Positions 1-64,000 of a stretch of DNA of 64,000 nucleotides are shown piece after piece (positions within the stretch are counted from its first letter, which is position 1; every line of letters begins with the position of its first letter). Location of the stretch: the NCBI GenBank assembly GCA_026195255.1, contig JAPHSS010000008.1:1-64000 (forward strand), in the 5' to 3' direction. Below the pieces are notes generated by a model. That model searched no databases, was not told the origin of the DNA, and worked only from the letters and a program-made list of their open reading frames with translations. The position numbers were made by a program, and so were the translations under genes. This stretch comes from Gammaproteobacteria bacterium (GTDB taxonomy: Bacteria; Pseudomonadota; Gammaproteobacteria; SZUA-229).

Positions 1-187
1 ACTTTTTCTTACAACCTTCCTTCGCCGTTCAACCTCTCGGGTCGACTCGTTTGCCTTAACGAGGTGGCGCATTCTACAGCTTTGTTTCTCATCGTCAACA
101 CTTATTTATACTTTGTCTAATAAAAGTGTTTCAGCCATAATTTCAATAACTTAGAAACGCTATAAATAATAGTGACAGGAAGGGCCT

Positions 188-982
188 TTAACTATATTTA
201 CGCTTGCGACAATGCATCAGATAACAGGCTTTTAAACCGTGCAACAGTAACAACCAGGACAAATATATCCAGACCAATAAAAACAATAACGCACTGAATG
301 AGCCATATAATGAACTGTATGTCTGATTCATCACCGTGTATTTTACAAAGGCCCACTTCGCAATATGCCATATCAATGACGCAACAAACGAAACTTTAAG
401 GGCTATACGTATATCAATCAGCATATTGGGCGAGACTTTAAACAACACAAAAAACAGCATCCAGATCATTAAATAAGACAACAGCGTGAATTCACCTATT
501 ACAAAATCACCTTCCCCTGTTACCCGCTGTATATAGTCAGATAGATAAAATGAGACACCTAGTGTTGCAGGCATTAAAAAAGCCAGAACAAGATAAGTCG
601 CCATACTGTGCATAAATCTGTGATTAGGCACCAGAAATATCTTATTTACCACATACTGATAGTTTCTATAGAATAAAATCGAAGCGATAACGATATACAC
701 CAGCCCCATACTACCCATTTTTCCCGCATTACTTAAAAAACCCTCAAGGTAGCTGGTAATGATTTCCGCATGTGAAGGAATAAGACTCTCTACCAGAAAG
801 CCTTTAACCAGAATATAATATTGCTCAAACACACCTAACTGATGCAATATAAAAAACAACACCCAGATCATCGGTATTATTGAAAGCACACTGTAAAAAC
901 TGAGGCTTGCTGCAAAAAAACTAATATCGTCATCAAAAACCGAGAACAGTTTTCCCTGCCAGTACTGTATTTTACTTTTCAT
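188..982 (-). CDS. YihY/BrkB family inner membrane protein
   Basis: A 264-residue polytopic membrane protein with about six hydrophobic segments and a short basic C-terminal tail (CRKRKYS). The N-terminal stretch around residues 20-45 (DDISFFAASLSFYSVLSIIP) matches the conserved start of the YihY/BrkB family, in which a soluble F-A-A-x-x-x-F-Y segment precedes the first membrane helix. Known members were once called ribonuclease BN in error; the true function is not established. Length is slightly short for the family (about 280-300). It is divergent from the DUF255 gene, with about 100 bp between the two starts. The family call is good; no function is claimed. Confidence 0.8.
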   Translation of the reverse strand: MKSKIQYWQGKLFSVFDDDISFFAASLSFYSVLSIIPMIWVLFFILHQLGVFEQYYILVKGFLVESLIPSHAEIITSYLEGFLSNAGKMGSMGLVYIVIASILFYRNYQYVVNKIFLVPNHRFMHSMATYLVLAFLMPATLGVSFYLSDYIQRVTGEGDFVIGEFTLLSYLMIWMLFFVLFKVSPNMLIDIRIALKVSFVASLIWHIAKWAFVKYTVMNQTYSSLYGSFSALLFLLVWIYLSWLLLLHGLKACYLMHCRKRKYS

Positions 983-1083
983 ATCACTATAAAATTCGTG
1001 TCATTATTATTAGCTTTAACAGTATAGTCATATCTTAAGCCGCAAACACTAACTCTCTAACGTTATAAAGAATATGAACCCAG

Positions 1084-3156
1084 ATGATTAACCCAGATAA
1101 TAAACTTAGCAACGAAACCAGCCCTTACTTATTGCAACATGCTGACAACCCGGTCAACTGGTTTCCGTGGAACGAAGAATCACTGGACCTGGCAAAACAG
1201 CAAAATAAACCCATATTACTTTCAATTGGTTATTCCGCATGTCACTGGTGCCACGTCATGGCACACGAATCATTTGAAGACGCCGAAACCGCTGAATTAA
1301 TGAATAAACACTTTATCAATATTAAGGTTGATCGCGAAGAAAGACCCGACCTGGATAAAATATATCAAACTACACACTCACTTTTAACCTCACGCTCAGG
1401 TGGCTGGCCATTAACTGTATTTCTGTCTCCAGAAAACCAGATGCCCTTTTTCGCTGGCACTTATTTTCCTGACAAACCTCGACATAACATGCCGTCTTTT
1501 AAACAGATCATGCATATGGTTACAGATGCATACGAAAACAAACAATCAAAAATACAACAACAGGAAATCTCAATTGAAAACATCTTAAAAGACATTTCAT
1601 CCCACAATCCAGCCAATAATGAACTTAACAGTTTGCCGTTAGATTTGGCACGCAGGCAACTGGAAAGCGCGTTTGATAAAAATACTGGTGGTTTTAGTGG
1701 TGCACCAAAATTCCCTCACCCTGATATGTTAGAGCGCAGCTTACGACACTACCTTTTTCTTAAATCACAGAATAGAACTGATCAAAAAGCACTACAAATT
1801 ACCACTTTCACTTTAGACAAAATGGCATTGGGTGGTTTTCAGGATCAAATTGGCGGCGGGTTTTTTCGTTATTCAACTGATGAGTTCTGGATGATTCCAC
1901 ATTTTGAAAAAATGCTTTATGACAACGCACAACTTCTAAACTTATATACACAGGCACATCTCGTCACTCGAAGTTCTCTCTACAAAAACACTGCCGAGGC
2001 AACAGCTAACTGGATACTACGCGAAATACAAACCAGTGAAGGAGGTTATTGCTCAGCTCTGGATGCAGACACCAATAAAGTAGAAGGGCAAACATATGTT
2101 TGGCAACCTCAACAAATAGAAGCGCTTTTAAACGAAGAAGAATATAAGATTTTCAATCAGAAATATAATTTAACAGAAGAGGCGAATTTTGAAGGCCACT
2201 GGCATTTACACAGCAGCATAGATAATGAATCGCTTTCCACTCAGCTAAACATCCCGTTGAGTAAGCTTGAGTTGTCATTAACCTCTGCCAGTAAAAAATT
2301 ACTGCTCCACAGAAACAGTCGCAAGCAGCCCGCCAGGGACGATAAAATACTAACTGCATGGAATGCTTTAATGATTAGAGGCATGTCACAGGCGGGCAGA
2401 CGATTCAACAATGAAACCTATACGGCTTCTGCTATTGAATCTGCAAATTTTATACATAAAAACTTATGGCGCAATAACCGCTTTCTCACCAGTTACAAAG
2501 ATGCTCAGGCACATTTAAATGCCTACCTTGATGATTACGCGTTTATGTTACAGGCATTACTTGAGCTTTTACAAAACAAATGGAGTAACCAGTATTATAT
2601 ATGGGCCAGGAAAATTGCTGATAGTTTGCTAGATTACTTCGAAGACAATAAAGATGGTGGCTTTTTCTTTACCAGCCATGATCACGAACAGCTACTTTAT
2701 AGAAGCAAAACTTTTTCAGATAATGCAATGCCTAATGGTAACGCGGTTGCTGCCAGCGCTTTACTACAACTTGGATTATTAAGCGGCGAAACAAAATATC
2801 TGGATTCGGCAGAAAAAACGATACGTTGTGCATACCCGTCCTTTAACGAACAAGCCCTTACTCACTGCAGCCTGTTACATGCACTGGGGTTATATTTAAA
2901 ACCGGGAATTATCATAGTGTTACGCGGTACAGAAAAAGATTTACCTCGATGGCAAAAAATTACCAACCGTCAATACATCCCCCATCTCACCTGTGTCGCC
3001 ATTAACAGCAACACTACACCACCTGAAGAACTAAAAGATAAATTGCCCGTAGGAAAGGCATGCGCTTATATTTGTGAAGGCACATCCTGCCTTCCAGTTA
3101 TTACAGACATAGACACCTACGAAAATTACATTAACGACATTTCAAACTATGAATAA
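1084..3156 (+). CDS. DUF255 thioredoxin-fold protein (YyaL/SPATA20 family)
   Basis: A 690-residue protein. The N-terminal about 170 residues form a thioredoxin-like domain with the family signature SACHWCHVM, where the CxxC-like pair is C-H-W-C, followed by [10 protein letters not shown] and [11 protein letters not shown]. The rest resembles the alpha/alpha barrel of sugar epimerases (for example [17 protein letters not shown] and [12 protein letters not shown]). Length is typical of the family. The bacterial role is unknown; a redox or sugar-related function is inferred from the fold. The stop overlaps the start of the downstream cupin gene by 8 bp, so the two are probably translated together. 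Confidence 0.9.
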
Positions 3157-3511
3157 AATTAGCCACTACAATGACCTAACTGCCTACATAACCCGGGATG
3201 GCTCTGAAATTCGCGAGCTTATGCACCCGAACACACATGGCAATAAATCACAAAGCCTGGCTGAAGCTATTGTGAAACCGAATGAAAAAACCTTGCTACA
3301 TAAACACCTTAAGAGCGAAGAAATCTATTTTATTATTCAAGGTAATGGCAAGATGAATCTAAACAATGAAACGATACAGGTAACAACTGGCGATACGATT
3401 TGCATAATGCCAGGTACTGAACACAATATTGAAAACACAGGAAATGAAAATTTAAAAATACTTTGCTGCTGTTCCCCGGCATACTCTCATGATGATACGA
3501 TTATCTCTTAA
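3149..3511 (+). CDS. small cupin-domain protein
   Basis: A 120-residue single-domain cupin. It contains the two conserved cupin motifs: motif 1 around residues 50-70 ([19 protein letters not shown], with two His and a Glu as likely metal ligands) and motif 2 around residues 85-100 ([18 protein letters not shown]). Such proteins resemble the C-terminal part of mannose-6-phosphate isomerase but the substrate cannot be read from sequence. Its start lies inside the end of the DUF255 gene, which suggests translational coupling. Three Cys cluster near the C-terminus (LCCCSP), which is unusual for the family. Confidence 0.82.
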
Positions 3512-3593
3512 CTCAGTCAGACAACACATATCAACCTGATAGAGCAACCCTTAGCTCATTTGATACTTAACAAAAATATTATTAGACATAAAA

Positions 3594-3619
3594 AAGCCCC
3601 TATCCATAGAGAGGGGCTT
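3594..3619 (-). terminator. rho-independent terminator of the first SPOR lipoprotein gene
   Basis: A hairpin with AAGCCCC / GGGGCTT arms and a 12-nt loop. Read on the minus strand it is followed by a run of T, so it ends transcription coming from the SPOR lipoprotein gene. On the plus strand no T-run follows, so it is a weaker stop for the cupin operon. Confidence 0.75.
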
Positions 3620-3709
3620 ACAACTATTGATTAATCCCGGACTATCGACAGATTAAATCGACGCCCAGGATTTACAAGGCTTTTAGTGGCTGAAAAATAA
3701 CAGAATATA

Positions 3710-4300
3710 TTACCGCGCCATAACAGCCTGAATTGAACCAACCGTTCTAATCCAGGGCTGAGTGCCAAGACCCTGCAAACCATCTAACGCCTGTTCCGCT
3801 TCAGCTTTTGTGCTGTATACACCGGACATTAAAACGAACCAGACTTTTCCATCTACCGATGTTTCAGCAACCCACTCTTGTGAAAGATTATTCTGGCGTG
3901 CAAAATAACTTAACTGATCCATTGTGCTTGATGCAACTACCTGCACTGCAAACATGCTAGCCGGCTGCTCAGCAAGACTACCACTTACCGCAATAGCAGC
4001 AGGCTCTGCCATCATTACTGGTTCTGCCATCGGCTCGTCCATGACCGCATCTGACTCAAGCATCATTGAACTTTCTTCAGCTGCAACAAAACCGACTGGT
4101 TCAATTGTTTCATCCTGCTGATAGGCCGGTTGTATTTCATCAATTGCTAATGGTTCTGGCTCGGCACTTTGCTCTGCTCTGCCCTCCCAGGGTGAAGAAG
4201 ACTCACTCCAGGGTGATGGTTTAGACGAACAAGCCGCTAATGCCACGCTACCTGCAAGCACGAGTGTCATGGGTAATAAATTTTTACTTAAAAGAGTCAA
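3710..4300 (-). CDS. SPOR-domain lipoprotein (first of a tandem pair)
   Basis: A secreted lipoprotein with a signal peptide ending in a lipobox (ALAAC) and a C-terminal SPOR domain of about 75 residues (FAVQVVASS ... WFVLMSGVY ... PWIRTVGSIQ). SPOR domains bind denuded peptidoglycan at the division site, so a periplasmic, outer-membrane-anchored role near the septum is inferred. A Pro/Glu/Met-rich linker joins the two parts. I chose a TTG start at 4300 because GAGG lies 8 nt upstream, exactly as in the paralogue; the in-frame ATG at 4318 and GTG at 4354 have no ribosome binding site. The paralogue just upstream shares the spacer motif PWxxSxSPWxxR after the lipobox. Confidence 0.75.
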   Translation of the reverse strand: MTLLSKNLLPMTLVLAGSVALAACSSKPSPWSESSSPWEGRAEQSAEPEPLAIDEIQPAYQQDETIEPVGFVAAEESSMMLESDAVMDEPMAEPVMMAEPAAIAVSGSLAEQPASMFAVQVVASSTMDQLSYFARQNNLSQEWVAETSVDGKVWFVLMSGVYSTKAEAEQALDGLQGLGTQPWIRTVGSIQAVMAR

Positions 4301-4651
4301 AGTCCTATCCTCAGTCATTTTATTGTTGCTAACCAGAAAAAAGCCTAAAAGCACTGCAAATTTATAATTTAGCGCCTTTTATTAAAATATAGTCTTAAAA
4401 TAGCGCTGTATCACGTTATTTTACATACGATTATTCGATAGTTTAGCCTAAAAATGCACGTTAAAAAAGCAGATTGCTTCAAAAACTCAATTAAACTGCC
4501 GTTTTATTAAAAAAAATCTTATTTAATCTATACTTATTGCTCTCAATTTAATTCAGAAAACACCATAAGCACTGCCGGTTGCCATAAAAAAGCCCCTTTA
4601 TGAATAACACAAAGGGCTCTCTGCTTCCACTATCTATAAACACGTCAATAA
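4301..4651. other. intergenic region between the two SPOR genes
   Basis: About 350 bp, strongly AT-rich. It holds the terminator of the upstream SPOR gene at 4591-4619 and the ribosome binding site (GAGG near 4309-4312) of the downstream one. I see no other gene or clear promoter. Confidence 0.5.
4591..4619 (-). terminator. rho-independent terminator of the second SPOR lipoprotein gene
   Basis: Hairpin with AGCCCTTT / AAAGGGGCT arms, followed on the minus strand by TTTTTT. It lies about 35 bp after the stop of the lipoprotein gene at 4652. Confidence 0.75.
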
Positions 4652-5245
4652 TTAACGAGCAATTTTCTGCACTGAGCCCACTTTTCTAATCCACGGAGCA
4701 TTTTTCAAACTTGGTGCAATTTCATCTCGTGCAACAACTGCTGATGAATAATCGGGGTAAACATCAAGTAAAAGCACGTGCCATACAACTCCGTCACGCT
4801 CAGTAGCAACCATATATTGTGTTGATATCTGGTTTTCTTCCGCAAAGCGTATTACGCGATCAATATCAACAGAAGCCATTAACTGCATTGTGTAATAGTT
4901 AGCCGGATAATCCATTATCGAGCCAGCTTCTAATGTAGAATCTTCTACAGCAACAACCGCAGCTCCCTCTAAAGGCTCAGACTCTATCGCTGCTTCTGGC
5001 GTAAAACTTTCAACAGCGGCGGCCTCGTAACTTAATTCAACCTCACTTGCGGAATCAGCCGGCATTTCCAAATCTGCCTTGTAAGCATCTGCAGCTGGCG
5101 CTTCAGCTTCAGTACCTCGACGCTGATCCCAGGGCGACTCACTTTTAGTCCAGGGAGCCGGATCACTTGAACATGCATTCAATGTAACGACCACGCCAAC
5201 AAGGCCCAATAATTTAAATAATGGATTAATTCGTTTCATTTTCAC
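4652..5245 (-). CDS. SPOR-domain lipoprotein (second of a tandem pair)
   Basis: A 197-residue lipoprotein: signal peptide with lipobox LNAC near residues 22-25, an acidic Ala/Glu-rich linker, and a C-terminal SPOR domain (YTMQLMASVDIDRVIRFAEE ... WHVLLLDVYPD ... PWIRKVGSVQK). The start is GTG at 5245 with GAGG 7 nt upstream; an in-frame ATG two codons later is the alternative. The domain order, the PWTKSESPWDQR motif after the lipid-modified Cys and the C-terminal WIRxVGSxQ ending match the neighbour at 3710, so the pair arose by duplication. A peptidoglycan-binding, envelope role is inferred from the family. Confidence 0.82.
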   Translation of the reverse strand: MKMKRINPLFKLLGLVGVVVTLNACSSDPAPWTKSESPWDQRRGTEAEAPAADAYKADLEMPADSASEVELSYEAAAVESFTPEAAIESEPLEGAAVVAVEDSTLEAGSIMDYPANYYTMQLMASVDIDRVIRFAEENQISTQYMVATERDGVVWHVLLLDVYPDYSSAVVARDEIAPSLKNAPWIRKVGSVQKIAR

Positions 5246-5430
5246 TGTAGATCCTCGATATTATTATTCTATTTTGTTAACTAGTGTAGCTGATTATAGA
5301 CCACTCTTAAAGTATTACATTAACTATGAGTCTCAAGACAACACTCTTTGCAATACAGCCTCTATTCTGGAAACCGAGCAGCATACAAAAATCAGCTTTA
5401 ATTTTGCCTTCGCAATCAGCCTGAAACCTG

Positions 5431-5789
5431 TCACTTAACAAGCAACACCTGGTTTGTTAGCTGATCGGTATTCAGGGCGTATATAAGATGCACAGGGCAA
5501 TGATAAGAATCTCCCCGATGTACTTTTGAAAAGCCTTTTCGTGGACCGCCAGAATTAGATCTAATATTTTTCGAATACGTATCGGGGGCATACCAGTCGT
5601 CAACCCACTCCATACATTTCCTGACATATCGTACACACGAAATTGATTTGGTTTTCTACTCGCGACAACATGTTGAACAGGCCCTAAGTCTTTGCTTCGT
5701 GCTTTTGCTTCAGACACCTCCATCAATGCAGGCTCAAAATCATTAAGCCCCATATTAAACTCGCCTGCTGGAATTTTTACAAACTTCAT
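5431..5789 (-). pseudogene. remnant of a formylglycine-generating-enzyme-like (SUMF1-type) gene
   Basis: The first residues (MKFVKIPAGEFNMG) are the canonical start of a FGE/SUMF1 domain and a later stretch (FRVYDMSGNVW) is its near-C-terminal signature. After GNVW the frame breaks: the expected EWVDDWYAPDTY and a GGPRKGFSKVHRGDSYHC segment continue in the next frame, consistent with loss of one G in a GG run near 5604-5609. The roughly 100-150 residues normally between the two motifs are missing (GPVQHV runs directly into ASRKPNQF). So the gene has an internal deletion and a frameshift. Members act as formylglycine generators or as oxidoreductases in many pathways; nothing here can be functional. 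Confidence 0.72.
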
Positions 5790-5892
5790 TGACTACTGGT
5801 TTTACAAAACCCCAAAACTCGATGTATCACTCGCTAGCACCACCTCCAGGAACAATAACATCAACGTTATACAACTAAACAATGATTATATT

Positions 5893-6090
5893 TTAAGCTT
5901 CGTCATCTGTATAAACATTAACCTGTACCTGTTGTAACTCATTAACCATTATATGAAAATTAATTGGCCTGCAACATACCTGACAATCTTCAATGTATTG
6001 CTGATCTTCACCACAGTTGTCAACCATCACATCTATTTTCTCCCCGCAATAAGGGCACTGCACTTCTAATGAAATTAATGGTGATGACAT
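5893..6090 (-). CDS. CPXCG-motif cysteine-rich small protein
   Basis: A 65-residue protein with the two Cys pairs of the family: CPYCGEKID near residues 12-20 and CQVCCRPI near residues 36-43, which together look like a zinc-ribbon-type site. The motif and the acidic C-terminus (YTDDEA) match the Cys-rich CPXCG family of gammaproteobacteria, whose function is unknown. The start has GGAGAG about 9 nt upstream. It lies between two gene remnants, yet itself looks intact. Confidence 0.8.
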   Translation of the reverse strand: MSSPLISLEVQCPYCGEKIDVMVDNCGEDQQYIEDCQVCCRPINFHIMVNELQQVQVNVYTDDEA

Positions 6091-6120
6091 CTGTTAACAT
6101 CTCTCCAGGTTTGCAAAAGG

Positions 6121-6510
6121 TTATGTTTCTAAATCAGGTAGTTTTTCTTCTTCTACAGCCAAACTTGAAATTTCACTATAAACTTCTTCCTCTTCAACCA
6201 CTTCTTTCTCCATTAATGATAAACCACCAAAAGCATCTTCTTTAGGTTCACTAATACCGGGTGAGTCTTCACCTGGCTCAATTTTTAGACGTAAATTATT
6301 TTCTGAATCGGTATTTTTCAATACCTCTTCAACTGAAATTTTTCCATCTTTGTATAATGCTAATAACGCACTATCAAAAGTACGCATGCCCATACGTTCA
6401 GATTTTTCCATCACTTCTTTAATTTCTGCAACTTCACCCTTCTTTATCAACTCTTCTACTCGAGGTGAATTCAATAAAATTTCAATAGCTGCACAACGTT
6501 TTAACGACAC
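6121..6510 (-). pseudogene. 3' remnant of a pilU-like twitching ATPase gene
   Basis: Residues 5-80 (RCAAIEILLNSPRVEELI ... MGMRTFDSALLALYKDGKIS ... NNLRLKI) match the C-terminal end of PilT/PilU retraction ATPases, closest in feel to PilU. The Walker A, Asp-box and Walker B parts, about 300 residues, are absent and the sequence upstream of 6510 has no related frame. The last 50 residues form a Glu-rich tail. An apparent GTG start at 6510 has no ribosome binding site. I read it as a 5'-truncated relic. An alternative is a short protein that reuses the C-terminal domain, which cannot be excluded. Confidence 0.62.
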
Positions 6511-6690
6511 ACAGTGTTTTCGCTATTCCATCAAATTATCACCCATACAAGTCGAGCATAACCTTTCACTAATCAACAATTAACATTTAAAAAAAACATG
6601 TTAATGATGTTATTTATAATCAGAAATCAGTTTGACTATAGCGCATTAAGGACTAGACTAAATCAACCTAAATCACATAAGGCCCACTTC

Positions 6691-7014
6691 ATGACTTTTG
6701 TTGTTACAGAAAATTGTATTAAATGCAAATACACCGATTGTGTTGAAGTATGTCCTGTCGACTGCTTTCATGAAGGGCCTAACTTTCTGGTCATCGATCC
6801 TGAAGAATGTATAGACTGTCAGTTATGTGTACCCGAGTGCCCTGTTGACGCCATTTACGCAGAAGAAGACTTACCTGAGGATCAATTATGCTTCATACAG
6901 CTAAATGCCGATCTTGCTCAAAACTGGCCGGTCATAAACACTATGATACCCGCCATGGATGATGCTGAGAAGTGGAGTGAAGTGCGAGACAAACTCCAAT
7001 ACCTTGAAAAATGA
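6691..7014 (+). CDS. fdxA: 7Fe ferredoxin FdxA
   Basis: A 107-residue ferredoxin. The first residues ([19 protein letters not shown]) and the second cluster motif ([15 protein letters not shown]) give the Cys pattern of 3Fe-4S plus 4Fe-4S ferredoxins like Azotobacter FdI, and the length equals that family. The ATG at 6691 is chosen because it gives the standard MTFVVTENC start; the frame stays open back to 6598 but that part has no family similarity. It carries electrons in the cytoplasm; the partner is not known here. A hairpin follows at 7040-7068. Confidence 0.93.
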
Positions 7015-7039
7015 ATATCATGATTTAATAATCAATGCC

Positions 7040-7068
7040 ATAATCATGCCTTCTAATGGCATGATTAT
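7040..7068 (+). terminator. terminator-like hairpin after fdxA
   Basis: A perfect 11-bp inverted repeat (ATAATCATGCC / GGCATGATTAT) with a 7-nt loop, 26 bp after the fdxA stop. The stem is AT-rich and no long T-run follows, so it may be a weak terminator or only an mRNA end structure. Confidence 0.5.
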
Positions 7069-7146
7069 AATTTCAGAACACCCATAAACACGGATACTCT
7101 ACCAGTCTCTACAAAACTCGCATAATACATCTAAATAAAAATATAA

Positions 7147-9504
7147 ATGAGCAACGCTTTTTTACTCACCCGCCAATCATACGATACTAACAACGGCATT
7201 CAGTTAGAACTCTGGTTTAGCTCTGCAGAAGGGGCAATACAGGTTTTTATAAAGCATCAAAAAGCTGTTTTTTTTATACGCCAAAGCGACACCATACACC
7301 TACAAAACCTGACACAACCCTCAATGCTCACAATAAAAGACATTGAGTTAACAGACTTCCAGTTTAATCCAATGGCCGCGGTGTACTGCAACACTTTGCA
7401 GGCTTTCTATCGCATTAGAGACTTATTGAGAGAAAATAATATTAACGCTTACGAAATGGACATTCGACCAGCAGAGCGTTATTTAACAGAACGATTTATT
7501 ACTGGCCCTGTAACAATTAATAATCCAGAAAAATTATCCGTTTTAACCAATCCAGAAATAAAGCCTGCGAGTTATGAACCAAAACTAAAACTGATGTCAA
7601 TTGACATAGAAACAGACTATGAAACTAATGAACTGTTCTCTATTGCTTATATTGTTAATGACATAAAAAAAGCTTTAATCATTGGAGAAATGAAAGCTAC
7701 CCCTGGAAATAATTACATTCATTTTGTAAGCGATGAAAAAACCTTACTCAAGCTATTTATAAAACAAGTGGCTTTTCATGACCCGGATATTTTCGTAGGC
7801 TGGAATGTTATTAATTTTGATTTCAGATTTTTACAACGTAAAGCCGATCAATACCACATTTCCTTACAATTAGGCCGAAATCAATCGACAGTAAAGTGGC
7901 GACAACACCATACTGAAGTCAATCATTACTTTCTGCACATTCCCGGGCGCGTAGTTCTTGATGGTATAGATACGCTAAAAAGTGCCACCTGGCAATTTTC
8001 CAGCTTTTCACTTGAAAACGTTTCTAATGAATTATTAAACCGCAGTAAACTCATTCATCAGCATGATAATCACGACCCATTATATAAAGCCAAAGAAATA
8101 AAACGTCAGTTTTATGAAGACAAAGTTTCTCTTGCTAAATACAACCTTGAAGACTGTCAGTTAGTTCTGGATATTTTTGAAAAAGCTGAACTAATACACT
8201 TTGCAATTGAGCGAGCACGATTAACCGGTCTTGAGCTGGATCGTGTAGGCGGCTCTGTTGCCGCTTTTGATAACTTATATTTACCAAAACTTCACCGAAA
8301 AGGTTTCACCGCACCCAATACGGGTGACTATGGAAATGGCAATACGGCTCCCGGTGGTTATGTAATGAACTCAAAGCCGGGACTCTTTAAAAGCGTCCTG
8401 GTTCTTGATTATAAAAGCCTGTACCCTAGCATTATACGCACTTATAAAGTCGACCCTTACGCTCGCATAGCAGCCAAAAAGATGGATGATAGTGAGACTA
8501 TTGCAGGTTATGATGGTGCTCGTTTTTCAAAAAACGAACATATACTTCCAGACATTATTGCTGATCTCTGGCTCGCAAGAGACAAAGCAAAATATGAAAA
8601 GAACAAAGCTTTATCTCAGGCGATTAAAATTATTATGAACTCATTCTATGGAGTATTAGGCACTCCGGGTTGTCGCATTCATGATGCCCGCCTAAGCAGT
8701 TCGATTACTAAACGTAGCCACGACATTATCAAGCAGTCCGTTAAATTAATTAACAATCAGGGTTATGAGGTGATTTATGGTGATACTGATTCAGTTTTTG
8801 TATCACTAGAAAAAAGCATGTCCAACGAAGCAGCAGACAAAATCGGCCAGCAACTTATCGAGATTGTAAATACATACTGGCAGCAACATTTACAAATTGA
8901 TTTTGGAATTAAATCATATCTTGAAATGGAATATGAAACACACTTTGTTCGTTTTTTTATGCCCACTGTTCGCGGATCTGAAAAAGGCAGTAAAAAACGT
9001 TATGCGGGCGTAATTAACACAAAAGATGGACCTAAAATTGTTTTCAAAGGACTCGAAAACGTACGCACCGACTGGACTCAATTAGCCCGAGATTTCCAAC
9101 AGACATTATACTCCAAAGTTTTCAATGATGAAGCCTATGATGAATTTATTCGAAGCCTGGTAATACAGCTATCGAATGGACAGTTAGATCATCAACTGAC
9201 TTATAGAAAACGTTTGCGACAAAAACTTGAGTTATATCAGAAAAACATACCGCCTCATGCACGCGCCGCAATTAATGCTGAAGCCATTTTCAAAAAAAAC
9301 AAACAGCCATCACGTTACCAGCACAAAGGCTGGATAGAATATGTAATGACCGTTAATGGCCCTGAAACATTAGAATGCCAGTCATCAAGATTAGATTACG
9401 AGCATTATATAGAGAAACAGTTAACACCAATTGCTGATAGCATTTTGGGCGCATTAAACGATTCAATGGACAACATTTTAAAGCGACAAATTAATCTGTT
9501 TTAA
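7147..9504 (+). CDS. polB: DNA polymerase II (family B)
   Basis: A 785-residue family B polymerase, the same length as E. coli Pol II (783). Exonuclease motifs: SIDIETDY with D153 and E155, Exo II GWNVINFDF, Exo III YNLEDCQLV. Polymerase motifs: motif A LDYKSLYPSII near residue 420, motif B IIMNSFYGVLG, motif C YGDTDSVF near residue 544. It restarts replication at damage and can do translesion synthesis, usually under SOS control. I do not see a convincing LexA box in the 132 bp upstream. All catalytic residues are present. Confidence 0.97.
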   Translation: MSNAFLLTRQSYDTNNGIQLELWFSSAEGAIQVFIKHQKAVFFIRQSDTIHLQNLTQPSMLTIKDIELTDFQFNPMAAVYCNTLQAFYRIRDLLRENNINAYEMDIRPAERYLTERFITGPVTINNPEKLSVLTNPEIKPASYEPKLKLMSIDIETDYETNELFSIAYIVNDIKKALIIGEMKATPGNNYIHFVSDEKTLLKLFIKQVAFHDPDIFVGWNVINFDFRFLQRKADQYHISLQLGRNQSTVKWRQHHTEVNHYFLHIPGRVVLDGIDTLKSATWQFSSFSLENVSNELLNRSKLIHQHDNHDPLYKAKEIKRQFYEDKVSLAKYNLEDCQLVLDIFEKAELIHFAIERARLTGLELDRVGGSVAAFDNLYLPKLHRKGFTAPNTGDYGNGNTAPGGYVMNSKPGLFKSVLVLDYKSLYPSIIRTYKVDPYARIAAKKMDDSETIAGYDGARFSKNEHILPDIIADLWLARDKAKYEKNKALSQAIKIIMNSFYGVLGTPGCRIHDARLSSSITKRSHDIIKQSVKLINNQGYEVIYGDTDSVFVSLEKSMSNEAADKIGQQLIEIVNTYWQQHLQIDFGIKSYLEMEYETHFVRFFMPTVRGSEKGSKKRYAGVINTKDGPKIVFKGLENVRTDWTQLARDFQQTLYSKVFNDEAYDEFIRSLVIQLSNGQLDHQLTYRKRLRQKLELYQKNIPPHARAAINAEAIFKKNKQPSRYQHKGWIEYVMTVNGPETLECQSSRLDYEHYIEKQLTPIADSILGALNDSMDNILKRQINLF

Positions 9505-9595
9505 TTTTATATTTTTGACACAGAGGTGCGCCACAAACTTACACCAGCCTCACCCCTGTGAAATTTATTACTAACAATAACGACTCAATAACGAC

Positions 9596-10531
9596 TCAAT
9601 AACGCGGACCATAATAATTCGCAGGTGGATAATTCGCAGGTGGATAATAATAACCCGGTGCCCTTACCATGGGTTGCGAGTTTGGATGAACGGGCTGATT
9701 TCTCTGCTGCGACTTTAGCCACTGCTGATACGCCATCTCCTGCTGTCGCTGTTGCTCCTGTTGTTGCAACATAAACTGTTTCTGTTGCTTAGCCTGCTGC
9801 TCTTGCTGTTGCAACATATACTGTTTTTGTTGCTCAGCCTGCTGTGCCTGTCGTTGCGCCATCATTGCCTGACGCTCTTTAACCCATGCTGGTGCTTCAG
9901 CGCCAGCTTGTGTAGATTCTCGATTAGCGGTGAACGGCCTTTGATTCATTTGCTGCTGCATGTAATTGCGTTGTTCGTTTAGCCACTCTGGTTCTTGTGT
10001 ATTGTTTCTCATATCTTGATTCGCATTTGCCATTGCAAACGATTTTCTTCTTTCTTCCATGGCTTTACGACGCTCAGCAAATAGTTTATCCATATCTTGC
10101 TGCCTACTGATACCCCTATCTTTTCCATTATTCGAAGCCGTACTGCCTGTTGTTTGTGCTGTTGTTTGTGCTGTTGTCATTGCTGCTGTTTCAGACCCTG
10201 CCTCATCGGTATTACCAGCCATCAGCATAATGCCCATAATGCCTGAAATGAATAAAACAAAAGTCATAATCAGGGCATAGGGTATTTTTTGATCCTGTGT
10301 GTCACTCTCAACGTTTACAGGTTCTTCAGGCTTTTCAGGCTTTTCAGCTGACTTAACATCATCTTCAGATGGCATAAGCCCCATATCTTTGAGCTTTTCG
10401 GCTACTTTTTCATTGCCTTTTTCACTGGCTTTTTCACTAACCTTTTCATTGGCTTTTTCACTGGCTTTTTTACTACTCTTTTCACTAACCTTTTCATTGG
10501 CCTTTTCATTACTCTTATCATTTTTAGTCAT
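9596..10531 (-). CDS. low-complexity membrane protein with Lys/Glu repeats and Gln-rich tail
   Basis: About 311 residues. The N-terminus is a run of short repeats of the form S/N-E-K-A/V/S (for example NEKVSEKASEK). One membrane helix follows near residues 85-105 (ALIMTFVLFISGIMGIMLMAG), so the repeats lie on one side and the rest on the other. The C-terminal half is Gln/Met-rich with heptad-like EQQKQYMLQQQ repeats, then a Tyr/Pro tail (PPANYPPANYYGPRY). Start ATG at 10531 has GAGGA 8 nt upstream; an ATG at 10546 in frame is less likely. No family recognised. It ends the dynamin-like operon, 53 bp after it, so a membrane-linked partner role is a guess. Confidence 0.62.
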   Translation of the reverse strand: MTKNDKSNEKANEKVSEKSSKKASEKANEKVSEKASEKGNEKVAEKLKDMGLMPSEDDVKSAEKPEKPEEPVNVESDTQDQKIPYALIMTFVLFISGIMGIMLMAGNTDEAGSETAAMTTAQTTAQTTGSTASNNGKDRGISRQQDMDKLFAERRKAMEERRKSFAMANANQDMRNNTQEPEWLNEQRNYMQQQMNQRPFTANRESTQAGAEAPAWVKERQAMMAQRQAQQAEQQKQYMLQQQEQQAKQQKQFMLQQQEQQRQQEMAYQQWLKSQQRNQPVHPNSQPMVRAPGYYYPPANYPPANYYGPRY

Positions 10532-10584
10532 GGCATAATTCCTCATAATTTAAATCAATAATACGATATATATTAAATTTCAAA

Positions 10585-12087
10585 CTAGGCAACATCTGCA
10601 CTGATAGCTGTCGCAAGCACTTTTTTTTGTGTTTCACCTTCCGTTTCTAAATCTGTATCTCCAGAAGGTCGGGCATACTGGTCATTTAGTTTTTGAATAA
10701 ATAAATCAGCCTGATTTTTCACCTTGTTGATTGTTCTTTTTGAAAAGAAACCCCAACCTACAACTTGAGGTCTAAATATACTTCTGAAAAACAACGTGTT
10801 TTTTACAAATGCCCTTTTCAAAGTCACTTTAAATTCGTCTGAATACTTACCAGCCATTAACTTTTTTAGCTGTCTTTTAATTGCAAAATTTCTTGATGTA
10901 AAATGAATACCCAGGAACAGTAAATACAATACAAGAATACCTGTTAACTGTTTGCCAGTTGATTCACTCATCCAGTTAAAAAATGATGAAAATATATCAG
11001 CTATAAAAGAATCCATCATCATCGAGACACCAACAATAACGCCTGATACAACTAGTACGAAAACATCCAGACTGAGCACAGTTCTTCGCCAGTCTGATAT
11101 CATGGAAATCAACTTCGGCAACTTCTCATCCTCAATTTCCCTGGCCGTTTTATCCAGTGCACCTATAATTCGATATACTCTATCAATATTCATCTGCTCA
11201 ATACGGTCATTTATGGCATTTAAGTCAGTATCTCGTTTTTGCTCAAACCGCTCACGAACAACATCATCTTCAATTACCACGGCAGCATCCGGATTATAAA
11301 TAGTATAAAATTTACCTGCTGTCAGACCTTCAGCCGCAAGTGCTCTTTGCCACGACGCTATAACATCTTCCGGATTGTCTTCTCTTACCGCTGCATCAAT
11401 CTGATTTAAAATATATACAAATTTGTCTGCATTTTTTTGATATATTTTGTCAGCTACCAGATGTTTTAAAGTATCACGCATCGCACCCGGCTCAGGATGA
11501 CGTGCGTCAAAAAATATAAGAACCAGGTCAGATAAGTCAATAATATAATCGGTGATTTTAAGTGTTTCAGTTCGTTGGTCATCCGCATCAAATCCCGGCG
11601 AATCGATAAATATTCTACCTTTTGATTTTATATCCGGGCAGGTTTTCATCTGCATATATGTATTGATACGGTCACTTGCACCAGGCGCCACCTCTTCAAG
11701 CACGTCCGCCATATTGTAAAAAGGGAACCTCGGATCCGCTTCCAGTGATATGCCAGGCAGGACACGGGCCTGTTGTTCAGCCGAATAACATATTACGGTA
11801 AATTTATCATCAACCGCCTGAGTACCGGTTTCCTGTAACGAGGAATTAAGATAATGATTAATAAATGTTGATTTACCTGCTGAAAAAGTACCTAAAACAG
11901 AAATAAGTGGCCACCAGGGTATCTGCGTCGCGTATGACTGATCTCTCGCCAGCAAGCCCATTCGGTATCCGACTCTATCCAGCTTTTTAAACTCTTCTAC
12001 CGCACTCACTAACAATGGATTCTCAGCTAGCAAATGCTTTTCAAGGTCTTCAAGACGTTGTTTTATCTGACTATCCGCTCCGAACAT
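10585..12087 (-). CDS. dynamin-like GTPase with two membrane helices
   Basis: A 500-residue GTPase. G1 is GTFSAGKST at residues 66-74, G3 is DSPGF and G4 is NQID, the pattern of bacterial dynamin-like proteins. After the GTPase domain two hydrophobic segments lie around residues 335-355 and 385-400, separated by a short loop, and a basic region follows. The helical stalk typical of large dynamins is short. It is probably a membrane-bound GTPase that acts on lipid or envelope. It is followed by the repeat-rich membrane protein at 9596, likely in the same transcript. Specific function unknown. Confidence 0.78.
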   Translation of the reverse strand: MFGADSQIKQRLEDLEKHLLAENPLLVSAVEEFKKLDRVGYRMGLLARDQSYATQIPWWPLISVLGTFSAGKSTFINHYLNSSLQETGTQAVDDKFTVICYSAEQQARVLPGISLEADPRFPFYNMADVLEEVAPGASDRINTYMQMKTCPDIKSKGRIFIDSPGFDADDQRTETLKITDYIIDLSDLVLIFFDARHPEPGAMRDTLKHLVADKIYQKNADKFVYILNQIDAAVREDNPEDVIASWQRALAAEGLTAGKFYTIYNPDAAVVIEDDVVRERFEQKRDTDLNAINDRIEQMNIDRVYRIIGALDKTAREIEDEKLPKLISMISDWRRTVLSLDVFVLVVSGVIVGVSMMMDSFIADIFSSFFNWMSESTGKQLTGILVLYLLFLGIHFTSRNFAIKRQLKKLMAGKYSDEFKVTLKRAFVKNTLFFRSIFRPQVVGWGFFSKRTINKVKNQADLFIQKLNDQYARPSGDTDLETEGETQKKVLATAISADVA

Positions 12088-12477
12088 GTGTCACCCCTAA
12101 TTAATTAAAGACCAAGATTGAGCATGTCTCTACAAGCAAATTAGACATATAATAGCTCATTCTAATATATATAAACGGCCATTCTTTGCGTTAAGACAAT
12201 TGATACTTACTTTATTTATTGGTCCAGTTAACCTAACTTTTTTAAGCTGAAATGAACAGGGTTAATCCCTTGTAGATAATTATGTGCTAAAATACTAATT
12301 CAATACTTCGAATTGTTTCGGTTTCCCGCAGTTAGCATGCAGTATGTCTGTTGTTTTTGTTTGTGAACATATTCCTGGTATCCCTGTAGTACCATCCCTT
12401 AAAAGTGGACTATGCTCATAATACTGTGTAAATGGTTATCAAATGCCATTGCACCTCCTATCATATAGGCAAAACAC
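12088..12477. other. intergenic region upstream of the DEAD-box helicase gene
   Basis: About 390 bp between divergent genes, AT-rich. It should hold the promoters of both. No clear -35/-10 pair stands out. A long untranslated leader, as seen for cold-induced helicases, is possible but not demonstrated. Only a weak ribosome binding site (AGGC) precedes the helicase start. Confidence 0.35.
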
Positions 12478-14340
12478 ATGACTACCGAAACGGTAAGCTC
12501 GTTTAATGAATTAGCGCTTAATAAATCCCTGTTAAAAGCGCTAGATGAAGTCGGTTATGAAACCCCTTCACCAATCCAGGCTGCAACCATCCCTTTATTA
12601 CTGGATGGCAGAGACATCATTGGCCAGGCACAAACAGGTACGGGTAAAACCGCTGCATTTGCACTACCCCTTATATCAAATATAGACCTGAAACAGAAAG
12701 ACCCATCTGTTTTAGTACTCGCGCCAACCCGTGAATTAGCCATTCAGGTGGCGGAAGCTTTTCAGAAATACGCTAAACATATGAAAGGTTTTCATGTTTT
12801 ACCTGTATATGGCGGGCAAGACTTTAGAGGCCAGATTAGCGCCCTGAAAAGAGGTGTGCACGTTATTGTCGGCACCCCGGGTCGAGTTATGGATCATATG
12901 CGCCGAGGCACATTAAAACTAGATGGTCTTAAAGCACTGGTACTGGATGAAGCTGATGAAATGTTACGCATGGGCTTTATTGATGACGTTGAATGGGTAT
13001 TAGAACAAACTCCGCCAAAGCGACAAATCGCTCTGTTTTCTGCAACCATGCCGCAACAGATTCGACGCATTGCGAACAAGTATCTGAACAACCCTCAAGA
13101 AGTCACTATCAAGGTCACAACCGCAACCGCGGAAACCATTCGACAACGCTTCTGGCCTGTCAGTGGTGTACATAAGCTTGATGCATTAACGCGTATTCTC
13201 GAAGCTGAAGAATTTGATGCCATGATTATTTTTGTGCGCACGAAAAATTCAACGGTCGAGCTGGCAGACAAACTAGAAGCCCGTGGTTATGCAGCTGCTG
13301 CAATTAATGGTGATATACAACAAAGCCAACGTGAGCGTTCCGTACAAAACCTGAAGAACGGCAAGCTTGATATACTGGTTGCTACTGATGTAGCTGCCCG
13401 CGGTTTAGACGTCTCACGAATCAGCCATGTTGTGAACTACGATATCCCCCATGACACAGAATCTTATATCCATCGAATTGGGCGCACCGGTCGTGCGGGT
13501 CGTCATGGTGACGCGATTCTTTTTGTAGCTCCCCGTGAAAAACGTCTGTTACAGGCTATTGAACGAGCCACCAAAAAGCCTATCGATATGATGGAGCTAC
13601 CTTCTACTGAGCTTATCAACGACCAACGTGTAGAGAAATTCAAACAACGCATTACAGATGTAATAGCCTCTAATGATCTTTCTATGTTTAATAAGATGAT
13701 TGAAGAATACCAGCAGGAAAATGATGTTTCAGCCCTGAGCATTGCTGCAGCACTGGCACACCTGCTACAGGGAGAATCACCCTTTCTGTTGCAAAATAAA
13801 CCACAGAAGAAAATGGATAAAAGCTGGAAAGACAGCGACCGTTCTTCATCAGACAGAAAACCTTCTCGACGAGATAGAGATCGCGGCAATGATAGAGGTC
13901 GAGAGCGTAATCAGGACAGAGGAAAAGACCGCTCAAGAAAAGATAAACCACCTGCTGAAGACATGGCTAGTTACCGCATAGAAGTGGGTAATAACCACGA
14001 TGTAAAACCGGGTAATATTGTCGGCGCAATTGCTAATGAAGCGGGACTGGATAGTAATAACATTGGTCATATCAAAATTTATGATGATTATAGCCTGGTA
14101 GATTTGCCAAGCGGCATGCCAAAAGATGTATTTAATGATCTTAAAAAAGTATGGGTATCGGGCCAACAATTACAAATCTCTAAACTGGGTGAGTCTAAAA
14201 AAAGCGATTCCAGGAAAAAAGAAAGCCCTAAAGGCAAAAGTCAGAAACGCGAAAAACTGAGCATTAAACCTGATAAGAAAAAAGATAAAAACAGAAAAAG
14301 AGACAAGAAAAACATCGGTAAAAGAAAAACCTCAAAATAA
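12478..14340 (+). CDS. deaD: DEAD-box RNA helicase DeaD/CsdA type
   Basis: A 620-residue helicase. Motifs in order: Q motif YETPSPIQ (27-34), motif I AQTGTGKT (51-58), Ia PTRELAIQ, GTPGRVMDHM, II DEADEML, III SATMP, then VATDVAARGLDV and HRIGRTGRAG. A DbpA-like RNA-binding domain lies near residues 488-565 (MASYRIEVG ... YSLVDLPSGMP), flanked by an Arg/Asp-rich stretch and a Lys/Arg-rich tail. That layout is DeaD/CsdA rather than RhlE or SrmB. It unwinds RNA in ribosome assembly and cold adaptation. A cold-shock gene lies 1.5 kb downstream, though in its own transcript. Confidence 0.93.
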   Translation: MTTETVSSFNELALNKSLLKALDEVGYETPSPIQAATIPLLLDGRDIIGQAQTGTGKTAAFALPLISNIDLKQKDPSVLVLAPTRELAIQVAEAFQKYAKHMKGFHVLPVYGGQDFRGQISALKRGVHVIVGTPGRVMDHMRRGTLKLDGLKALVLDEADEMLRMGFIDDVEWVLEQTPPKRQIALFSATMPQQIRRIANKYLNNPQEVTIKVTTATAETIRQRFWPVSGVHKLDALTRILEAEEFDAMIIFVRTKNSTVELADKLEARGYAAAAINGDIQQSQRERSVQNLKNGKLDILVATDVAARGLDVSRISHVVNYDIPHDTESYIHRIGRTGRAGRHGDAILFVAPREKRLLQAIERATKKPIDMMELPSTELINDQRVEKFKQRITDVIASNDLSMFNKMIEEYQQENDVSALSIAAALAHLLQGESPFLLQNKPQKKMDKSWKDSDRSSSDRKPSRRDRDRGNDRGRERNQDRGKDRSRKDKPPAEDMASYRIEVGNNHDVKPGNIVGAIANEAGLDSNNIGHIKIYDDYSLVDLPSGMPKDVFNDLKKVWVSGQQLQISKLGESKKSDSRKKESPKGKSQKREKLSIKPDKKKDKNRKRDKKNIGKRKTSK

Positions 14341-14352
14341 TCCGATAACTTA

Positions 14353-14398
14353 TTTTTCAGGTAGCCGAGACTTAAGCGAGTCTTAATTACCTGAAAAA
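14353..14398 (+). terminator. inverted repeat after the helicase gene
   Basis: Outer arms TTTTTCAGGTA / TACCTGAAAAA and an inner pair AGACT / AGTCT form a long hairpin just after the stop. A third copy of the TTTTCAGGTAATT arm occurs about 10 bp further on. No T-run follows the stem, so the role as terminator is uncertain. Confidence 0.45.
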
Positions 14399-14519
14399 CA
14401 AGCTATTTTCAGGTAATTATTTCAATATTCTTCAATAGCTATATTTCGTAAGGTAGCTGCATAAATCCATCAGCATGTTACAATGGCTGGCATTTTTCGA
14501 TGCGACCTTATTAATAAAC

Positions 14520-15767
14520 ATGAAATTCAGTAAAAGTTTTGATACCCCTAACCCCATTCCTGCAGAAGCTATTAGCAATGCTGTAAGCCAGATGGAGCAC
14601 GGTATGCTCTATCGATACGGTCATACTGATGACGTCAGTGAAGTATCAAAATTAGAGGCTGCATTTGGCCTGTATACCGGTCACAAGTATGTTGTTGCCG
14701 TCAATTCCTGTGGCAGTGCCATGTTTATCGCATTAAAAGCCATGGACATACAGCCGGGTGAAGGCGTTTTTACTAATGCATTTACCTTTACTGCTGTGCC
14801 TAGCAGCATTGTTCATGCGAATGCAAATCCTGTATATATTGAATGCAATGACCAGTATGTTATTGATTTACAACATTTTGAACAACAAATCGTTAACCAC
14901 CCCGATGTACGCTTTTTTATCCTGTCTCATATGCGCGGGCATATTGCCGAACTGGACAAAATAAAGGCGCTTTGTGATAAAAACAATATCAGACTGATTG
15001 AAGACTGTGCTCATGGTCTGGGTAAACGCTGGAATGTCTCAGATACAGATAAAGATCACTTTGTAGGCCACCATTGTGAGATCGCCTGTTACAGCACACA
15101 AAGCCATAAGATGCTTAATTCTGGAGAAGGTGGTTTTATTGCAACAAATGATGGCCAGCTTGCGGCTTATTGCATACTCGCCGCCGGTTCGTATGAGGGT
15201 TTATACAAAAAACACCTGGCTCGGCCTATGGACGACAGCCTGTTCGAAAATATTAAGTTTGATGTACCCAACTTTAGCTTACGTATGAATAACCTCACAG
15301 CTGCTATTTTGCGTCCACAAGTTGAATTAATTGATGAGCGCATTGCTTCCTACAAAGAAAAATACCAAAGCTTAATATCACTTCTTTCATCTGTTAAACA
15401 CATTGATATACCTGAACCCGTGGATAGCGCTGAAAACGTAGGAGATAGCCTGCAATTTAATTTAATTGATTTAGATAGTGCCGATATCACACGATTTATC
15501 AGTAATGCAAAAGAGAAAGGTGTAATCATTCAGGTATTTGGTCGTAATAACAATGCCCGTGACTTCCGTAACTGGCAATACTCATTTGAAGATATGCCCG
15601 GTTGTGAAAAAACAGCAGAACTTATTTCATGTGCTTGCGACCTGCGGCTACCCATGTCTTTTACGTTAGATGATATTAAGTTAATTGCCGCAATCATTTC
15701 AGAAACCATGACTGATACCATAATTGAAGTAAGCGCCGATACAGCTATCAAAAGTCTTGCAGGTTAA
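14520..15767 (+). CDS. DegT/DnrJ/EryC1/StrS family aminotransferase
   Basis: About 415 residues, fold-type I PLP enzyme. Signature parts: VNSCGSAMFIALKAM (cofactor phosphate region), TNAFTFTAVPSSI, IEDCAHGLGKRW with the Asp that binds the PLP ring nitrogen, and YSTQSHKMLNSGEGGF with the likely Schiff-base Lys. Such enzymes make amino sugars for surface polysaccharides or antibiotics. Here it is isolated, with no sugar cluster around it, so the substrate is not clear. I chose ATG 14520 by homology (MKFSKSFDTPNPIP); an in-frame ATG at 14475 is possible. The strong terminator at 15822 follows. Confidence 0.85.
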   Translation: MKFSKSFDTPNPIPAEAISNAVSQMEHGMLYRYGHTDDVSEVSKLEAAFGLYTGHKYVVAVNSCGSAMFIALKAMDIQPGEGVFTNAFTFTAVPSSIVHANANPVYIECNDQYVIDLQHFEQQIVNHPDVRFFILSHMRGHIAELDKIKALCDKNNIRLIEDCAHGLGKRWNVSDTDKDHFVGHHCEIACYSTQSHKMLNSGEGGFIATNDGQLAAYCILAAGSYEGLYKKHLARPMDDSLFENIKFDVPNFSLRMNNLTAAILRPQVELIDERIASYKEKYQSLISLLSSVKHIDIPEPVDSAENVGDSLQFNLIDLDSADITRFISNAKEKGVIIQVFGRNNNARDFRNWQYSFEDMPGCEKTAELISCACDLRLPMSFTLDDIKLIAAIISETMTDTIIEVSADTAIKSLAG

Positions 15768-15821
15768 TCACTACTGACTCTTTTCGAGTACACGATCCCG
15801 GCGGATAAAAATATAAATAAC

Positions 15822-15853
15822 AAAAAAGGCCGCTCAGTGAGCGGCCTTTTTTT
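15822..15853. terminator. strong bidirectional rho-independent terminator
   Basis: A perfect 15-bp inverted repeat: a GC-rich core GGCCGCTCA / TGAGCGGCC flanked by A6 on one side and T6 on the other. It serves both the aminotransferase gene (plus) and the cold-shock gene (minus), which converge here. Confidence 0.93.
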
Positions 15854-15893
15854 ATTCACACCCTGAGAAGGGTAATGAAATAGCGTTTAATAA

Positions 15894-16100
15894 TTAAACA
15901 GCTACAATGTTCTCAGCTTGAGGACCTTTCTGGCCTTGAGTTACAGTGAACTCAACTTTTTGACCTTCAGTCAGTGTTTTAAAACCAGAACCCTGAATTG
16001 CACTGAAATGTGCAAATACGTCAGGACCATTTTCCTGCTCGATAAAACCAAAACCTTTAGATTCGTTAAACCATTTAACTGTACCAGTAGTCGTAGACAT
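15894..16100 (-). CDS. CspA-family cold-shock protein
   Basis: A 68-residue single cold-shock domain: [16 protein letters not shown] carries RNP1 (KGFGFI) and DVFAHFSAI carries RNP2. These bind single-stranded RNA and DNA and act as RNA chaperones. Length and sequence match the CspA/CspC family; the exact paralogue cannot be named. The gene has AGGA about 9 nt before the start, a good sigma-70 promoter at 16273-16300 and a leader of roughly 165 nt, which is the arrangement of cold-inducible csp genes. Confidence 0.95.
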
Positions 16101-16266
16101 AATTTTCTATCCTATTTATTCAAAAGTAATTAATGCCTCATTACAACAATAATCATTGCGCAGAGACGGGTTGTGCTGGAAGTGTTTTACATATGAGAAC
16201 AGGACGGAGTACTACTTTGGAACTTCGAAATGTGGTGTGCATAAGTATTAACGGCACTTTCTAGCT
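16101..16266 (-). promoter_or_regulatory. long 5' leader of the cold-shock gene
   Basis: From the predicted start site near 16266 to the start codon lie about 165 nt without a gene. Long structured leaders control csp mRNA stability and translation by temperature in other bacteria. I do not recognise the E. coli cold-box sequence here, so thermoregulation is inferred from the layout only. Confidence 0.5.
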
Positions 16267-16272
16267 GAATGA

Positions 16273-16300
16273 ATTATAACCCGCTTTAAACCTTAGTCAA
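16273..16300 (-). promoter_or_regulatory. sigma-70 promoter of the cold-shock gene
   Basis: On the minus strand TTGACT (16295-16300) and TATAAT (16273-16278) are separated by 16 bp. This is close to consensus: the -10 is perfect and the -35 differs at one base. Confidence 0.85.
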
Positions 16301-16355
16301 CGTTATAAGTTATTAAAATTTGATGAAATATCCATGTTTTTGAGGAAAAATCCAT

Positions 16356-16559
16356 TTATTTGCTGCTGAATTGATTAGATGAGCCAAATTGACTAAAAAA
16401 CGCGCTAATTTTTTCAAAAAAAGGGCTTTGTATTTGCTTGTTAAGGTTTTGGGAATTTTTCCTTTTATGTGTTTTTCTATACTCTATTAACTCTTCCTGT
16501 CGTCGTTCATAAGACTTATTGGCTCGACGCACCATATCACTATATTCAACTGAAGACAT
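16356..16559 (-). CDS. small hypothetical charged protein
   Basis: A possible 67-residue protein, rich in Arg, Lys, Glu and Ser (SYERRQEELIEYRKTHKRK), with a Phe/Ser-rich C-terminus. No family recognised. The ribosome binding site is weak. In the next frame upstream (to 16681) a hydrophobic segment (FMVMLIFIMWSIFIC) is encoded; a small membrane protein split by a frameshift is another reading. Low confidence that either is real. Confidence 0.33.
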   Translation of the reverse strand: MSSVEYSDMVRRANKSYERRQEELIEYRKTHKRKNSQNLNKQIQSPFFEKISAFFSQFGSSNQFSSK

Positions 16560-16791
16560 ATGCCAGAAGCACTTTCAACGCGACTGCTTAATAATGGTTT
16601 AGAGCTACCGCCTTTAGGTGAACTACATATAAAAATACTCCACATGATAAATATAAGCATAACCATAAAGTTTATAATCATTGCTTATGCGACTGTGTTT
16701 TTAAAAAACAGTTTCAACTTTAGAGCTCAACGGTATTTTATAATAAAATAATATAATGACCTTCAATAAGTTAAAGTTATGAGCTGGCGTT

Positions 16792-17004
16792 TTATTCTGG
16801 TATTAAAATCGAATTATAACCGGCACCATCAATAATCAATGAAATCTCCATGGCTGAATTGTTACTTTTAATAAATGCCATACCCGAGTCTAAATCAACC
16901 TCAACAGACTCGACTTCTTCTATAACGTTTAATATGTTTAAAATTTTAGAGACATCGGATTCGTTATTTAATCCATTAATTCTAAAATAGTGTAATTCCG
17001 CCAT
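16792..17004 (-). CDS. HMA-like small protein without the CxxC metal site
   Basis: A 70-residue protein whose size and pattern (YFRINGLNNE ... EEVESVEVDLDSGMAFIKS ... IDGAGYNSILI) match the ferredoxin-like HMA fold of CopZ-type metallochaperones. The metal-binding GMxCxxC loop is replaced by GLNNESDV, so no Cys is left. ATG 17004 is chosen because GGGGA lies 6 nt upstream; the frame is open to 17034. It lies about 280 bp downstream of the cusA-like gene in the same direction. A relation to copper handling is suggested by location only. Confidence 0.6.
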   Translation of the reverse strand: MAELHYFRINGLNNESDVSKILNILNVIEEVESVEVDLDSGMAFIKSNNSAMEISLIIDGAGYNSILIPE

Positions 17005-17198
17005 GTTTTCCCCAATAAATTTTCTTACACACACTATAAAACTGATATGTAAAAAATGGTAAATCTCACGTATTAAAATAATACGAACAACTACAGAGTT
17101 ATCCGGCCTCCACCTTCTATTTATCCGCTACCTGATGAAAAGAGAATTCTTTGAAATATTTTTTAAGTAGCTAAAAATATTAAAGCCAACTTAAATTT

Positions 17199-17244
17199 TT
17201 AACTATAAAAACTATTATCTTAACATTATAGTTTTTATAGTTAA
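17199..17244. terminator. AT-rich perfect 17-bp inverted repeat after cusA
   Basis: Arms at 17199-17215 and 17228-17244 are perfect complements and are almost purely A/T; the loop is 12 nt. It begins 39 bp after the cusA stop. It could form a terminator-type hairpin for the efflux operon, but it lacks the usual GC-rich stem; an operator-like site is an alternative. Confidence 0.45.
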
Positions 17245-17282
17245 TTTACTACACAAAACTGCAAACACTTAATGTTAAGTCT

Positions 17283-20200
17283 CTATTGTTTCTTGAGAAT
17301 TGAAGCTTCTTTCATTAATAAAAAAACAGATGGCAATACGACTAAAGTAAGAACCGTGGCACTAACCATACCGCCTACCATAGGCGCAGCTATTCTGCGC
17401 ATAACTTCTGAACCAGTACCTGAGCCTAACATGATAGGCAACAAACCGATGACGATAGTTGCGACGGTCATAATGATTGGACGCACGCGAAGTAATGCCC
17501 CCTCTTCAACAGCTGAGCGAAGCTCATCTTTTGTTAGATTACGGTTTTCGTGTTTTGCTCTGTCAATATAGGGTTGTAATGCCTGGTTTAAATACACTAG
17601 CATAATGACACCTATTTCAACCGATACACCCGCAAGTGCAATGAAACCAACACCGGCAGCTACCGACATATTGTAATCCAGTAAATATAACAGCCAGAAA
17701 CCGCCTATTAACGCCATAGGTAAAGTGCCCATAATTAATGCTACTTCAGAAATCTTCCTGAAATTTAGATATAACAATAGAATAATAATACCTAAGGTTA
17801 CTGGCACCACGGCTAATAACCGCTGTTTTGCACGAACCATATATTCATATTGTCCTGACCAGGCGATAGAATAACCCGCAGGTATTTTCACTTTCTCAGT
17901 AACAACTTTCTGCGCTTCACTAACATATGAACCTAAATCTCGCCCTTCGATATCAACAAACGTCCAGCCATTAGGGCGTGCATTTTCACTCTTGATTACC
18001 GCAGGACCATCTTCTACTTTTATATTCGCCACTTCACTCAGTGAAATACGTGCACCAGAGGGCGTTACAACAGGCAAATTTCGTAACATCCCCAGGGAGT
18101 CACGCACATCCCGTGGATAGCGCACATTAATAGGATAACGCTCCAGACCTTCTACTGATTGAGATACCTGCATGCCACCTAATGCCGTACTTACAACATC
18201 ATGCACATCCGCTATATTTAGCCCAAAACGTGCGGCAGCCAGTCGATCAACATCTATAGTCACATAACGCCCTCCGGCAACACGTTCTGAATAAGCCGAC
18301 GCCGTTCCCGGAACCGTTAAAATAGCTTTTTCAATATCTTTACCAATTTTTTCAATGACTTTTAAATCAGCACCGGCGACTTTAATTCCGACTGGGGTTT
18401 TTATACCTGTAGCCAACATATCAATACGGGTTTTTATTGGCATTACCCATGCATTTGTTAAACCCGGAAATTTTATTAAATCAGTTAATTCTTTTTTTAA
18501 CTTTTCCGTCGTCATTCCTTCTCGCCACTGATCTTTTGGTTTTAACTGCACCGTAGTTTCAATCATCGTTAGAGGTGCGGGGTCAGTTGCAGTTTCGGCA
18601 CGGCCAATTTTACCGAATACGGATTTAACTTCTGGTACAGACTTAATAAGTTTATCTGTTTGCTGTAATAACTGCTGAGCTTTACCTATTGATATGCCCG
18701 GAAAAGTAGTGGGCATGTACATTAAATCACCCTCATCTAAATCCGGCATAAACTCCGAACCTAATTGTGTTGCCGGCCACATTCCAAACACAACGAGAAA
18801 AACGGAAACACCCAATACTTTTTTTGGTGAATGCAAAACAAAATCAATAAATGGTTTATAGGATTTTATGAGAATGCGGTTGACCGGGTTTTTTTCTTCC
18901 GCTGTAATATGCCCTCGAATAAAATAACCCATTAACACGGGCACTAATGTAATTGCTAAACCTGCTGACACCGCCATTGCAAATGTTTTTGTATACGCCA
19001 GCGGTGAAAACAACTTTCCTTCCTGTGCCTCTAACGTAAATACAGGCATAAAACTCAGGGTAATAATAATCAACGAAAAAAATAATGGGGGCCCAACCTC
19101 TGTTGCTGATTTTGCAACCAGCTGCCATCGTCTTTTTTCAGTTATCTCTTCGCCACCCCGCCTTTCATGTTCAATATGTTTATGCATATTTTCTATCATT
19201 ACTATGGCGGCATCAGTCATTGCGCCAATGGCAATTGCGATACCACCTAATGACATAATATTGGCGTTCATCCCCTGATAGTACATAATTATAAATGCCC
19301 CCAGAATACCAACCGGTAAAGATAAAACTGCAACCAGGGCTGATCGCATATGAAATAAAAATACTACACATACCAGTGCAACGACTATAAACTCTTCCAC
19401 CAGTTTTATACTTAAAGTATCGACCGCTCGATTAATTAATTGTGAACGGTTATAAACCTCAACAATTTCTACGCCTTCGGGCAAACCGGGTTTAAGCTCT
19501 TCAAGTTTGGCCTTTACACCCGCTATGGTTTTTAGTGCATTTTCACCAAATCGCATAACTGCAATACCACCAACAACCTCACCTTCACCATTTAACTCTG
19601 CAATGCCTCGACGCATTTGCGGTCCCAGTCTTATCTGTGCTATATCCTTCAATAAAACAGGTGAACCATTTTCATTTACGCCTAACGGTATATCACGTAA
19701 ATCTTGTAAACTATCAATGTAACCCGTTGCGCGCACCATATACTCGGCTTCACCCATTTCAACAACCGAACCGCCGGTTTCCTGATTGGCGCGCTGAATA
19801 GCCATTTTTATTTTTGCAATTGGCAAGTTATAGGCGCGTAGTTTATTCGGGTCTAGCACAACCTGGTATTGCTTAACCATGCCACCCAGTGTTACGACTT
19901 CAGATACACCGGCAACCGTTTGCAATTCATACTTTAAAAACCAGTCCTGAATAGAACGCAGTTGTGACAGATCATTTTTACCCGTTCGATCAACCAGAGC
20001 ATACTCATATACCCAGCCCACTCCGCTTGCATCCGGGCCCAGGGCAGGTTTTGCCGCTGCGGGTAATCTACCTGTAACCTGGCTTAGATATTCGAGCACC
20101 CTTGAACGTGCCCAGTAAGGGTCGGTACCATCTTCAAAAATAACATATACAAATGAATCACCAAAGAATGAATAACCACGCACATTAACCGCTTTGGGCA

Positions 20201-20426
20201 CTGATAACATCGCTGTAGTTAAGGGATAAGTAACCTGATCTTCAACCACCCTTGGTGCCTGACCGGGGTAAGATGTTTTAATAATCACCTGCACATCAGA
20301 CAAATCAGGCAAGGCATCTAGCGGTGTATTTTTAATCGTATATATACCCCAGCCTGTGACAATTAATGTCATTACCAAAACAATGAAGCGATTTTTAATT
20401 GACCAGTGAATAATCGATGTAATCAT
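17283..20426 (-). CDS. cusA: CusA-type heavy-metal RND efflux pump
   Basis: A 1047-residue inner-membrane RND transporter of the HME class. Recognisable parts: N-terminal RFIVLVMTLIVTGWGIY helix followed by NTPLDALPDLSDVQV, the large periplasmic loops, the TM4 segment AIAIGAMTDAAIVMIEN with the proton-relay Asp and Glu, and a C-terminal VEEGALLRVRPIIMT. GPDASGVGWVYEYAL is typical of the CusA/CzcA group. Length agrees with CusA. Together with the genes at 20429 and 22063 it forms a tripartite Cu(I)/Ag(I) pump. The CusF-like domain in the neighbour favours Cu/Ag over Zn/Co/Cd. Confidence 0.93.
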   Translation of the reverse strand: MITSIIHWSIKNRFIVLVMTLIVTGWGIYTIKNTPLDALPDLSDVQVIIKTSYPGQAPRVVEDQVTYPLTTAMLSVPKAVNVRGYSFFGDSFVYVIFEDGTDPYWARSRVLEYLSQVTGRLPAAAKPALGPDASGVGWVYEYALVDRTGKNDLSQLRSIQDWFLKYELQTVAGVSEVVTLGGMVKQYQVVLDPNKLRAYNLPIAKIKMAIQRANQETGGSVVEMGEAEYMVRATGYIDSLQDLRDIPLGVNENGSPVLLKDIAQIRLGPQMRRGIAELNGEGEVVGGIAVMRFGENALKTIAGVKAKLEELKPGLPEGVEIVEVYNRSQLINRAVDTLSIKLVEEFIVVALVCVVFLFHMRSALVAVLSLPVGILGAFIIMYYQGMNANIMSLGGIAIAIGAMTDAAIVMIENMHKHIEHERRGGEEITEKRRWQLVAKSATEVGPPLFFSLIIITLSFMPVFTLEAQEGKLFSPLAYTKTFAMAVSAGLAITLVPVLMGYFIRGHITAEEKNPVNRILIKSYKPFIDFVLHSPKKVLGVSVFLVVFGMWPATQLGSEFMPDLDEGDLMYMPTTFPGISIGKAQQLLQQTDKLIKSVPEVKSVFGKIGRAETATDPAPLTMIETTVQLKPKDQWREGMTTEKLKKELTDLIKFPGLTNAWVMPIKTRIDMLATGIKTPVGIKVAGADLKVIEKIGKDIEKAILTVPGTASAYSERVAGGRYVTIDVDRLAAARFGLNIADVHDVVSTALGGMQVSQSVEGLERYPINVRYPRDVRDSLGMLRNLPVVTPSGARISLSEVANIKVEDGPAVIKSENARPNGWTFVDIEGRDLGSYVSEAQKVVTEKVKIPAGYSIAWSGQYEYMVRAKQRLLAVVPVTLGIIILLLYLNFRKISEVALIMGTLPMALIGGFWLLYLLDYNMSVAAGVGFIALAGVSVEIGVIMLVYLNQALQPYIDRAKHENRNLTKDELRSAVEEGALLRVRPIIMTVATIVIGLLPIMLGSGTGSEVMRRIAAPMVGGMVSATVLTLVVLPSVFLLMKEASILKKQ

Positions 20427-20428
20427 GT

Positions 20429-22063
20429 TTATTCTCCCTGGCCTTTTATATTACTGATTAAGTATTTATTGCCCCTTTCAATTAACTCAAACGTCACCCT
20501 GTCACCCACACTTAATCCATCCAGTGACACTCCTTTTTGTGTTGTAAACTCCATCATCATTTCAGGCCAGTCTAAAACATCTATAGCTTCATGCTGCAGA
20601 CCAATCATGCCATGGTCTTTCATGAGTAAGGTAATAACACCCTTGCCTTTTACTGGTATACCCATGGTTTTATTGGGTTTACTTTCCAGCGCATCAACCG
20701 GGTTCGTCATTCGCTGGAGACTTGCTTTCAGGCTGGCTTCTGAATCAATTAAAAACTGTGACGATGTAACTACTTTCTCACCTGCATTTATGCCTGATAG
20801 TATTTCAATAAAATCACCCGATTCTAAACCTGCTACAACTATACGTTGTGCAAAACGACCATTGCCTTTTGCGACAATCAATCGTTCGGTTCCACCGGAT
20901 CTCAGTAATGCCTCTCGGGGCACACTCAAGATATTTTCTTTTGCACCACCGTAAATGGATACATTTGCATACATATTTGGCTTTAAGGTTTCACCCGGAT
21001 TTTCAAATCGCAGACGCACTTTTAACGTTCGATTTTTTGCATCTAGAATCGGATAGACATAATCCACTTTACCTTCCCACGTGCGGCCAGGAATAAATGA
21101 CAAATTAACATCTGCTGTCTGTCCCAGCTCCACCCATGCACTCTGACTTTCAAAAACTTCCGCCAATACCCAAACACTACTCAGATCAGCCAGCGTCATA
21201 ACTCTATTTGCTGGTTTAATATACATACCTTCACGCACCATCAACATAGTGACTATGCCATCTTGAGAAGCATAAACACTAATTGCCTGTGGCACTTTAC
21301 GCGTTTTTTTAACTTCATTAATTTGTTTTTTACTTATACCTAATGATGTTAATTTGGCTCTTGATGCAGAACTTAAACGTTGGTTATTTGATCGCAATGC
21401 CTGCACATATTCTTCCATCGCATTAACTAATTTTGGTGAATACAGGTCAAATAAACGCTGTCCTTTTTTAACTCGATCACCTTCTATCTTTACTGCCAGT
21501 TTTTCTATCCAGCCATCGACTCGTAAATGAACATGTGTAAGTTTTGACTCATCAAGCCCAACATAACCAACTGTATTTATCTTACGCCACAATTTTCCCG
21601 ACTCAACACTGGCTGTACGTACGCCCATGTTATTTTCTACCGCAGCTGATATTTTAACTACTGGCCCTGTTTCATCAGAATTTCCATCCTCATCTGCATC
21701 AGCAAAAACGGGCTCTAAATCCATTCCCATCGGAGACTTTCCTGGTTTATCACGGCGATATTCCGGGTCCATAGGTGCCACCCAGTAAAGTATTTCTTTT
21801 TCTTTACCTGTTGATTTTACTTTTGTTTTCTCCTGTTCAACTTTAACTAAATTCATTCCGCAAATTGGGCAATTACCTTCATTCTCTCTTACAATATGCG
21901 GATGCATTGGACATTGGTAACTGGGGTCTAAGTGACTCACGCTGTGGTCTACAGCAGTTTCACTACTCATACCTATGTCGACATATTTAGTTAAAAATAT
22001 CGCCGCAACAAAAACAGCAATCGCTATAACCATCATTAAAATTATTTTATTATTTAATTTCAT
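20429..22063 (-). CDS. cusB: CusB-type adaptor fused to a CusF-like copper-binding domain
   Basis: A 544-residue periplasmic adaptor. After an N-terminal membrane anchor comes a heavy-metal-binding domain with CPMHP (51-55) and CPICGMNL (65-72), then a second, Cys-less copy (YWVAPMDPEYRRDKPGKSPMGMDL). The middle is a membrane-fusion hairpin and barrel (VGYVGLDESKLTHVHLRVDGW). The last about 75 residues match CusF, with the copper ligands visible in H-x-x-I-x-V-L-D-W-P-x-M-M-M. CusF is usually a separate periplasmic chaperone. The gene has 2 bp to cusA and a 1-bp overlap with the outer-membrane gene. Confidence 0.92.
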   Translation of the reverse strand: MKLNNKIILMMVIAIAVFVAAIFLTKYVDIGMSSETAVDHSVSHLDPSYQCPMHPHIVRENEGNCPICGMNLVKVEQEKTKVKSTGKEKEILYWVAPMDPEYRRDKPGKSPMGMDLEPVFADADEDGNSDETGPVVKISAAVENNMGVRTASVESGKLWRKINTVGYVGLDESKLTHVHLRVDGWIEKLAVKIEGDRVKKGQRLFDLYSPKLVNAMEEYVQALRSNNQRLSSASRAKLTSLGISKKQINEVKKTRKVPQAISVYASQDGIVTMLMVREGMYIKPANRVMTLADLSSVWVLAEVFESQSAWVELGQTADVNLSFIPGRTWEGKVDYVYPILDAKNRTLKVRLRFENPGETLKPNMYANVSIYGGAKENILSVPREALLRSGGTERLIVAKGNGRFAQRIVVAGLESGDFIEILSGINAGEKVVTSSQFLIDSEASLKASLQRMTNPVDALESKPNKTMGIPVKGKGVITLLMKDHGMIGLQHEAIDVLDWPEMMMEFTTQKGVSLDGLSVGDRVTFELIERGNKYLISNIKGQGE

Positions 22064-23316
22064 TATTGATTACCTACTAAAAATTCTAAATCAGATTTGC
22101 TTAAACTAAACTGGTATTTGAGCTTCAATTCAGCAAGCCGAGTATTAAACTCAGTTACCTGCGCTTTAGAGAGCGTTAAAAAATCGACTACACCGCTTCG
22201 GTAGCCCCTCATTGCTACTTCTTTATTTTGTTTTGCCTGTGAATTTATTTTTTCAGAATATAATTTTAAGCGCTGTTTGAACTTAAGCATGCGCGCATGT
22301 GTTTGCTTTAATTTTTTAAGTATCTCTCTTTGTGTGTCAATTAATTGATAACGTGCACTTTTCACCTTGCTTTTGCCTGAGGCCACATGACGATCCTGTT
22401 TTTCTTCAGTAAAGACAGGTAAGTCAAGTGTCACCATTGCCGTCATAAAATCTGGCAAATCTGAACCATCCGCTCTTTCTCCCTGACGATTACCATAACG
22501 AACATCCAGCCCCCATTGCGCACTGTACTTATCTTCTTCCAAAGCCAGCGCACTGCGCTGCATATTTAGATTATCCTGAGCCTGTTTTAATTGTGGGTGC
22601 TGTTTTATTAAAGACTGCAATACAGGTAATGGCTTAAGCGTATATTCATTTGCATCAATACCCCCATGAACAACCCTCACATCATTCACGCCTAACCACT
22701 TTGCTAATTCTTCCTGCGCGACAAACAATTCGCTTTGCATGGTTTGTAATTTGTCATCAATAAGGGATATATCCAGCTCGGCCTGCACTACACTTTGCTG
22801 ATTTGCTCGACCAGATGCATAAAATTCTTCATTAATATTCAGTATTTCTTCAAACACCTTTCTGTTTGACTCAATTATGCTAATTGCATTTTCTCGATAC
22901 CAGACTTCATACCAGCTCTTTTTAACCGCCAGAATAACCTGGCGTTTACGTGACTCAACCTTGCTGGCTTGTGTGCTGGCATTCGCTTTCATAAGGTCTG
23001 TTTTATTTTTAAGACTGTTACCACGGGGGAAATTTTGCTGATAACCCAACACCAGTTGTGTCATAGGCTCCTGATCTAAATTGAATGTATCAATTGGCAC
23101 TGCCTGTGCACCAAAACGTAATTTCGGATCATCCCAGGTCTGTGACGCATGACTTAACTGATGCCATGAATCCTGTTTTGCGACTAATCCAGATATCAGG
23201 GCATCGTTGCTTAATGCCAATTCAAGTGCCTGTTTCAGGCTCACAGTGTTATCCGCCTGAAGCGTAGAACTAATGAACAATAAGCTAATGAAAGATAGTT
23301 TTATTAAGGCGTTCAT
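22063..23316 (-). CDS. cusC: TolC-family outer membrane efflux protein (CusC-like)
   Basis: A 417-residue protein with a signal peptide (LSFISLLFISSTLQA) and an outer-membrane efflux repeat pattern: VSLKQALELALSNDALI, then WDDPKLRFGAQAVPIDTF, long coiled-coil helices and AMRGYRSGVVDFLTLSKAQ near the C-terminus. It supplies the outer-membrane channel of the tripartite pump. Its stop overlaps the start of the cusB-like gene (TAATG), so translation is coupled. It is more diverged than the pump; the cusC symbol rests on operon position. Confidence 0.85.
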   Translation of the reverse strand: MNALIKLSFISLLFISSTLQADNTVSLKQALELALSNDALISGLVAKQDSWHQLSHASQTWDDPKLRFGAQAVPIDTFNLDQEPMTQLVLGYQQNFPRGNSLKNKTDLMKANASTQASKVESRKRQVILAVKKSWYEVWYRENAISIIESNRKVFEEILNINEEFYASGRANQQSVVQAELDISLIDDKLQTMQSELFVAQEELAKWLGVNDVRVVHGGIDANEYTLKPLPVLQSLIKQHPQLKQAQDNLNMQRSALALEEDKYSAQWGLDVRYGNRQGERADGSDLPDFMTAMVTLDLPVFTEEKQDRHVASGKSKVKSARYQLIDTQREILKKLKQTHARMLKFKQRLKLYSEKINSQAKQNKEVAMRGYRSGVVDFLTLSKAQVTEFNTRLAELKLKYQFSLSKSDLEFLVGNQ

Positions 23317-23411
23317 GCCTTATTCCTCATAAATATTTTAAATAGCGAAACATTAATAAATTGCGTTAATAACAAACACAATTTATAACCATAAAATAAT
23401 TAAAGGATTTT

Positions 23412-23795
23412 CTAGATAGTAAGAAGGGTCTTAATAAGCAGGGTGGGTGGTGCTGCCTGTGAAACACTTAGCGATAACTGCTCAACATGCTGTATCTGAT
23501 TCAGTGTGCCGATATTGGCTTCTATAATTTCATATAGACCTGTTGAGCGGTTGTTACATGAAGGTAACGAGACTAGAGCATTAGACTGATTATCCAGAGC
23601 CAGCACACTATCACAGAGAGCAGGAGGACAGTGACAATCAGACATTTCCTGCATCATATTTGACTGCTGCATTTGAGCTTTCATTGCCGCATGAGCGGGC
23701 GCCTGCACACTTATATTTAGTACAGACAGCATAAACAATGCCAGTATAAATCTGGCACAACGTTTAATTGCGGTAATTTTATGCTTTTTATTCAA
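23412..23795 (-). CDS. small secreted Met/Cys-rich protein leading the copper efflux operon
   Basis: A 127-residue protein with a clear signal peptide (RFILALFMLSVLNISVQAPAHA) and a mature start rich in Met and Gln followed by DCHCPPALC. Such Met and Cys-x-Cys clusters bind Cu(I). It is the first gene of the efflux unit, 95 bp before the cusC-like gene. It resembles small periplasmic proteins found at copper loci, but I cannot assign a family. A possible -10 (TATACT) lies at 23841-23846 with only a weak -35. Confidence 0.65.
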   Translation of the reverse strand: MNKKHKITAIKRCARFILALFMLSVLNISVQAPAHAAMKAQMQQSNMMQEMSDCHCPPALCDSVLALDNQSNALVSLPSCNNRSTGLYEIIEANIGTLNQIQHVEQLSLSVSQAAPPTLLIKTLLTI

Positions 23796-24008
23796 AATAC
23801 AAAATACTCAGAATAGCCATGTTTTCGGTACTTAGTAGACAGTATAGTCCTAAATAAATTCATATGAAAATTAAAAATACTATATTTATCTATACCTTAC
23901 CCCGTAGGGCCTGTTAGCTTTAATTTTTATGCGTTAACTCGTATGGATGATTCCATTACCGGTTATATGATTATAATAAACCAAAGAATGAATAATTAAG
24001 TTTAACAA

Positions 24009-24024
24009 TGTGTCTTTTATCACA
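24009..24024 (+). promoter_or_regulatory. CRP/FNR-family-like operator, distal copy
   Basis: TGTGT-N6-TCACA, a 16-bp dyad that differs from the CRP consensus (TGTGA-N6-TCACA) at one base. The second copy lies 62 bp closer to the regulator gene. Confidence 0.6.
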
Positions 24025-24070
24025 TACTTAAGCGGGCTGTTATATCTAATATTGATTCTATCAGGGCTAA

Positions 24071-24086
24071 TGTGTCATTTATCACA
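24071..24086 (+). promoter_or_regulatory. CRP/FNR-family-like operator, proximal copy
   Basis: TGTGT-N6-TCACA with the same deviation and nearly the same spacer (CATTTA against CTTTTA) as the distal copy. It lies about 100 bp before the start of a Crp/Fnr regulator gene, so autoregulation is a fair inference. Confidence 0.62.
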
Positions 24087-24184
24087 CAAACAACATAAAT
24101 AAGCATTTCCTGATACACAGTGCTGGCAAGGTTTTACCAATACTAATTATTATAAACAATATGTCTTAATTTTCAGGTGGTTGT

Positions 24185-24919
24185 ATGCAGTTGTTCAATA
24201 CCCAGAAACCTGTTCGTGATGTTTCTGAAATGAATCGTTTTCAAGAAATTAATTCTACTTACAGTCAGCTTGCTGACATCAAAGAAAGATCCTGGATTGA
24301 CACCATTGATGGTGCACGCTTATTAGAGACTGGCCCTGATACAACGTTATTTAGCGGCAACGCCACCTGTAATAACTTTATGTTGATTCTGCAGGGTACA
24401 ATTCGAATTTACCAAACAGCAGAAGATGGCAGAGAAATTACCTTATACCGTGTGCAGGCAGGTGACCTGTGTATTCTCAGCTTAAACAGTCTACTCAAAA
24501 ATAAATCCTTTAACGCCATTGCGACGACTGAGTCAAATGTAAAAGCACTGGTGATTAGTTCTAGCAGCTTTAAAGCGTTAATGAATGAAATTGAACCATT
24601 CCGTAATTATGTTATTTCAACATTAACAGAAAGACTTTGTGAAACCATCTACCTGATTCAGGATACCGCGTTTAACCATCTCAATATGCGTCTTGCCTGT
24701 ATGTTAGGTGGTCTATTCGAGAGAAACCAGGGCCCTACATTAAAGATAACCCATCAGGAACTGGCGTTTGAACTTGGCACTACACGTGAAGTAATTAGCC
24801 GCATACTCAAAGAATTTGAAAGACAAGATTGCATAAAACTCTCACGGGGGCATATAGAACTGTCATCAGCAGAGGGACTGCGCTGGTTTTCCGAGCCAGA
24901 AAAATTAGTAAAAAAATAG
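24185..24919 (+). CDS. Crp/Fnr family transcription regulator
   Basis: A 244-residue regulator. Residues about 45-140 form a cyclic-nucleotide-binding-type barrel (NFMLILQGTIRIYQTAEDGREITLYRVQAGDLCILS) and residues about 170-235 the winged helix, with recognition-helix sequence LGTTREVISRILKEFERQ as in FNR/DNR proteins. The FNR N-terminal Cys cluster is absent, so an Fe-S sensor is unlikely; C82 and C113-like single Cys are not a cluster. AGGTGG before the ATG is a good ribosome binding site. It is divergent from the copper operon; the signal and targets are unknown. Confidence 0.9.
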   Translation: MQLFNTQKPVRDVSEMNRFQEINSTYSQLADIKERSWIDTIDGARLLETGPDTTLFSGNATCNNFMLILQGTIRIYQTAEDGREITLYRVQAGDLCILSLNSLLKNKSFNAIATTESNVKALVISSSSFKALMNEIEPFRNYVISTLTERLCETIYLIQDTAFNHLNMRLACMLGGLFERNQGPTLKITHQELAFELGTTREVISRILKEFERQDCIKLSRGHIELSSAEGLRWFSEPEKLVKK

Positions 24920-25384
24920 TGCGTTCTGTATGTTTTGTTACATACCCACAGCTGAAAAGTATTTATATTTAGGCCACAGTCTTTGAAACACAAGATTAGT
25001 ATATTGACAGCATAAGGACTTGCTGTATTTTTTAATCAAATCTTTATCTTTGCCGAAAAATGAATAGCCTCGATAATTCCAAATAACACGGCCACTCTAT
25101 TAACATAGAGGCCCAAACAAGCCCTAAATTTTTATGGCTAAGTGTAAAAATTGACAACACCCAAGCTGTTTACCAATATCAACATGCTCTTACACGCTCT
25201 TTTAGCAACTTTCATTTATATCATAATGGTTAAAACTTAAAGGGCCAGATAATTTCAGCTGGCTTGCCTTTCACAGCCGTTATTTCTCTATTAACAATCG
25301 TGGATGACACAATTATTGGGCGTTCACGTATATTTACTTACCTGCTTTTTCAGTAACAGCTCTCGGTTTAAATCTTTTATAAAT
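24920..25384. other. intergenic region with no recognised gene
   Basis: About 465 bp between convergent genes, AT-rich. A short dyad GTATGT / ACATAC (24928-24945) lies just after the regulator stop and might act as a weak terminator. I see no RNA gene or coding frame that I would support. Confidence 0.4.
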
Positions 25385-25957
25385 CTAATCAACGAGAGAC
25401 AAACCGTTAGTATCTGGCGGTGGTGGCACATCATCTTTTTTCTTCTGCCCCAGATCACTGCCCGCCGGAGCCAGATCCAGACCAGTCAAATCTAGTGATG
25501 GCTCAGCCACCTCATTAATCGCATCTTGCATATCACTGCCAACAGGTGCAATCGCAGCCGTCAATTCTGAAATATCTCCAGCCCCTATTCCCAGCGGATC
25601 TGTTTTCGGTGCAGCGGGTATCTCGCCACTAGTGGCGACACTCGCCGGTTTTACATCTGGACTGGCGGGTGCTGCTGAAACTTGAGCAGGCTCAGGTTCA
25701 ACTGACGTATTAACTGGCGACTCACTTAAAGACTTAATTTCACACACTGCACCCGCATTATTTAAGGCAGATTTATATTTATTAGCCGTCGCCTGATCAA
25801 TATTTTTTTTGATCACCATACGTTTACCAGAAAACAGATGCCCAAGTTTAGTCGCATCGGCCTTAAACATAGCACCAACTTTTGCTTTTACCTGTTCAAG
25901 ATCTGCGCCTTCTTTTATCTGACCGGAAAAAGCCACTTCAAATAATTCATCGCTCAT
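25385..25957 (-). CDS. hypothetical protein with conserved N-terminal domain and Ala/Pro-rich tail
   Basis: A 190-residue soluble protein. The first about 78 residues (FEVAFSGQIKEGADLEQVK ... FSGKRMVIKKNIDQATANKY ... GAVCEIKSL) form a compact alpha/beta unit seen at the N-terminus of assorted gammaproteobacterial proteins; I know no function for it. The rest is disordered in composition (Ala, Pro, Ser, Asp) and ends DDVPPPPDTNGLSLVD. No signal peptide. It stands alone on the minus strand. Confidence 0.7.
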   Translation of the reverse strand: MSDELFEVAFSGQIKEGADLEQVKAKVGAMFKADATKLGHLFSGKRMVIKKNIDQATANKYKSALNNAGAVCEIKSLSESPVNTSVEPEPAQVSAAPASPDVKPASVATSGEIPAAPKTDPLGIGAGDISELTAAIAPVGSDMQDAINEVAEPSLDLTGLDLAPAGSDLGQKKKDDVPPPPDTNGLSLVD

Positions 25958-26135
25958 TTATTCTTACCTTCACGATTTTTCAATGTTAGTATTAATTTAA
26001 CACTATACTTTTACCATAACCATAATAAATTAATCGGCAATCAAATCCGAAGTAGCCAGTTATGGCACATATGCACTTAATATATACTTATAGAATATTT
26101 TGGGGTAAATATCCCACTAAATCAATGGACAAAAC

Positions 26136-27506
26136 ATGAGCAAACACCCCGATCTTTCCCGCATAAGCCCCCATGGTCGAATGGAAACGCTTTCACAAAC
26201 GGAAGTTAATCACCTAAAAAAAGAAAGCGAATCTGGAAGTTATGATATTTATAGACGCTGCTCACTAGCCGTATTAAATGTGGGTAGTGAAATTGATGAT
26301 ACAAAAAAAGTATTAGAGGAGTACTCTGATTTCGATATTAGAGTAATTCAGAAAGAACGCGGTATAAAACTTGAGTTAGAGAATGCACCGAAACGGGCTT
26401 TTGTTGATGGCAACATGATCGTCGGCATCCAGGAGCATTTGTTTTCTGTATTACGAGATATTGTTTATGCTCGAAGCGAACTAGAGTCACACGCCACATT
26501 CGACCTGAGCACTCAAAATGGCATTACAAATGCTGTATTTCAAATTTTACGTAACGCCAATGTTTTAAAACCGAATATTGATCCAAACCTGGTTGTTTGT
26601 TGGGGTGGTCACTCAATTAGCAGACGTGAATATGACTACACCAAAGAAGTCGGCCATGAACTTGGCCTGAGAGGCCTGGATATTTGTACAGGTTGTGGCC
26701 CCGGCGCAATGAAGGGCCCCATGAAAGGCGCGACCATAGGCCACAATAAACAACGCATATACAATGGCCGTTATATTGGTATGACCGAACCAGGCATTAT
26801 TGCAGCTGAATCGCCAAATCCAATTGTCAATGAACTTGTTATTTTACCCGATATTGAAAAACGCCTGGAAAGTTTTGTTCGCACAGGTCATGGCATTATT
26901 GTTTTTCCTGGCGGCGCAGGCACAGCCGAAGAGATCTTATATATACTGGGCGTGTTATTAAACCCGGCAAATAAAGAGCTGCCGTTTCCACTTATTCTGA
27001 CGGGCCCCAAAAGTTCTGAAAATTATTTCAAACAAATTCATCACTTCATAGAAAACACCCTGGGATTCGAGGCTCAGCAACGCTATAAAATTATTATTAA
27101 TGACCCGGCACTTGTTGCACGTGAAATGAAAAATGGCATGGAAGCCGTAAAAGACTTTAGACGATCTAATGGTGATGCGTATTACTATAACTGGATACTG
27201 GAAATTGATAATGAATTTCAAAATCCGTTTATACCTAGCCATGAGAATATGTCTAAACTGGAGATCAATACAAATATGCAAACGCACCATCTAGCTGCTA
27301 ATTTACGGCGTGCATTTTCAGGCATCGTTGCCGGCAATGTGAAAGAAGATGGCATTAAAGCAATTGAAGAGAACGGCCTGTTTGAAATCAGAGGAGAGAA
27401 AAAGATAATGCAACCTCTGGACAAACTACTTGAATCATTTGTTCTGGAAAACAGAATGAAGTTACCTGGCAGCAAATATACGCCTTGTTACAAAGTCGTT
27501 ACCTAG
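26136..27506 (+). CDS. ppnN: nucleotide 5'-monophosphate nucleosidase PpnN (YgdH, LOG family)
   Basis: A 456-residue enzyme, the same size as E. coli PpnN (454). The central LOG domain carries the motif PGGAGTAEEILYILG and the phosphate-binding CTGCGPGAMKGPMKGA region. N- and C-terminal extensions typical of PpnN are present (residues 1-140 and 370-456). It cleaves purine and pyrimidine nucleotides into base and ribose 5-phosphate and in E. coli is activated by (p)ppGpp. It is monocistronic and followed by a terminator. Confidence 0.95.
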   Translation: MSKHPDLSRISPHGRMETLSQTEVNHLKKESESGSYDIYRRCSLAVLNVGSEIDDTKKVLEEYSDFDIRVIQKERGIKLELENAPKRAFVDGNMIVGIQEHLFSVLRDIVYARSELESHATFDLSTQNGITNAVFQILRNANVLKPNIDPNLVVCWGGHSISRREYDYTKEVGHELGLRGLDICTGCGPGAMKGPMKGATIGHNKQRIYNGRYIGMTEPGIIAAESPNPIVNELVILPDIEKRLESFVRTGHGIIVFPGGAGTAEEILYILGVLLNPANKELPFPLILTGPKSSENYFKQIHHFIENTLGFEAQQRYKIIINDPALVAREMKNGMEAVKDFRRSNGDAYYYNWILEIDNEFQNPFIPSHENMSKLEINTNMQTHHLAANLRRAFSGIVAGNVKEDGIKAIEENGLFEIRGEKKIMQPLDKLLESFVLENRMKLPGSKYTPCYKVVT

Positions 27507-27543
27507 TTTATTATTTACTTATATTCAGCACGCTTTAGTAAAT

Positions 27544-27572
27544 CGGGCTTACCGAAGCAGTAAGCCCGTTTA
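27544..27572 (+). terminator. terminator after ppnN
   Basis: Hairpin with 9-bp arms CGGGCTTAC / GTAAGCCCG and a 7-nt loop, followed by TTTACTAT. It lies about 40 bp after the ppnN stop. Confidence 0.72.
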
Positions 27573-27625
27573 CTATAAAAGAAAAATTAGAAAACTACTC
27601 TCACATAGAAATAAAGGATGATTTC

Positions 27626-28621
27626 ATGTCAAACGGTTTAGCTTCATTACTTTCTAACAGGCAGTTAAAATGCGAAGTATGCGACTGCCTAATCAATTAT
27701 CCTGATACGCTGCTTATTAAAGATACTAATTACACTGTCTGTCGAGCATTTGATTGCCAAAGGATCATGAACAAAAAACGACTCATGACACCTTTCATGT
27801 TTCAGTCTCATCTCGATTTCAATCGAACATTAATCCGTAAAAATCGTGAAAAAAGTATCGCCACCAAACTGCACATTGAACAAGTTACGGCTAGAGAAAA
27901 ACAGGAAAACCAGCAGCACCTGAAAAACACGCTTATTACTAATGCGCATATATCTGAGAATGATATCTACATGTTAACCATACCGTCAGGTGACTCAGCA
28001 TCCTCTACTTGCGAAAAGCAACGGCTGGACGATTATATAGAGCACCTGAAATCCATTATTATAGAAGCTGAAAATTACAATAATGCATCAGAAGTGGCAT
28101 TTGATGAACATCAGGATGCATATAGCAAAAGACGTGCTGTTGAAAATAGTTTTATAGAAAAACCTCAGTTAAAAACAATTAGCGACAACTTATGCACTAT
28201 GTGCAAAGGTGGTTGCTGCGCATCGGGAAAAGAACACGCTTATCTCTCCGTTTTTTCTATGCGTCGTTATATGGATTCCAATCCTGGTTTAACAGGCAAT
28301 GAGATTTTAAATATCTACACATCGTTTATCCAGCCAGAGTCAATAAACGAATCCTGTATTAATCAGACAACATCTGGTTGCGCTCTTCCACGAGACTTAC
28401 GTTCTGATATTTGTAATGGATATTATTGTGATCCGCTAAAACAGTACCATAAGAATATGCTGAGCATTGATACACCTGAAGTCATTTTGGCTATTCAACG
28501 CTCCTACACTTACTGGGATCGATTCAAGTTAAATGTTTGCAATGACGTGATAAATGTTGCTTTGGTCGATGAGCATGATATAAATTTTACAACTGACTTC
28601 TCTAAGCATACTAAAGAATAA
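27626..28621 (+). CDS. cysteine-rich protein, YkgJ-like metal-binding type
   Basis: A 331-residue soluble protein with two Cys clusters. Near the N-terminus: CEVCDC and CRAFDC, a possible zinc finger. In the C-terminal half: LCTMCKGGCCASGKEHAYLS followed by SGCALPRDLRSDICNGYYC, which resembles the Cys pattern of YkgJ-type zinc/iron-chelating proteins. The middle is helical and charged. GGATG (AAAGGATGATTTC) precedes the start. Function unknown; the gene stands alone. Confidence 0.7.
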   Translation: MSNGLASLLSNRQLKCEVCDCLINYPDTLLIKDTNYTVCRAFDCQRIMNKKRLMTPFMFQSHLDFNRTLIRKNREKSIATKLHIEQVTAREKQENQQHLKNTLITNAHISENDIYMLTIPSGDSASSTCEKQRLDDYIEHLKSIIIEAENYNNASEVAFDEHQDAYSKRRAVENSFIEKPQLKTISDNLCTMCKGGCCASGKEHAYLSVFSMRRYMDSNPGLTGNEILNIYTSFIQPESINESCINQTTSGCALPRDLRSDICNGYYCDPLKQYHKNMLSIDTPEVILAIQRSYTYWDRFKLNVCNDVINVALVDEHDINFTTDFSKHTKE

Positions 28622-28797
28622 CATCGAAGAATAAAAAGAATAATTAACAAACCGTTAACAACAACTTAATCACTTTAAATGTCCTATGCCCCATGCTCAT
28701 ATCAACTATACCGTTGATTTTGATAGTTTTTTACAAATATGCACTATACTTAATCTTATAAAGTAAACTGGAAGCACTCTAAGGGGAGGTGTTTTTT

Positions 28798-29379
28798 ATG
28801 CTCGCAGGAGAGACAATACCATTAATTCTTACGCTCGATAATGCCGGGCGACCAATCGACTGGCTTAACTGGAAAGAAGCCATAAATCTGTATGTCCGTG
28901 AGCAGGTGGCCTGGACCGCGAGTGAAACCAAACTCCGGTTTTATGGTGGAACTTGCCAAAAAACCGGTTTAACCTCTTTTCTGGATCTCAGTACAATTAT
29001 CGCTATACGCGGTGCGAAACCCAAATTCAATCATGATATTACCCCGCCATTAACTAACCGCGCTTTATTCGAAAGAGATAGACATACCTGCCTCTATTGC
29101 GGCAGTCACTTTAAACTATCCCTGCTAACTCGTGATCATGTAAAACCCCGCGCACAGGGTGGAAAAGATGCATGGATAAACGTAGTAACCGCCTGTAAGT
29201 CATGTAATGTAAAAAAAGCCTGCAACACGCCCTCTCAGGCACACATGCCTCTTTTAGCCTTACCATATGCGCCCAATAAAGCAGAAGCGATGATACTCGC
29301 CAATAGAAAGATACTAACTGATCAAATGGATTTTTTACGTAACCATATACCACATGAACGTAGAGAGGAATTTGACTAA
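28798..29379 (+). CDS. HNH endonuclease family protein
   Basis: A 193-residue protein with an HNH domain near residues 85-140: RDRHTCLYCG, then LTRDHVKPRAQGGKDAWINVVTACKSCNVKKA, which has the two Cys pairs, the D-H catalytic pair and the N/H positions. The N-terminal 80 residues are specific to this subgroup. The ATG at 28798 follows a near-perfect AGGGGAGGT ribosome binding site; a GTG at 28789 is in frame but lies inside that site. This subgroup is widespread in free-living bacteria and often not in phage; a role in DNA repair or defence is not established. Confidence 0.88.
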   Translation: MLAGETIPLILTLDNAGRPIDWLNWKEAINLYVREQVAWTASETKLRFYGGTCQKTGLTSFLDLSTIIAIRGAKPKFNHDITPPLTNRALFERDRHTCLYCGSHFKLSLLTRDHVKPRAQGGKDAWINVVTACKSCNVKKACNTPSQAHMPLLALPYAPNKAEAMILANRKILTDQMDFLRNHIPHERREEFD

Positions 29380-29383
29380 GATC

Positions 29384-30265
29384 TTATAATGATTTTAGCC
29401 CGGAAGTTAAGTCCGGGTACTTGAATTTAGTTTTAAAATTTTTCAATAACTTTTTATTAGACATTCGTTTTGATTCCGCCAGATACGACAACATTCCCTC
29501 TGATAATTGCCGCCGAGCCTGTGACAAACTTATTTCTTCAGGCCGCGGATAATTTAAAGCATCAGCAACTTTAATAAAATAATCATTCATCGTTGAAGGC
29601 TGACCATCACAACAGTTATATATTCCTGGCTTCACGTTTTCCAGCAAAGCTTCAGAACATATAGCCGCTAAATCTTCAGCATGAATTCGATTAGTATAAC
29701 CAGAGTCGGCCGCATTAACTATTGGCTCGCCTGAAGTAATACGTTTTACTGGTAACTTATCAGATGCATAAATCCCCGGTACTCTAAACACAATGAATTG
29801 CACATTATTTTTTTCGCAATATTTGATTAGCTGTGTTTCTGCGCTTAATCGTCTAAAAGCTCTTTCAGCCTGGGGCTTTGCTACGCGTGATTCATCAATC
29901 CAGTCACCATTACAGTTTCCATAAACACCGCTTGTGCTAATTAAAATAACTTTATCTGGCACAGTCTGTGCCATCTCTAGCGAAGTAATAAAATTTTCCA
30001 TTCGCTCATCAGTTAAACCACTTCTTTGAGGTGGAGCCAGATATGCAATAGTACTTTTATTAAATTCATTGAGAAGATTATTGTTTAACCCTAATCCCAC
30101 TATATCAAGATTAAACTGAGTTACCTGATAACCCATTGCTAAACATGTTTCTTTTGAAACCTCACTTTTTACATAACAATGAAAACCTATGCCCTCAGCT
30201 TTTAAAAAGCTGGCAATCTTTTTACCAATATAACCACATCCAATAATTTTTATATTATTAAGCAT
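29384..30265 (-). CDS. SDR-family NAD-dependent epimerase (YeeZ-like)
   Basis: A 293-residue extended-SDR protein. The N-terminal Rossmann motif is IIGCGYIGKKIA, and a central stretch ILISTSGVYGNCNGDWIDE is the YeeZ-type replacement for the usual active site; there is no canonical YxxxK in the expected place, a known feature of this subgroup. Later RIHAEDLAAICSEAL and GIYNCCDGQPSTMNDY are typical of sugar-nucleotide epimerase relatives. The substrate is unknown. Confidence 0.82.
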   Translation of the reverse strand: MLNNIKIIGCGYIGKKIASFLKAEGIGFHCYVKSEVSKETCLAMGYQVTQFNLDIVGLGLNNNLLNEFNKSTIAYLAPPQRSGLTDERMENFITSLEMAQTVPDKVILISTSGVYGNCNGDWIDESRVAKPQAERAFRRLSAETQLIKYCEKNNVQFIVFRVPGIYASDKLPVKRITSGEPIVNAADSGYTNRIHAEDLAAICSEALLENVKPGIYNCCDGQPSTMNDYFIKVADALNYPRPEEISLSQARRQLSEGMLSYLAESKRMSNKKLLKNFKTKFKYPDLTSGLKSL

Positions 30266-30329
30266 GAATAAATTATAACCTTTTTACAAGCAGCTGAGAT
30301 AACAACTTAATTTTTTTATTTAGACAATA

Positions 30330-30356
30330 AAAAACCCCGGATAAACCGGGGTTTTT
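30330..30356. terminator. rho-independent terminator
   Basis: Perfect 11-bp arms AAAAACCCCGG / CCGGGGTTTTT around a 5-nt loop. On the minus strand it ends the secreted Cys protein gene at 30381 and is followed by TTTTTTAT. Confidence 0.92.
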
Positions 30357-30380
30357 AGAAAAACTTCTGTTATTTTTTAT

Positions 30381-30782
30381 TTAGAACTTTTCATTACAAA
30401 GACTTACTCGTGCATCATAATAACGTTCACATGTATATGCATCACCACCTCGAGCGTAACATTGTCCACGTTGCTTGTAAGAGAATTCACGACAATGCCC
30501 CCAGGTATTACTTAACTGCAACATTTTTTTATTATGTTTCTCTTTCCTGGCCTTTTTGGCTTTCCAGGGATTACTACCTAACGTCTGGTGATCACTCTGG
30601 CCTGCTGCACTGAATTTATTTTTAAATTCCGCCGTCATTTTATTCCTTTCCCATTCAGTAAGCTCATGTTGTGATAAAGATTTACCATTAAATACACCAC
30701 GGTCAGCTGCAACTGCCATATTTAAGGGAAGAAAGATTGCTAATGCAATTACGAAAATAGCTGTTATACGATTTCCAGTCAT
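30381..30782 (-). CDS. hypothetical secreted protein with four cysteines
   Basis: A 133-residue protein with a signal peptide (ITAIFVIALAIFLPLNMAVAA) and a basic mature part. Four Cys near the C-terminus (HCREFSYKQRGQCYARGGDAYTC ... SLC in separate parts) could form two disulfides in the periplasm. No family recognised. A strong terminator follows, which supports a real, expressed gene. Confidence 0.62.
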   Translation of the reverse strand: MTGNRITAIFVIALAIFLPLNMAVAADRGVFNGKSLSQHELTEWERNKMTAEFKNKFSAAGQSDHQTLGSNPWKAKKARKEKHNKKMLQLSNTWGHCREFSYKQRGQCYARGGDAYTCERYYDARVSLCNEKF

Positions 30783-31064
30783 AATTAAACCTGTTAGATA
30801 GTTATATTGATTACGTGTTTGCCAATATTGCCCGTGCCTGTTAATTACGACCTATTGGAAAAATTCTTTAAGATCAGAGACGTCTGATCATCGTTTATCA
30901 TTTCATTTGTAATAAACACCTGGTTTTAAAAGGCATTTAAAAATCGAGGTTTGCTGTTAGTTAACCGCGATTATATTAACAAAACAGAACGGATAATTCA
31001 ATTAAAAACATGCAGAAGCTATTGATTTTACTATAAATTAACCCGTTCAGGTGAGTCTGCTTAG

Positions 31065-31721
31065 CTATTTTTTCGGAATAATATCTGCAAAAGAATCAAG
31101 TAACGAGTAATGCTCATGCTGTTTATCTGCTTCTGTACTATCCGGTTGTCTGATTGCCAGTAAATTCTCAATACCATATTCAGCAGCTGCATCCAGCACC
31201 GTAAAATTATCATCAATAAACAGTGTGGAAGATTTTTCGACCTCTTCAACTTTCTCTAATGCCCGCCAGAACGCCTGATCTTCCTTAGGGTGATGCAACT
31301 CATGAGAGGTAATTACGCGATGAAAATAATGCCCTATTCCGGTTTTTTCAAACTTCACCTGGAAGCTTAATGGGTGTGCATTGGTTACAAGCACAACTCG
31401 CTTACCATGCATGTGCAAACCTTCAAGAAATTCGACAACATGCGGTCTAACACATATCTTATCGCGAATATTATGCTTTAAAGCCGCAATATCCATATCC
31501 AGCTCGTTTGTCCAGTAGTTCACGCAATACCAGTTTAAGCTACCATATACTTCAGAGTACTTCTTACTTAACAGCTTATGAGACTCCTCTAATGATAGTT
31601 CATTAATCTCGGCATAACATTGAGGCACATACTTTAACCAAAAGTGGTTGTCAAAATGCAAATCAAGTAAAGTGCCATCAAGATCTAGAAATACCGTATA
31701 AATTTTTGTCCAGTCAATCAT
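31065..31721 (-). CDS. yrfG: GMP/IMP nucleotidase YrfG (HAD family)
   Basis: A 218-residue HAD phosphatase. Motif I FLDLDGTLLDL with nucleophile and acid Asp, motif II VTNAHP, motif III Lys (about HHPKEDQ) and motif IV LFIDDNFTVL. Length and sequence match YrfG, which dephosphorylates GMP and IMP. It is divergent from nudE; in E. coli yrfG and nudE are also near each other. Confidence 0.9.
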   Translation of the reverse strand: MIDWTKIYTVFLDLDGTLLDLHFDNHFWLKYVPQCYAEINELSLEESHKLLSKKYSEVYGSLNWYCVNYWTNELDMDIAALKHNIRDKICVRPHVVEFLEGLHMHGKRVVLVTNAHPLSFQVKFEKTGIGHYFHRVITSHELHHPKEDQAFWRALEKVEEVEKSSTLFIDDNFTVLDAAAEYGIENLLAIRQPDSTEADKQHEHYSLLDSFADIIPKK

Positions 31722-31814
31722 AGACTTATCTGACTCCTGTTTGCGTTACAATAGATTAAAACCAGCATGTCAAAGCTGTATGAACTCACATGACTTATTA
31801 CTACTCGAGCTAAT

Positions 31815-32372
31815 ATGCATAATAAACCTAAAATTCTTAAGCGCAACATTCATAGCAAAAGTCAGTTATTTACAATAGAACAGGTAGACCTCGAGTTTAG
31901 CAATGGAGTTCAACGCCAATATGAACGTATCATTGCGCCTGGTGCTGGCGCTGTATTAATTATTCCTGTAATTGATAAAACACACGTTATCATGATTCGT
32001 GAATACTCAGTAGGCACCGAGCGATATGAACTGGTATTCCCTAAAGGCAAAATAGATAATAATGAGGATGTTTACCAGGCTGCCAACCGTGAGTGCATGG
32101 AAGAAATTGGCTACCGTGCAGCTAAACTAACTAAACTGGGGGAAATGACCATAGCCCCGGGGTATCTGGGTTTTATCACTCATTTAGTTCTCGCCGAAGG
32201 TTTACAGGTCGAAAAATGTCAGGGAGACGAGCCTGAAGAACTTGAACAGGTGATTTGTAATATAAACGATATTGAAACACTACTTGAGAAAGAAAATCTT
32301 AGCGAGGCCAGAAGCATAGCCGCGTTATATAAAGTACGGGACATTTTACTACAACGTGAATACCATGCTTAA
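31815..32372 (+). CDS. nudE: ADP-compound hydrolase NudE
   Basis: A 185-residue Nudix hydrolase. The Nudix box is complete: G-x5-E-x7-RECMEEIGY beginning at GKIDNNE. The family-specific N-terminus (RQYERIIAPGAGAVLIIPVID) and ELVFPKGKID match NudE, which cleaves ADP-ribose, Ap3A and NADH. It precedes cysQ by 82 bp on the same strand. Confidence 0.92.
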   Translation: MHNKPKILKRNIHSKSQLFTIEQVDLEFSNGVQRQYERIIAPGAGAVLIIPVIDKTHVIMIREYSVGTERYELVFPKGKIDNNEDVYQAANRECMEEIGYRAAKLTKLGEMTIAPGYLGFITHLVLAEGLQVEKCQGDEPEELEQVICNINDIETLLEKENLSEARSIAALYKVRDILLQREYHA

Positions 32373-32454
32373 GTAGTATGAGCCTTAACCCAGGAAGACT
32401 AACTGGCAGCAACTGACCTACATACTGATCTGAAAAATAATATAAAATACGCCT

Positions 32455-33264
32455 ATGAATAATAATGACGACCTTAATCTTGAATACCTCTGTCAAAATG
32501 CACTCAGTATTGCGGTCGTTGCTGGTAAAAAAATTTTAGACCTTTATGAGTCAAAGTACACCGTTGAGAATAAACAGGATAATACACCACTAACAACTGC
32601 AGATCTTGCGGCTGATAAAATTATACGTAACGCTTTAAAAGAGCTAACCCCTGAAATTCCGGTTATTACAGAAGAATCAGAATTACCTGCATTTGAAATC
32701 CGCAAACAGTGGCACAGATACTGGCTTGTTGACCCGTTAGACGGTACCCGTGAATTTATAAAACATAATGGCGAGTTTACCGTTAACATTTCACTTATAG
32801 AAAATCATAAAAGTATTATAGGTGTAATCAACGTACCTGTCATACACACAGATTATTTCGCATGGCGTGATGGCGGCGCTTATAAACGATCAACTAATAA
32901 ACCTGCTCACAAAATAAACTGCCGTAAAGCTGATATCAACAAGCTTGTTATCGCGGGAAGTCGTTCGCATGCTTCTGATAAGCTGAAAAGCTATCTTAAA
33001 AACTTTAAAAACATAGAGCTTTTAAGTATTGGAAGTTCGCTAAAATCATGTCTGGTTGCTGAAGGCAGTGTTGACTTATACCCACGCCTTGGCTTGACCT
33101 CTGAATGGGATACCGCTGCCGCACATTGCATCGTAGAAGAGGCTGGTGGTTATATTACTCAAACTGACAACACAGAATTACTCTACAACACTAAAGACTG
33201 TTTACTGAATCCTGAATTTTTTGTATTTGGTGACAGGACAATTGCCTGGCACCACTACCTCTAA
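32455..33264 (+). CDS. cysQ: 3'(2'),5'-bisphosphate nucleotidase CysQ
   Basis: A 269-residue inositol-monophosphatase-fold enzyme. Metal ligands: ITEESELP (Glu), WLVDPLDGTREFI (the DPxDG signature) and SEWDTAAAHCIVEEAGG. It removes the 3' phosphate of PAP and PAPS during sulfate assimilation. Length typical. Probably co-transcribed with nudE. Confidence 0.95.
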   Translation: MNNNDDLNLEYLCQNALSIAVVAGKKILDLYESKYTVENKQDNTPLTTADLAADKIIRNALKELTPEIPVITEESELPAFEIRKQWHRYWLVDPLDGTREFIKHNGEFTVNISLIENHKSIIGVINVPVIHTDYFAWRDGGAYKRSTNKPAHKINCRKADINKLVIAGSRSHASDKLKSYLKNFKNIELLSIGSSLKSCLVAEGSVDLYPRLGLTSEWDTAAAHCIVEEAGGYITQTDNTELLYNTKDCLLNPEFFVFGDRTIAWHHYL

Positions 33265-33570
33265 GAAGCCTTATGATTTTACTTACGCTAATTGGCAACC
33301 GTAAAAACAGCGTCTGATATAAACTAATTATCACGCTCACTATTTTAGAAGTAAACACTTGCTCCTGCATTATTTTTAGATAATTATCCTCTTACATACA
33401 TAGATATTTTACTTAGCCCTTTCTTTCTTTTTAAAGCATTATTGTGGCATTTTAAAGCGTGTTTTTCAGTAGTCACTTCAATAAATCACCTGGTTGGCAA
33501 TTACTGGTCAACTTTACTTAACCATTATGGTTTCTGGTCTGGCTGGAAAGGCCATAAACGACAGTAAAAA
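33265..33570. other. intergenic region with no recognised feature
   Basis: About 306 bp between convergent cysQ and the 33571 gene. AT-rich, no clear hairpin terminator, no coding frame worth reporting. Confidence 0.35.
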
Positions 33571-33948
33571 TTAGTTTACGATTTTCCACTGTGATTCTGT
33601 CAGACAAAAATTAAAATAAGTAACGCCCGATTGTTGCCTGGAATGATTTTTAAATTTTAGACGCTTACATGGATGTTTATTATTTTTATATTGTTTAATA
33701 ACCGTGATTTGGCCTCCATTATTAGTTTCTTTATTACTCCAGTTATGGGTATCACCAGGTTTATTATTGCTCAATACCTTCTGATACTCTTTCTGTAGTA
33801 GCTCTATATCAGCTTGAGTAAAATCGGTAATTACTGCATATTTCATAAACCCCATATTTGCAGCATTTATTCTTGCTGAAAATAAAAGAACAACACACAT
33901 AAGAGATAATAGTAATAGTCGTTTTTTATATACGGTTTTCATTTTCAT
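33571..33948 (-). CDS. small secreted protein, RT0821/Lpp0805 surface-antigen-like
   Basis: A 125-residue protein with a signal peptide (LLLLSLMCVVLLFSARINAA). The mature part ends in a pattern of the 17-kDa surface antigen type: HNWSNKETNNGGQITVIKQYK, then PCKRLKF, FNFC and SQWKI, with a Cys pair probably forming a disulfide. The glycine-zipper N-terminal region of longer members is absent. Function unknown; envelope location inferred. Confidence 0.6.
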   Translation of the reverse strand: MKMKTVYKKRLLLLSLMCVVLLFSARINAANMGFMKYAVITDFTQADIELLQKEYQKVLSNNKPGDTHNWSNKETNNGGQITVIKQYKNNKHPCKRLKFKNHSRQQSGVTYFNFCLTESQWKIVN

Positions 33949-34068
33949 ACTCTAAAATGGATTATTCAGACTAATGGTATGTCAAAAAGCCATCAGGGTC
34001 GATATTTCCACTTAAGATCTCCTGTTTACTGGGGTTTATTAAAGCCTTAATTATGCTAAATTCCCACT

Positions 34069-35859
34069 ATGAATAACACCACTCAAATCAACACTAAACT
34101 CGATATAAGCATTCAGTCAGGCCGCCCCTCAAGTGAGATCCAGCTGAGCCCAGAAGCTCAGCGAGATGTACATCAGGCGTACCTGGTTACTATGCGACAG
34201 CGTTTCAAAACTGAAATTAATCGACTTACACGTGGTGACATGTCTGATTTACTTGCCGCTCATAAAGCAGATTACGACAACCTTAGTTTTCTCATGACCT
34301 ACATTTATGCCTGGAGCTGGTTACAACAGAATATTCACAATTTATATCAGGAGGAAGTTCTAGCGGCTTTTGCAAATGGCCCGCAAGCTTTTTTAATGGA
34401 TTTGATATTAAAAAGCAATACAAGCAGCGAATTTATTGATTCATATATTAGTTACTGGCAGAACTACCAGGGCGAACCTCAATTGCAACAACAACAAATG
34501 CTGATACTGTTACAACAGTCTCCCGATAAAGAGAGTTTAATCAGCTCTATTGAAGCGACCTGGAATAAACTTCATCTATTTAACAAGAGTTTTGCAATCG
34601 GTTACAAAGATTTAGCGAAAAAAGAAAAAGACAGATACGCCGATATGCTGGCAGATGAAGACAGGGAAAGATTGAAACTTGTCGACGAATTACCCGACAC
34701 ACCTTCGTTAAAACTTTTTAATAAACTTGGCATTATTCCAGCAATGGGCTGCCCACAAACCTGCCGTCATTGCATGTTTATTTTTCGCCCATTGATGAAA
34801 AACACGCAAGACCCTGACCAGGTATTTCAGATAATAAACAAACTAACAACCTCTGTGTTATTTACCGGCGGTGATCTGACCAAACATCTTGATCATTTTT
34901 ACAACGCCATATCAAGCATGCAGCACGTTACCACTTTCGCTATTTTGCTAAACGGTGACTTTGCCGATAGTCGAGAAGTAACTGAAACTATTATGCAAAA
35001 TATGGCCACTGCTATTCGCCGTCGTCACATTACATGGCCAAAAGCTAAAGTTAATTTACAAATCAGCTTTGATGAGTTTCATCAGGAAGTTGTAGTTGAT
35101 CGTAAGGGCAATCTAAAAGAACGTATACCGGTAGTTAAAATTGCCAATATTGTTGAAGCCGCTCCGAGATTTGCCGATGAAATTCAGCTTTGCTTATGTC
35201 ACAAGCAAAGTCACTTAAATTTTTCTATGGATGTATTTAAAAAAGGTGTATTTGCCCGTTTAACCAAAGAACTGGGACGACGTGGGCATCAGATACAAAT
35301 TCTGGCCGCTGGCCCTTCAACACGTTTAAAGCGTAATCCGCATAACCCAGAAACACCAGCACAGGTTATAAAAGATGCGACTTTTGTTTTAAGTAAATAC
35401 CCATCAGTCCCCTTAATGCTAACCAGCTCAACCATTGATGCCTATGGTCGTGCTGAAATGATGGAGTTACACGAGTCTGTCAATGAACGTGATTTATTAA
35501 AACAAATGTTAGATGGAAAGGGAACCGGTGCAGAAACTTTTGATAATGATTTAATGTTCTGGTTTAACGGTTGGGCGACTTTATTTTCAGCAGTGCATAT
35601 ATCTCTGGGTAATATTTTTGAAGATGGTATTGATGTTATCAGACAACGTCAGGCAAAAGATCCTTTAAGTAACGCCATGTTTCGATTTGATATTCGCTTA
35701 CTGGATTATTACCGCGAGAAACGTGATGACCTGGATTCAATTATTGAAAAATCAACCGGACCTCATCACTTATTTCACACTATTACTGAAGAGGGTGCCA
35801 TGCGTTTACATATGACTAAACGCCTTCTGGAATCTGCAAATACACATCAAGCCATTTAA
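34069..35859 (+). CDS. uncharacterised radical-SAM-like protein
   Basis: A 596-residue protein. C228, C232 and C235 form CPQTCRHC, the Cx3Cx2C cluster motif of radical SAM enzymes, in the context AMGCPQTCRHCMF. About 30 residues on, VLFTGGDLTKH fits the GGE-type SAM-binding segment. The first 200 residues are helical and unlike known partners; the C-terminal 200 residues contain FDNDLMFWFNGWATLFSAVHISLGN. Two further Cys (LCLC) lie between. I know no named family for it. It stands alone, so its substrate cannot be inferred from context. Confidence 0.72.
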   Translation: MNNTTQINTKLDISIQSGRPSSEIQLSPEAQRDVHQAYLVTMRQRFKTEINRLTRGDMSDLLAAHKADYDNLSFLMTYIYAWSWLQQNIHNLYQEEVLAAFANGPQAFLMDLILKSNTSSEFIDSYISYWQNYQGEPQLQQQQMLILLQQSPDKESLISSIEATWNKLHLFNKSFAIGYKDLAKKEKDRYADMLADEDRERLKLVDELPDTPSLKLFNKLGIIPAMGCPQTCRHCMFIFRPLMKNTQDPDQVFQIINKLTTSVLFTGGDLTKHLDHFYNAISSMQHVTTFAILLNGDFADSREVTETIMQNMATAIRRRHITWPKAKVNLQISFDEFHQEVVVDRKGNLKERIPVVKIANIVEAAPRFADEIQLCLCHKQSHLNFSMDVFKKGVFARLTKELGRRGHQIQILAAGPSTRLKRNPHNPETPAQVIKDATFVLSKYPSVPLMLTSSTIDAYGRAEMMELHESVNERDLLKQMLDGKGTGAETFDNDLMFWFNGWATLFSAVHISLGNIFEDGIDVIRQRQAKDPLSNAMFRFDIRLLDYYREKRDDLDSIIEKSTGPHHLFHTITEEGAMRLHMTKRLLESANTHQAI

Positions 35860-35968
35860 GTTGAAAGTTATTAATACATATATTCCGCGTCCCACTGAAC
35901 ATCAAAACCTTTAGCAAGAACTATTTCTTTTTATGTTCTGTACTTACAATAAGAAATAGCCCCGATTT

Positions 35969-36355
35969 TTAAATCGTCTCTACTTTTTGTTCATCTGTAA
36001 TCTGCTGTTCGTTGAGCGACTGCAAAGACTCTAACCCCGCAACCCGATTATTATGTCGCTGCCGTGAAAGTTTGCGCCCTACCGTGCGCCCGGCTCGATC
36101 TGTCGCTCTGTCTATCGCCGCGTACATATCAACTTCTATATCTTCAATAATCACATCCGCGAGATGTGGGAGCACTACCTGAATATGACAGCATTTATCT
36201 TCGCCACCTCGTGGACCATTTATATCTGATAAACGCACCTGAATCCGTTGAATATGCTCATCTCTGGTTCCCAGAGCATACGCCAAACGCCGTTCAATAT
36301 AACTTCGCAAAGCTTGAGTGAGTGAAAAATTACGTGCCTGAATATCTATCTGCAT
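35969..36355 (-). CDS. HPF/RaiA-family ribosome-associated protein
   Basis: A 128-residue protein of the sigma-54 modulation/S30AE family: IDIQARNFSLTQALRSYIERRL, then VRLSDINGPRGGEDKCCHIQV and EDIEVDMYAAIDRATDRAGRTVGRKLSR. The short length fits short HPF or YfiA-type proteins that bind the 30S decoding site and silence ribosomes in stationary phase. Compared with HPF it has an extra Cys pair. It is not next to rpoN here, so I leave the symbol blank. Confidence 0.85.
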   Translation of the reverse strand: MQIDIQARNFSLTQALRSYIERRLAYALGTRDEHIQRIQVRLSDINGPRGGEDKCCHIQVVLPHLADVIIEDIEVDMYAAIDRATDRAGRTVGRKLSRQRHNNRVAGLESLQSLNEQQITDEQKVETI

Positions 36356-36517
36356 CTTTAATCTCCATTGTATCAGTCAGCTAACAAGGTCAACTTCAAT
36401 ATAGAGTTAATCGTTATAATTGAAAAGTCGGATAATATTTCAGTACTGTTCGTAATTATCGATGCAATGATTAAGACAAGAAAAGCCCAACTTACATCAT
36501 CTTGCTCCCTCCAGAAG

Positions 36518-37321
36518 TCATTCCATCTTCTCCATTCGCTCACGTAATTTCGCCAGCGCTTGCTGTGTCATCGCCAACTCCTTTAGTATCTCATCTCGAC
36601 TAACTGGTTTACACAGCTCCTTGAGTTGTTCTTCCTTCGCCTGATCAAGGTTGTTTAAAACCACCGCGATGAATAGATTTATAATGACGAAAGTCCCCAT
36701 AAAAACAAAACTTACGAAATATATCCAGGCCCATTTATTCATCTCCATTGCCGTATACATTACATCGGTCCAGTCTTCCAGTGTGACAATCCTGAACAAA
36801 GTTAACAATGACAAACCCAGTGTTTCCCAGTGTACCGGGTCATGCACATGAAACAGGTGATAACCTGCTATGCCATAGATATAAAAGATAATGGACATCA
36901 GTAAAATCACATGCCCCATACTCGGGATACTGCGAATCAACGTAGTGACAATTAATCGCAGTTCCGGAATAGTCGAAATCAGACGCAGCACCCGTAATAG
37001 CCGGGCAAGACGTGCAATTACAGCCAGCTCGCCTGTCGTCGGCATGAGCGCTAACAGGATGACACTGAAGTCAAACAGGTTCCAGCCATCAGCAAAATAG
37101 AGCCTAAAGCGTGGCGCAACAGCCGTTATTTTCAATATAGCTTCGATAATAAATGCAGCCAGAATTAAACTGTGGCCGATTTCAAACCAGTTACCATATT
37201 GCTCTACTAATGTTGGTGCGGTTTCCAGCCCTAAAATCAAAGCATTGAGCAATATAAGGCCAATGATTGAATGCTCAAAAAATGGATGTCTGGTTATAAC
37301 TTGTGCGGTTTTCTTCATCAA
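36518..37321 (-). CDS. NaChBac-type voltage-gated cation channel
   Basis: A 267-residue six-helix ion channel subunit. S4 carries the regular Arg pattern RLARLLRVLRLI (about 104-115). The pore helix and filter read FRIVTLEDWTD with the filter at about 180-186. S6 is FVFMGTFVIINLFIAVVLNNL. The C-terminal about 30 residues form a coiled coil (LAMTQQALAKLRERM), as in bacterial Nav channels that tetramerise. The filter is more acidic than that of NaChBac (TLESWAS), which could shift selectivity toward Ca2+. It lies divergently from nhaR, which handles sodium. Confidence 0.88.
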   Translation of the reverse strand: MMKKTAQVITRHPFFEHSIIGLILLNALILGLETAPTLVEQYGNWFEIGHSLILAAFIIEAILKITAVAPRFRLYFADGWNLFDFSVILLALMPTTGELAVIARLARLLRVLRLISTIPELRLIVTTLIRSIPSMGHVILLMSIIFYIYGIAGYHLFHVHDPVHWETLGLSLLTLFRIVTLEDWTDVMYTAMEMNKWAWIYFVSFVFMGTFVIINLFIAVVLNNLDQAKEEQLKELCKPVSRDEILKELAMTQQALAKLRERMEKME

Positions 37322-37429
37322 TTTATTTACGTATTAAACAATGCCGGTTAGGATAAACTTATTCAATAGTAAGTAAAAGTCGATTAATATTGTCGGATTA
37401 TTCGAATTTAACGATGACAGAAATGATTT

Positions 37430-38359
37430 ATGATTAATTATAAGCATCTTCACTATTTCTGGGTGGTAGCAAAAGAAGGCGGTATTGCTCGTGCTAGCGA
37501 ACGTTTACATCTAACCCCTCAGACTATCAGTGGGCAGCTCAGTTTGTTAGAAGAAAACCTGGGCGAAGCCCTGTTTAATCGAGTGGGACGAAATCTTGAA
37601 TTAACAGAAATCGGCCGCCTTACACTGAGTTATGCTGATGAGATTTTTGTGCTCGGTGGTGAGTTAGAGGAAGTAATAAGAAACCTTCCGTCTGGAAGGC
37701 CTATGGTATTTAAAGTGGGTGTGACAGATGTGGTTCCCAAGTCAATTGCATATCGCCTTCTTGCTCCGGCATTAGAGTTACCTGAATCGGTGCGTATTAT
37801 CTGTCGTGAAAACAGTATCGAGACTTTATTAGCAGAACTCGCCTTACATCGACTAGATCTGGTGATAGCTGACAGCCCTATTCCTCATGGAGTGAATGTT
37901 CGTGGTTTCAATCATCAACTGGGGGAATGTGGTATTAGTTTTTTCGCAGCACCCAAACTTAAAAAAACATTAAGCAAAGACTTCCCTCAGAACCTTAATG
38001 CAAGCCCCGTGTTATTACCCGGAGAATCGACTGTGACCCATAGCCAACTCTTAAACTGGTTCGACAAACAACACATTCATCCGCGTATCGTTGGTGAGTT
38101 TGATGACAGCGCTTTAATGAAAGCCTTTGGTCAGGCGGGCACGGGCATTTTCATCGCACCAACACCCATCGCCAGTGAAGTGGAAAAACAGTATGGCGTA
38201 AGCGTTATCGGAAAAACCGAAGAAGTTCGCGAACAGTTTTATGCCATTTCTGTTGAACGTAAAATTTCGCACCCGGCTGTTGCAGCCATCACGGAAACAG
38301 CTCGAGAATGGCTATTTCAAAACAACCAACAACAAAAAACTCATCCGGAAAAATCATGA
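37430..38359 (+). CDS. nhaR: LysR-type activator NhaR
   Basis: A 309-residue LysR regulator. The N-terminal winged helix begins INYKHLHYFWVVAKEGGIARASERLHLTPQTISGQ, and the rest is the effector-binding part (FKVGVTDVVPKSIAYRLL). The start and the YFWVVAKEG phrase are characteristic of NhaR, which responds to Na+. Its stop overlaps the nhaA start by 4 bp (ATGA). In E. coli the order is nhaA then nhaR; here the regulator comes first. Confidence 0.93.
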   Translation: MINYKHLHYFWVVAKEGGIARASERLHLTPQTISGQLSLLEENLGEALFNRVGRNLELTEIGRLTLSYADEIFVLGGELEEVIRNLPSGRPMVFKVGVTDVVPKSIAYRLLAPALELPESVRIICRENSIETLLAELALHRLDLVIADSPIPHGVNVRGFNHQLGECGISFFAAPKLKKTLSKDFPQNLNASPVLLPGESTVTHSQLLNWFDKQHIHPRIVGEFDDSALMKAFGQAGTGIFIAPTPIASEVEKQYGVSVIGKTEEVREQFYAISVERKISHPAVAAITETAREWLFQNNQQQKTHPEKS

Positions 38360-39744
38360 GCAAAGCACATAAAGAGTTACCAAAGCATACTGGACAAGGT
38401 ATTTTTCACTCACCCTGGGAAAAATCTTTCGATAAAATTCTAACGCCATTTGAAGAGTTTATTCACCAGCAAACCACCAGTGGTCTGTTATTAATGGCAG
38501 CGGCAGTGCTCGCCTTAATAATGGCAAATGGACCCTATGCAGAAGCATATGCTCACTTTATGCATACCCCTATCGGTATTGAAGCCGGTAGCTGGTCTTT
38601 AAAAATGAGCTTGCATCACTTTATTAATGACGGACTTATGGCCTTGTTTTTCTTTGTTGTCGGGCTGGAATTAAAACGCGAAATACTGGTTGGAGAACTG
38701 GCTAATTTACGTAATGCCACATTACCAATTGGTGCTGCAATTGGCGGCATGATTGTACCTGCACTGATTTATTTTATGATCAATCCGCAAGGAGACGCCG
38801 CTATCGGCTGGGGCATCCCTATGGCCACAGACATCGCTTTTGCCATTGGTGCTTTAGCATTATTAGCAAGCCGAGTACCCAAAGCACTGATAACGTTTCT
38901 AGTTGCTTTAGCAATCGTTGATGACCTGGGTGCAGTGTTAGTTATTGCCATATTTTACACCGATACCATTGCTCTTGGCCCACTCACAATAGCCGCTGGA
39001 CTTTTCGTGCTGCTTATCGTATTTAATATGCTCGGAATTCGCAAAACCCTGCCCTATTTAATTGTTGCTGCTTTATTATGGTATGCATTATTGCAATCAG
39101 GTGTCCACGCAACTCTGGCTGGCATTCTGGGCGCACTATCGGTTCCGGCAGCGCCTAAATATAAACCTGAGTTGTTCAGCGAGCATGTTAAAGACCTGAT
39201 GCAGCGTTTTGATGCCAGTCATCAACCAGGAAAAAGCATTATGACCAATGATAAGTTACGTGCTGTTGTACAGACGCTTGAAAATGGCGTGCATAGTGTT
39301 GAAACCCCACTACAAAGACTGGAACATGTATGGCATATACCGGTGGCTTATTTAGTTATCCCTATCTTTGCATTAGCCAATGCAGGCATTCCTCTGTCAT
39401 TTGGCTCATTAGGTGGAACCTTAAGCCACCCCGTTACATTAGGCGTAATGTCCGGCCTAATCTTAGGCAAGTTTATTGGTATCACCGGTATTAGCTGGAT
39501 TTTATTAAAAACCGGTGTAGCGGTATTACCAAAAGATACCCGCTTTACGCAAATCGCTGGTGTGTCTCTGCTTGCCGGAATCGGTTTTACCATGTCTATC
39601 TTTGTAGCTGAACTCGGTTTTGCGGGCAATGCAGAAAATTTATTAATGGCAAAAACAGGCATTCTCGCTGCCTCTATACTCACGGGTATAGCCGGTTTTA
39701 CCTGGCTCTATTTAGTAAGCAAACCAGTAGAAACTAAAAGCTGA
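38356..39744 (+). CDS. nhaA: Na+/H+ antiporter NhaA
   Basis: A 462-residue antiporter. The ion-binding Asp pair is in LVALAIVDDLGAVLVIA, and the family signatures GVHATLAGILGAL and FFFVVGLELKREI are present. It is longer than E. coli NhaA (388) through an N-terminal extension and about 40 extra residues before the helix around PVAYLVIPIFALANAG. Start chosen at 38356, where ATG overlaps the nhaR stop; the frame is open upstream to 38308 within nhaR. Cytoplasmic membrane, pH and Na+ homeostasis. Confidence 0.96.
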   Translation: MSKAHKELPKHTGQGIFHSPWEKSFDKILTPFEEFIHQQTTSGLLLMAAAVLALIMANGPYAEAYAHFMHTPIGIEAGSWSLKMSLHHFINDGLMALFFFVVGLELKREILVGELANLRNATLPIGAAIGGMIVPALIYFMINPQGDAAIGWGIPMATDIAFAIGALALLASRVPKALITFLVALAIVDDLGAVLVIAIFYTDTIALGPLTIAAGLFVLLIVFNMLGIRKTLPYLIVAALLWYALLQSGVHATLAGILGALSVPAAPKYKPELFSEHVKDLMQRFDASHQPGKSIMTNDKLRAVVQTLENGVHSVETPLQRLEHVWHIPVAYLVIPIFALANAGIPLSFGSLGGTLSHPVTLGVMSGLILGKFIGITGISWILLKTGVAVLPKDTRFTQIAGVSLLAGIGFTMSIFVAELGFAGNAENLLMAKTGILAASILTGIAGFTWLYLVSKPVETKS

Positions 39745-40127
39745 ACATATTCAGTTATTATAAATTTACAAAAGAGAAAGCAAACGAATCTGGGCTTAAA
39801 CAGGCACTCTGAGCTGTTTAGCCCATAGACTCAGAGCTGCAACAGCTCACGCGACTTTGTCGTATAAGTGATATTAAATAATAACATCAGGCGTATTACC
39901 AATACGCACTGATGATTTTTCATTATTGCATCTGGTATAAATTTCAGTGACCCAATGCAACTACATGCCCATACCGAGCAATTTAAGATTACACAGAATA
40001 AACACGATTTTAGTGAGAGGCCAGTTTCAGGTACGTTCAAAAAAACCAGACAGAATGCCTGGCCAACTAGTTATAAAAAACTATTAATGTGTCATGGGAG
40101 AACAAAGAAATCCCCCAGCATTAAACA
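39745..40127. other. intergenic region after nhaA
   Basis: About 380 bp. A hairpin at 39791-39825 (TGGGCTTAAACAG / CTGTTTAGCCCA with a one-base bulge) and a second small dyad GAGCTG / CAGCTC soon after can act as a terminator for nhaA, though no T-run follows. The remainder holds no gene I would support. Confidence 0.45.
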
Positions 40128-40994
40128 CTACTTACATTGTGTTCTGAAACGAGCAGCACGACCCGAGCATAAATCAGATTCGAAACCCTGAGGTTCTTTT
40201 TTCTCTTTTTCACGGGCGGCTACTTTGGCTGCCTGTTCTTTTTCAAGCAGTGCTTTTTGTTGAGCCTCAAGTTTACGACGTTCTTCAGCAAGGCTTCGAC
40301 GCTCCATTTCAAGCTTGTTTCTTTCTTTGGCTTCTTTTATCTGGGCCTGCTTTTGCTTATTGCTTTCAGTGTTTTTTTTCTGCGCTTCACGGGCCTTACG
40401 TGCCTGAGCATCTTTTTTCTTTTGCTCAGCTTCCTGGGCAGCGAGTTTAGCTTCCTTGGCTGCTAACCTGTCGGCTTTAGCTTTGTAAAGTTTCTCTTCA
40501 ACTACATATAAGCGATTTTCAGCATCAACACTACCTCGGGTAGACGCCGCTTTGTAATAAGATCTGGCCTGTTTTAGATTTTTCTTAACACCGATGCCAT
40601 TCTCATGCATCTCACCTAACATATACATAGCTTCTAAATCACCCTTTCTGGCATCAGCAGACAGGTCTTTTAGCCAGGGTTTATGTGAAGCCTTAAAGCC
40701 TGAATTTTTAACCTCAAGATAAGTCAGTCTGTGTTTGGCGGGTTTGTAGTTATTAACAGCTGCTTTCTGATACCAGTCTTTTGCTTTACTAATATCTTTA
40801 GCTACACCACGACCACTTTCATACATGGCAGCGAGTTTGTACTGAGCTTGCGGGTTACCATTGTCGGCTAACTTTTGCTGGAACTCGAAAATGCCAGAGT
40901 CATAGTTGGCCGCCTGTGCGGTAGAAATTAAGAGCACCCCTCCTACAAAACTAGCTAGAAGAGGTTTTACAAATCGCGTGATAATACTTGTCAT
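40128..40994 (-). CDS. Sel1-repeat periplasmic protein with long coiled coil
   Basis: About 288 residues. Signal peptide FVKPLLASFVGGVLLISTAQA, then two Sel1-like repeats (QAQYKLAAMYESGRGV and EAMYMLGEMHENGIGV units), then a long Lys/Glu/Ala/Gln coiled coil (residues about 180-270) ending in a Cys pair (SDLCSGRAARFRTQCK). Sel1 repeats bind partner proteins, so a scaffold role is likely. The ATG at 40994 gives a proper signal peptide; the frame is open to 41036, which would overlap the porin gene. Confidence 0.75.
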   Translation of the reverse strand: MTSIITRFVKPLLASFVGGVLLISTAQAANYDSGIFEFQQKLADNGNPQAQYKLAAMYESGRGVAKDISKAKDWYQKAAVNNYKPAKHRLTYLEVKNSGFKASHKPWLKDLSADARKGDLEAMYMLGEMHENGIGVKKNLKQARSYYKAASTRGSVDAENRLYVVEEKLYKAKADRLAAKEAKLAAQEAEQKKKDAQARKAREAQKKNTESNKQKQAQIKEAKERNKLEMERRSLAEERRKLEAQQKALLEKEQAAKVAAREKEKKEPQGFESDLCSGRAARFRTQCK

Positions 40995-41022
40995 AATGTA
41001 TGATTCTTGAACTACGTTAACT

Positions 41023-42138
41023 TTAAAAAATGACATCCATTGCGACAGATATTACGTCAAATGAATCGACAGTATTGGGTATAACATTGTCATCAATTGA
41101 ACCAAAACCATCACCTTTATTTTCTTCAAGGTTAACAATCTGATATTCAAATTTAAGTGCAACGCTTTCGTTTACGTCATAACGCAAACCCAGAGTGGTC
41201 GTGTCCTGTGTTACAGGTAATCTTGCACCCGGAATGTTTGCTGGTAATGCGCCTGTATAGTTATCACCATCAGACGTACCAAAAGTAACATGCGGCAGAT
41301 ACTTACCCATCTGGTAACCCAGGGTTAAATATGCACCATTCTGATTAGGAAAGATTGCCTGAGTTGCACCTTCGGTATCTGTAGTCATTGCTTCGCTATA
41401 AAGAACAAAATTATTCCAGTCTACCGACGCACCAACTGTGTACATAAATCCACGGTCATCCAGATCAACCACATCCCCAACCACACCCGTAGTCGCATCC
41501 TGTTGCTCTAGTTGTATGTTTGGGCTAATACCACCAAGACGTAATGAATAATGTGCCGTATCCAGCTGGAAATTAATTCCGATACCATCTGTTGCCCTGA
41601 AGGTAAGACCATTGTCTTCTACCTGTGCAGAACCAACAAACACCTGAGTCGTCAGCTTAGCAGTTTTACCAAAGCGAGTTAAGTGTAACCACTCAACACC
41701 CAGAAAGTTTTTCAGTGGGTTGTTTTCATATACTTCAACCGGTGGACGAATCCACGGAAATAGATAACCTACGTTTGCATAATCAGATAACAGAAATGTT
41801 GTCAGGTTAAGCTTACCTGCACGGATGCTGGAAGCATCTGTGAACTTGTAACTCACATATGCCCATTCAGCTTCAACATTAAAGTTACTCGAAGTAGACG
41901 TTGCCAGTAACTGAGCCGCTCCACTAACCCGGTCGCTTACATCTGTACGGATATTAATACCGTAAACAGAATCATTTTCAAAGCTAAGGTGTTCCGTTAT
42001 CATATCTAGATAACGACCGTCTTCACTCATCGCAGAAGCGCCGATGGTTAGAAAGCTGTTCATTTCAATGTTTTCAATCGCTTGTGCAGGTAAAGACATG
42101 CCTAGTAATGCGATAGGTAATAATCGGTGTAATTTCAT
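41023..42138 (-). CDS. outer membrane porin-like beta-barrel protein
   Basis: A 371-residue outer-membrane protein. Signal peptide LLPIALLGMSLPAQA, then alternating strands with many aromatic ends (WAYVSYKF, NFVLYSEAMT, TLGLRYDVNESVALKFEYQ), and a C-terminal Phe (AMDVIF) as the barrel-assembly signal requires. It fits the gammaproteobacterial porin-like group without a specific solute. The Sel1 gene follows directly, so the two may be one transcript. Confidence 0.78.
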   Translation of the reverse strand: MKLHRLLPIALLGMSLPAQAIENIEMNSFLTIGASAMSEDGRYLDMITEHLSFENDSVYGINIRTDVSDRVSGAAQLLATSTSSNFNVEAEWAYVSYKFTDASSIRAGKLNLTTFLLSDYANVGYLFPWIRPPVEVYENNPLKNFLGVEWLHLTRFGKTAKLTTQVFVGSAQVEDNGLTFRATDGIGINFQLDTAHYSLRLGGISPNIQLEQQDATTGVVGDVVDLDDRGFMYTVGASVDWNNFVLYSEAMTTDTEGATQAIFPNQNGAYLTLGYQMGKYLPHVTFGTSDGDNYTGALPANIPGARLPVTQDTTTLGLRYDVNESVALKFEYQIVNLEENKGDGFGSIDDNVIPNTVDSFDVISVAMDVIF

Positions 42139-42385
42139 TATTTTCCTTAAATTCTGGAATTTTTATTAATTCGCATTATCAATTTTACTCAGATCAAAGA
42201 CCTTAATCTGACGTGTGCAGATTAAACCAAGTAAAACCAATAAAATATACTATCTTAAAGTAATACATATTAGTGGATACTTATATAGTATGTTCGGGTG
42301 ATTTTAATACCGTTTATCGTATTTAAGGCCGCTAAGTGGCTGTTTACGTCAATTGATTAGCATGTTTGTTGCTTGAAATTCACGA
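42139..42385. other. upstream region of the porin gene
   Basis: AT-rich, about 250 bp, ending where the tRNA-linked repeat begins at 42386. No gene seen. It should hold the porin promoter on the minus strand. Confidence 0.35.
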
Positions 42386-42518
42386 ATGTGCCGAGCAATT
42401 GAATCAGGAACCTGGTTCAATTCGACTTGATTCTTTTAAACTTTCAGTGGATTTAATCAAGATAGATGGAAAAAGTGGTGGCCGAACCTGGACTAAATTT
42501 GCACGGAGTACATTTGGT
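42386..42518. repeat. left copy of the tRNA-Phe-linked repeat
   Basis: Positions 42386-42491 match 43940-44044 at about nine of ten bases, ending in a 17-bp block identical to the tRNA-Phe 3' end (42475-42491). The next bases to 42518 match 43868-43893, so the junction order is B-tRNA end-A, as in a tandem array. The left copy has lost several of the hairpins of the right copy. Confidence 0.85.
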
Positions 42519-42545
42519 CACCTGCACTTTCCCGCCTTTCTCTCC

Positions 42546-42599
42546 CTTATTTCGCTTATTTCGCTTATTTCGTTTATTGCGTTTATTGCGTTTATTGCG
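42546..42599. repeat. 9-bp tandem repeat, six copies
   Basis: Three copies of CTTATTTCG are followed by three of TTTATTGCG. The array lies between the left tRNA-linked repeat and the antitoxin gene, 63 bp before its start, where the promoter should be. Copy-number change would alter promoter spacing by 9 bp steps. Confidence 0.88.
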
Positions 42600-42661
42600 T
42601 TTGCTTGTTATTTCAACTAAGATTCATCCAGGGAAGTAGTATTTTTACAAGAGAGAAATTT

Positions 42662-43108
42662 ATGCCACAACAAGCACAGACACTACCAGACGCCGAAATT
42701 GCTGACCTTGCGCGAGCTAGCGCAACTGAGCTAGGACGTTTGTTGAGCGCAATTCCCAAGGCTGACCGTGCACAAGTCAAGCTAGATGGTCACGATCTAA
42801 TATTGCCTCGCCAGGCTCTTACCTTGCTAAGAGACTTGCTAACTGAAATGGCTCAAGGGAACGCTGTTTCCGTTGTACCAACACATGCCGAAATGACGAC
42901 TCAAGAAGCAGCTAACATTCTCAATGTTTCTAGACCACACCTTATTAAGCTACTTGAAGAAGAAGTAATTCCATTCACATTGACCGGCACTCATAGACGC
43001 ATTCGATACCAAGAATTAATGGAATACAAGAAACAACGTGATGAAGAATGCAGCTCTGCTTTGGATGAATTGACAACTCAAGCACAAGAATATGACATGG
43101 GCTATTAA
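42662..43108 (+). CDS. helix-turn-helix antitoxin
   Basis: A 148-residue DNA-binding protein. Residues about 78-130 form an excisionase/MerR-like helix-turn-helix (TTQEAANILNVSRPHLIKLLE ... HRRIRYQELMEYK) preceded by a region LDGHDLILPRQALTLLRDLL. Such proteins pair with PIN toxins in type II systems and repress their own promoter. ATG 42662 has GAGAGA 7 nt upstream. The stop overlaps the PIN gene start by 1 bp (TAATG), so expression is coupled. Confidence 0.85.
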   Translation: MPQQAQTLPDAEIADLARASATELGRLLSAIPKADRAQVKLDGHDLILPRQALTLLRDLLTEMAQGNAVSVVPTHAEMTTQEAANILNVSRPHLIKLLEEEVIPFTLTGTHRRIRYQELMEYKKQRDEECSSALDELTTQAQEYDMGY

Positions 43109-43671
43109 TGGGCTTTGTCGTAGTACTTGATGCCTGCGTTCTTTACCCTGCACCTTTAAGAGACTTATTGCTACGATTGGCAACGACAGGGCTGTTTGCT
43201 GCTAAATGGACAGATGAGATCCATGATGAATGGATGCGTAATTTAATAAAAAACCGCCCTGAAATTAAAGAACAAATAAAGCGCACCAAAGTCTTAATGA
43301 ATAAGGCCATACCCGATTGCCTTGTCACAAATTATGAAAGCCTAGTATGTGGACTCACTTTACCAGATGAGGATGATAGGCATGTGTTAGCAGCTGCTAT
43401 TAAATCTAACGCACAAATTATAGTTACTTTTAACCTTAAAGATTTCCCTAAAGAAGCTCTTAATAACTACGATATTGAAGCAATGCACCCAGATGTGTTT
43501 ATAGAGCATCAATTAGGTTTACACCAGGGACTCATAATAAGTGCGATTAAAAAGCATCGTGCATCATTAAAAAAACCACATAAAACAGCGGAAGACTACC
43601 TTGATACTCTTTCCGCTCAGGGACTTGTTGTAACTGCGGATTTATTGCGTGAATTTATAGATCTAATTTAA
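43108..43671 (+). CDS. PIN-domain toxin
   Basis: A 187-residue PIN nuclease. Acidic residues of the active site are visible: D8 in VVLDACVLYP, then the Glu in WTDEIHDEW, Asp in LPDEDDRHVLAAA and the VTFNLKDFP segment. PIN toxins cleave tRNA or other RNA. It is the downstream gene of a tightly coupled pair with the HTH antitoxin. The C-terminal about 60 residues extend past the core. The pair sits between tRNA-derived repeats. Confidence 0.86.
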   Translation: MGFVVVLDACVLYPAPLRDLLLRLATTGLFAAKWTDEIHDEWMRNLIKNRPEIKEQIKRTKVLMNKAIPDCLVTNYESLVCGLTLPDEDDRHVLAAAIKSNAQIIVTFNLKDFPKEALNNYDIEAMHPDVFIEHQLGLHQGLIISAIKKHRASLKKPHKTAEDYLDTLSAQGLVVTADLLREFIDLI

Positions 43672-43850
43672 ACCCATTCCATTTATCACAATTCTTTCAT
43701 AATAGTATTTCGCAGATATAAATAATGTATTAATTTAAATTGGTTGTTGTGGCTTATTGCAGATTCTTGCAACGAAGTGCGCCATCAATGCGCTTTTACT
43801 TTAAAAGCAAATTGGTTGAATTTAATAACTTATTGAATATAGTAAGAAAA

Positions 43851-44044
43851 GTGGTGGCAGAACCTGGACTAAATTTGCACGGAGCAAATTTGGACAGGGA
43901 GCGTTGTTTGCTCCCTGGGCCGAAGGCCGAAGCACATGGATGTGCTGAGCAACTGAATCAGGGCCTGGTTCAATTCGGCTCGACTCTTTTAAACTTTCAG
44001 TGGATTTAATCTAGATAGATGGAAAAAGTGGTGGCCGAACCTGG
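43851..44044. repeat. right copy of the tRNA-Phe-linked repeat, with hairpin string
   Basis: Starts with a one-mismatch copy of the 17-bp tRNA end (43851-43867), then a run of short dyads: CTAAATTTGC/GCAAATTTGG, AGGGAGC/GCTCCCT, GGCC/GGCC, AGCACA/TGTGCT and GAATCA/TGGTTC, and then the block shared with the left copy. It runs into the tRNA-Phe gene itself. No open frame of note; any coding reading of it is doubtful. Confidence 0.82.
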
Positions 44045-44104
44045 AATTGAACCAGGGACACGCGGATTTTCAATCCGCTGCTCTACCGACTGAGCTATTC
44101 GGCC
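44029..44104 (-). tRNA. tRNA-Phe (GAA)
   Basis: A full cloverleaf of 76 nt on the minus strand: acceptor GGCCGAA pairing with TTCGGCC, D-arm GCTC/GAGC, anticodon stem CGGAT/ATCCG around TTGAAAA with anticodon GAA, T-arm CCTGG/CCAGG with TTCAATT, and an encoded 3' CCA at 44029-44031. The 3' end is duplicated twice in the neighbouring accessory DNA. Confidence 0.97.
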
Positions 44105-44621
44105 ATTTATTACTTTTTGTTTGCGTTCAGAAGACACTGAATCGCAAAGAGCGCGTATTAAAACGGTTAGCCCTCTTTTAGTCAAGTGTTAATTAATATG
44201 TTTAGATATTGGACTAAAATTAGATATTCCCAATAAATATAAAAAAACATAAAATTAAATCAATTATCACGGTATAAAAAAAGGATTAATATCTAGTTAT
44301 CCTTTGTTTCTTGGCATTAATACCAAAAATCAACTTTTTAACGCAATAAAACAGGTCACTTAAATTAAAAATATAATCTATAAAAATCAATAATATATGG
44401 ATAATATTTTATTCTAACTACACATTTATGAGACTTTTACATCTTATAAATAAATCAACTCTCACTATAATACAAAAAAACAACACCATAAACCCAAAAG
44501 AAATAAATTTGATATTTATATCGGGTTATTTTTTAACTATATAACAATGAAAGTCGCTCTCGATCTAATATTTCACCTTATGTAAAGGCAACCATTAGAT
44601 CACTCATTCCAGTTATAACAC
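44105..44621. other. AT-rich intergenic region
   Basis: About 520 bp between the tRNA and yggX. The first 80 bp hold the tRNA leader and promoter. The rest is very AT-rich and I see no gene, RNA or strong hairpin. Confidence 0.4.
44157..44185 (-). promoter_or_regulatory. sigma-70 promoter of tRNA-Phe
   Basis: On the minus strand TTGACT (44180-44185) and TTTAAT (44157-44162) are 17 bp apart. A GC-rich discriminator (ACGCGC) follows the -10, as in growth-rate-controlled stable RNA promoters. The start site is about 45 nt before the mature tRNA. Confidence 0.78.
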
Positions 44622-44897
44622 TTACTTAGAAGGAGGAACAAAACCTTCTGGTGCTGTTATGCTTTCACCACTGAAGAAATATTTTTCCATTTCATCTTCC
44701 AGAAACTTACGCGCTTTAGGCTCAATTGGAGATAAACGATATTCATTAATCAACATCGTCTGATGCTGTAACCATTCGGCCCATGCTTCTTTAGAAACAT
44801 TATTGTAAATTTTTGCACCCAGATCACCTGGATACGTCGGACGATCCAGGCCTTCTGCTTCACGACCTAATTTAACGCATTGCACCATACGGCTCAT
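44622..44897 (-). CDS. yggX: Fe(2+)-trafficking protein YggX
   Basis: A 91-residue protein with the YggX signature: [41 protein letters not shown] and FFSGE. It protects Fe-S clusters and affects iron handling. Its start overlaps the end of mutY by 4 bp (ATGA); MutY itself carries an Fe-S cluster. This mutY-yggX pairing is standard in gammaproteobacteria. Confidence 0.96.
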
Positions 44898-45979
44898 GGT
44901 TTTTCCTCATATATTCGGTTTAATAAATTGCTTACCGGTGTTGCCAGCCCCAGAGAAAGACCCATGGTCTGTTCTGAATTCTGCTTACTTCGGTTACTCT
45001 GGCAGGCTTTATACCAGACTCTGCGCTCCGCTTCCATCACACTTTGCCCAGGGTTATTCACATCGGCTATACACGGGGTAATATCCAGATGAAAATGACT
45101 AAAGGTATGACGCACAACGGGCAGCTCTTCACTTGTATTTATTTCAAGCTGGTAATGCTCACTACACCAGTCTGTCACCTTATCGCTTAGGGGCATTTCT
45201 GGCAAACTCCATAAACCGCCCCATATTCCCGTAGGCGGGCGTTTTTCCAGTAATATCTGCTGTGAATCATTACGTAATAACAACATACGTACACTTTTTA
45301 CGGGCAGGGTTTTTCTGGGTTTAGGTGTTGGCAGCAAAGCCACCTGCTCGGTTGCAAAAGCAACACATTGCGCATTTAACGGGCATACCTCACAGTCGGG
45401 TTTAGAGCGTTTACATAGTGTGGCCCCCAAATCCATAATCGCCTGGGTATAATCCGCAAGCTGTTTTTTCGGCGTATGTGATTCTGCAAAGACCCAGAGC
45501 TGGTCCTGCACTTTTTTTTGTCCGCTCCAGCCATGCACTGCATGAAACCGCGCCAGAACCCGTTTCACATTACCATCTAAAATAGCGTGCCTTTGCCCTT
45601 CAGCCTGTGCCAGTATGGCGCCCGCTGTCGACTGCCCTACCCCGGGCAGCGCTAGCACATCATCAAAACTTAAAGGGAATACGCCGTTATGCTCATCACG
45701 CACCTGCTGAGCCGCGCGGTGTAAATTACGCGCCCTCGCGTAATAACCTAAACCTGACCAGTGATGTAATACATCATCTTCATGGGCATTAGCCAGTGCC
45801 AGTACATCGGGAAAACTCAGCATAAACTTTTCAAAATAGGGAATCACCGTCACAACCTGAGTTTGTTGCAACATGATTTCTGAAACCCAAACGCCATAAG
45901 CCGTTCTGTTTTTCTGCCATGGTAGATTTTTTCTACCATGCTGGGCGTACCAGTTTAATAATTTTTTAGAAAATGTCAT
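44894..45979 (-). CDS. mutY: A/G-specific adenine DNA glycosylase MutY
   Basis: A 361-residue base-excision glycosylase. EIMLQQTQV holds the catalytic Glu region, [16 protein letters not shown] is the helix-hairpin-helix, [11 protein letters not shown] holds the catalytic Asp, and the Fe-S Cys follow as C-x6-C-x2-C-x5-C ([17 protein letters not shown]). The C-terminal Nudix-like domain that reads 8-oxoG is present. It lies between asmA and yggX in one probable operon. Confidence 0.97.
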
Positions 45980-46006
45980 AAGTTATTAGCTTTTCACAAA
46001 AAGCTA

Positions 46007-48322
46007 TCAGAAAAAACCTTTAAATTTATCTTTTAGTTTGTCTTTTACTTTTTCCTTTATTTCTTTCTTTTCTTCCTCGATTTTTTTCTTCACTTCTTTT
46101 TTTGCAGCCGCTTTTATTTCCTTGTTTGCACTTTTCAACCATACTTTAGAATCGATACTAATTTTGGGTTGCGCAAACCCGCCTTTAACAATAACAGGCA
46201 TCGGCAGGTCCAGCAAACGATCGCTCGCCGACTGCGTTTTAGTCGATTTAACATCAACGACAATTCGATAATCCAGGTTTTCTTTGGGTAAATTTATTTT
46301 ACCTGCACCGGTTATTTTGAAACGTGACGAATCAAGTAATAAATCTCTGTTATCAATAACGCCATTTGTAATAATTGCAGATGCTTTGGCTACTTTTAGC
46401 GCGGTTTTTTCTTCTGGATTATATTCTCCACGCCAGCCTGCAGGCACGTCCTGTTTCTTTTTAGCTAGAAAATCAACAACACCCTTACGTACAAAATATT
46501 CTGCATCTACTCCATGCAATTTGGCCTCACCCATATTCAAATTAAAACGACCGTTACTTGCAGCAATCAGTTGATTTACTGTTTGCCCTTTAGATGTGAT
46601 ATCTGCATTTAAATTTGTAACACCGCTCATGGAGACACTTTTCTCACCCAGTATATCCTGCAATACTGGATTAACAATTGAATCAGCTTCAAGACCACTG
46701 CCTTTCAACTTGAATTGATAACGAGGCGTGTTTTTTCGTACATCCAGCTGGGCAGATGAAGCAACACGACCTTTCAATAAACTGGCATTCAATGTCGGTA
46801 TTTTAATTAAACCCTGGCTGGCTAACATTTTAACTTCCAGGTCACTGACTGACTGATCAAACGCCTGAAGTGATTTAACATTAATTAGCCCGGTCACATT
46901 CAGCGAACGCAGCACCTCCACAGGTAAATCAACTGGTATATCCACAGGGGCACCTGCAGGCGACGCAGGTAAAGAAGCCTGATTCGCTGCTGGCAAGGCT
47001 TTTGCTGGCGGCGGCAAATAACTGTCGAGGTTTATCTGATCGACATTAACTGAGTAATTTATAATTGGCTTTTCAAGGTTTACGACTTTCACATCCGCAA
47101 GCAGCGTTGTTTTATCGAGCTTTAACTTGAGTAGTTTTATCTCTAACGCTTTTTCACTGGCGACTAAACCAAATGACAAGTTCGCATTATTTAAAACATC
47201 ATTACTTTTAGTTTCAGGCAGTTCAATTGCTAATTTTTTAAGCAAGTCTTTTGGATTAAAATTCTCTAACTGAAACTGCCCTTTAATATTTGGTGCATCT
47301 AACAACTGACTCACAGCTAATTGAGACTGCAAAATCACTCCTGATGATGAAAATTTTATCTGTTTTATGGTTGCAACCTGCTTTTGTAAATCCACATCAG
47401 CATCACCTTCAATACTGGCTTTTATCTCAGCGCCAGGTAATGAATCACCCTTCGCATTAATATCTAATGTATAAGCAGGTACAAGAAAATGCTGTTTATC
47501 TAAATTTGCCGTTAACTGTGTTTTTAATCTTAGAGATACCTGTTTTAAATCCTGCTCTTGCAAATCAGCATCAAGCAACAGGTCTAATTTTTTCAGGTTC
47601 AGTTTATTTGCCTGCAGATCAAACTGCAGACTACTATCCATTTCAATTTTCAGATCAACAGCAGGTTCTGTTAACTTGAGCATCGCGCTCATTGTCACAG
47701 GCACAAGTTCAGCAGGGCGAATCGAACCGGTAGTTAAATTAAATTTCTGTAACGAAACATTCTGTCCACTGCTTTGATCAAGCCAGTTAATATTTGCATC
47801 TTTAATTTCCAGTCCATTTATTAACAATGCCGCTAATGGATCGGACCGGGGTTGTTCAGTTACATCTTCTACATCTTTTTGTGGCGTTTTAGTTTGTGCT
47901 GTTTCCTCAATCGGCGGCGCCTGTTTTTCCAGTATGTCATGCCAGTTCATTTTACCGGTTTTATCTTTTTCAAGATTTAACGTTAAACCGTGAATACGCA
48001 AGGTATCGACTCGTATCTCCTGCATAAGCAAGGGAATGAGCTCAATGCGCACATCTATATTTTCCACCTGCAGCATTTTATCGGCTTTAAAGCCTTGTGC
48101 ATTACTCAAGCTGACCTGCTGCAACTGCAAGCCTAACCAGGGGAAAACAGAGGGTTTGATATCGTCTAGCGTAATATCCCGGCCTGTTTGCATCTTCACC
48201 TGATCACTAATCAGGGGTTTGTATTCGTTTGCATCAAAAGTAGCAACAAATATAGTCGCTGCAATGGCCAACAGTAAAACGATTGCCGCAAGGCTGTATA
48301 AGCTGATTTTTAAAAATTTCAT
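46007..48322 (-). CDS. asmA: AsmA-family protein
   Basis: A 771-residue envelope protein with an N-terminal membrane helix (ISLYSLAAIVLLLAIAATIFVATF), then the AsmA start FDANEYKPLISDQVKMQTGRDI and LTLEKDKTG-type beta-rich repeats through the body. The C-terminal part has the typical GEAKLHGVDAEYFVRKGV and ends in a Lys/Glu-rich tail. AsmA proteins are linked to lipid transport and outer-membrane assembly. GGAGA lies before the ATG. It is the first gene of the asmA-mutY-yggX unit. Confidence 0.9.
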   Translation of the reverse strand: MKFLKISLYSLAAIVLLLAIAATIFVATFDANEYKPLISDQVKMQTGRDITLDDIKPSVFPWLGLQLQQVSLSNAQGFKADKMLQVENIDVRIELIPLLMQEIRVDTLRIHGLTLNLEKDKTGKMNWHDILEKQAPPIEETAQTKTPQKDVEDVTEQPRSDPLAALLINGLEIKDANINWLDQSSGQNVSLQKFNLTTGSIRPAELVPVTMSAMLKLTEPAVDLKIEMDSSLQFDLQANKLNLKKLDLLLDADLQEQDLKQVSLRLKTQLTANLDKQHFLVPAYTLDINAKGDSLPGAEIKASIEGDADVDLQKQVATIKQIKFSSSGVILQSQLAVSQLLDAPNIKGQFQLENFNPKDLLKKLAIELPETKSNDVLNNANLSFGLVASEKALEIKLLKLKLDKTTLLADVKVVNLEKPIINYSVNVDQINLDSYLPPPAKALPAANQASLPASPAGAPVDIPVDLPVEVLRSLNVTGLINVKSLQAFDQSVSDLEVKMLASQGLIKIPTLNASLLKGRVASSAQLDVRKNTPRYQFKLKGSGLEADSIVNPVLQDILGEKSVSMSGVTNLNADITSKGQTVNQLIAASNGRFNLNMGEAKLHGVDAEYFVRKGVVDFLAKKKQDVPAGWRGEYNPEEKTALKVAKASAIITNGVIDNRDLLLDSSRFKITGAGKINLPKENLDYRIVVDVKSTKTQSASDRLLDLPMPVIVKGGFAQPKISIDSKVWLKSANKEIKAAAKKEVKKKIEEEKKEIKEKVKDKLKDKFKGFF

Positions 48323-48461
48323 TCTGTTCTCCGAACAGTTACAATAACTTAATCTGATAATGCGATTTACCTTACAGTTGCTATTTCTGTGGCATTTTGA
48401 GGCACTTTTATTTGTTCTTTATGTCCAACTTCAGATGTTAGCTTAAACAATAGAGACCCAT

Positions 48462-49532
48462 ATGAAAATACTTGATTTCTTTTTTGATGCCTATGACAGC
48501 CTGAAAAAACTTCCGGGTGGTAAATCTAGCCATAACGATGAAAATCAGGGTCTGCCTGGCAAAATTATACCGGCAACAATCATACTACTGCTTTTATTCT
48601 CACTTGTACTCGGATTTTTATGGAACACGGAACCGGATGCATTTGACCCGGTTCAGCGGGCCGTTCAACTATCCGCTGAACGCGGTGAAGAAATCGTCAC
48701 TGGTTATATCACTACTGCGGCATTAATTATCACTGCGGAAACATTACTCGATAAACGAGGTGGTTATCTTAGTAATGATGTACTGCCCCCGGGTTTGTTT
48801 ATGGACAACATTCCTAACTGGGAGTTTGGTGTTTTAACACAGGTTCGTGATTTAACCCTGGCTCTGCGTAATGATATTTCTCGTTCACAGTCTCAGTCGG
48901 TTGAAGACAAAGACATCATTGAAGCAGAAAACAAGTTTCGTATAGACTCGGAATCATGGATGCTACCCCCGGCCGAGTCTGAATACCGCAATGGAATAAA
49001 ATCACTTTATGGTTACCTGGGTCGTCTGGCTGATGAGGACACACAGGAGGGCCAGTTTTATGCTCGTGCTGATAACCTGGCAGAATGGCTGGGCCTGATA
49101 TCTAAACGTCTGGGCAGCTTATCTCAGCGATTAAGTGCCAGCGTTGGCCAGTCTCGTCTAAATACCGATCTGTCGGGTGATATTGATGCCCAACAGTCAA
49201 CCCTCACAGACAGTATCGTTGATGTCAAAACGCCATGGCTCAAAATTGATGATATCTTTTTTGAGGCACGCGGTAGCGCATGGGCCTTGAGCCAGTTATT
49301 AAAAGCCGCAGAATCGGATTTTCAGGATGTTCTGAAAAAGAAAAATGCCATGGTCAGCCTGCAACAAATTATTCGAGAACTCGAATCCACACAGGAACCC
49401 ATATGGAGTCCGGTGATACTTAATGGTGGGGGGTTTGGGCTTTTTGCTAACCATTCGCTAGTTATGGCTAACTATATTTCCAGAGCAAATGCAGCGGTTA
49501 TTGATTTACGCACGCTACTAAAGCAGGGTTAA
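48462..49532 (+). CDS. DUF2333 family membrane protein
   Basis: A 356-residue protein with one membrane helix near residues 36-53 (PATIILLLLFSLVLGFLW) followed by NTEPDAFDP. The rest is a helical periplasmic domain with WMLPPAESEYR and IDDIFFEARGSAWAL, typical of this gammaproteobacterial family. Function unknown. It is divergent from asmA, 140 bp apart. A bidirectional hairpin follows at 49541. Confidence 0.85.
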   Translation: MKILDFFFDAYDSLKKLPGGKSSHNDENQGLPGKIIPATIILLLLFSLVLGFLWNTEPDAFDPVQRAVQLSAERGEEIVTGYITTAALIITAETLLDKRGGYLSNDVLPPGLFMDNIPNWEFGVLTQVRDLTLALRNDISRSQSQSVEDKDIIEAENKFRIDSESWMLPPAESEYRNGIKSLYGYLGRLADEDTQEGQFYARADNLAEWLGLISKRLGSLSQRLSASVGQSRLNTDLSGDIDAQQSTLTDSIVDVKTPWLKIDDIFFEARGSAWALSQLLKAAESDFQDVLKKKNAMVSLQQIIRELESTQEPIWSPVILNGGGFGLFANHSLVMANYISRANAAVIDLRTLLKQG

Positions 49533-49540
49533 TCGTTACT

Positions 49541-49574
49541 ATATGCCTGACTTAAACATTTGAGTCGGGCATAT
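49541..49574. terminator. bidirectional terminator-like hairpin
   Basis: Arms ATATGCCTGACT / AGTCGGGCATAT (one G-T pair) with a 10-nt loop, lying between the convergent DUF2333 and moaC genes. Confidence 0.65.
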
Positions 49575-49615
49575 AAATAATTAATATTCATCATTCATTT
49601 CGCGTTACTCGCATA

Positions 49616-50098
49616 TTAATCCCGTTTAGACCAGTCCCCTGATTTACCACCCGACTTATTTAACAAACCGATATGCTCCATATGCATACCGCGATCAACC
49701 GCCTTACACATATCATAAATAGTCAGTAAGGTTATCTGCACCGCTGTCAGTGCTTCCATTTCAACACCTGTATTTCCTTTACACTCCACTGTAACCTGGC
49801 AATGCACACCCGGAAAAGTGGCTTCACAGCTTAATTCTACATCTACATGGGTCAACGCCAGGGGATGACATAAAGGCACCAGATCAGCCGTTTTCTTAGC
49901 CGCCATAATGCCTGCAATCCGTGCAATACCTAAAACATCACCTTTTTTATGGTTGCCCTGCTGGATCAGCTGCAGGGTTTCTGGCAGCATAATAATGTCA
50001 CCTTCGGCAACGGCTCGACGTTTGGTGATATCTTTCTGGCTCACATCAACCATATGAGCTTCGCCAGATGCGTTAAAATGAGTTAACTTATCAGTCAT
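49616..50098 (-). CDS. moaC: cyclic pyranopterin monophosphate synthase MoaC
   Basis: A 160-residue enzyme of molybdenum cofactor synthesis, second step after MoaA. Signatures: [21 protein letters not shown] with the active-site His, and [25 protein letters not shown], then [12 protein letters not shown]. Length matches E. coli MoaC. It is divergent from moaD-moaE with about 66 bp between, so the three genes share a control region. Confidence 0.96.
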
Positions 50099-50164
50099 TT
50101 TTTATGCCTGTATCCTTTACAATAATCAGGTCAGTAGCGTAACAAAAGGTAACCAGTTTTACGA

Positions 50165-50404
50165 ATGAGCATTACCGTCAAATTTTTTGCCCGCTTGCGG
50201 GAGCAGGTAGGCCAGGCTGAGACTTCACTCAATGATGTTTCAGATGTACAGTCAGCATGGAATCAGGCCACTCAAAACATGAGCATGCCTGATAACACGC
50301 TGTGTGCCATTAATATGCAATATGTATCTAGCGATGCGCCAGTTAAAGACGGCGACGAAGTTGCATTCTTTCCGCCTGTAACAGGAGGCTGTTATGCCCA
50401 GTGA
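50165..50404 (+). CDS. moaD: molybdopterin synthase small subunit MoaD
   Basis: A 79-residue ubiquitin-like protein: ITVKFFARLREQVG start and EVAFFPPVTGG end. MoaD must end in Gly-Gly for its thiocarboxylate, but here four residues follow (CYAQ) before the TGA. The GGAGG of the Gly-Gly codons serves as the ribosome binding site of moaE, whose start lies within moaD. Either the extension is removed, or a base change altered the stop. The assignment to MoaD is firm; activity is uncertain. Confidence 0.9.
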   Translation: MSITVKFFARLREQVGQAETSLNDVSDVQSAWNQATQNMSMPDNTLCAINMQYVSSDAPVKDGDEVAFFPPVTGGCYAQ

Positions 50405-50828
50405 GATTCACAGCGCTCCATTCGATCCCTGGCAGGCCACCCAGCAATACCAGAAAAGCCAGTTAGAACCAGGCAAATATGGCGCCACAGCGAGTTTTGT
50501 TGGCACCATGCGTGATTTTAATCAGGGTGATAACGTCACCAGCATGACCCTGGAGCACTACCCGGGCATGACGGAGAGTTATCTGGATAAAATATGTGAA
50601 GAAGCTAAACAGCGCTGGGACCTGATTGACTGCCTTATTATTCACCGGGTTGGCGAGATACACCCTGATGATCCGATTGTGCTGACGGTTGTCTGGTCGG
50701 CTCATCGTAAAGAGGCGTTTGAAGCCTGCCGCTACCTGATGGAAGAATTAAAGTCACGCGCACCTTTCTGGAAAAAAGAAGGGCTTGAAGAAGGTCACCG
50801 CTGGGTAGATAAAAACACACCTGGATAA
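50394..50828 (+). CDS. moaE: molybdopterin synthase large subunit MoaE
   Basis: A 144-residue protein with ASFVGTMRDFN, LEHYPGMTESYL and the C-terminal RAPFWKKEGLEEGHRWV, which includes the active-site Lys. With MoaD it adds the dithiolene sulfurs to the pterin. It overlaps moaD by 11 bp. Confidence 0.95.
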   Translation: MPSEIHSAPFDPWQATQQYQKSQLEPGKYGATASFVGTMRDFNQGDNVTSMTLEHYPGMTESYLDKICEEAKQRWDLIDCLIIHRVGEIHPDDPIVLTVVWSAHRKEAFEACRYLMEELKSRAPFWKKEGLEEGHRWVDKNTPG

Positions 50829-50955
50829 AGGCCGGGTAAGCTGATATTTATTAATCTTTGTGATATTTATATCCCTACTGACACACACTACTTGAACCCC
50901 GTGTTATGTCTTGCTAACGTGCGCCTTTGAATATTTTAATATCAAGGACTAAATA

Positions 50956-51675
50956 ATGTTAAAAGCAATCCCCACCGCCGTTGTCTGCATCGGCTTAAGC
51001 GCATTACTCACTGCATGCAACGACAAGGCAGGCAGCGCAGAAAACACAGTCAAACTCGATACAGATACCAATAAAGCCAGTTACAGCATTGGCGTTCAAT
51101 TAGGCACACAAATAGCTAAAGTAAAAGATATGGTTAACGAAGATGCCATAATGAAGGGTTTTAAAGATAGCCTGGGCGGATCTGAACTACAGCTTTCAGC
51201 AGAAGACATGCAGGCCGCTATGCAAACCTTCCAACAAAATATGCTTGCAGCTCAACAGGCCAAACAACAGGAATTAGCCACCTCGGGCAAAGCTGAAGGT
51301 GATAAGTTTCTGGCTGATAACAAACTTAAAGACGGCGTAAAAACCACTGAAAGCGGCCTGCAATATAAAGTAATAACAGCGGGCACAGGCGCCTCACCAA
51401 CGGCAACCGATACGGTTGTAACTCATTACACAGGCACACTGGTTAACGGTAAAGTTTTTGATAGCTCTTACAAGCGTAATGCGCCTGCCACATTCCCTGT
51501 AAACGGTGTAATTAAAGGCTGGACTGAAGCCCTGCAATTAATGAAAGTTGGCGCAAAATGGCAATTAGTTATACCTGCAGAACTGGCATATGGTGAAAGA
51601 GGTGCTGGTGCAAGTGTGGGTCCGAATCAGGTATTAATTTTTGAAATTGAATTACTAGAAATCAAAAAATCATAA
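50956..51675 (+). CDS. FKBP-type peptidyl-prolyl isomerase lipoprotein (FkpA/Mip-like)
   Basis: A 239-residue protein: lipobox LTAC at residues 18-21, an N-terminal helical dimerisation region (about 40-125, KASYSIGVQLGTQIAK), and a C-terminal FKBP domain (TVVTHYTGTLVNGKVFDSSYKR ... GWTEALQLMKVGAKWQL in separate parts, and AYGERGAG). The order matches FkpA/Mip. It folds envelope proteins in the periplasm. A terminator follows. Confidence 0.92.
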   Translation: MLKAIPTAVVCIGLSALLTACNDKAGSAENTVKLDTDTNKASYSIGVQLGTQIAKVKDMVNEDAIMKGFKDSLGGSELQLSAEDMQAAMQTFQQNMLAAQQAKQQELATSGKAEGDKFLADNKLKDGVKTTESGLQYKVITAGTGASPTATDTVVTHYTGTLVNGKVFDSSYKRNAPATFPVNGVIKGWTEALQLMKVGAKWQLVIPAELAYGERGAGASVGPNQVLIFEIELLEIKKS

Positions 51676-51720
51676 TTAGTTTTTACGTGGTTTAAAGATT
51701 TATTACATGTCTGCAGGTAC

Positions 51721-51766
51721 AAAGCGTTTTGTAGCTGGATTCAGCTTAATAACGCGCTTTTTTATG
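51721..51766 (+). terminator. terminator after the FKBP gene
   Basis: Nested arms AAAGCG / CGCTTT and AGCTG / CAGCT, followed by a T-run (CTTTTTTAT). It lies about 45 bp past the stop. Confidence 0.65.
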
Positions 51767-52025
51767 GAATAGGGTTATGGTGCATATGCCATAACTTTTA
51801 TTCTCATATTTAAAGCTATCACTAATATACGTTTACTCGAACTTATTTCAAAACACACGCTAATCAACTGGTCGCCCGCTAAAGACCTGACCTTTTCTTT
51901 TCATGAAAACTAACGATATAAATTTATTACTCGCCAGCATGACTAGAATATCCCCATGCTTATGCGATTTATAAGAGCCGTTTTAAATAACACTTTAATG
52001 TTATGAATTCAGTGATTACCGTATC
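51767..52025. other. region before the kinase remnant
   Basis: About 260 bp with no supported gene. It may contain unrecognisable 5' parts of the degenerate kinase. Confidence 0.3.
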
Positions 52026-52400
52026 ACCATGTGCCCTGATATTACACGGCTCAAATAAATTCTGTCTACCTGCCGTCTAATGCGATCAAGTTTCGCCAAA
52101 ATGCCCACATTAAATTAGAGATAGAAATATCCGCAACAGATACTATACTCTTTAAGGTAATTGACTCAGCATTGGGTTTGACCAGTCGCAAATAGAAAAT
52201 CTTTTTAATGGGTTTGTGCACACTGATGCTGATGATCCACTACTCGCGAATATCTGGCAGAGGATTAGAGCTTGCTATATGTCGCCGCTTAAGCAGCCTG
52301 ATGAGGGAGATATAACGGACACCAGCGAGCCTGCAAAAATCGCCATCTTTATAGTCAGTTTGCTATTAACATCAGAATTAACCACGAGCGATAATTCATG
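52026..52400 (+). pseudogene. remnant of a histidine kinase ATPase domain
   Basis: Broken reading in several frames matches a HATPase domain in order: PDITRLK and then PSNAIKF (N box), FKVIDSALGL (G1 box, with the Gly loss), FVHTDADD, GRGLELAICRRL (G2 box), and IFIVSLLL at the end. In-frame stops and frameshifts lie near 52044, 52192 and 52300. The 5' part with the sensor and His box is not recognisable. The following intact receiver gene begins at its end, so this was a hybrid kinase or kinase-receiver pair. Confidence 0.7.
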
Positions 52401-52766
52401 AATAAAGTTTTAATTGTTGAAGATAATGAAATGAATCGCGACATATTAACTCGTCGACTTCAACGTAAGGGATTTGATACAGAAATTGCTATTAACGGGG
52501 AGGAAGCATTAAGTCAGGCTAAACTTTTTAAACCTGATATTATTTTAATGGATATGAGTTTACCGGTTATGGATGGCTGGGAAGCCACACGCTTATTGAA
52601 AAATCAGGATGAAACCCGTCATATTCCTGTTATTGGGTTATCTGCACATGCTCGTGAAGCTGATCTAATTCGAGGTAAAGAAGCGGGTTGTGATGCTTAT
52701 GAAACTAAACCCGTTGATCTTGATTTATTAATTAACACAATACAGTCACTGTTATCAGATAAATAA
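52398..52766 (+). CDS. single-domain response regulator
   Basis: A 122-residue CheY-like receiver. Acidic pocket VEDNEMN, phospho-acceptor Asp in ILMDMSLPVMDGWE, Ser in GLSAHAR and Lys in TKPVD are all present. No output domain. Its natural kinase appears to be the decayed gene just upstream, so it is either an orphan or serves another kinase. The 4-residue overlap with the remnant frame fits an old fused or coupled unit. Confidence 0.9.
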   Translation: MNKVLIVEDNEMNRDILTRRLQRKGFDTEIAINGEEALSQAKLFKPDIILMDMSLPVMDGWEATRLLKNQDETRHIPVIGLSAHAREADLIRGKEAGCDAYETKPVDLDLLINTIQSLLSDK

Positions 52767-53054
52767 TACAATCGCTTAAAAATTATAATATTTAATTTTT
52801 TTAGTATGTCATTCTATATTCTGCACCTGTTTATCGAGAAAAAAACAAAATAATTTATAAAAATCAATAACTTAACATATCATAAATAATGTTTTAACGA
52901 CTTTCTGCCATCATTTAGACCAACCAATCTGGGTTTGCCTGAAAGTAATCAAATTCCATACTTTTCCATTATAAATATTCAATGCTGGCAAAGTCACAAT
53001 ACATAATCAACACTTTGATGATCATTACCACTCACATATTTGTATAGTAAAACT
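52767..53054. other. AT-rich region containing the distal att copy
   Basis: About 290 bp. It holds the yicC-like direct repeat at 52811-52831 and marks the junction of the island with the older chromosome. No gene seen. Confidence 0.5.
52811..52831. repeat. distal attachment-site repeat (displaced yicC 3' end)
   Basis: Identical to 56201-56221 at 20 of 21 positions. On the minus strand it reads KQVQNIE followed by TGA, the same ending as yicC (EQVQNIE then TAA), so it is likely the original yicC end displaced by island insertion. Confidence 0.85.
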
Positions 53055-53684
53055 TTAACTACCAAAAATTTTGATTGCATCCTCATACTCTAATATCTGT
53101 CTTTCAACATCGGCCATATCTTGCTGTAAAGACTTTAACTTTTTGGAATCTACTATTTTCTTTTCATTCTTCTCTAATTCTGAATAAGTCCCCTTTAAGT
53201 CAGCAATCTGAGATTCTATCGTTTTTTTAAACTTTAAATAGGTAAGTCTTTTCTTAACTTGAAGAGGAGCGTTTAGATCCAATAATTCTATAGCCCACTG
53301 CCCAGTCAACGAATGAGGCTTAATCGTACCCTCTGCTTGTGACCGTAGATGGTCGTGCATAACATGATCACAAGGATTAGGAACAAACATCCCCATAGCT
53401 TTTTGACTATTATCTGGCCAAAAAGAACCTTTATATCCATTACAGTTACAACAAGAATAGAATAAGTTTGAATATGCTGTTTCTAAATGCGGGAATTTAC
53501 TTTTTGGTCGATAGTGCTCTACAGCATAAGATTTTTCTTCTGACAAAGAATCTGGCATCCGACAATACACACAAGTTGCATCAAACTCGATCTTTAAATA
53601 TTTTTTATATGTTCGATAGTTCTTAAATGGTCCAGGTGATAATTTTCTTTTATGTGTTATTTTTTGATAGTGAAATAACGACAC
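53055..53684 (-). CDS. HNH nuclease, third gene of the island operon
   Basis: A 209-residue HNH protein. CVYCRMPD gives the first Cys pair, YAVEHYRPKSKFP the catalytic His region, and NLFYSCCNCNGYKG the second Cys pair and Asn; this pattern resembles the TIGR02646 and PtuB-like HNH group. The C-terminal 80 residues form a coiled coil (ELEKNEKKIVDSKKLKSLQQ). Start is GTG at 53684 with AGGA upstream, 11 nt after the preceding gene. It is likely the effector of the cassette. Confidence 0.82.
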   Translation of the reverse strand: MSLFHYQKITHKRKLSPGPFKNYRTYKKYLKIEFDATCVYCRMPDSLSEEKSYAVEHYRPKSKFPHLETAYSNLFYSCCNCNGYKGSFWPDNSQKAMGMFVPNPCDHVMHDHLRSQAEGTIKPHSLTGQWAIELLDLNAPLQVKKRLTYLKFKKTIESQIADLKGTYSELEKNEKKIVDSKKLKSLQQDMADVERQILEYEDAIKIFGS

Positions 53685-53695
53685 AGATCAATTTC

Positions 53696-54190
53696 CTATT
53701 TATATTTTTTTTTCAGCCGATTACTTAATTCAATTCCAGTCTCAATTTTTTTATTCAGGTGCTCCATTATTTCTAAATCCTTTTCTGCTAAAGCAGGCAT
53801 AGCATCCCTAAACCTTTGAGTTAGTATATCTAATCGAGCAGAATCTTCGGTCGACATATTCTTAGTAGCATATTTTCGTGCCAACAGCGTAATCCTGTTC
53901 TCATTATCATTCTTTTCATCGTCAAAAGGCAATTCTTTGGGCTGCCCCTCATTCAACAATAAGGCATCATAATCAACTAAACCTTCATGCTCTGAATGCA
54001 ATGCTGTTCTTTCATAACTTAGCTGAAAGTCAAATATACTTTCACAATTTAGTGTCGCAGAAATATCATCCCGACAAGCATATCTTCCAATGTTTTTTTC
54101 TAACACAGGTGTTACTGTTGTTTTGCTATCAACATTATTTCTTCTGTCCGGCCCTGCTTCTGTCACATCAATTGCTATTGCATTCATCAT
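53696..54190 (-). CDS. unknown protein, middle gene of the island operon
   Basis: A 164-residue acidic, soluble protein with no family that I recognise. The C-terminal 60 residues look helical (KYATKNMSTEDSARLDILTQ, then LEIMEHLNKKIE and a basic end RLKKKYK). It overlaps the TIGR04255 gene by 4 bp (ATGA) and is followed at 11 nt by the HNH gene, so it is translated with them. An adaptor or antitoxin-like role is only a guess. Confidence 0.7.
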   Translation of the reverse strand: MMNAIAIDVTEAGPDRRNNVDSKTTVTPVLEKNIGRYACRDDISATLNCESIFDFQLSYERTALHSEHEGLVDYDALLLNEGQPKELPFDDEKNDNENRITLLARKYATKNMSTEDSARLDILTQRFRDAMPALAEKDLEIMEHLNKKIETGIELSNRLKKKYK

Positions 54191-54954
54191 TTATTTTTCC
54201 CTTCACCTAATGCTTCAATAGATTTATTTCCTAACGACCACTTGAAAAAGCTGAAATTTTGGACGTTGAATTTTTTTATAATTGCAAGGACATCATCATA
54301 TTCAACACCATCTTTAAAATAATCATAATCCAACATATATGACAAAGCATCTCTGTCCTGGTTGTTTGGTGGTGCGAAACCATGCCTAAATGTATACCCA
54401 CCATCTTCAACACTCCCACTTATCTCACAATGAAACGTTTTTAATGACCCTAACTCATCACCTTTTAAAGGAGCAACCAAAACTGGATTAATCCATTTAT
54501 CTATATCGCTTCTATCCATATTATTACTTGGCAGGGGAACAGAGTTGATATAACGCAAACCAACACGTGTAAAAAAATCTGTATCTAATAAGTTACCAAT
54601 AGCTTTAAGCATTAAATCAAAACGCTCATAAAAATCTTCAAAATCTGTATATTTATTAGTCTCTAGAGATATAGAGCTAGATTTTAGTGAGATAGTCCAG
54701 TCCCGCTTTTTTGATTCAAAAAGGTATCTTTTCCCGCCCGCCGATGAGCTACCTAAGCCAATAGATAACCCATGTTCCTCACTATAATAAGGGTATTGCT
54801 TTCTTAATGCAGTTTGAAATTTAATTGGTGGAGTGTTTTCTAACTCCAAAAGAGTGGGAAACCTGAGTTCACAGACAGCTGTTTTAATAAAATTAGTTTT
54901 GTATCTGACAGACTCATCCACCGGCACAGCCAGCAATTTCTTGTCATTATCCAT
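54187..54954 (-). CDS. TIGR04255 family protein, first gene of the island operon
   Basis: A 255-residue protein with the family pattern: TAVCELRFPTLLELENTPP near residues 25-44, WTISLKSSSISLETNKYTDF in the middle, and FFTRVGLRYINSVPLP around residues 125-140. TIGR04255 proteins are sporadically distributed in bacteria and have no assigned activity. No catalytic motif is evident. It leads a compact three-gene unit on an island, the usual context of defence genes. A TATAAT-like -10 lies near 55020 with no good -35. Confidence 0.82.
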   Translation of the reverse strand: MDNDKKLLAVPVDESVRYKTNFIKTAVCELRFPTLLELENTPPIKFQTALRKQYPYYSEEHGLSIGLGSSSAGGKRYLFESKKRDWTISLKSSSISLETNKYTDFEDFYERFDLMLKAIGNLLDTDFFTRVGLRYINSVPLPSNNMDRSDIDKWINPVLVAPLKGDELGSLKTFHCEISGSVEDGGYTFRHGFAPPNNQDRDALSYMLDYDYFKDGVEYDDVLAIIKKFNVQNFSFFKWSLGNKSIEALGEGKNK

Positions 54955-55407
54955 TATATGCCCTAGCTAACTACTATTTTTAGGAAACAAGTACAGTAAA
55001 AACGCTATAACCTTACCTCATTATAGCTAATTATTTCAAGTAGTATTATTTCACCAATTCACTCGTGAGAACCAACGCTGCGATATTTAACACTTTGTAC
55101 AAAAACTACCCAAATTCGGCAAATCTGCTTCAGCTTGCTGTCTGGCGGACTCTCACAGAAAATATCCATTTAATTGGCAATTTTTATCAGAACTTTACTA
55201 CTCTAGGTTACAGATTGGTTAAAACCCGGAATTTGCACAAGGTACGCCCTACCGAATCAAACTTGCTATAAGGCGCGGTATCTCTACTGTACTTTTTTAA
55301 TTATCCCGCAACAGATAGCCACTATTCTCTTTAAGCAGGTCGCGTTCGTTTTCTATAAATGCGTAGCTATCATGTAACAATGTTTACGGGAAAATCTTAC
55401 CATCTAA
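54955..55407. other. non-coding part of the island
   Basis: About 450 bp between the operon and the integrase remnant, containing the operon promoter region. A 68-codon frame on the plus strand (55065-55271) has no family match or ribosome binding site. On the minus strand near 55300-55370 a short open stretch may be more decayed coding sequence. The catalytic part of the integrase is missing here. Confidence 0.4.
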
Positions 55408-55985
55408 TTAGTTAGATGGGGTCCCTACCGCTACCTCTTCAACTGCCTCGGGTAAACTATCGTATATTTTCGCTACGTTTAAATGAACTAGTACGAGCTC
55501 ACGTTCAAGCATTATACCCTGATAAATTACAGCCTTGTATATCTCAGGCCATTCAAGCTTTAACTGCTCTATAGCTGCACGAACATCCATAGGCATTATA
55601 CGATCAAGTGATAACCTTCCAAAAACAGGTGATAGATTTTTTCATAAACTCGACGGGGAATACTTGGGTGTTTAAGTCTTTTGTCATAATCTATTAACCA
55701 GTCTACGACAAGTTCATCCACAGTTGATACTAGCAGGACGTTCCTTTTCTGCTTGAGGGTCACCGCCTTGCATTACTTCTATTTTTATTTTTTCTGCTTC
55801 GATTGTAGAATTCCCCAGAATTAAATCGGGGTAACTTCCGATAGAAATTTCACAACGTTTTTTATTTACTGTGTAACTGTCAACCCAGAACCTTCTTTAC
55901 TCACACGAAAATATAAGCCATTGCCAGCTGCATAATGACAAGACTCTTTATTTACGTCACAAAGATTTTATACTCTTATTGTTAA
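55408..55985 (-). pseudogene. decayed DUF4102-type tyrosine integrase
   Basis: Pieces in three frames fit the N-terminal half of P4-type integrases: AAGNGLYFRVSKEG, then (frame shift) FWVDSYTVNKKRCEISIGSY and a PD, IKIEVMQGGDPQAEKER, then (shift) TVDELVVDWLIDYDKRLKHP and IPRRVYEKIYH, then (shift) PVFGRLSLDRIMPMDVRAAI. After that comes a 45-codon frame of unknown origin ending at 55408. The catalytic domain with its R-H-R-Y residues is absent. Position next to yicC is where an island integrase belongs. Confidence 0.82.
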
Positions 55986-56002
55986 GTTACACAGCCATAT
56001 CA

Positions 56003-56023
56003 AAAACCCACCTAAAAGTGGTG
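56003..56023 (-). terminator. terminator-like hairpin upstream of the integrase remnant
   Basis: On the minus strand CCACC / GGTGG arms around ACTTTTA, followed by GTTTTTG. It could stop read-through from yicC. Confidence 0.55.
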
Positions 56024-56128
56024 GCAGATTTTAATTTTCTGCCTAAAAAATAGTAACATATTCAATCTACCATCATTTCTGCCATCACTATCTGATACAC
56101 AGAGAATTGCCTGTAAACACTTAAAGAC

Positions 56129-56153
56129 AAAAACCCTACGTATAGGGCTTTTC
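56129..56153 (-). terminator. terminator after yicC
   Basis: Stem CCCTA / TAGGG with loop CGTA (palindromic core) followed on the minus strand by TTTTTG; about 50 bp after the yicC stop. It lies on the island side of the att repeat. Confidence 0.65.
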
Positions 56154-56198
56154 GAACACTCTGAAACATTAAGAAACATTAAGAAACATCTAAAAACA

Positions 56199-57065
56199 TT
56201 ATTCAATATTCTGCACCTGTTCACGCATCTGTTCAATTAACACCTTCAACTCAACCGCCGCCTGTGTTGTTTCTATATCTGCTGATTTTGAACCTAGTGT
56301 ATTCGCCTCACGATTAAACTCCTGCATTATAAAATCCAGTCTTCTGCCTACGGGTTCATTGCGTTTTAATATTTCTTCGACTTCGATAAAATGACTGTCT
56401 AATCGATCAAGCTCTTCATCAACATCCATTTTTTGAGTGATATAAACCAGCTCCTGTTCAAACCTGTCTTTATCATGATCGACTTTAAGTTCTTCAACTT
56501 TTTTTAATAATTTTTGCCTGGTTTTTTCCAGTAACTGAGGTCGTCGTTGTCTTTCATTACTGACTATTTTTTTCATTGCCCTGCATCGTTCTTCAATCAT
56601 TACCTGTAAACGACGCCCTTCATCTTCGCGTGATTCAACTAAATTTTTAACCGCTTCATCAAATAAAGTGTATGCAGAATTTATTACCGGGTTTAAATCT
56701 ATTTCTGTTTGATCAAGCACACCGGGCCATTTCAATAATTCAAGCACATCCATCTCGCTGGGTTGACGCAGCTTTGTGCTGATTGTTTTGCAGGCATTCA
56801 ATACTTCATCAACACAGGCTTCATTAACGATCAATTTTGACTGTTGATTTTCAGCTGCTTTAAAGCGTAAATTACATTCGATTTTTCCACGTTTAACGGT
56901 TTTGTTTAAACGTTTTCGAACTTCATTTTCGATACTACGTATCTCTTCAGGCAGTTTAATTACAACATCCAGATAACGATGATTCACCGATCTCAGCTCC
57001 CATACAAGCGAACCCCAAACCTGTTCTTCACTGCTTCTGGAAAATGCGGTCATGCTATTTATCAT
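56199..57065 (-). CDS. yicC: YicC-family endoribonuclease
   Basis: A 288-residue protein that begins INSMTAFSRSSEEQVWG and has WELRSVNHRYLDV, with DVDEELDRLDSHFIEVEEIL and GRRLDFIMQEFNREANTLGSK near the end, all typical of YicC. Family members act as endoribonucleases in stationary phase. ATG 57065 is chosen (AGG 7 nt upstream, standard MI-SMT start); the frame is open to 57086. It is divergent from rph, and an island has replaced its extreme 3' end. Confidence 0.94.
   Translation of the reverse strand: MINSMTAFSRSSEEQVWGSLVWELRSVNHRYLDVVIKLPEEIRSIENEVRKRLNKTVKRGKIECNLRFKAAENQQSKLIVNEACVDEVLNACKTISTKLRQPSEMDVLELLKWPGVLDQTEIDLNPVINSAYTLFDEAVKNLVESREDEGRRLQVMIEERCRAMKKIVSNERQRRPQLLEKTRQKLLKKVEELKVDHDKDRFEQELVYITQKMDVDEELDRLDSHFIEVEEILKRNEPVGRRLDFIMQEFNREANTLGSKSADIETTQAAVELKVLIEQMREQVQNIE
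56201..56221. repeat. proximal attachment-site repeat in the yicC 3' end
   Basis: Covers the last six codons of yicC and the start of its stop. One mismatch against 52811-52831. The reading frame of yicC is intact across it. Confidence 0.85.
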
Positions 57066-57118
57066 TTTTTTACCTGTTAATTTCATTACACTCAGTGTAT
57101 CACTGACTCACACACATT

Positions 57119-57147
57119 ATGACTTTATCGCTGTAAAACCGTATAAT
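57119..57147 (+). promoter_or_regulatory. sigma-70 promoter of rph-rdgB
   Basis: ATGACT (57119-57124) and a perfect TATAAT (57142-57147) with 17 bp between. It lies 28 bp before the rph start, which has AAGGAAG as ribosome binding site. Confidence 0.72.
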
Positions 57148-57174
57148 TCACACAACTAATTTTAAGGAAGCGTT

Positions 57175-57891
57175 ATGCGACCCAGCAATCGTGAAGCCAA
57201 TCAAATGCGTGAAGTAAAAATCAGCCGCAACTACACCATGCATGCTGAAGGCTCTGTTCTGGTCGAGTTTGGTAATACAAAAGTATTATGCACTGCAACC
57301 GTAGAGAGCAAGGTACCAGGCTGGTTACGAGGCAAGGGCTCTGGCTGGGTGACCGCTGAATACGGCATGTTACCGCGCTCTACCGGTTCTCGTATGAGAC
57401 GCGAAGCGGCTGGTGGCAAGCAAGGTGGCCGTACAATGGAGATTCAACGTCTTATCGCTCGCTCTTTACGCGCGGCAATTGACCTTAAAGCACTAGGCGA
57501 GAATATGATCACCATCGACTGTGATGTTATTCAGGCAGATGGCGGCACTCGTACAGCATCAATAACCGGGGGGTACGTCGCGCTGGCTGATGCGATTGAA
57601 TATCTAATCAAAAACAGGCAACTGACCTCAAGTCCTTTATTAGGTAAAATGGCCTCTGTTTCTGTCGGTATTTTTAAAGGAATACCCGTACTAGACCTGG
57701 ATTACGATGAAGACTCAAAAGCCGAAACTGATATGAATGTTGTTATGAATGAGAATAATGCTTTCATTGAAGTTCAGGGCACCGCTGAAGGTCATGCATT
57801 TAATCAGGACGAATTAAACGCCATGTTAGATCTCGCCAAAAAAGGCATAGGTGAGTTAATGCAGGCTCAACAAACGGCTTTACAAACATGA
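57175..57891 (+). CDS. rph: ribonuclease PH
   Basis: A 238-residue phosphorolytic exonuclease: [20 protein letters not shown] start, [42 protein letters not shown] and [17 protein letters not shown]. It trims tRNA 3' ends. Full length. The next gene overlaps by 4 bp. The divergent yicC and rph arrangement is standard. Confidence 0.97.
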
Positions 57892-58502
57892 GTAAAAAAA
57901 TCTCAAATAAAATCATTCTCGCCAGTGGTAATGCGGGCAAGGTTCGGGAAATTAATAAACTGCTATCTGATCATGGTATTGAGGTGGTTCCCCAAACTGA
58001 ATATGATGTGCCCGAAGCGCTAGAAGATGGTTTAACTTTCGTTGAAAACGCCCTTAAAAAAGCACGTCATGCTGCAAAATTAACTGGTTTACCTGCCATA
58101 GCTGATGACTCGGGCATTGAAGTAGATGCCCTGGACAAACGACCTGGTATTTATTCAGCACGTTATTCAGGCGAAGGTGCAACCGATGCAAAAAATAATA
58201 TTAAAATGTTATCTGAGCTTAAAGATGTAAGTGAAGAAAAACGAACCGCACGTTACTGGTGTGTCATGGTGTATCTTGAAAACGAAAATGACCCAACACC
58301 TATCATTACCCAGGGAACACTTGAAGGTAAGATTCTAACAGCACCTCAAGGTGATGGTGGTTTTGGCTACGACCCTATTTTCTGGTTAGCAGAGCAAAAC
58401 TGTTCTGCGGCAGAGTTAAGTCTGCAAGAAAAAAATAAAATCAGCCATCGTGCTATTGCTTTGAATGCATTAGCAAACGCCCTGAAGGAAAAACTTAAAT
58501 AG
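57888..58502 (+). CDS. rdgB: XTP/dITP diphosphatase RdgB
   Basis: A 204-residue Ham1-type pyrophosphatase: [48 protein letters not shown] and [12 protein letters not shown]. It removes non-canonical purine triphosphates from the nucleotide pool. ATGA overlap with rph gives a two-gene operon. Confidence 0.96.
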
Positions 58503-58626
58503 TTAACTTACTGACGATTGTGTTTAATTTTAGTATCCGGCGCCTAATGACTCAGCGGGTTGAGCAAGCTGAGTCGCCGGTCTAAGACAAAAATAATTTT
58601 TACATGCTCTCATAGTTGCATAAATA

Positions 58627-59133
58627 ATGACCATTCTAAGCTGCACCGATATTCAACTAAAGCAACTTCAATCCGTTTTAGGAAAATATAATTTAACTGT
58701 TCATCTAATAAACGATAATGAAAAAATTCCCGGCAGCTGGTTCGGAGAACCCGAAGCGGGCATTATTGAAAACAATTTATATATTCGCAACGACACGCCT
58801 GTTCATTCGGCATTACATGAATCCTGCCACTATATTTGCATGGCACCTGATCGCAGAAAAAAATTACATACCAATGCCGGCGGTGATTACGATGAAGAAA
58901 ATGGCGTATGTTATTTGTCTATTTTATTAAGTGATTATATTGATAATTTTGGTCGTGAAAGAATGTTTAGTGATATGGATGAATGGGGATATACGTTTCG
59001 CCTCGGTTCTAGCAAGGCCTGGTTTGAGGAAGATGCAACAGATGCTTTTGACTGGTTAGTTTCTCACAAAATTATTTCTAAAGCAGGAAAACCTGACTGG
59101 AATATCCGCACCAAAAATAAAATGTTTTTATAA
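58627..59133 (+). CDS. hypothetical protein with a HExxH-like motif
   Basis: A 168-residue cytoplasmic protein. SALHESCHYICMAP contains H-E-S-C-H, a possible zinc-metallopeptidase core, and later GGDYDEENGVCYLSILLS and WFEEDATDAFDWL are conserved in gammaproteobacterial relatives I recall by pattern only. No signal peptide. It follows rdgB on the same strand after 124 bp. Function unknown. Confidence 0.75.
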   Translation: MTILSCTDIQLKQLQSVLGKYNLTVHLINDNEKIPGSWFGEPEAGIIENNLYIRNDTPVHSALHESCHYICMAPDRRKKLHTNAGGDYDEENGVCYLSILLSDYIDNFGRERMFSDMDEWGYTFRLGSSKAWFEEDATDAFDWLVSHKIISKAGKPDWNIRTKNKMFL

Positions 59134-59273
59134 AAATTATTTCAGGTTTTATACTAATGGCTAAAGTGTTTGAACATCAGCCACAGGTAATTCAGTAAAT
59201 AACCCTCAATTATCAGCAATAATTACCATTTATAAAATAATAGTATTACAAAATCGATACAATATTTCGCTAA

Positions 59274-59300
59274 TAAAAAAGGGGCTCTCGCCCCTTTTTT
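59274..59300. terminator. strong bidirectional rho-independent terminator
   Basis: AAAAAAGGGG / CCCCTTTTTT arms around CTCTCG. It ends the FadL gene (minus strand) and also faces the convergent 58627 gene. Confidence 0.93.
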
Positions 59301-59324
59301 ATTCTTTTTATATCCCATGTTTTA

Positions 59325-60725
59325 CTAGAACATGAAATTAGCCTGAACACTTAGAATATCAACATCTGCATCATATTTACCCGTTAAAGTATGACCAAAT
59401 GCATCAGTATTATTAATTTCAGTGTCACCTACAAATAGATGGCTATAACCAACATCTATAGAAGTACTATCATCTATAACATAACCAAGACCCAGGCTTA
59501 CCCATGTACGGTCATCACCCGGAATACGTGCAGTACGATCTTCTGCTGAAGGAATTGGTGTCTGATCATGTGCAACACCAAAACGCAGAACCATCTTCTG
59601 ACTTGTTTTATAATTTGCGCCTATAGCGAAACGAAACGAATCATCCCAGTTTTCAGGTGTTGTTGAAGTTGATTGAACCAGATTGTCGAACTTGATGACT
59701 AACTCATCAAAGTTACTCCATTTAGTCCAGGTAACGTCGGCCATAATTGCAAAGTCTGGTGTTACATCACGAAAATAACTAACCGATATTTGAGAGGGTA
59801 ACTCTATACCCGCGTCAATTCCTGTATCTGAAAAGAATGAACTTGCTGGTCCAGCACCATCAATCAATGCCTGCAATGTAGGATCTACAGTAAAGTCTAC
59901 ATCTCCACTTAAGTTTGAATCCACTGAAGAGCGGTACGCAAATCCAACTCTTGAAGATGAGTCAATATCGTATAATAAACCAATGTTCCAACCAATATTC
60001 CAGTCATCTCCTTCTAAAGATTGAGAACTATCCTGTGCAAGATTTCCTGGCACTAACCCCAGGCCACCTGGCAAACAGGTCGCTACAGCTACAGACTCAC
60101 TCGCCCCACCTGCCTGCACCAGGCCGACACAGACTGATGCAGAATCGATATTATTCTCAAGTTTTGCTTCGATATATTGCAAACTCAAGCCTAACCCAAT
60201 AGACAAATCATCATTATATTTGAATGCAAAACTGGGATTAATATTAACAGTTGAAACTTCTGAAAGTGTAGCGCCATAACGACCGATCCAGTCTGAATCA
60301 TAATCTGTAGACAATCCAAAAGGCACTGTGATTCCCACTCCAAACCAGGCATCACCACCCAGTTCAGTAGTGTAATAAAAATTAGGTACAAAAGCCGTTA
60401 CACCACCATCATCTGCAGCTCCGGAAATAGGTGCGCCTCCACCTAATGCACTTAAAGAAGACCCATTATCTGTAAAATCAGCAGAAGGTGAAATAATATG
60501 GCCCGCTACTGAAATCTGGCTACCTTTTAAACGCGTCATACCCGCTGGGTTAAACCAGACTGTTGATGCATCTTCAGCAATGGCTGAGCCACCAGCATAC
60601 GCATTACCCATACCGCTGGCACTATTTTCAATAAGAGCAAAACCAGCCGCTGAAGCCTGAGATGCGAATAATCCACTAACTAGAGCAGATGCTATAGCAA
60701 GATGTACGGAGTTTTTACTTTTCAT
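59325..60725 (-). CDS. OmpP1/FadL-family outer membrane transporter
   Basis: A 466-residue barrel protein. Signal peptide AIASALVSGLFASQASA, then the FadL plug start AGFALIENSASGMGNAYAGG and STVWFNPAGMTRL, the family hallmark, and a C-terminal Phe (QANFMF). It takes up hydrophobic compounds such as long-chain fatty acids. Acyl-CoA thioesterase and acyl-CoA ligase genes lie just upstream, which fits fatty acid use. Confidence 0.93.
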   Translation of the reverse strand: MKSKNSVHLAIASALVSGLFASQASAAGFALIENSASGMGNAYAGGSAIAEDASTVWFNPAGMTRLKGSQISVAGHIISPSADFTDNGSSLSALGGGAPISGAADDGGVTAFVPNFYYTTELGGDAWFGVGITVPFGLSTDYDSDWIGRYGATLSEVSTVNINPSFAFKYNDDLSIGLGLSLQYIEAKLENNIDSASVCVGLVQAGGASESVAVATCLPGGLGLVPGNLAQDSSQSLEGDDWNIGWNIGLLYDIDSSSRVGFAYRSSVDSNLSGDVDFTVDPTLQALIDGAGPASSFFSDTGIDAGIELPSQISVSYFRDVTPDFAIMADVTWTKWSNFDELVIKFDNLVQSTSTTPENWDDSFRFAIGANYKTSQKMVLRFGVAHDQTPIPSAEDRTARIPGDDRTWVSLGLGYVIDDSTSIDVGYSHLFVGDTEINNTDAFGHTLTGKYDADVDILSVQANFMF

Positions 60726-60821
60726 ATTGTACGTTCCTGTTTTTATATATAATTATGGAATAAACCTAATAATAAACCTGATTTTTGATTAATCAATTGA
60801 TACTTTACATATAGCATAGTT

Positions 60822-61214
60822 TTATCTGACTATCGACCTCGGCTTGCCATGCTTATCAATAGCAACATAAACCAGACTGGCCTCTGTCACCGCCGTTGTA
60901 GTCACTACACCCTTATCCATGTGTTGTGCATAGACTTCTACATGAACCGTAATTGATGTTCTACCGACTTTTATGACATCGGCATAACAACTCACAAGAT
61001 CGCCCGCAAAAACCGGTTTTTTAAACTCAAAGGAATCAACCGCACGGGTAACTATTGCGCCGCCGGCTCTTACCGCTGCGGGAATACTACCGGCGATATC
61101 AACTTGCGACATAATCCAGCCACCAAATACGGTTCCACCCTGATTAAGGTCTGATGGCATTGCCGGAACACGTATCACGGGCATTTTATTTTCGGGTAAT
61201 GAATCGTTTGCCAT
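60822..61214 (-). CDS. YciA-type acyl-CoA thioesterase
   Basis: A 130-residue hotdog protein: RVPAMPSDLNQGGTVFGGWIM carries the catalytic Asp region, then DIAGSIPAAVRAGG and YADVIKVGRTSITVHVEVYA. The family hydrolyses short to long acyl-CoA esters. Its length and motifs are those of YciA. It lies between the FadL gene and the acyl-CoA ligase, all on the minus strand. Confidence 0.9.
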   Translation of the reverse strand: MANDSLPENKMPVIRVPAMPSDLNQGGTVFGGWIMSQVDIAGSIPAAVRAGGAIVTRAVDSFEFKKPVFAGDLVSCYADVIKVGRTSITVHVEVYAQHMDKGVVTTTAVTEASLVYVAIDKHGKPRSIVR

Positions 61215-61329
61215 TTACTTCCCACTCCGTCGATTAAGCATTATTTTTACAGGTCTAAAAAAGCTATATTTACTCAGATTGCTGTCAACAAGCCGGAGTA
61301 ATTCAAAAACAAACAAATATTTTAATCAA

Positions 61330-63141
61330 TTATCTTCGATTATCTTCATATAAAGCTTCAATCTCATTTGCAAATTTTTTCATCACTTTAGGCCGTTTTA
61401 TTTTAAGCGTTGGCGTTAATAAACCATCATCAACCGTCCACGGCTCTAACGTTATATGCGCTCTACGAATTTTTGCGTAACCCGGAAAATTTTTCAGGCG
61501 TGCAGAAACTCTATTTAGAATGGCTTTTTCAATTTTACGATCTAAAAACGCCTCTGGCGATTCAGGATGTATATTTAAACTTACCGCCATATCCGCCCAC
61601 GCATCCGGATCTAAAACTAATACCGCAGAAAGAAATGCGCGTGCTTCACCGATGATCATTACCTGTTCAAATAGCGAATCTAGCGCGATGGCCATTTCCA
61701 TATCATTGGGTGGAATTTTTTCGCCATTAGCCAGTACCATAATATCTTTCAGCCGGCCGGTTATATAGGCATGCCCATCTTCATCTATTCGGGCTTTATC
61801 ACCACTTTTCAACCAGCCGTCTTCAGTAAAAGAGTCTTTTGTTGCCTGTTCATTTTTCCAGTAACCCAGCATTGAACAAGGGCCATGACTCTGGAGTTCA
61901 TCATTATCACCAATTCGAATTTCTGTATTTGGTAAAACCGTGCCAATACTCGAAGGTATATTATCTGCCGGGCGATTAACACACACCACAGGGCTTGACT
62001 CAGTCAAACCATAACCCTGCAATAAAGGTAAACCCAGGCCGATAAATAATCTGGCGACATCTTCTGACAATGCAGCACCGCCACAAATCGCAACCCTCAA
62101 TTCACCGCCTAATTTTTCCAGTACTTTAGACGCAACCAGTTTATTTAATGTAGGCCAGAAGATTAAGCCGGGGTACCAGCCTGCACGCCCCTGGTCATGT
62201 AAAAATTTTCGCCAACCTACATTAACAGCAGACTTGAATAAAAAATTTGCAATAAATGATTTCTGTTTTAATCCTTGTTGTATTTTTCCATATACTCGTT
62301 CATAAATTCTCGGTACAGAAATTAATGTGGTGGGTTTGATGTTTTGTAAATCATCAGCCAATGTGGCAATCGATCGTGCATAAACGACTTCTGCCCCTAT
62401 AATCATTGGCAAATAATAACCTGCAGTGCGCTCTAACATATGAGATAAGGGTAAAAACGAAAGGAATCGCTCATTGGATTCCCATTTATTACATACCGCT
62501 GATGCAAATGCATTTGCAAGTATGTTTTTATGAGACAACATAACACCTTTCGAGCGCCCCGTTGTGCCCGAAGTATAAACAATCGATGCCAGGTCATCTG
62601 TATTTATTTCTGTGGTCTGTAATGTGCCATTTAAACCAAACACCCAGTCAGACAAAGACTCAAGTTTGCTATCATCTGGTTCATCATCTTCAGAAATACG
62701 TTTTAAACTAATTATTCGCTGCAAGCCACCCAGATCAATATCTGCTTTTAACAAACGATTCCACTGAGGTCGATCCTGCACAAATAAAATTTTAATCTCT
62801 GCATGATTAATAATATATGCGACGTTATCAGGGCGATCATCAACATATAATGGCACGGTCACCAAACCCAAACCCAGTGCGGCCTGGTCAAACACAACCC
62901 ATTCGCGACTGTTTTTAATCATGATGGCGACTTTGTCGCCAGGTTGTAAACCATCTTTAATAAATGCAGCTTGCCAGCGAGCTATTTCGTTTGCCATTTC
63001 CTTCCAGCTGGAAACGGTCCATTGCTGGCTGGCTATATCATATTGTCGATATGCGGGGCTATCAGGTGTTTTATTTAAGCGTTCACGAAACAAGCCAGGC
63101 AAGCTATGCACATCTGACTCTTGAATAAGTTCTATTTCCAT
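61330..63141 (-). CDS. long-chain acyl-CoA synthetase (AMP-binding)
   Basis: A 603-residue ANL enzyme. AMP motif YTSGTTGRSKGVMLSHKN, then LLQGYGLTESSPVVCVNRP, and the adenylation hinge SGDKARIDEDGHAYITGRLKD with the later catalytic Lys region ITLEPWTVDDGLLTPTLKIK. It activates fatty acids with ATP and CoA. It belongs to the FadD15/LACS-type group rather than E. coli FadD. The neighbouring FadL and thioesterase genes support a lipid role. Confidence 0.93.
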   Translation of the reverse strand: MEIELIQESDVHSLPGLFRERLNKTPDSPAYRQYDIASQQWTVSSWKEMANEIARWQAAFIKDGLQPGDKVAIMIKNSREWVVFDQAALGLGLVTVPLYVDDRPDNVAYIINHAEIKILFVQDRPQWNRLLKADIDLGGLQRIISLKRISEDDEPDDSKLESLSDWVFGLNGTLQTTEINTDDLASIVYTSGTTGRSKGVMLSHKNILANAFASAVCNKWESNERFLSFLPLSHMLERTAGYYLPMIIGAEVVYARSIATLADDLQNIKPTTLISVPRIYERVYGKIQQGLKQKSFIANFLFKSAVNVGWRKFLHDQGRAGWYPGLIFWPTLNKLVASKVLEKLGGELRVAICGGAALSEDVARLFIGLGLPLLQGYGLTESSPVVCVNRPADNIPSSIGTVLPNTEIRIGDNDELQSHGPCSMLGYWKNEQATKDSFTEDGWLKSGDKARIDEDGHAYITGRLKDIMVLANGEKIPPNDMEMAIALDSLFEQVMIIGEARAFLSAVLVLDPDAWADMAVSLNIHPESPEAFLDRKIEKAILNRVSARLKNFPGYAKIRRAHITLEPWTVDDGLLTPTLKIKRPKVMKKFANEIEALYEDNRR

Positions 63142-63250
63142 TTATATAACAACCCTGTTTTGAGTATTTAATACTTATTATATATTTTTACTAATAATAC
63201 TGCTTTTATTTATTTTCACCAGTTAATTACTAATTTCTTAACTTTACCGT

Positions 63251-63775
63251 TTATTGCAACCACCATAACCTAAACCTTAAACCCATTTCAGATGTATAAC
63301 CTCTTTCAATAAATTGTATTACACCTTTTTTATCAACAATAAAACTAGTTGGCACACCTTTTACAGCAAATACTTTTGCCCACTCAGCATCCTCATCAAC
63401 GATAACTATTGGCAAGTTTAAATGTTCATCTTTTAGATATTTGCGAACCTCTGCGGTACCTTCGCTCCAGGAAGCAATACTAATAACCTGATAATCTTTA
63501 GCAATATTTTCAATATTATCATTTTCGAACTGACAAATTGGACACCAGGTTGCCCAAAAGTGAATCAACAAAGGCTTATCTTGAAAATCACGTGAATCAA
63601 TTTTTTCATTATTTAATGAAGTCGCTAAAATAACCGGTGCCAGCCCCTGTATATTACCTACCGACTGCCAGGCTCGAATTGAAAAATAAACCACCAACAC
63701 AATAATGATTTGCAGCACTATTTTTAATAATGTATTTTTCTTAACTATTTCTATTATATTTTTTATAAAACTCAT
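63251..63775 (-). CDS. membrane-anchored thioredoxin-like protein (ScsD/TlpA type)
   Basis: A 174-residue protein with an N-terminal membrane anchor ([18 protein letters not shown]) and a periplasmic thioredoxin fold: [18 protein letters not shown] holds the CxxC and GVPTSFIVD the cis-Pro loop. This matches ScsD-like disulfide oxidoreductases. The CPIC pair differs from the CPAC common in ScsD. It overlaps the cmoB end by 4 bp. Confidence 0.87.
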
Positions 63776-64000
63776 GGAGCCTCTGCAGTGAAGATAGCCC
63801 TTAATGGCGCAGGGTAGCCCTCTATGGTTTTGCTCATATCATCAGGGTCAAGAAAATCTTTTAATGAATGGTATTGCATCCAGTCGGTTGATCTTTGTTC
63901 CTCCTGACTAGTAAAACTTTCATCAACTAATTTAACGTTTTTAAAACCACAACGCTGCAACCACTTAATCATTGCTTTACTACTAGGCAGAAACCAGACA
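63772..64000 (-). CDS. cmoB: tRNA U34 carboxymethyltransferase CmoB, C-terminal part
   Basis: The frame is open to the end of the window. The C-terminal 76 residues contain [20 protein letters not shown] and [14 protein letters not shown], which are characteristic of CmoB, the enzyme that makes cmo5U34 in tRNA from carboxy-SAM. The start and the methyltransferase core lie beyond 64000. The ATG overlap with the thioredoxin-like gene suggests co-transcription. Confidence 0.92.

Follow-up and report, generated by a model that had tools for sequence, protein, structure and literature searches.

An unnamed radical SAM family with a predicted EpeE-like fold and its gammaproteobacterial branch

Radical SAM enzymes cleave SAM and take hydrogen from their substrates. 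In the SPASM/twitch enzymes, such as anSME, SkfB and ChlB, C-terminal cysteines hold auxiliary clusters. The arsenosugar radical SAM enzyme ArsS (TIGR04167) is, like part of the family described here, encoded beside a TIGR04283 glycosyltransferase, as observed in the genome studied; it is a different protein and coexists with the family as a separate gene. The closest structural relative of the family is EpeE (YydG; TIGR04078; PDB 8ai1-8ai6), a radical SAM peptide epimerase which is reported to contain two clusters and to give back the hydrogen from Cys223 (PMC8326336).

The protein analysed in this study shares with EpeE the barrel, the motifs CxxxCxxC, GG(D/E) and SxDExH and, in the predicted model, the overall topology of the C-terminal part. 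It differs from EpeE in that its family has neither conserved auxiliary-cluster cysteines nor a cysteine donor, and carries about 200 additional, helical residues at the N-terminus; a YydF-type precursor was not noticed. The barrels of the SPASM/twitch enzymes anSME, SkfB and ChlB align with the model as well (Z 9.1 to 10.1), and so does part of the C-terminal region of anSME and ChlB, but their auxiliary-cluster cysteines have no conserved counterpart in the family.

The gene and its assignment to the radical SAM superfamily

The window, the whole stretch of 64,000 nucleotides that was analysed, encodes on its plus strand (34069..35859) a radical SAM protein of 596 amino acids plus stop codon. 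The ORF starts from ATG and has relatives in other genomes; gene calling relied on a simple ORF script, so that start positions are predicted. The genome contains one copy of the gene. Upstream there are, each above an NCBIfam cut-off, genes for NudE, for CysQ and, on the minus strand, for a GMP/IMP nucleotidase, as well as an ORF of 125 amino acids on the other strand. An ORF of 128 amino acids, also on the other strand, follows downstream. The nearest co-directional gene is CysQ, which ends 805 bases upstream. The original prediction that the gene has no operon partners thus holds in the window, but not outside the Gammaproteobacteria, where a TIGR04283-type glycosyltransferase regularly accompanies it (see below). 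The 125-aa ORF (33571-33948, minus strand) has a signal-like start, is a neighbour of the gene at 4 of the 32 gammaproteobacterial loci and yielded nothing at E ≤ 1e-10 in an NCBIfam search. Elsewhere in the window, two adjoining ORFs (42605-43671) resemble by eye a DNA-binding protein of the excisionase type and a toxin with a PIN domain, possibly a toxin-antitoxin pair, and a tRNA on the minus strand (44032-44104) was the sole Rfam match at the gathering score.

Two alignments were used. A1 comprised 23 rows, the window protein and 22 of 31 gammaproteobacterial loci, after exclusion of near-copies, fragments and rows with stops. A2 comprised 33 rows, 14 gammaproteobacterial and 19 from another class (out of 22; L100, L106 and L117 were excluded as broken or badly started). 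The CPQTCRHC and GGD segments named in the original prediction of a radical SAM enzyme are present at residues 228-235 (34750..34773) and 267-269 (34867..34875). The former is the [4Fe-4S]/SAM motif of the CxxxCxxC type and holds the only cysteines (C228, C232 and C235) common to all 33 members of A2. GGD is the counterpart of the glycine-rich SAM-binding motif GGE; both glycines (G267, G268) are kept in 33 of 33 members, and GGE replaces GGD in five of these (L099, L110, L111, L119 and L120). Invariant residues were also found in SFDEFHQE (residues 333-340; 35065..35088), namely S333, D335, H338 and Q339, and in YGRA (residues 459-462; 35443..35454), namely G460 and R461. Alignments and a profile search paired SFDEFHQE with SxDExH of EpeE. 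The stretch FDNDLMFWFNGWATLFSAVHISLGNI (residues 491-516; 35539..35616) has no conserved cysteine within.

In the HMM searches, the window protein reached 22.9 bits with PF04055, below the Pfam gathering score of 29.5, although 19 of the 33 members matched this family at E ≤ 0.01 (best 8e-7). The radical SAM assignment rests on the motifs and the fold: the invariant residues above and a partial barrel in the predicted model, which can be aligned with solved structures of many radical SAM enzymes and has low pLDDT at residues 225-246. TIGR04078 (EpeE) gave 22.4 bits against a cut-off of 300, followed by HxsC with E 0.07, and was the sole NCBIfam family matched by A2 members at E ≤ 0.01 (15/33, best E 4.9e-7). 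None of the 33 members matched TIGR04167 (ArsS) at that threshold. As originally proposed, the protein thus belongs to the radical SAM enzymes, and no named family was accepted for it, since none reached its Pfam or NCBIfam cut-off. A literature search that had most subscription journals outside its reach found no paper on the family. The window gene represents the gammaproteobacterial branch of a family which neither Pfam nor NCBIfam names and which lies inside the known radical SAM superfamily.

Predicted fold and kinship to EpeE

The model of the whole protein had a pLDDT of 79 and a pTM of 0.80, with low values at residues 1-19, 225-246 and 492-510. Structure prediction had been set as a check of the original claim, and the partial barrel is present in the model at about residues 215-455 (34711..35433), in line with a profile match, VIA and hhalign. 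EpeE (8ai6) was the sole PDB match in Foldseek at E ≤ 0.001 (1e-4) and ranked first in a profile search of the PDB (E 0.0023). The VIA comparison of EpeE with residues 210-594 of the model gave Z 18.6 and an rmsd of 3.6, with 288 of 322 residues aligned; viperin (10.6), anSME (10.1), SkfB (9.9) and MoaA (9.7) followed. With hhalign, six EpeE-like proteins from plasmid records gave 96.7 % over residues 218-392, a pairwise value.

The C-terminal segment alone aligned weakly with the EpeE-like proteins (score 16.4, E 0.12); the maximum of 60 column shuffles was 14.8 and the reversed sequence scored 10.0. This alignment pairs VHISLGNIFEDG with the LG stretch after the CC pair of the EpeE-like proteins. 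Extending the register by reading, we would place NG-WATLFS of the window protein where EpeE-type enzymes have DGxIxxCC. The C-terminal part looks like an EpeE-type domain without its cluster cysteines. In the family just three cysteines are conserved, so that the second [4Fe-4S] cluster of EpeE has no counterpart, and neither has a donor of the Cys223 type: there is no fourth conserved cysteine, the next columns having cysteine in 13, 8 and 4 of 33 members. Without second cluster and cysteine donor, EpeE's own reaction is unlikely, and the kinship therefore says little on the reaction catalysed.

The N-terminal domain (residues 28-207; 34150..34689) is all-helical, with nine helices in the model, which agrees with the helical part foreseen at the outset. 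Modelled alone it reached a pLDDT of 85. None of 23 members had a Pfam match with E below 0.04, the best value being 0.045, the best Foldseek hit had E 0.93, and the best VIA match, with Z 5.4 over 106 residues, was not convincing either, which is not proof of a new fold. The mean share of the commonest residue in A2 was 0.44 in this domain, compared with 0.62 for the barrel and 0.60 for the C-terminal domain. The original prediction had stated that neither terminal part matches anything known. This stands for the N-terminal part in the searches run; for the C-terminal part it does not, given the alignment with EpeE. With a structural relative at VIA Z 18.6, the proposal of a wholly new enzyme class is not sustained. 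Alignments and models together show a protein with one predicted [4Fe-4S]-binding motif, an EpeE-like barrel with an apparently cluster-free C-terminal domain, and a helical N-terminus specific to the family.

Relatives and gene neighbourhoods in two classes

A relatives search in 58 genomes found the gene in 16, including the genome of the window and one fragment. Patterns from the window's own protein recovered 31 loci encoding relatives from genome_contigs, with titles naming Gammaproteobacteria or taxa inside this class, e.g. Sedimenticola, Thiolapillus, Chromatiales and Thiotrichales, hosts which we take to be sulphur oxidisers. In a class sample 12 of 369 genomes matched, one weakly with 19 bits (G158) and one with a fragment at a contig end (G214), and in a phylum sample 34 of 398, of which 33 lie outside the window's class. 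Homologues are not confined to the Gammaproteobacteria; one or more further classes of the phylum, probably the Magnetococcia, presumably magnetotactic cocci, have them too. A viral or plasmid gene was rejected on searches of viral contigs and plasmids: six stretches of viral contigs fitted the pattern and none encoded a relative, and plasmids contained no relative of the protein at E ≤ 1. The 31 loci, the invariant residues and a dN of about 0.12 against two relatives likewise ruled out a chance ORF or pseudogene; dS could not be computed (-1), a value read as saturation. In a tree of 33 rows the 14 gammaproteobacterial rows lie on one side of a branch with 100/100 support, and they are joined at 94/90 by two rows of the other class, which belong to family f205 and both have the glycosyltransferase. 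The root was placed at the midpoint, and the direction of transfer discussed below is inferred.

Near-copies, such as L017 with 96 % identity, occur among the 32 neighbourhoods from Gammaproteobacteria, which are not independent of one another. These neighbourhoods have no general partner: CysQ and a HAD nucleotidase occur in 12, GalE-cluster proteins in 7 (and in 2 of 22 other-class loci) and flavocytochrome c sulphide dehydrogenase in 4. PhnP, a phosphoribosyl phosphodiesterase, was found in one case among the annotated neighbours, where its gene (L031:2170-2931; TIGR03307, 358.9 bits) shares 4 bases with the end of the radical SAM gene. A small co-directional ORF of 60 amino acids or more (MLPKFLYEILPYMYL...), by eye resembling a membrane protein, lies downstream in 3 of 32 loci (L025, L091 and L098). 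No relative of the other-class glycosyltransferase was found near the gene in any of the 32 neighbourhoods of 5.4-22 kb (tblastn, E ≤ 1e-4); in L044, a family-2 enzyme of another kind with a low score (50.7 bits vs 182) is encoded two genes from it, and the glycosyltransferase of G406 (L107) had no close match in the 58 relatives (best 80 bits). TIGR04283 matches above the cut-off occurred in 15 of 16 of these genomes with the gene and in 23 of 42 without it, which inside the home family became 14/15 vs 16/22 (p 0.20). The glycosyltransferase was rejected as gammaproteobacterial partner on this value and its absence near the gene.

In the other class, 22 of 33 neighbourhoods were examined and a TIGR04283-type glycosyltransferase was near the gene in 18. 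In 13 of 17 of these loci (L117 left out) it is the immediate upstream neighbour in the same orientation; there is a broken frame in one, and in three, L120 included, a chemotaxis-receptor-like gene stands in between. The 13 start-to-end distances, counted from the first possible start, are -3, -3, -3, 0, -7, -9, -10, -28, -54, -72, -81, 43 and 106 bases, seven of them between -10 and 0. Seven of eight members tested were above the cut-off of TIGR04283, which NCBIfam names arsenosugar glycosyltransferase. Each of the 22 genomes had one TIGR04283 match of 174-218 bits (20 above the cut-off of 182; next best 76), encoded away from the gene in G427, G434, G471 and G526. As a synteny control, a divergently read FtsY (18/22) and a lytic transglycosylase (19/22), which have no likely link to the gene, were counted in the same neighbourhoods; L102 and L108 have kept both and lost the glycosyltransferase. 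Because FtsY and the transglycosylase are equally conserved, the persistence of the glycosyltransferase is by itself no proof of a partnership, and part of the pairing is plain synteny. Its co-direction and overlap nevertheless speak for more than that. A same-strand ORF of about 61 amino acids (SDLTRLKLNLLKGMPGVYNRL...) is found just downstream of the gene in 7 of 22 loci (L103, L104, L106 and L115-L118), and two members tested had no Pfam match.

Possible substrates and pathways

We tentatively prefer the view that a single-cluster radical SAM enzyme modifies a peptide or protein, and that in the other class the product may be glycosylated. The single cluster would cleave SAM, as in the superfamily generally, and the 5'-deoxyadenosyl radical would take hydrogen from a peptide or protein substrate bound between the helical and the cysteine-free C-terminal domains. 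The radical would then be resolved without auxiliary cluster or conserved cysteine donor. In the other class the adjacent TIGR04283-type enzyme might, with less certainty, glycosylate the product, and the gammaproteobacterial copies may stem from one transfer that left the glycosyltransferase neighbour behind. By analogy, the kinship to EpeE favours a peptide or protein substrate. Against this stands that the recurring small ORFs are not common to both groups. The survey of small ORFs, which would miss distant or fast-changing peptides, thus found no small precursor peptide shared by the family.

The glycosyltransferase neighbour makes sugar or lipid substrates possible too. A small-molecule substrate (sugar, nucleoside or sugar lipid), the radical-modified sugar of which the TIGR04283-type enzyme joins to something else, is a serious competitor that we regard as somewhat less probable. 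The steadiest co-directional neighbour is indeed a glycosyltransferase, PhnP overlaps one gammaproteobacterial copy, and DesII, BlsE and viperin, which act on sugars or nucleotides, are among the fold matches (Z 9.1 to 10.6), but these folds rank at least 8 Z units below EpeE. GalE-cluster proteins near the gene pass the GalE cut-off in four of six cases tested; those of the gammaproteobacterial loci are, however, on the opposite strand in six of seven, which looks like local synteny, and the two other-class relatives are below the cut-off.

A function in the arsenosugar or arsenolipid pathway, alongside ArsS or at a later step, appears improbable, despite the NCBIfam name of the neighbouring glycosyltransferase. 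In the phylum sample, ArsS (E ≤ 1e-60) was present in 34 of 34 genomes with the gene (33 above the cut-off), compared with 83 of the 364 that lack it, counts that take the gene and ArsS searches as drawing the same genomes and are confounded by kinship, since 33 of the 34 gene-bearing genomes are not of the window's class. The class sample, with the same assumption and likewise confounded by kinship, gave 9/11 vs 174/358 (G158 counted as without the gene), and two genomes of 94 and 98 % completeness (G198 and G307) have the gene without ArsS and TIGR04283. The genome of the window encodes ArsS, a fused TIGR04283-TIGR04282 glycosyltransferase and ArsM together, all above the NCBIfam cut-offs (L131:6959-10167; contig C70, about 130958-134166), at a distance of about 95 kb from the gene. 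Homologues of this ArsS, of ArsM or of the TIGR04282 part were, however, absent from the 22 other-class gene neighbourhoods. All 22 of these genomes contain ArsS (21 above the cut-off), but in 20 regions around it (L132-L151; 3.8-19.5 kb, some short) no ArsM homologue was found, and 19 of the 20 ArsS proteins are only 40-44 % identical to that of the window's genome. Low identity and lack of an ArsM homologue indicate that the other-class ArsS may have another role.

Least probable of these is a role in sulphide oxidation, e.g. through modification of flavocytochrome c sulphide dehydrogenase or of its cytochrome: the gene follows the cytochrome c and flavoprotein genes after 7 bases in L034, precedes both in L041 and has the flavoprotein just upstream in L032 and L033, but these are 4 of the 32 neighbourhoods from Gammaproteobacteria, L032 and L041 share one branch (97/95) with L035 and L037, which have no dehydrogenase, and L033 and L034 are outside the tree, while DsrA, present in the genome of the window, was above the cut-off in 13/16 genomes with the gene vs 20/42 without, yet showed no association inside the home family (12/15 vs 16/22, p 0.71), so that the gene was also rejected as a marker of sulphur oxidation.

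Returning to the preferred peptide- or protein-modifying enzyme, a bolder and rather doubtful extension is that the gene and the glycosyltransferase form an undescribed two-step pathway in which a radical modification is followed by glycosylation to a new product. The enzyme would have lost the auxiliary cluster of its epimerase kin and kept the domain, and the new helical domain would bind the substrate. The pairing can be likened to that of the arsenosugars, and mycofactocin offers a similar combination of radical SAM enzyme and glycosyltransferase. If the preferred reading is right, an EpeE-type domain emptied of its cluster would be a natural test of the purpose of auxiliary clusters, and sulphur-oxidising bacteria and, probably, magnetotactic cocci would contain an unknown modified product. 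The glycosyltransferase neighbour would be a concrete place to seek its substrate.
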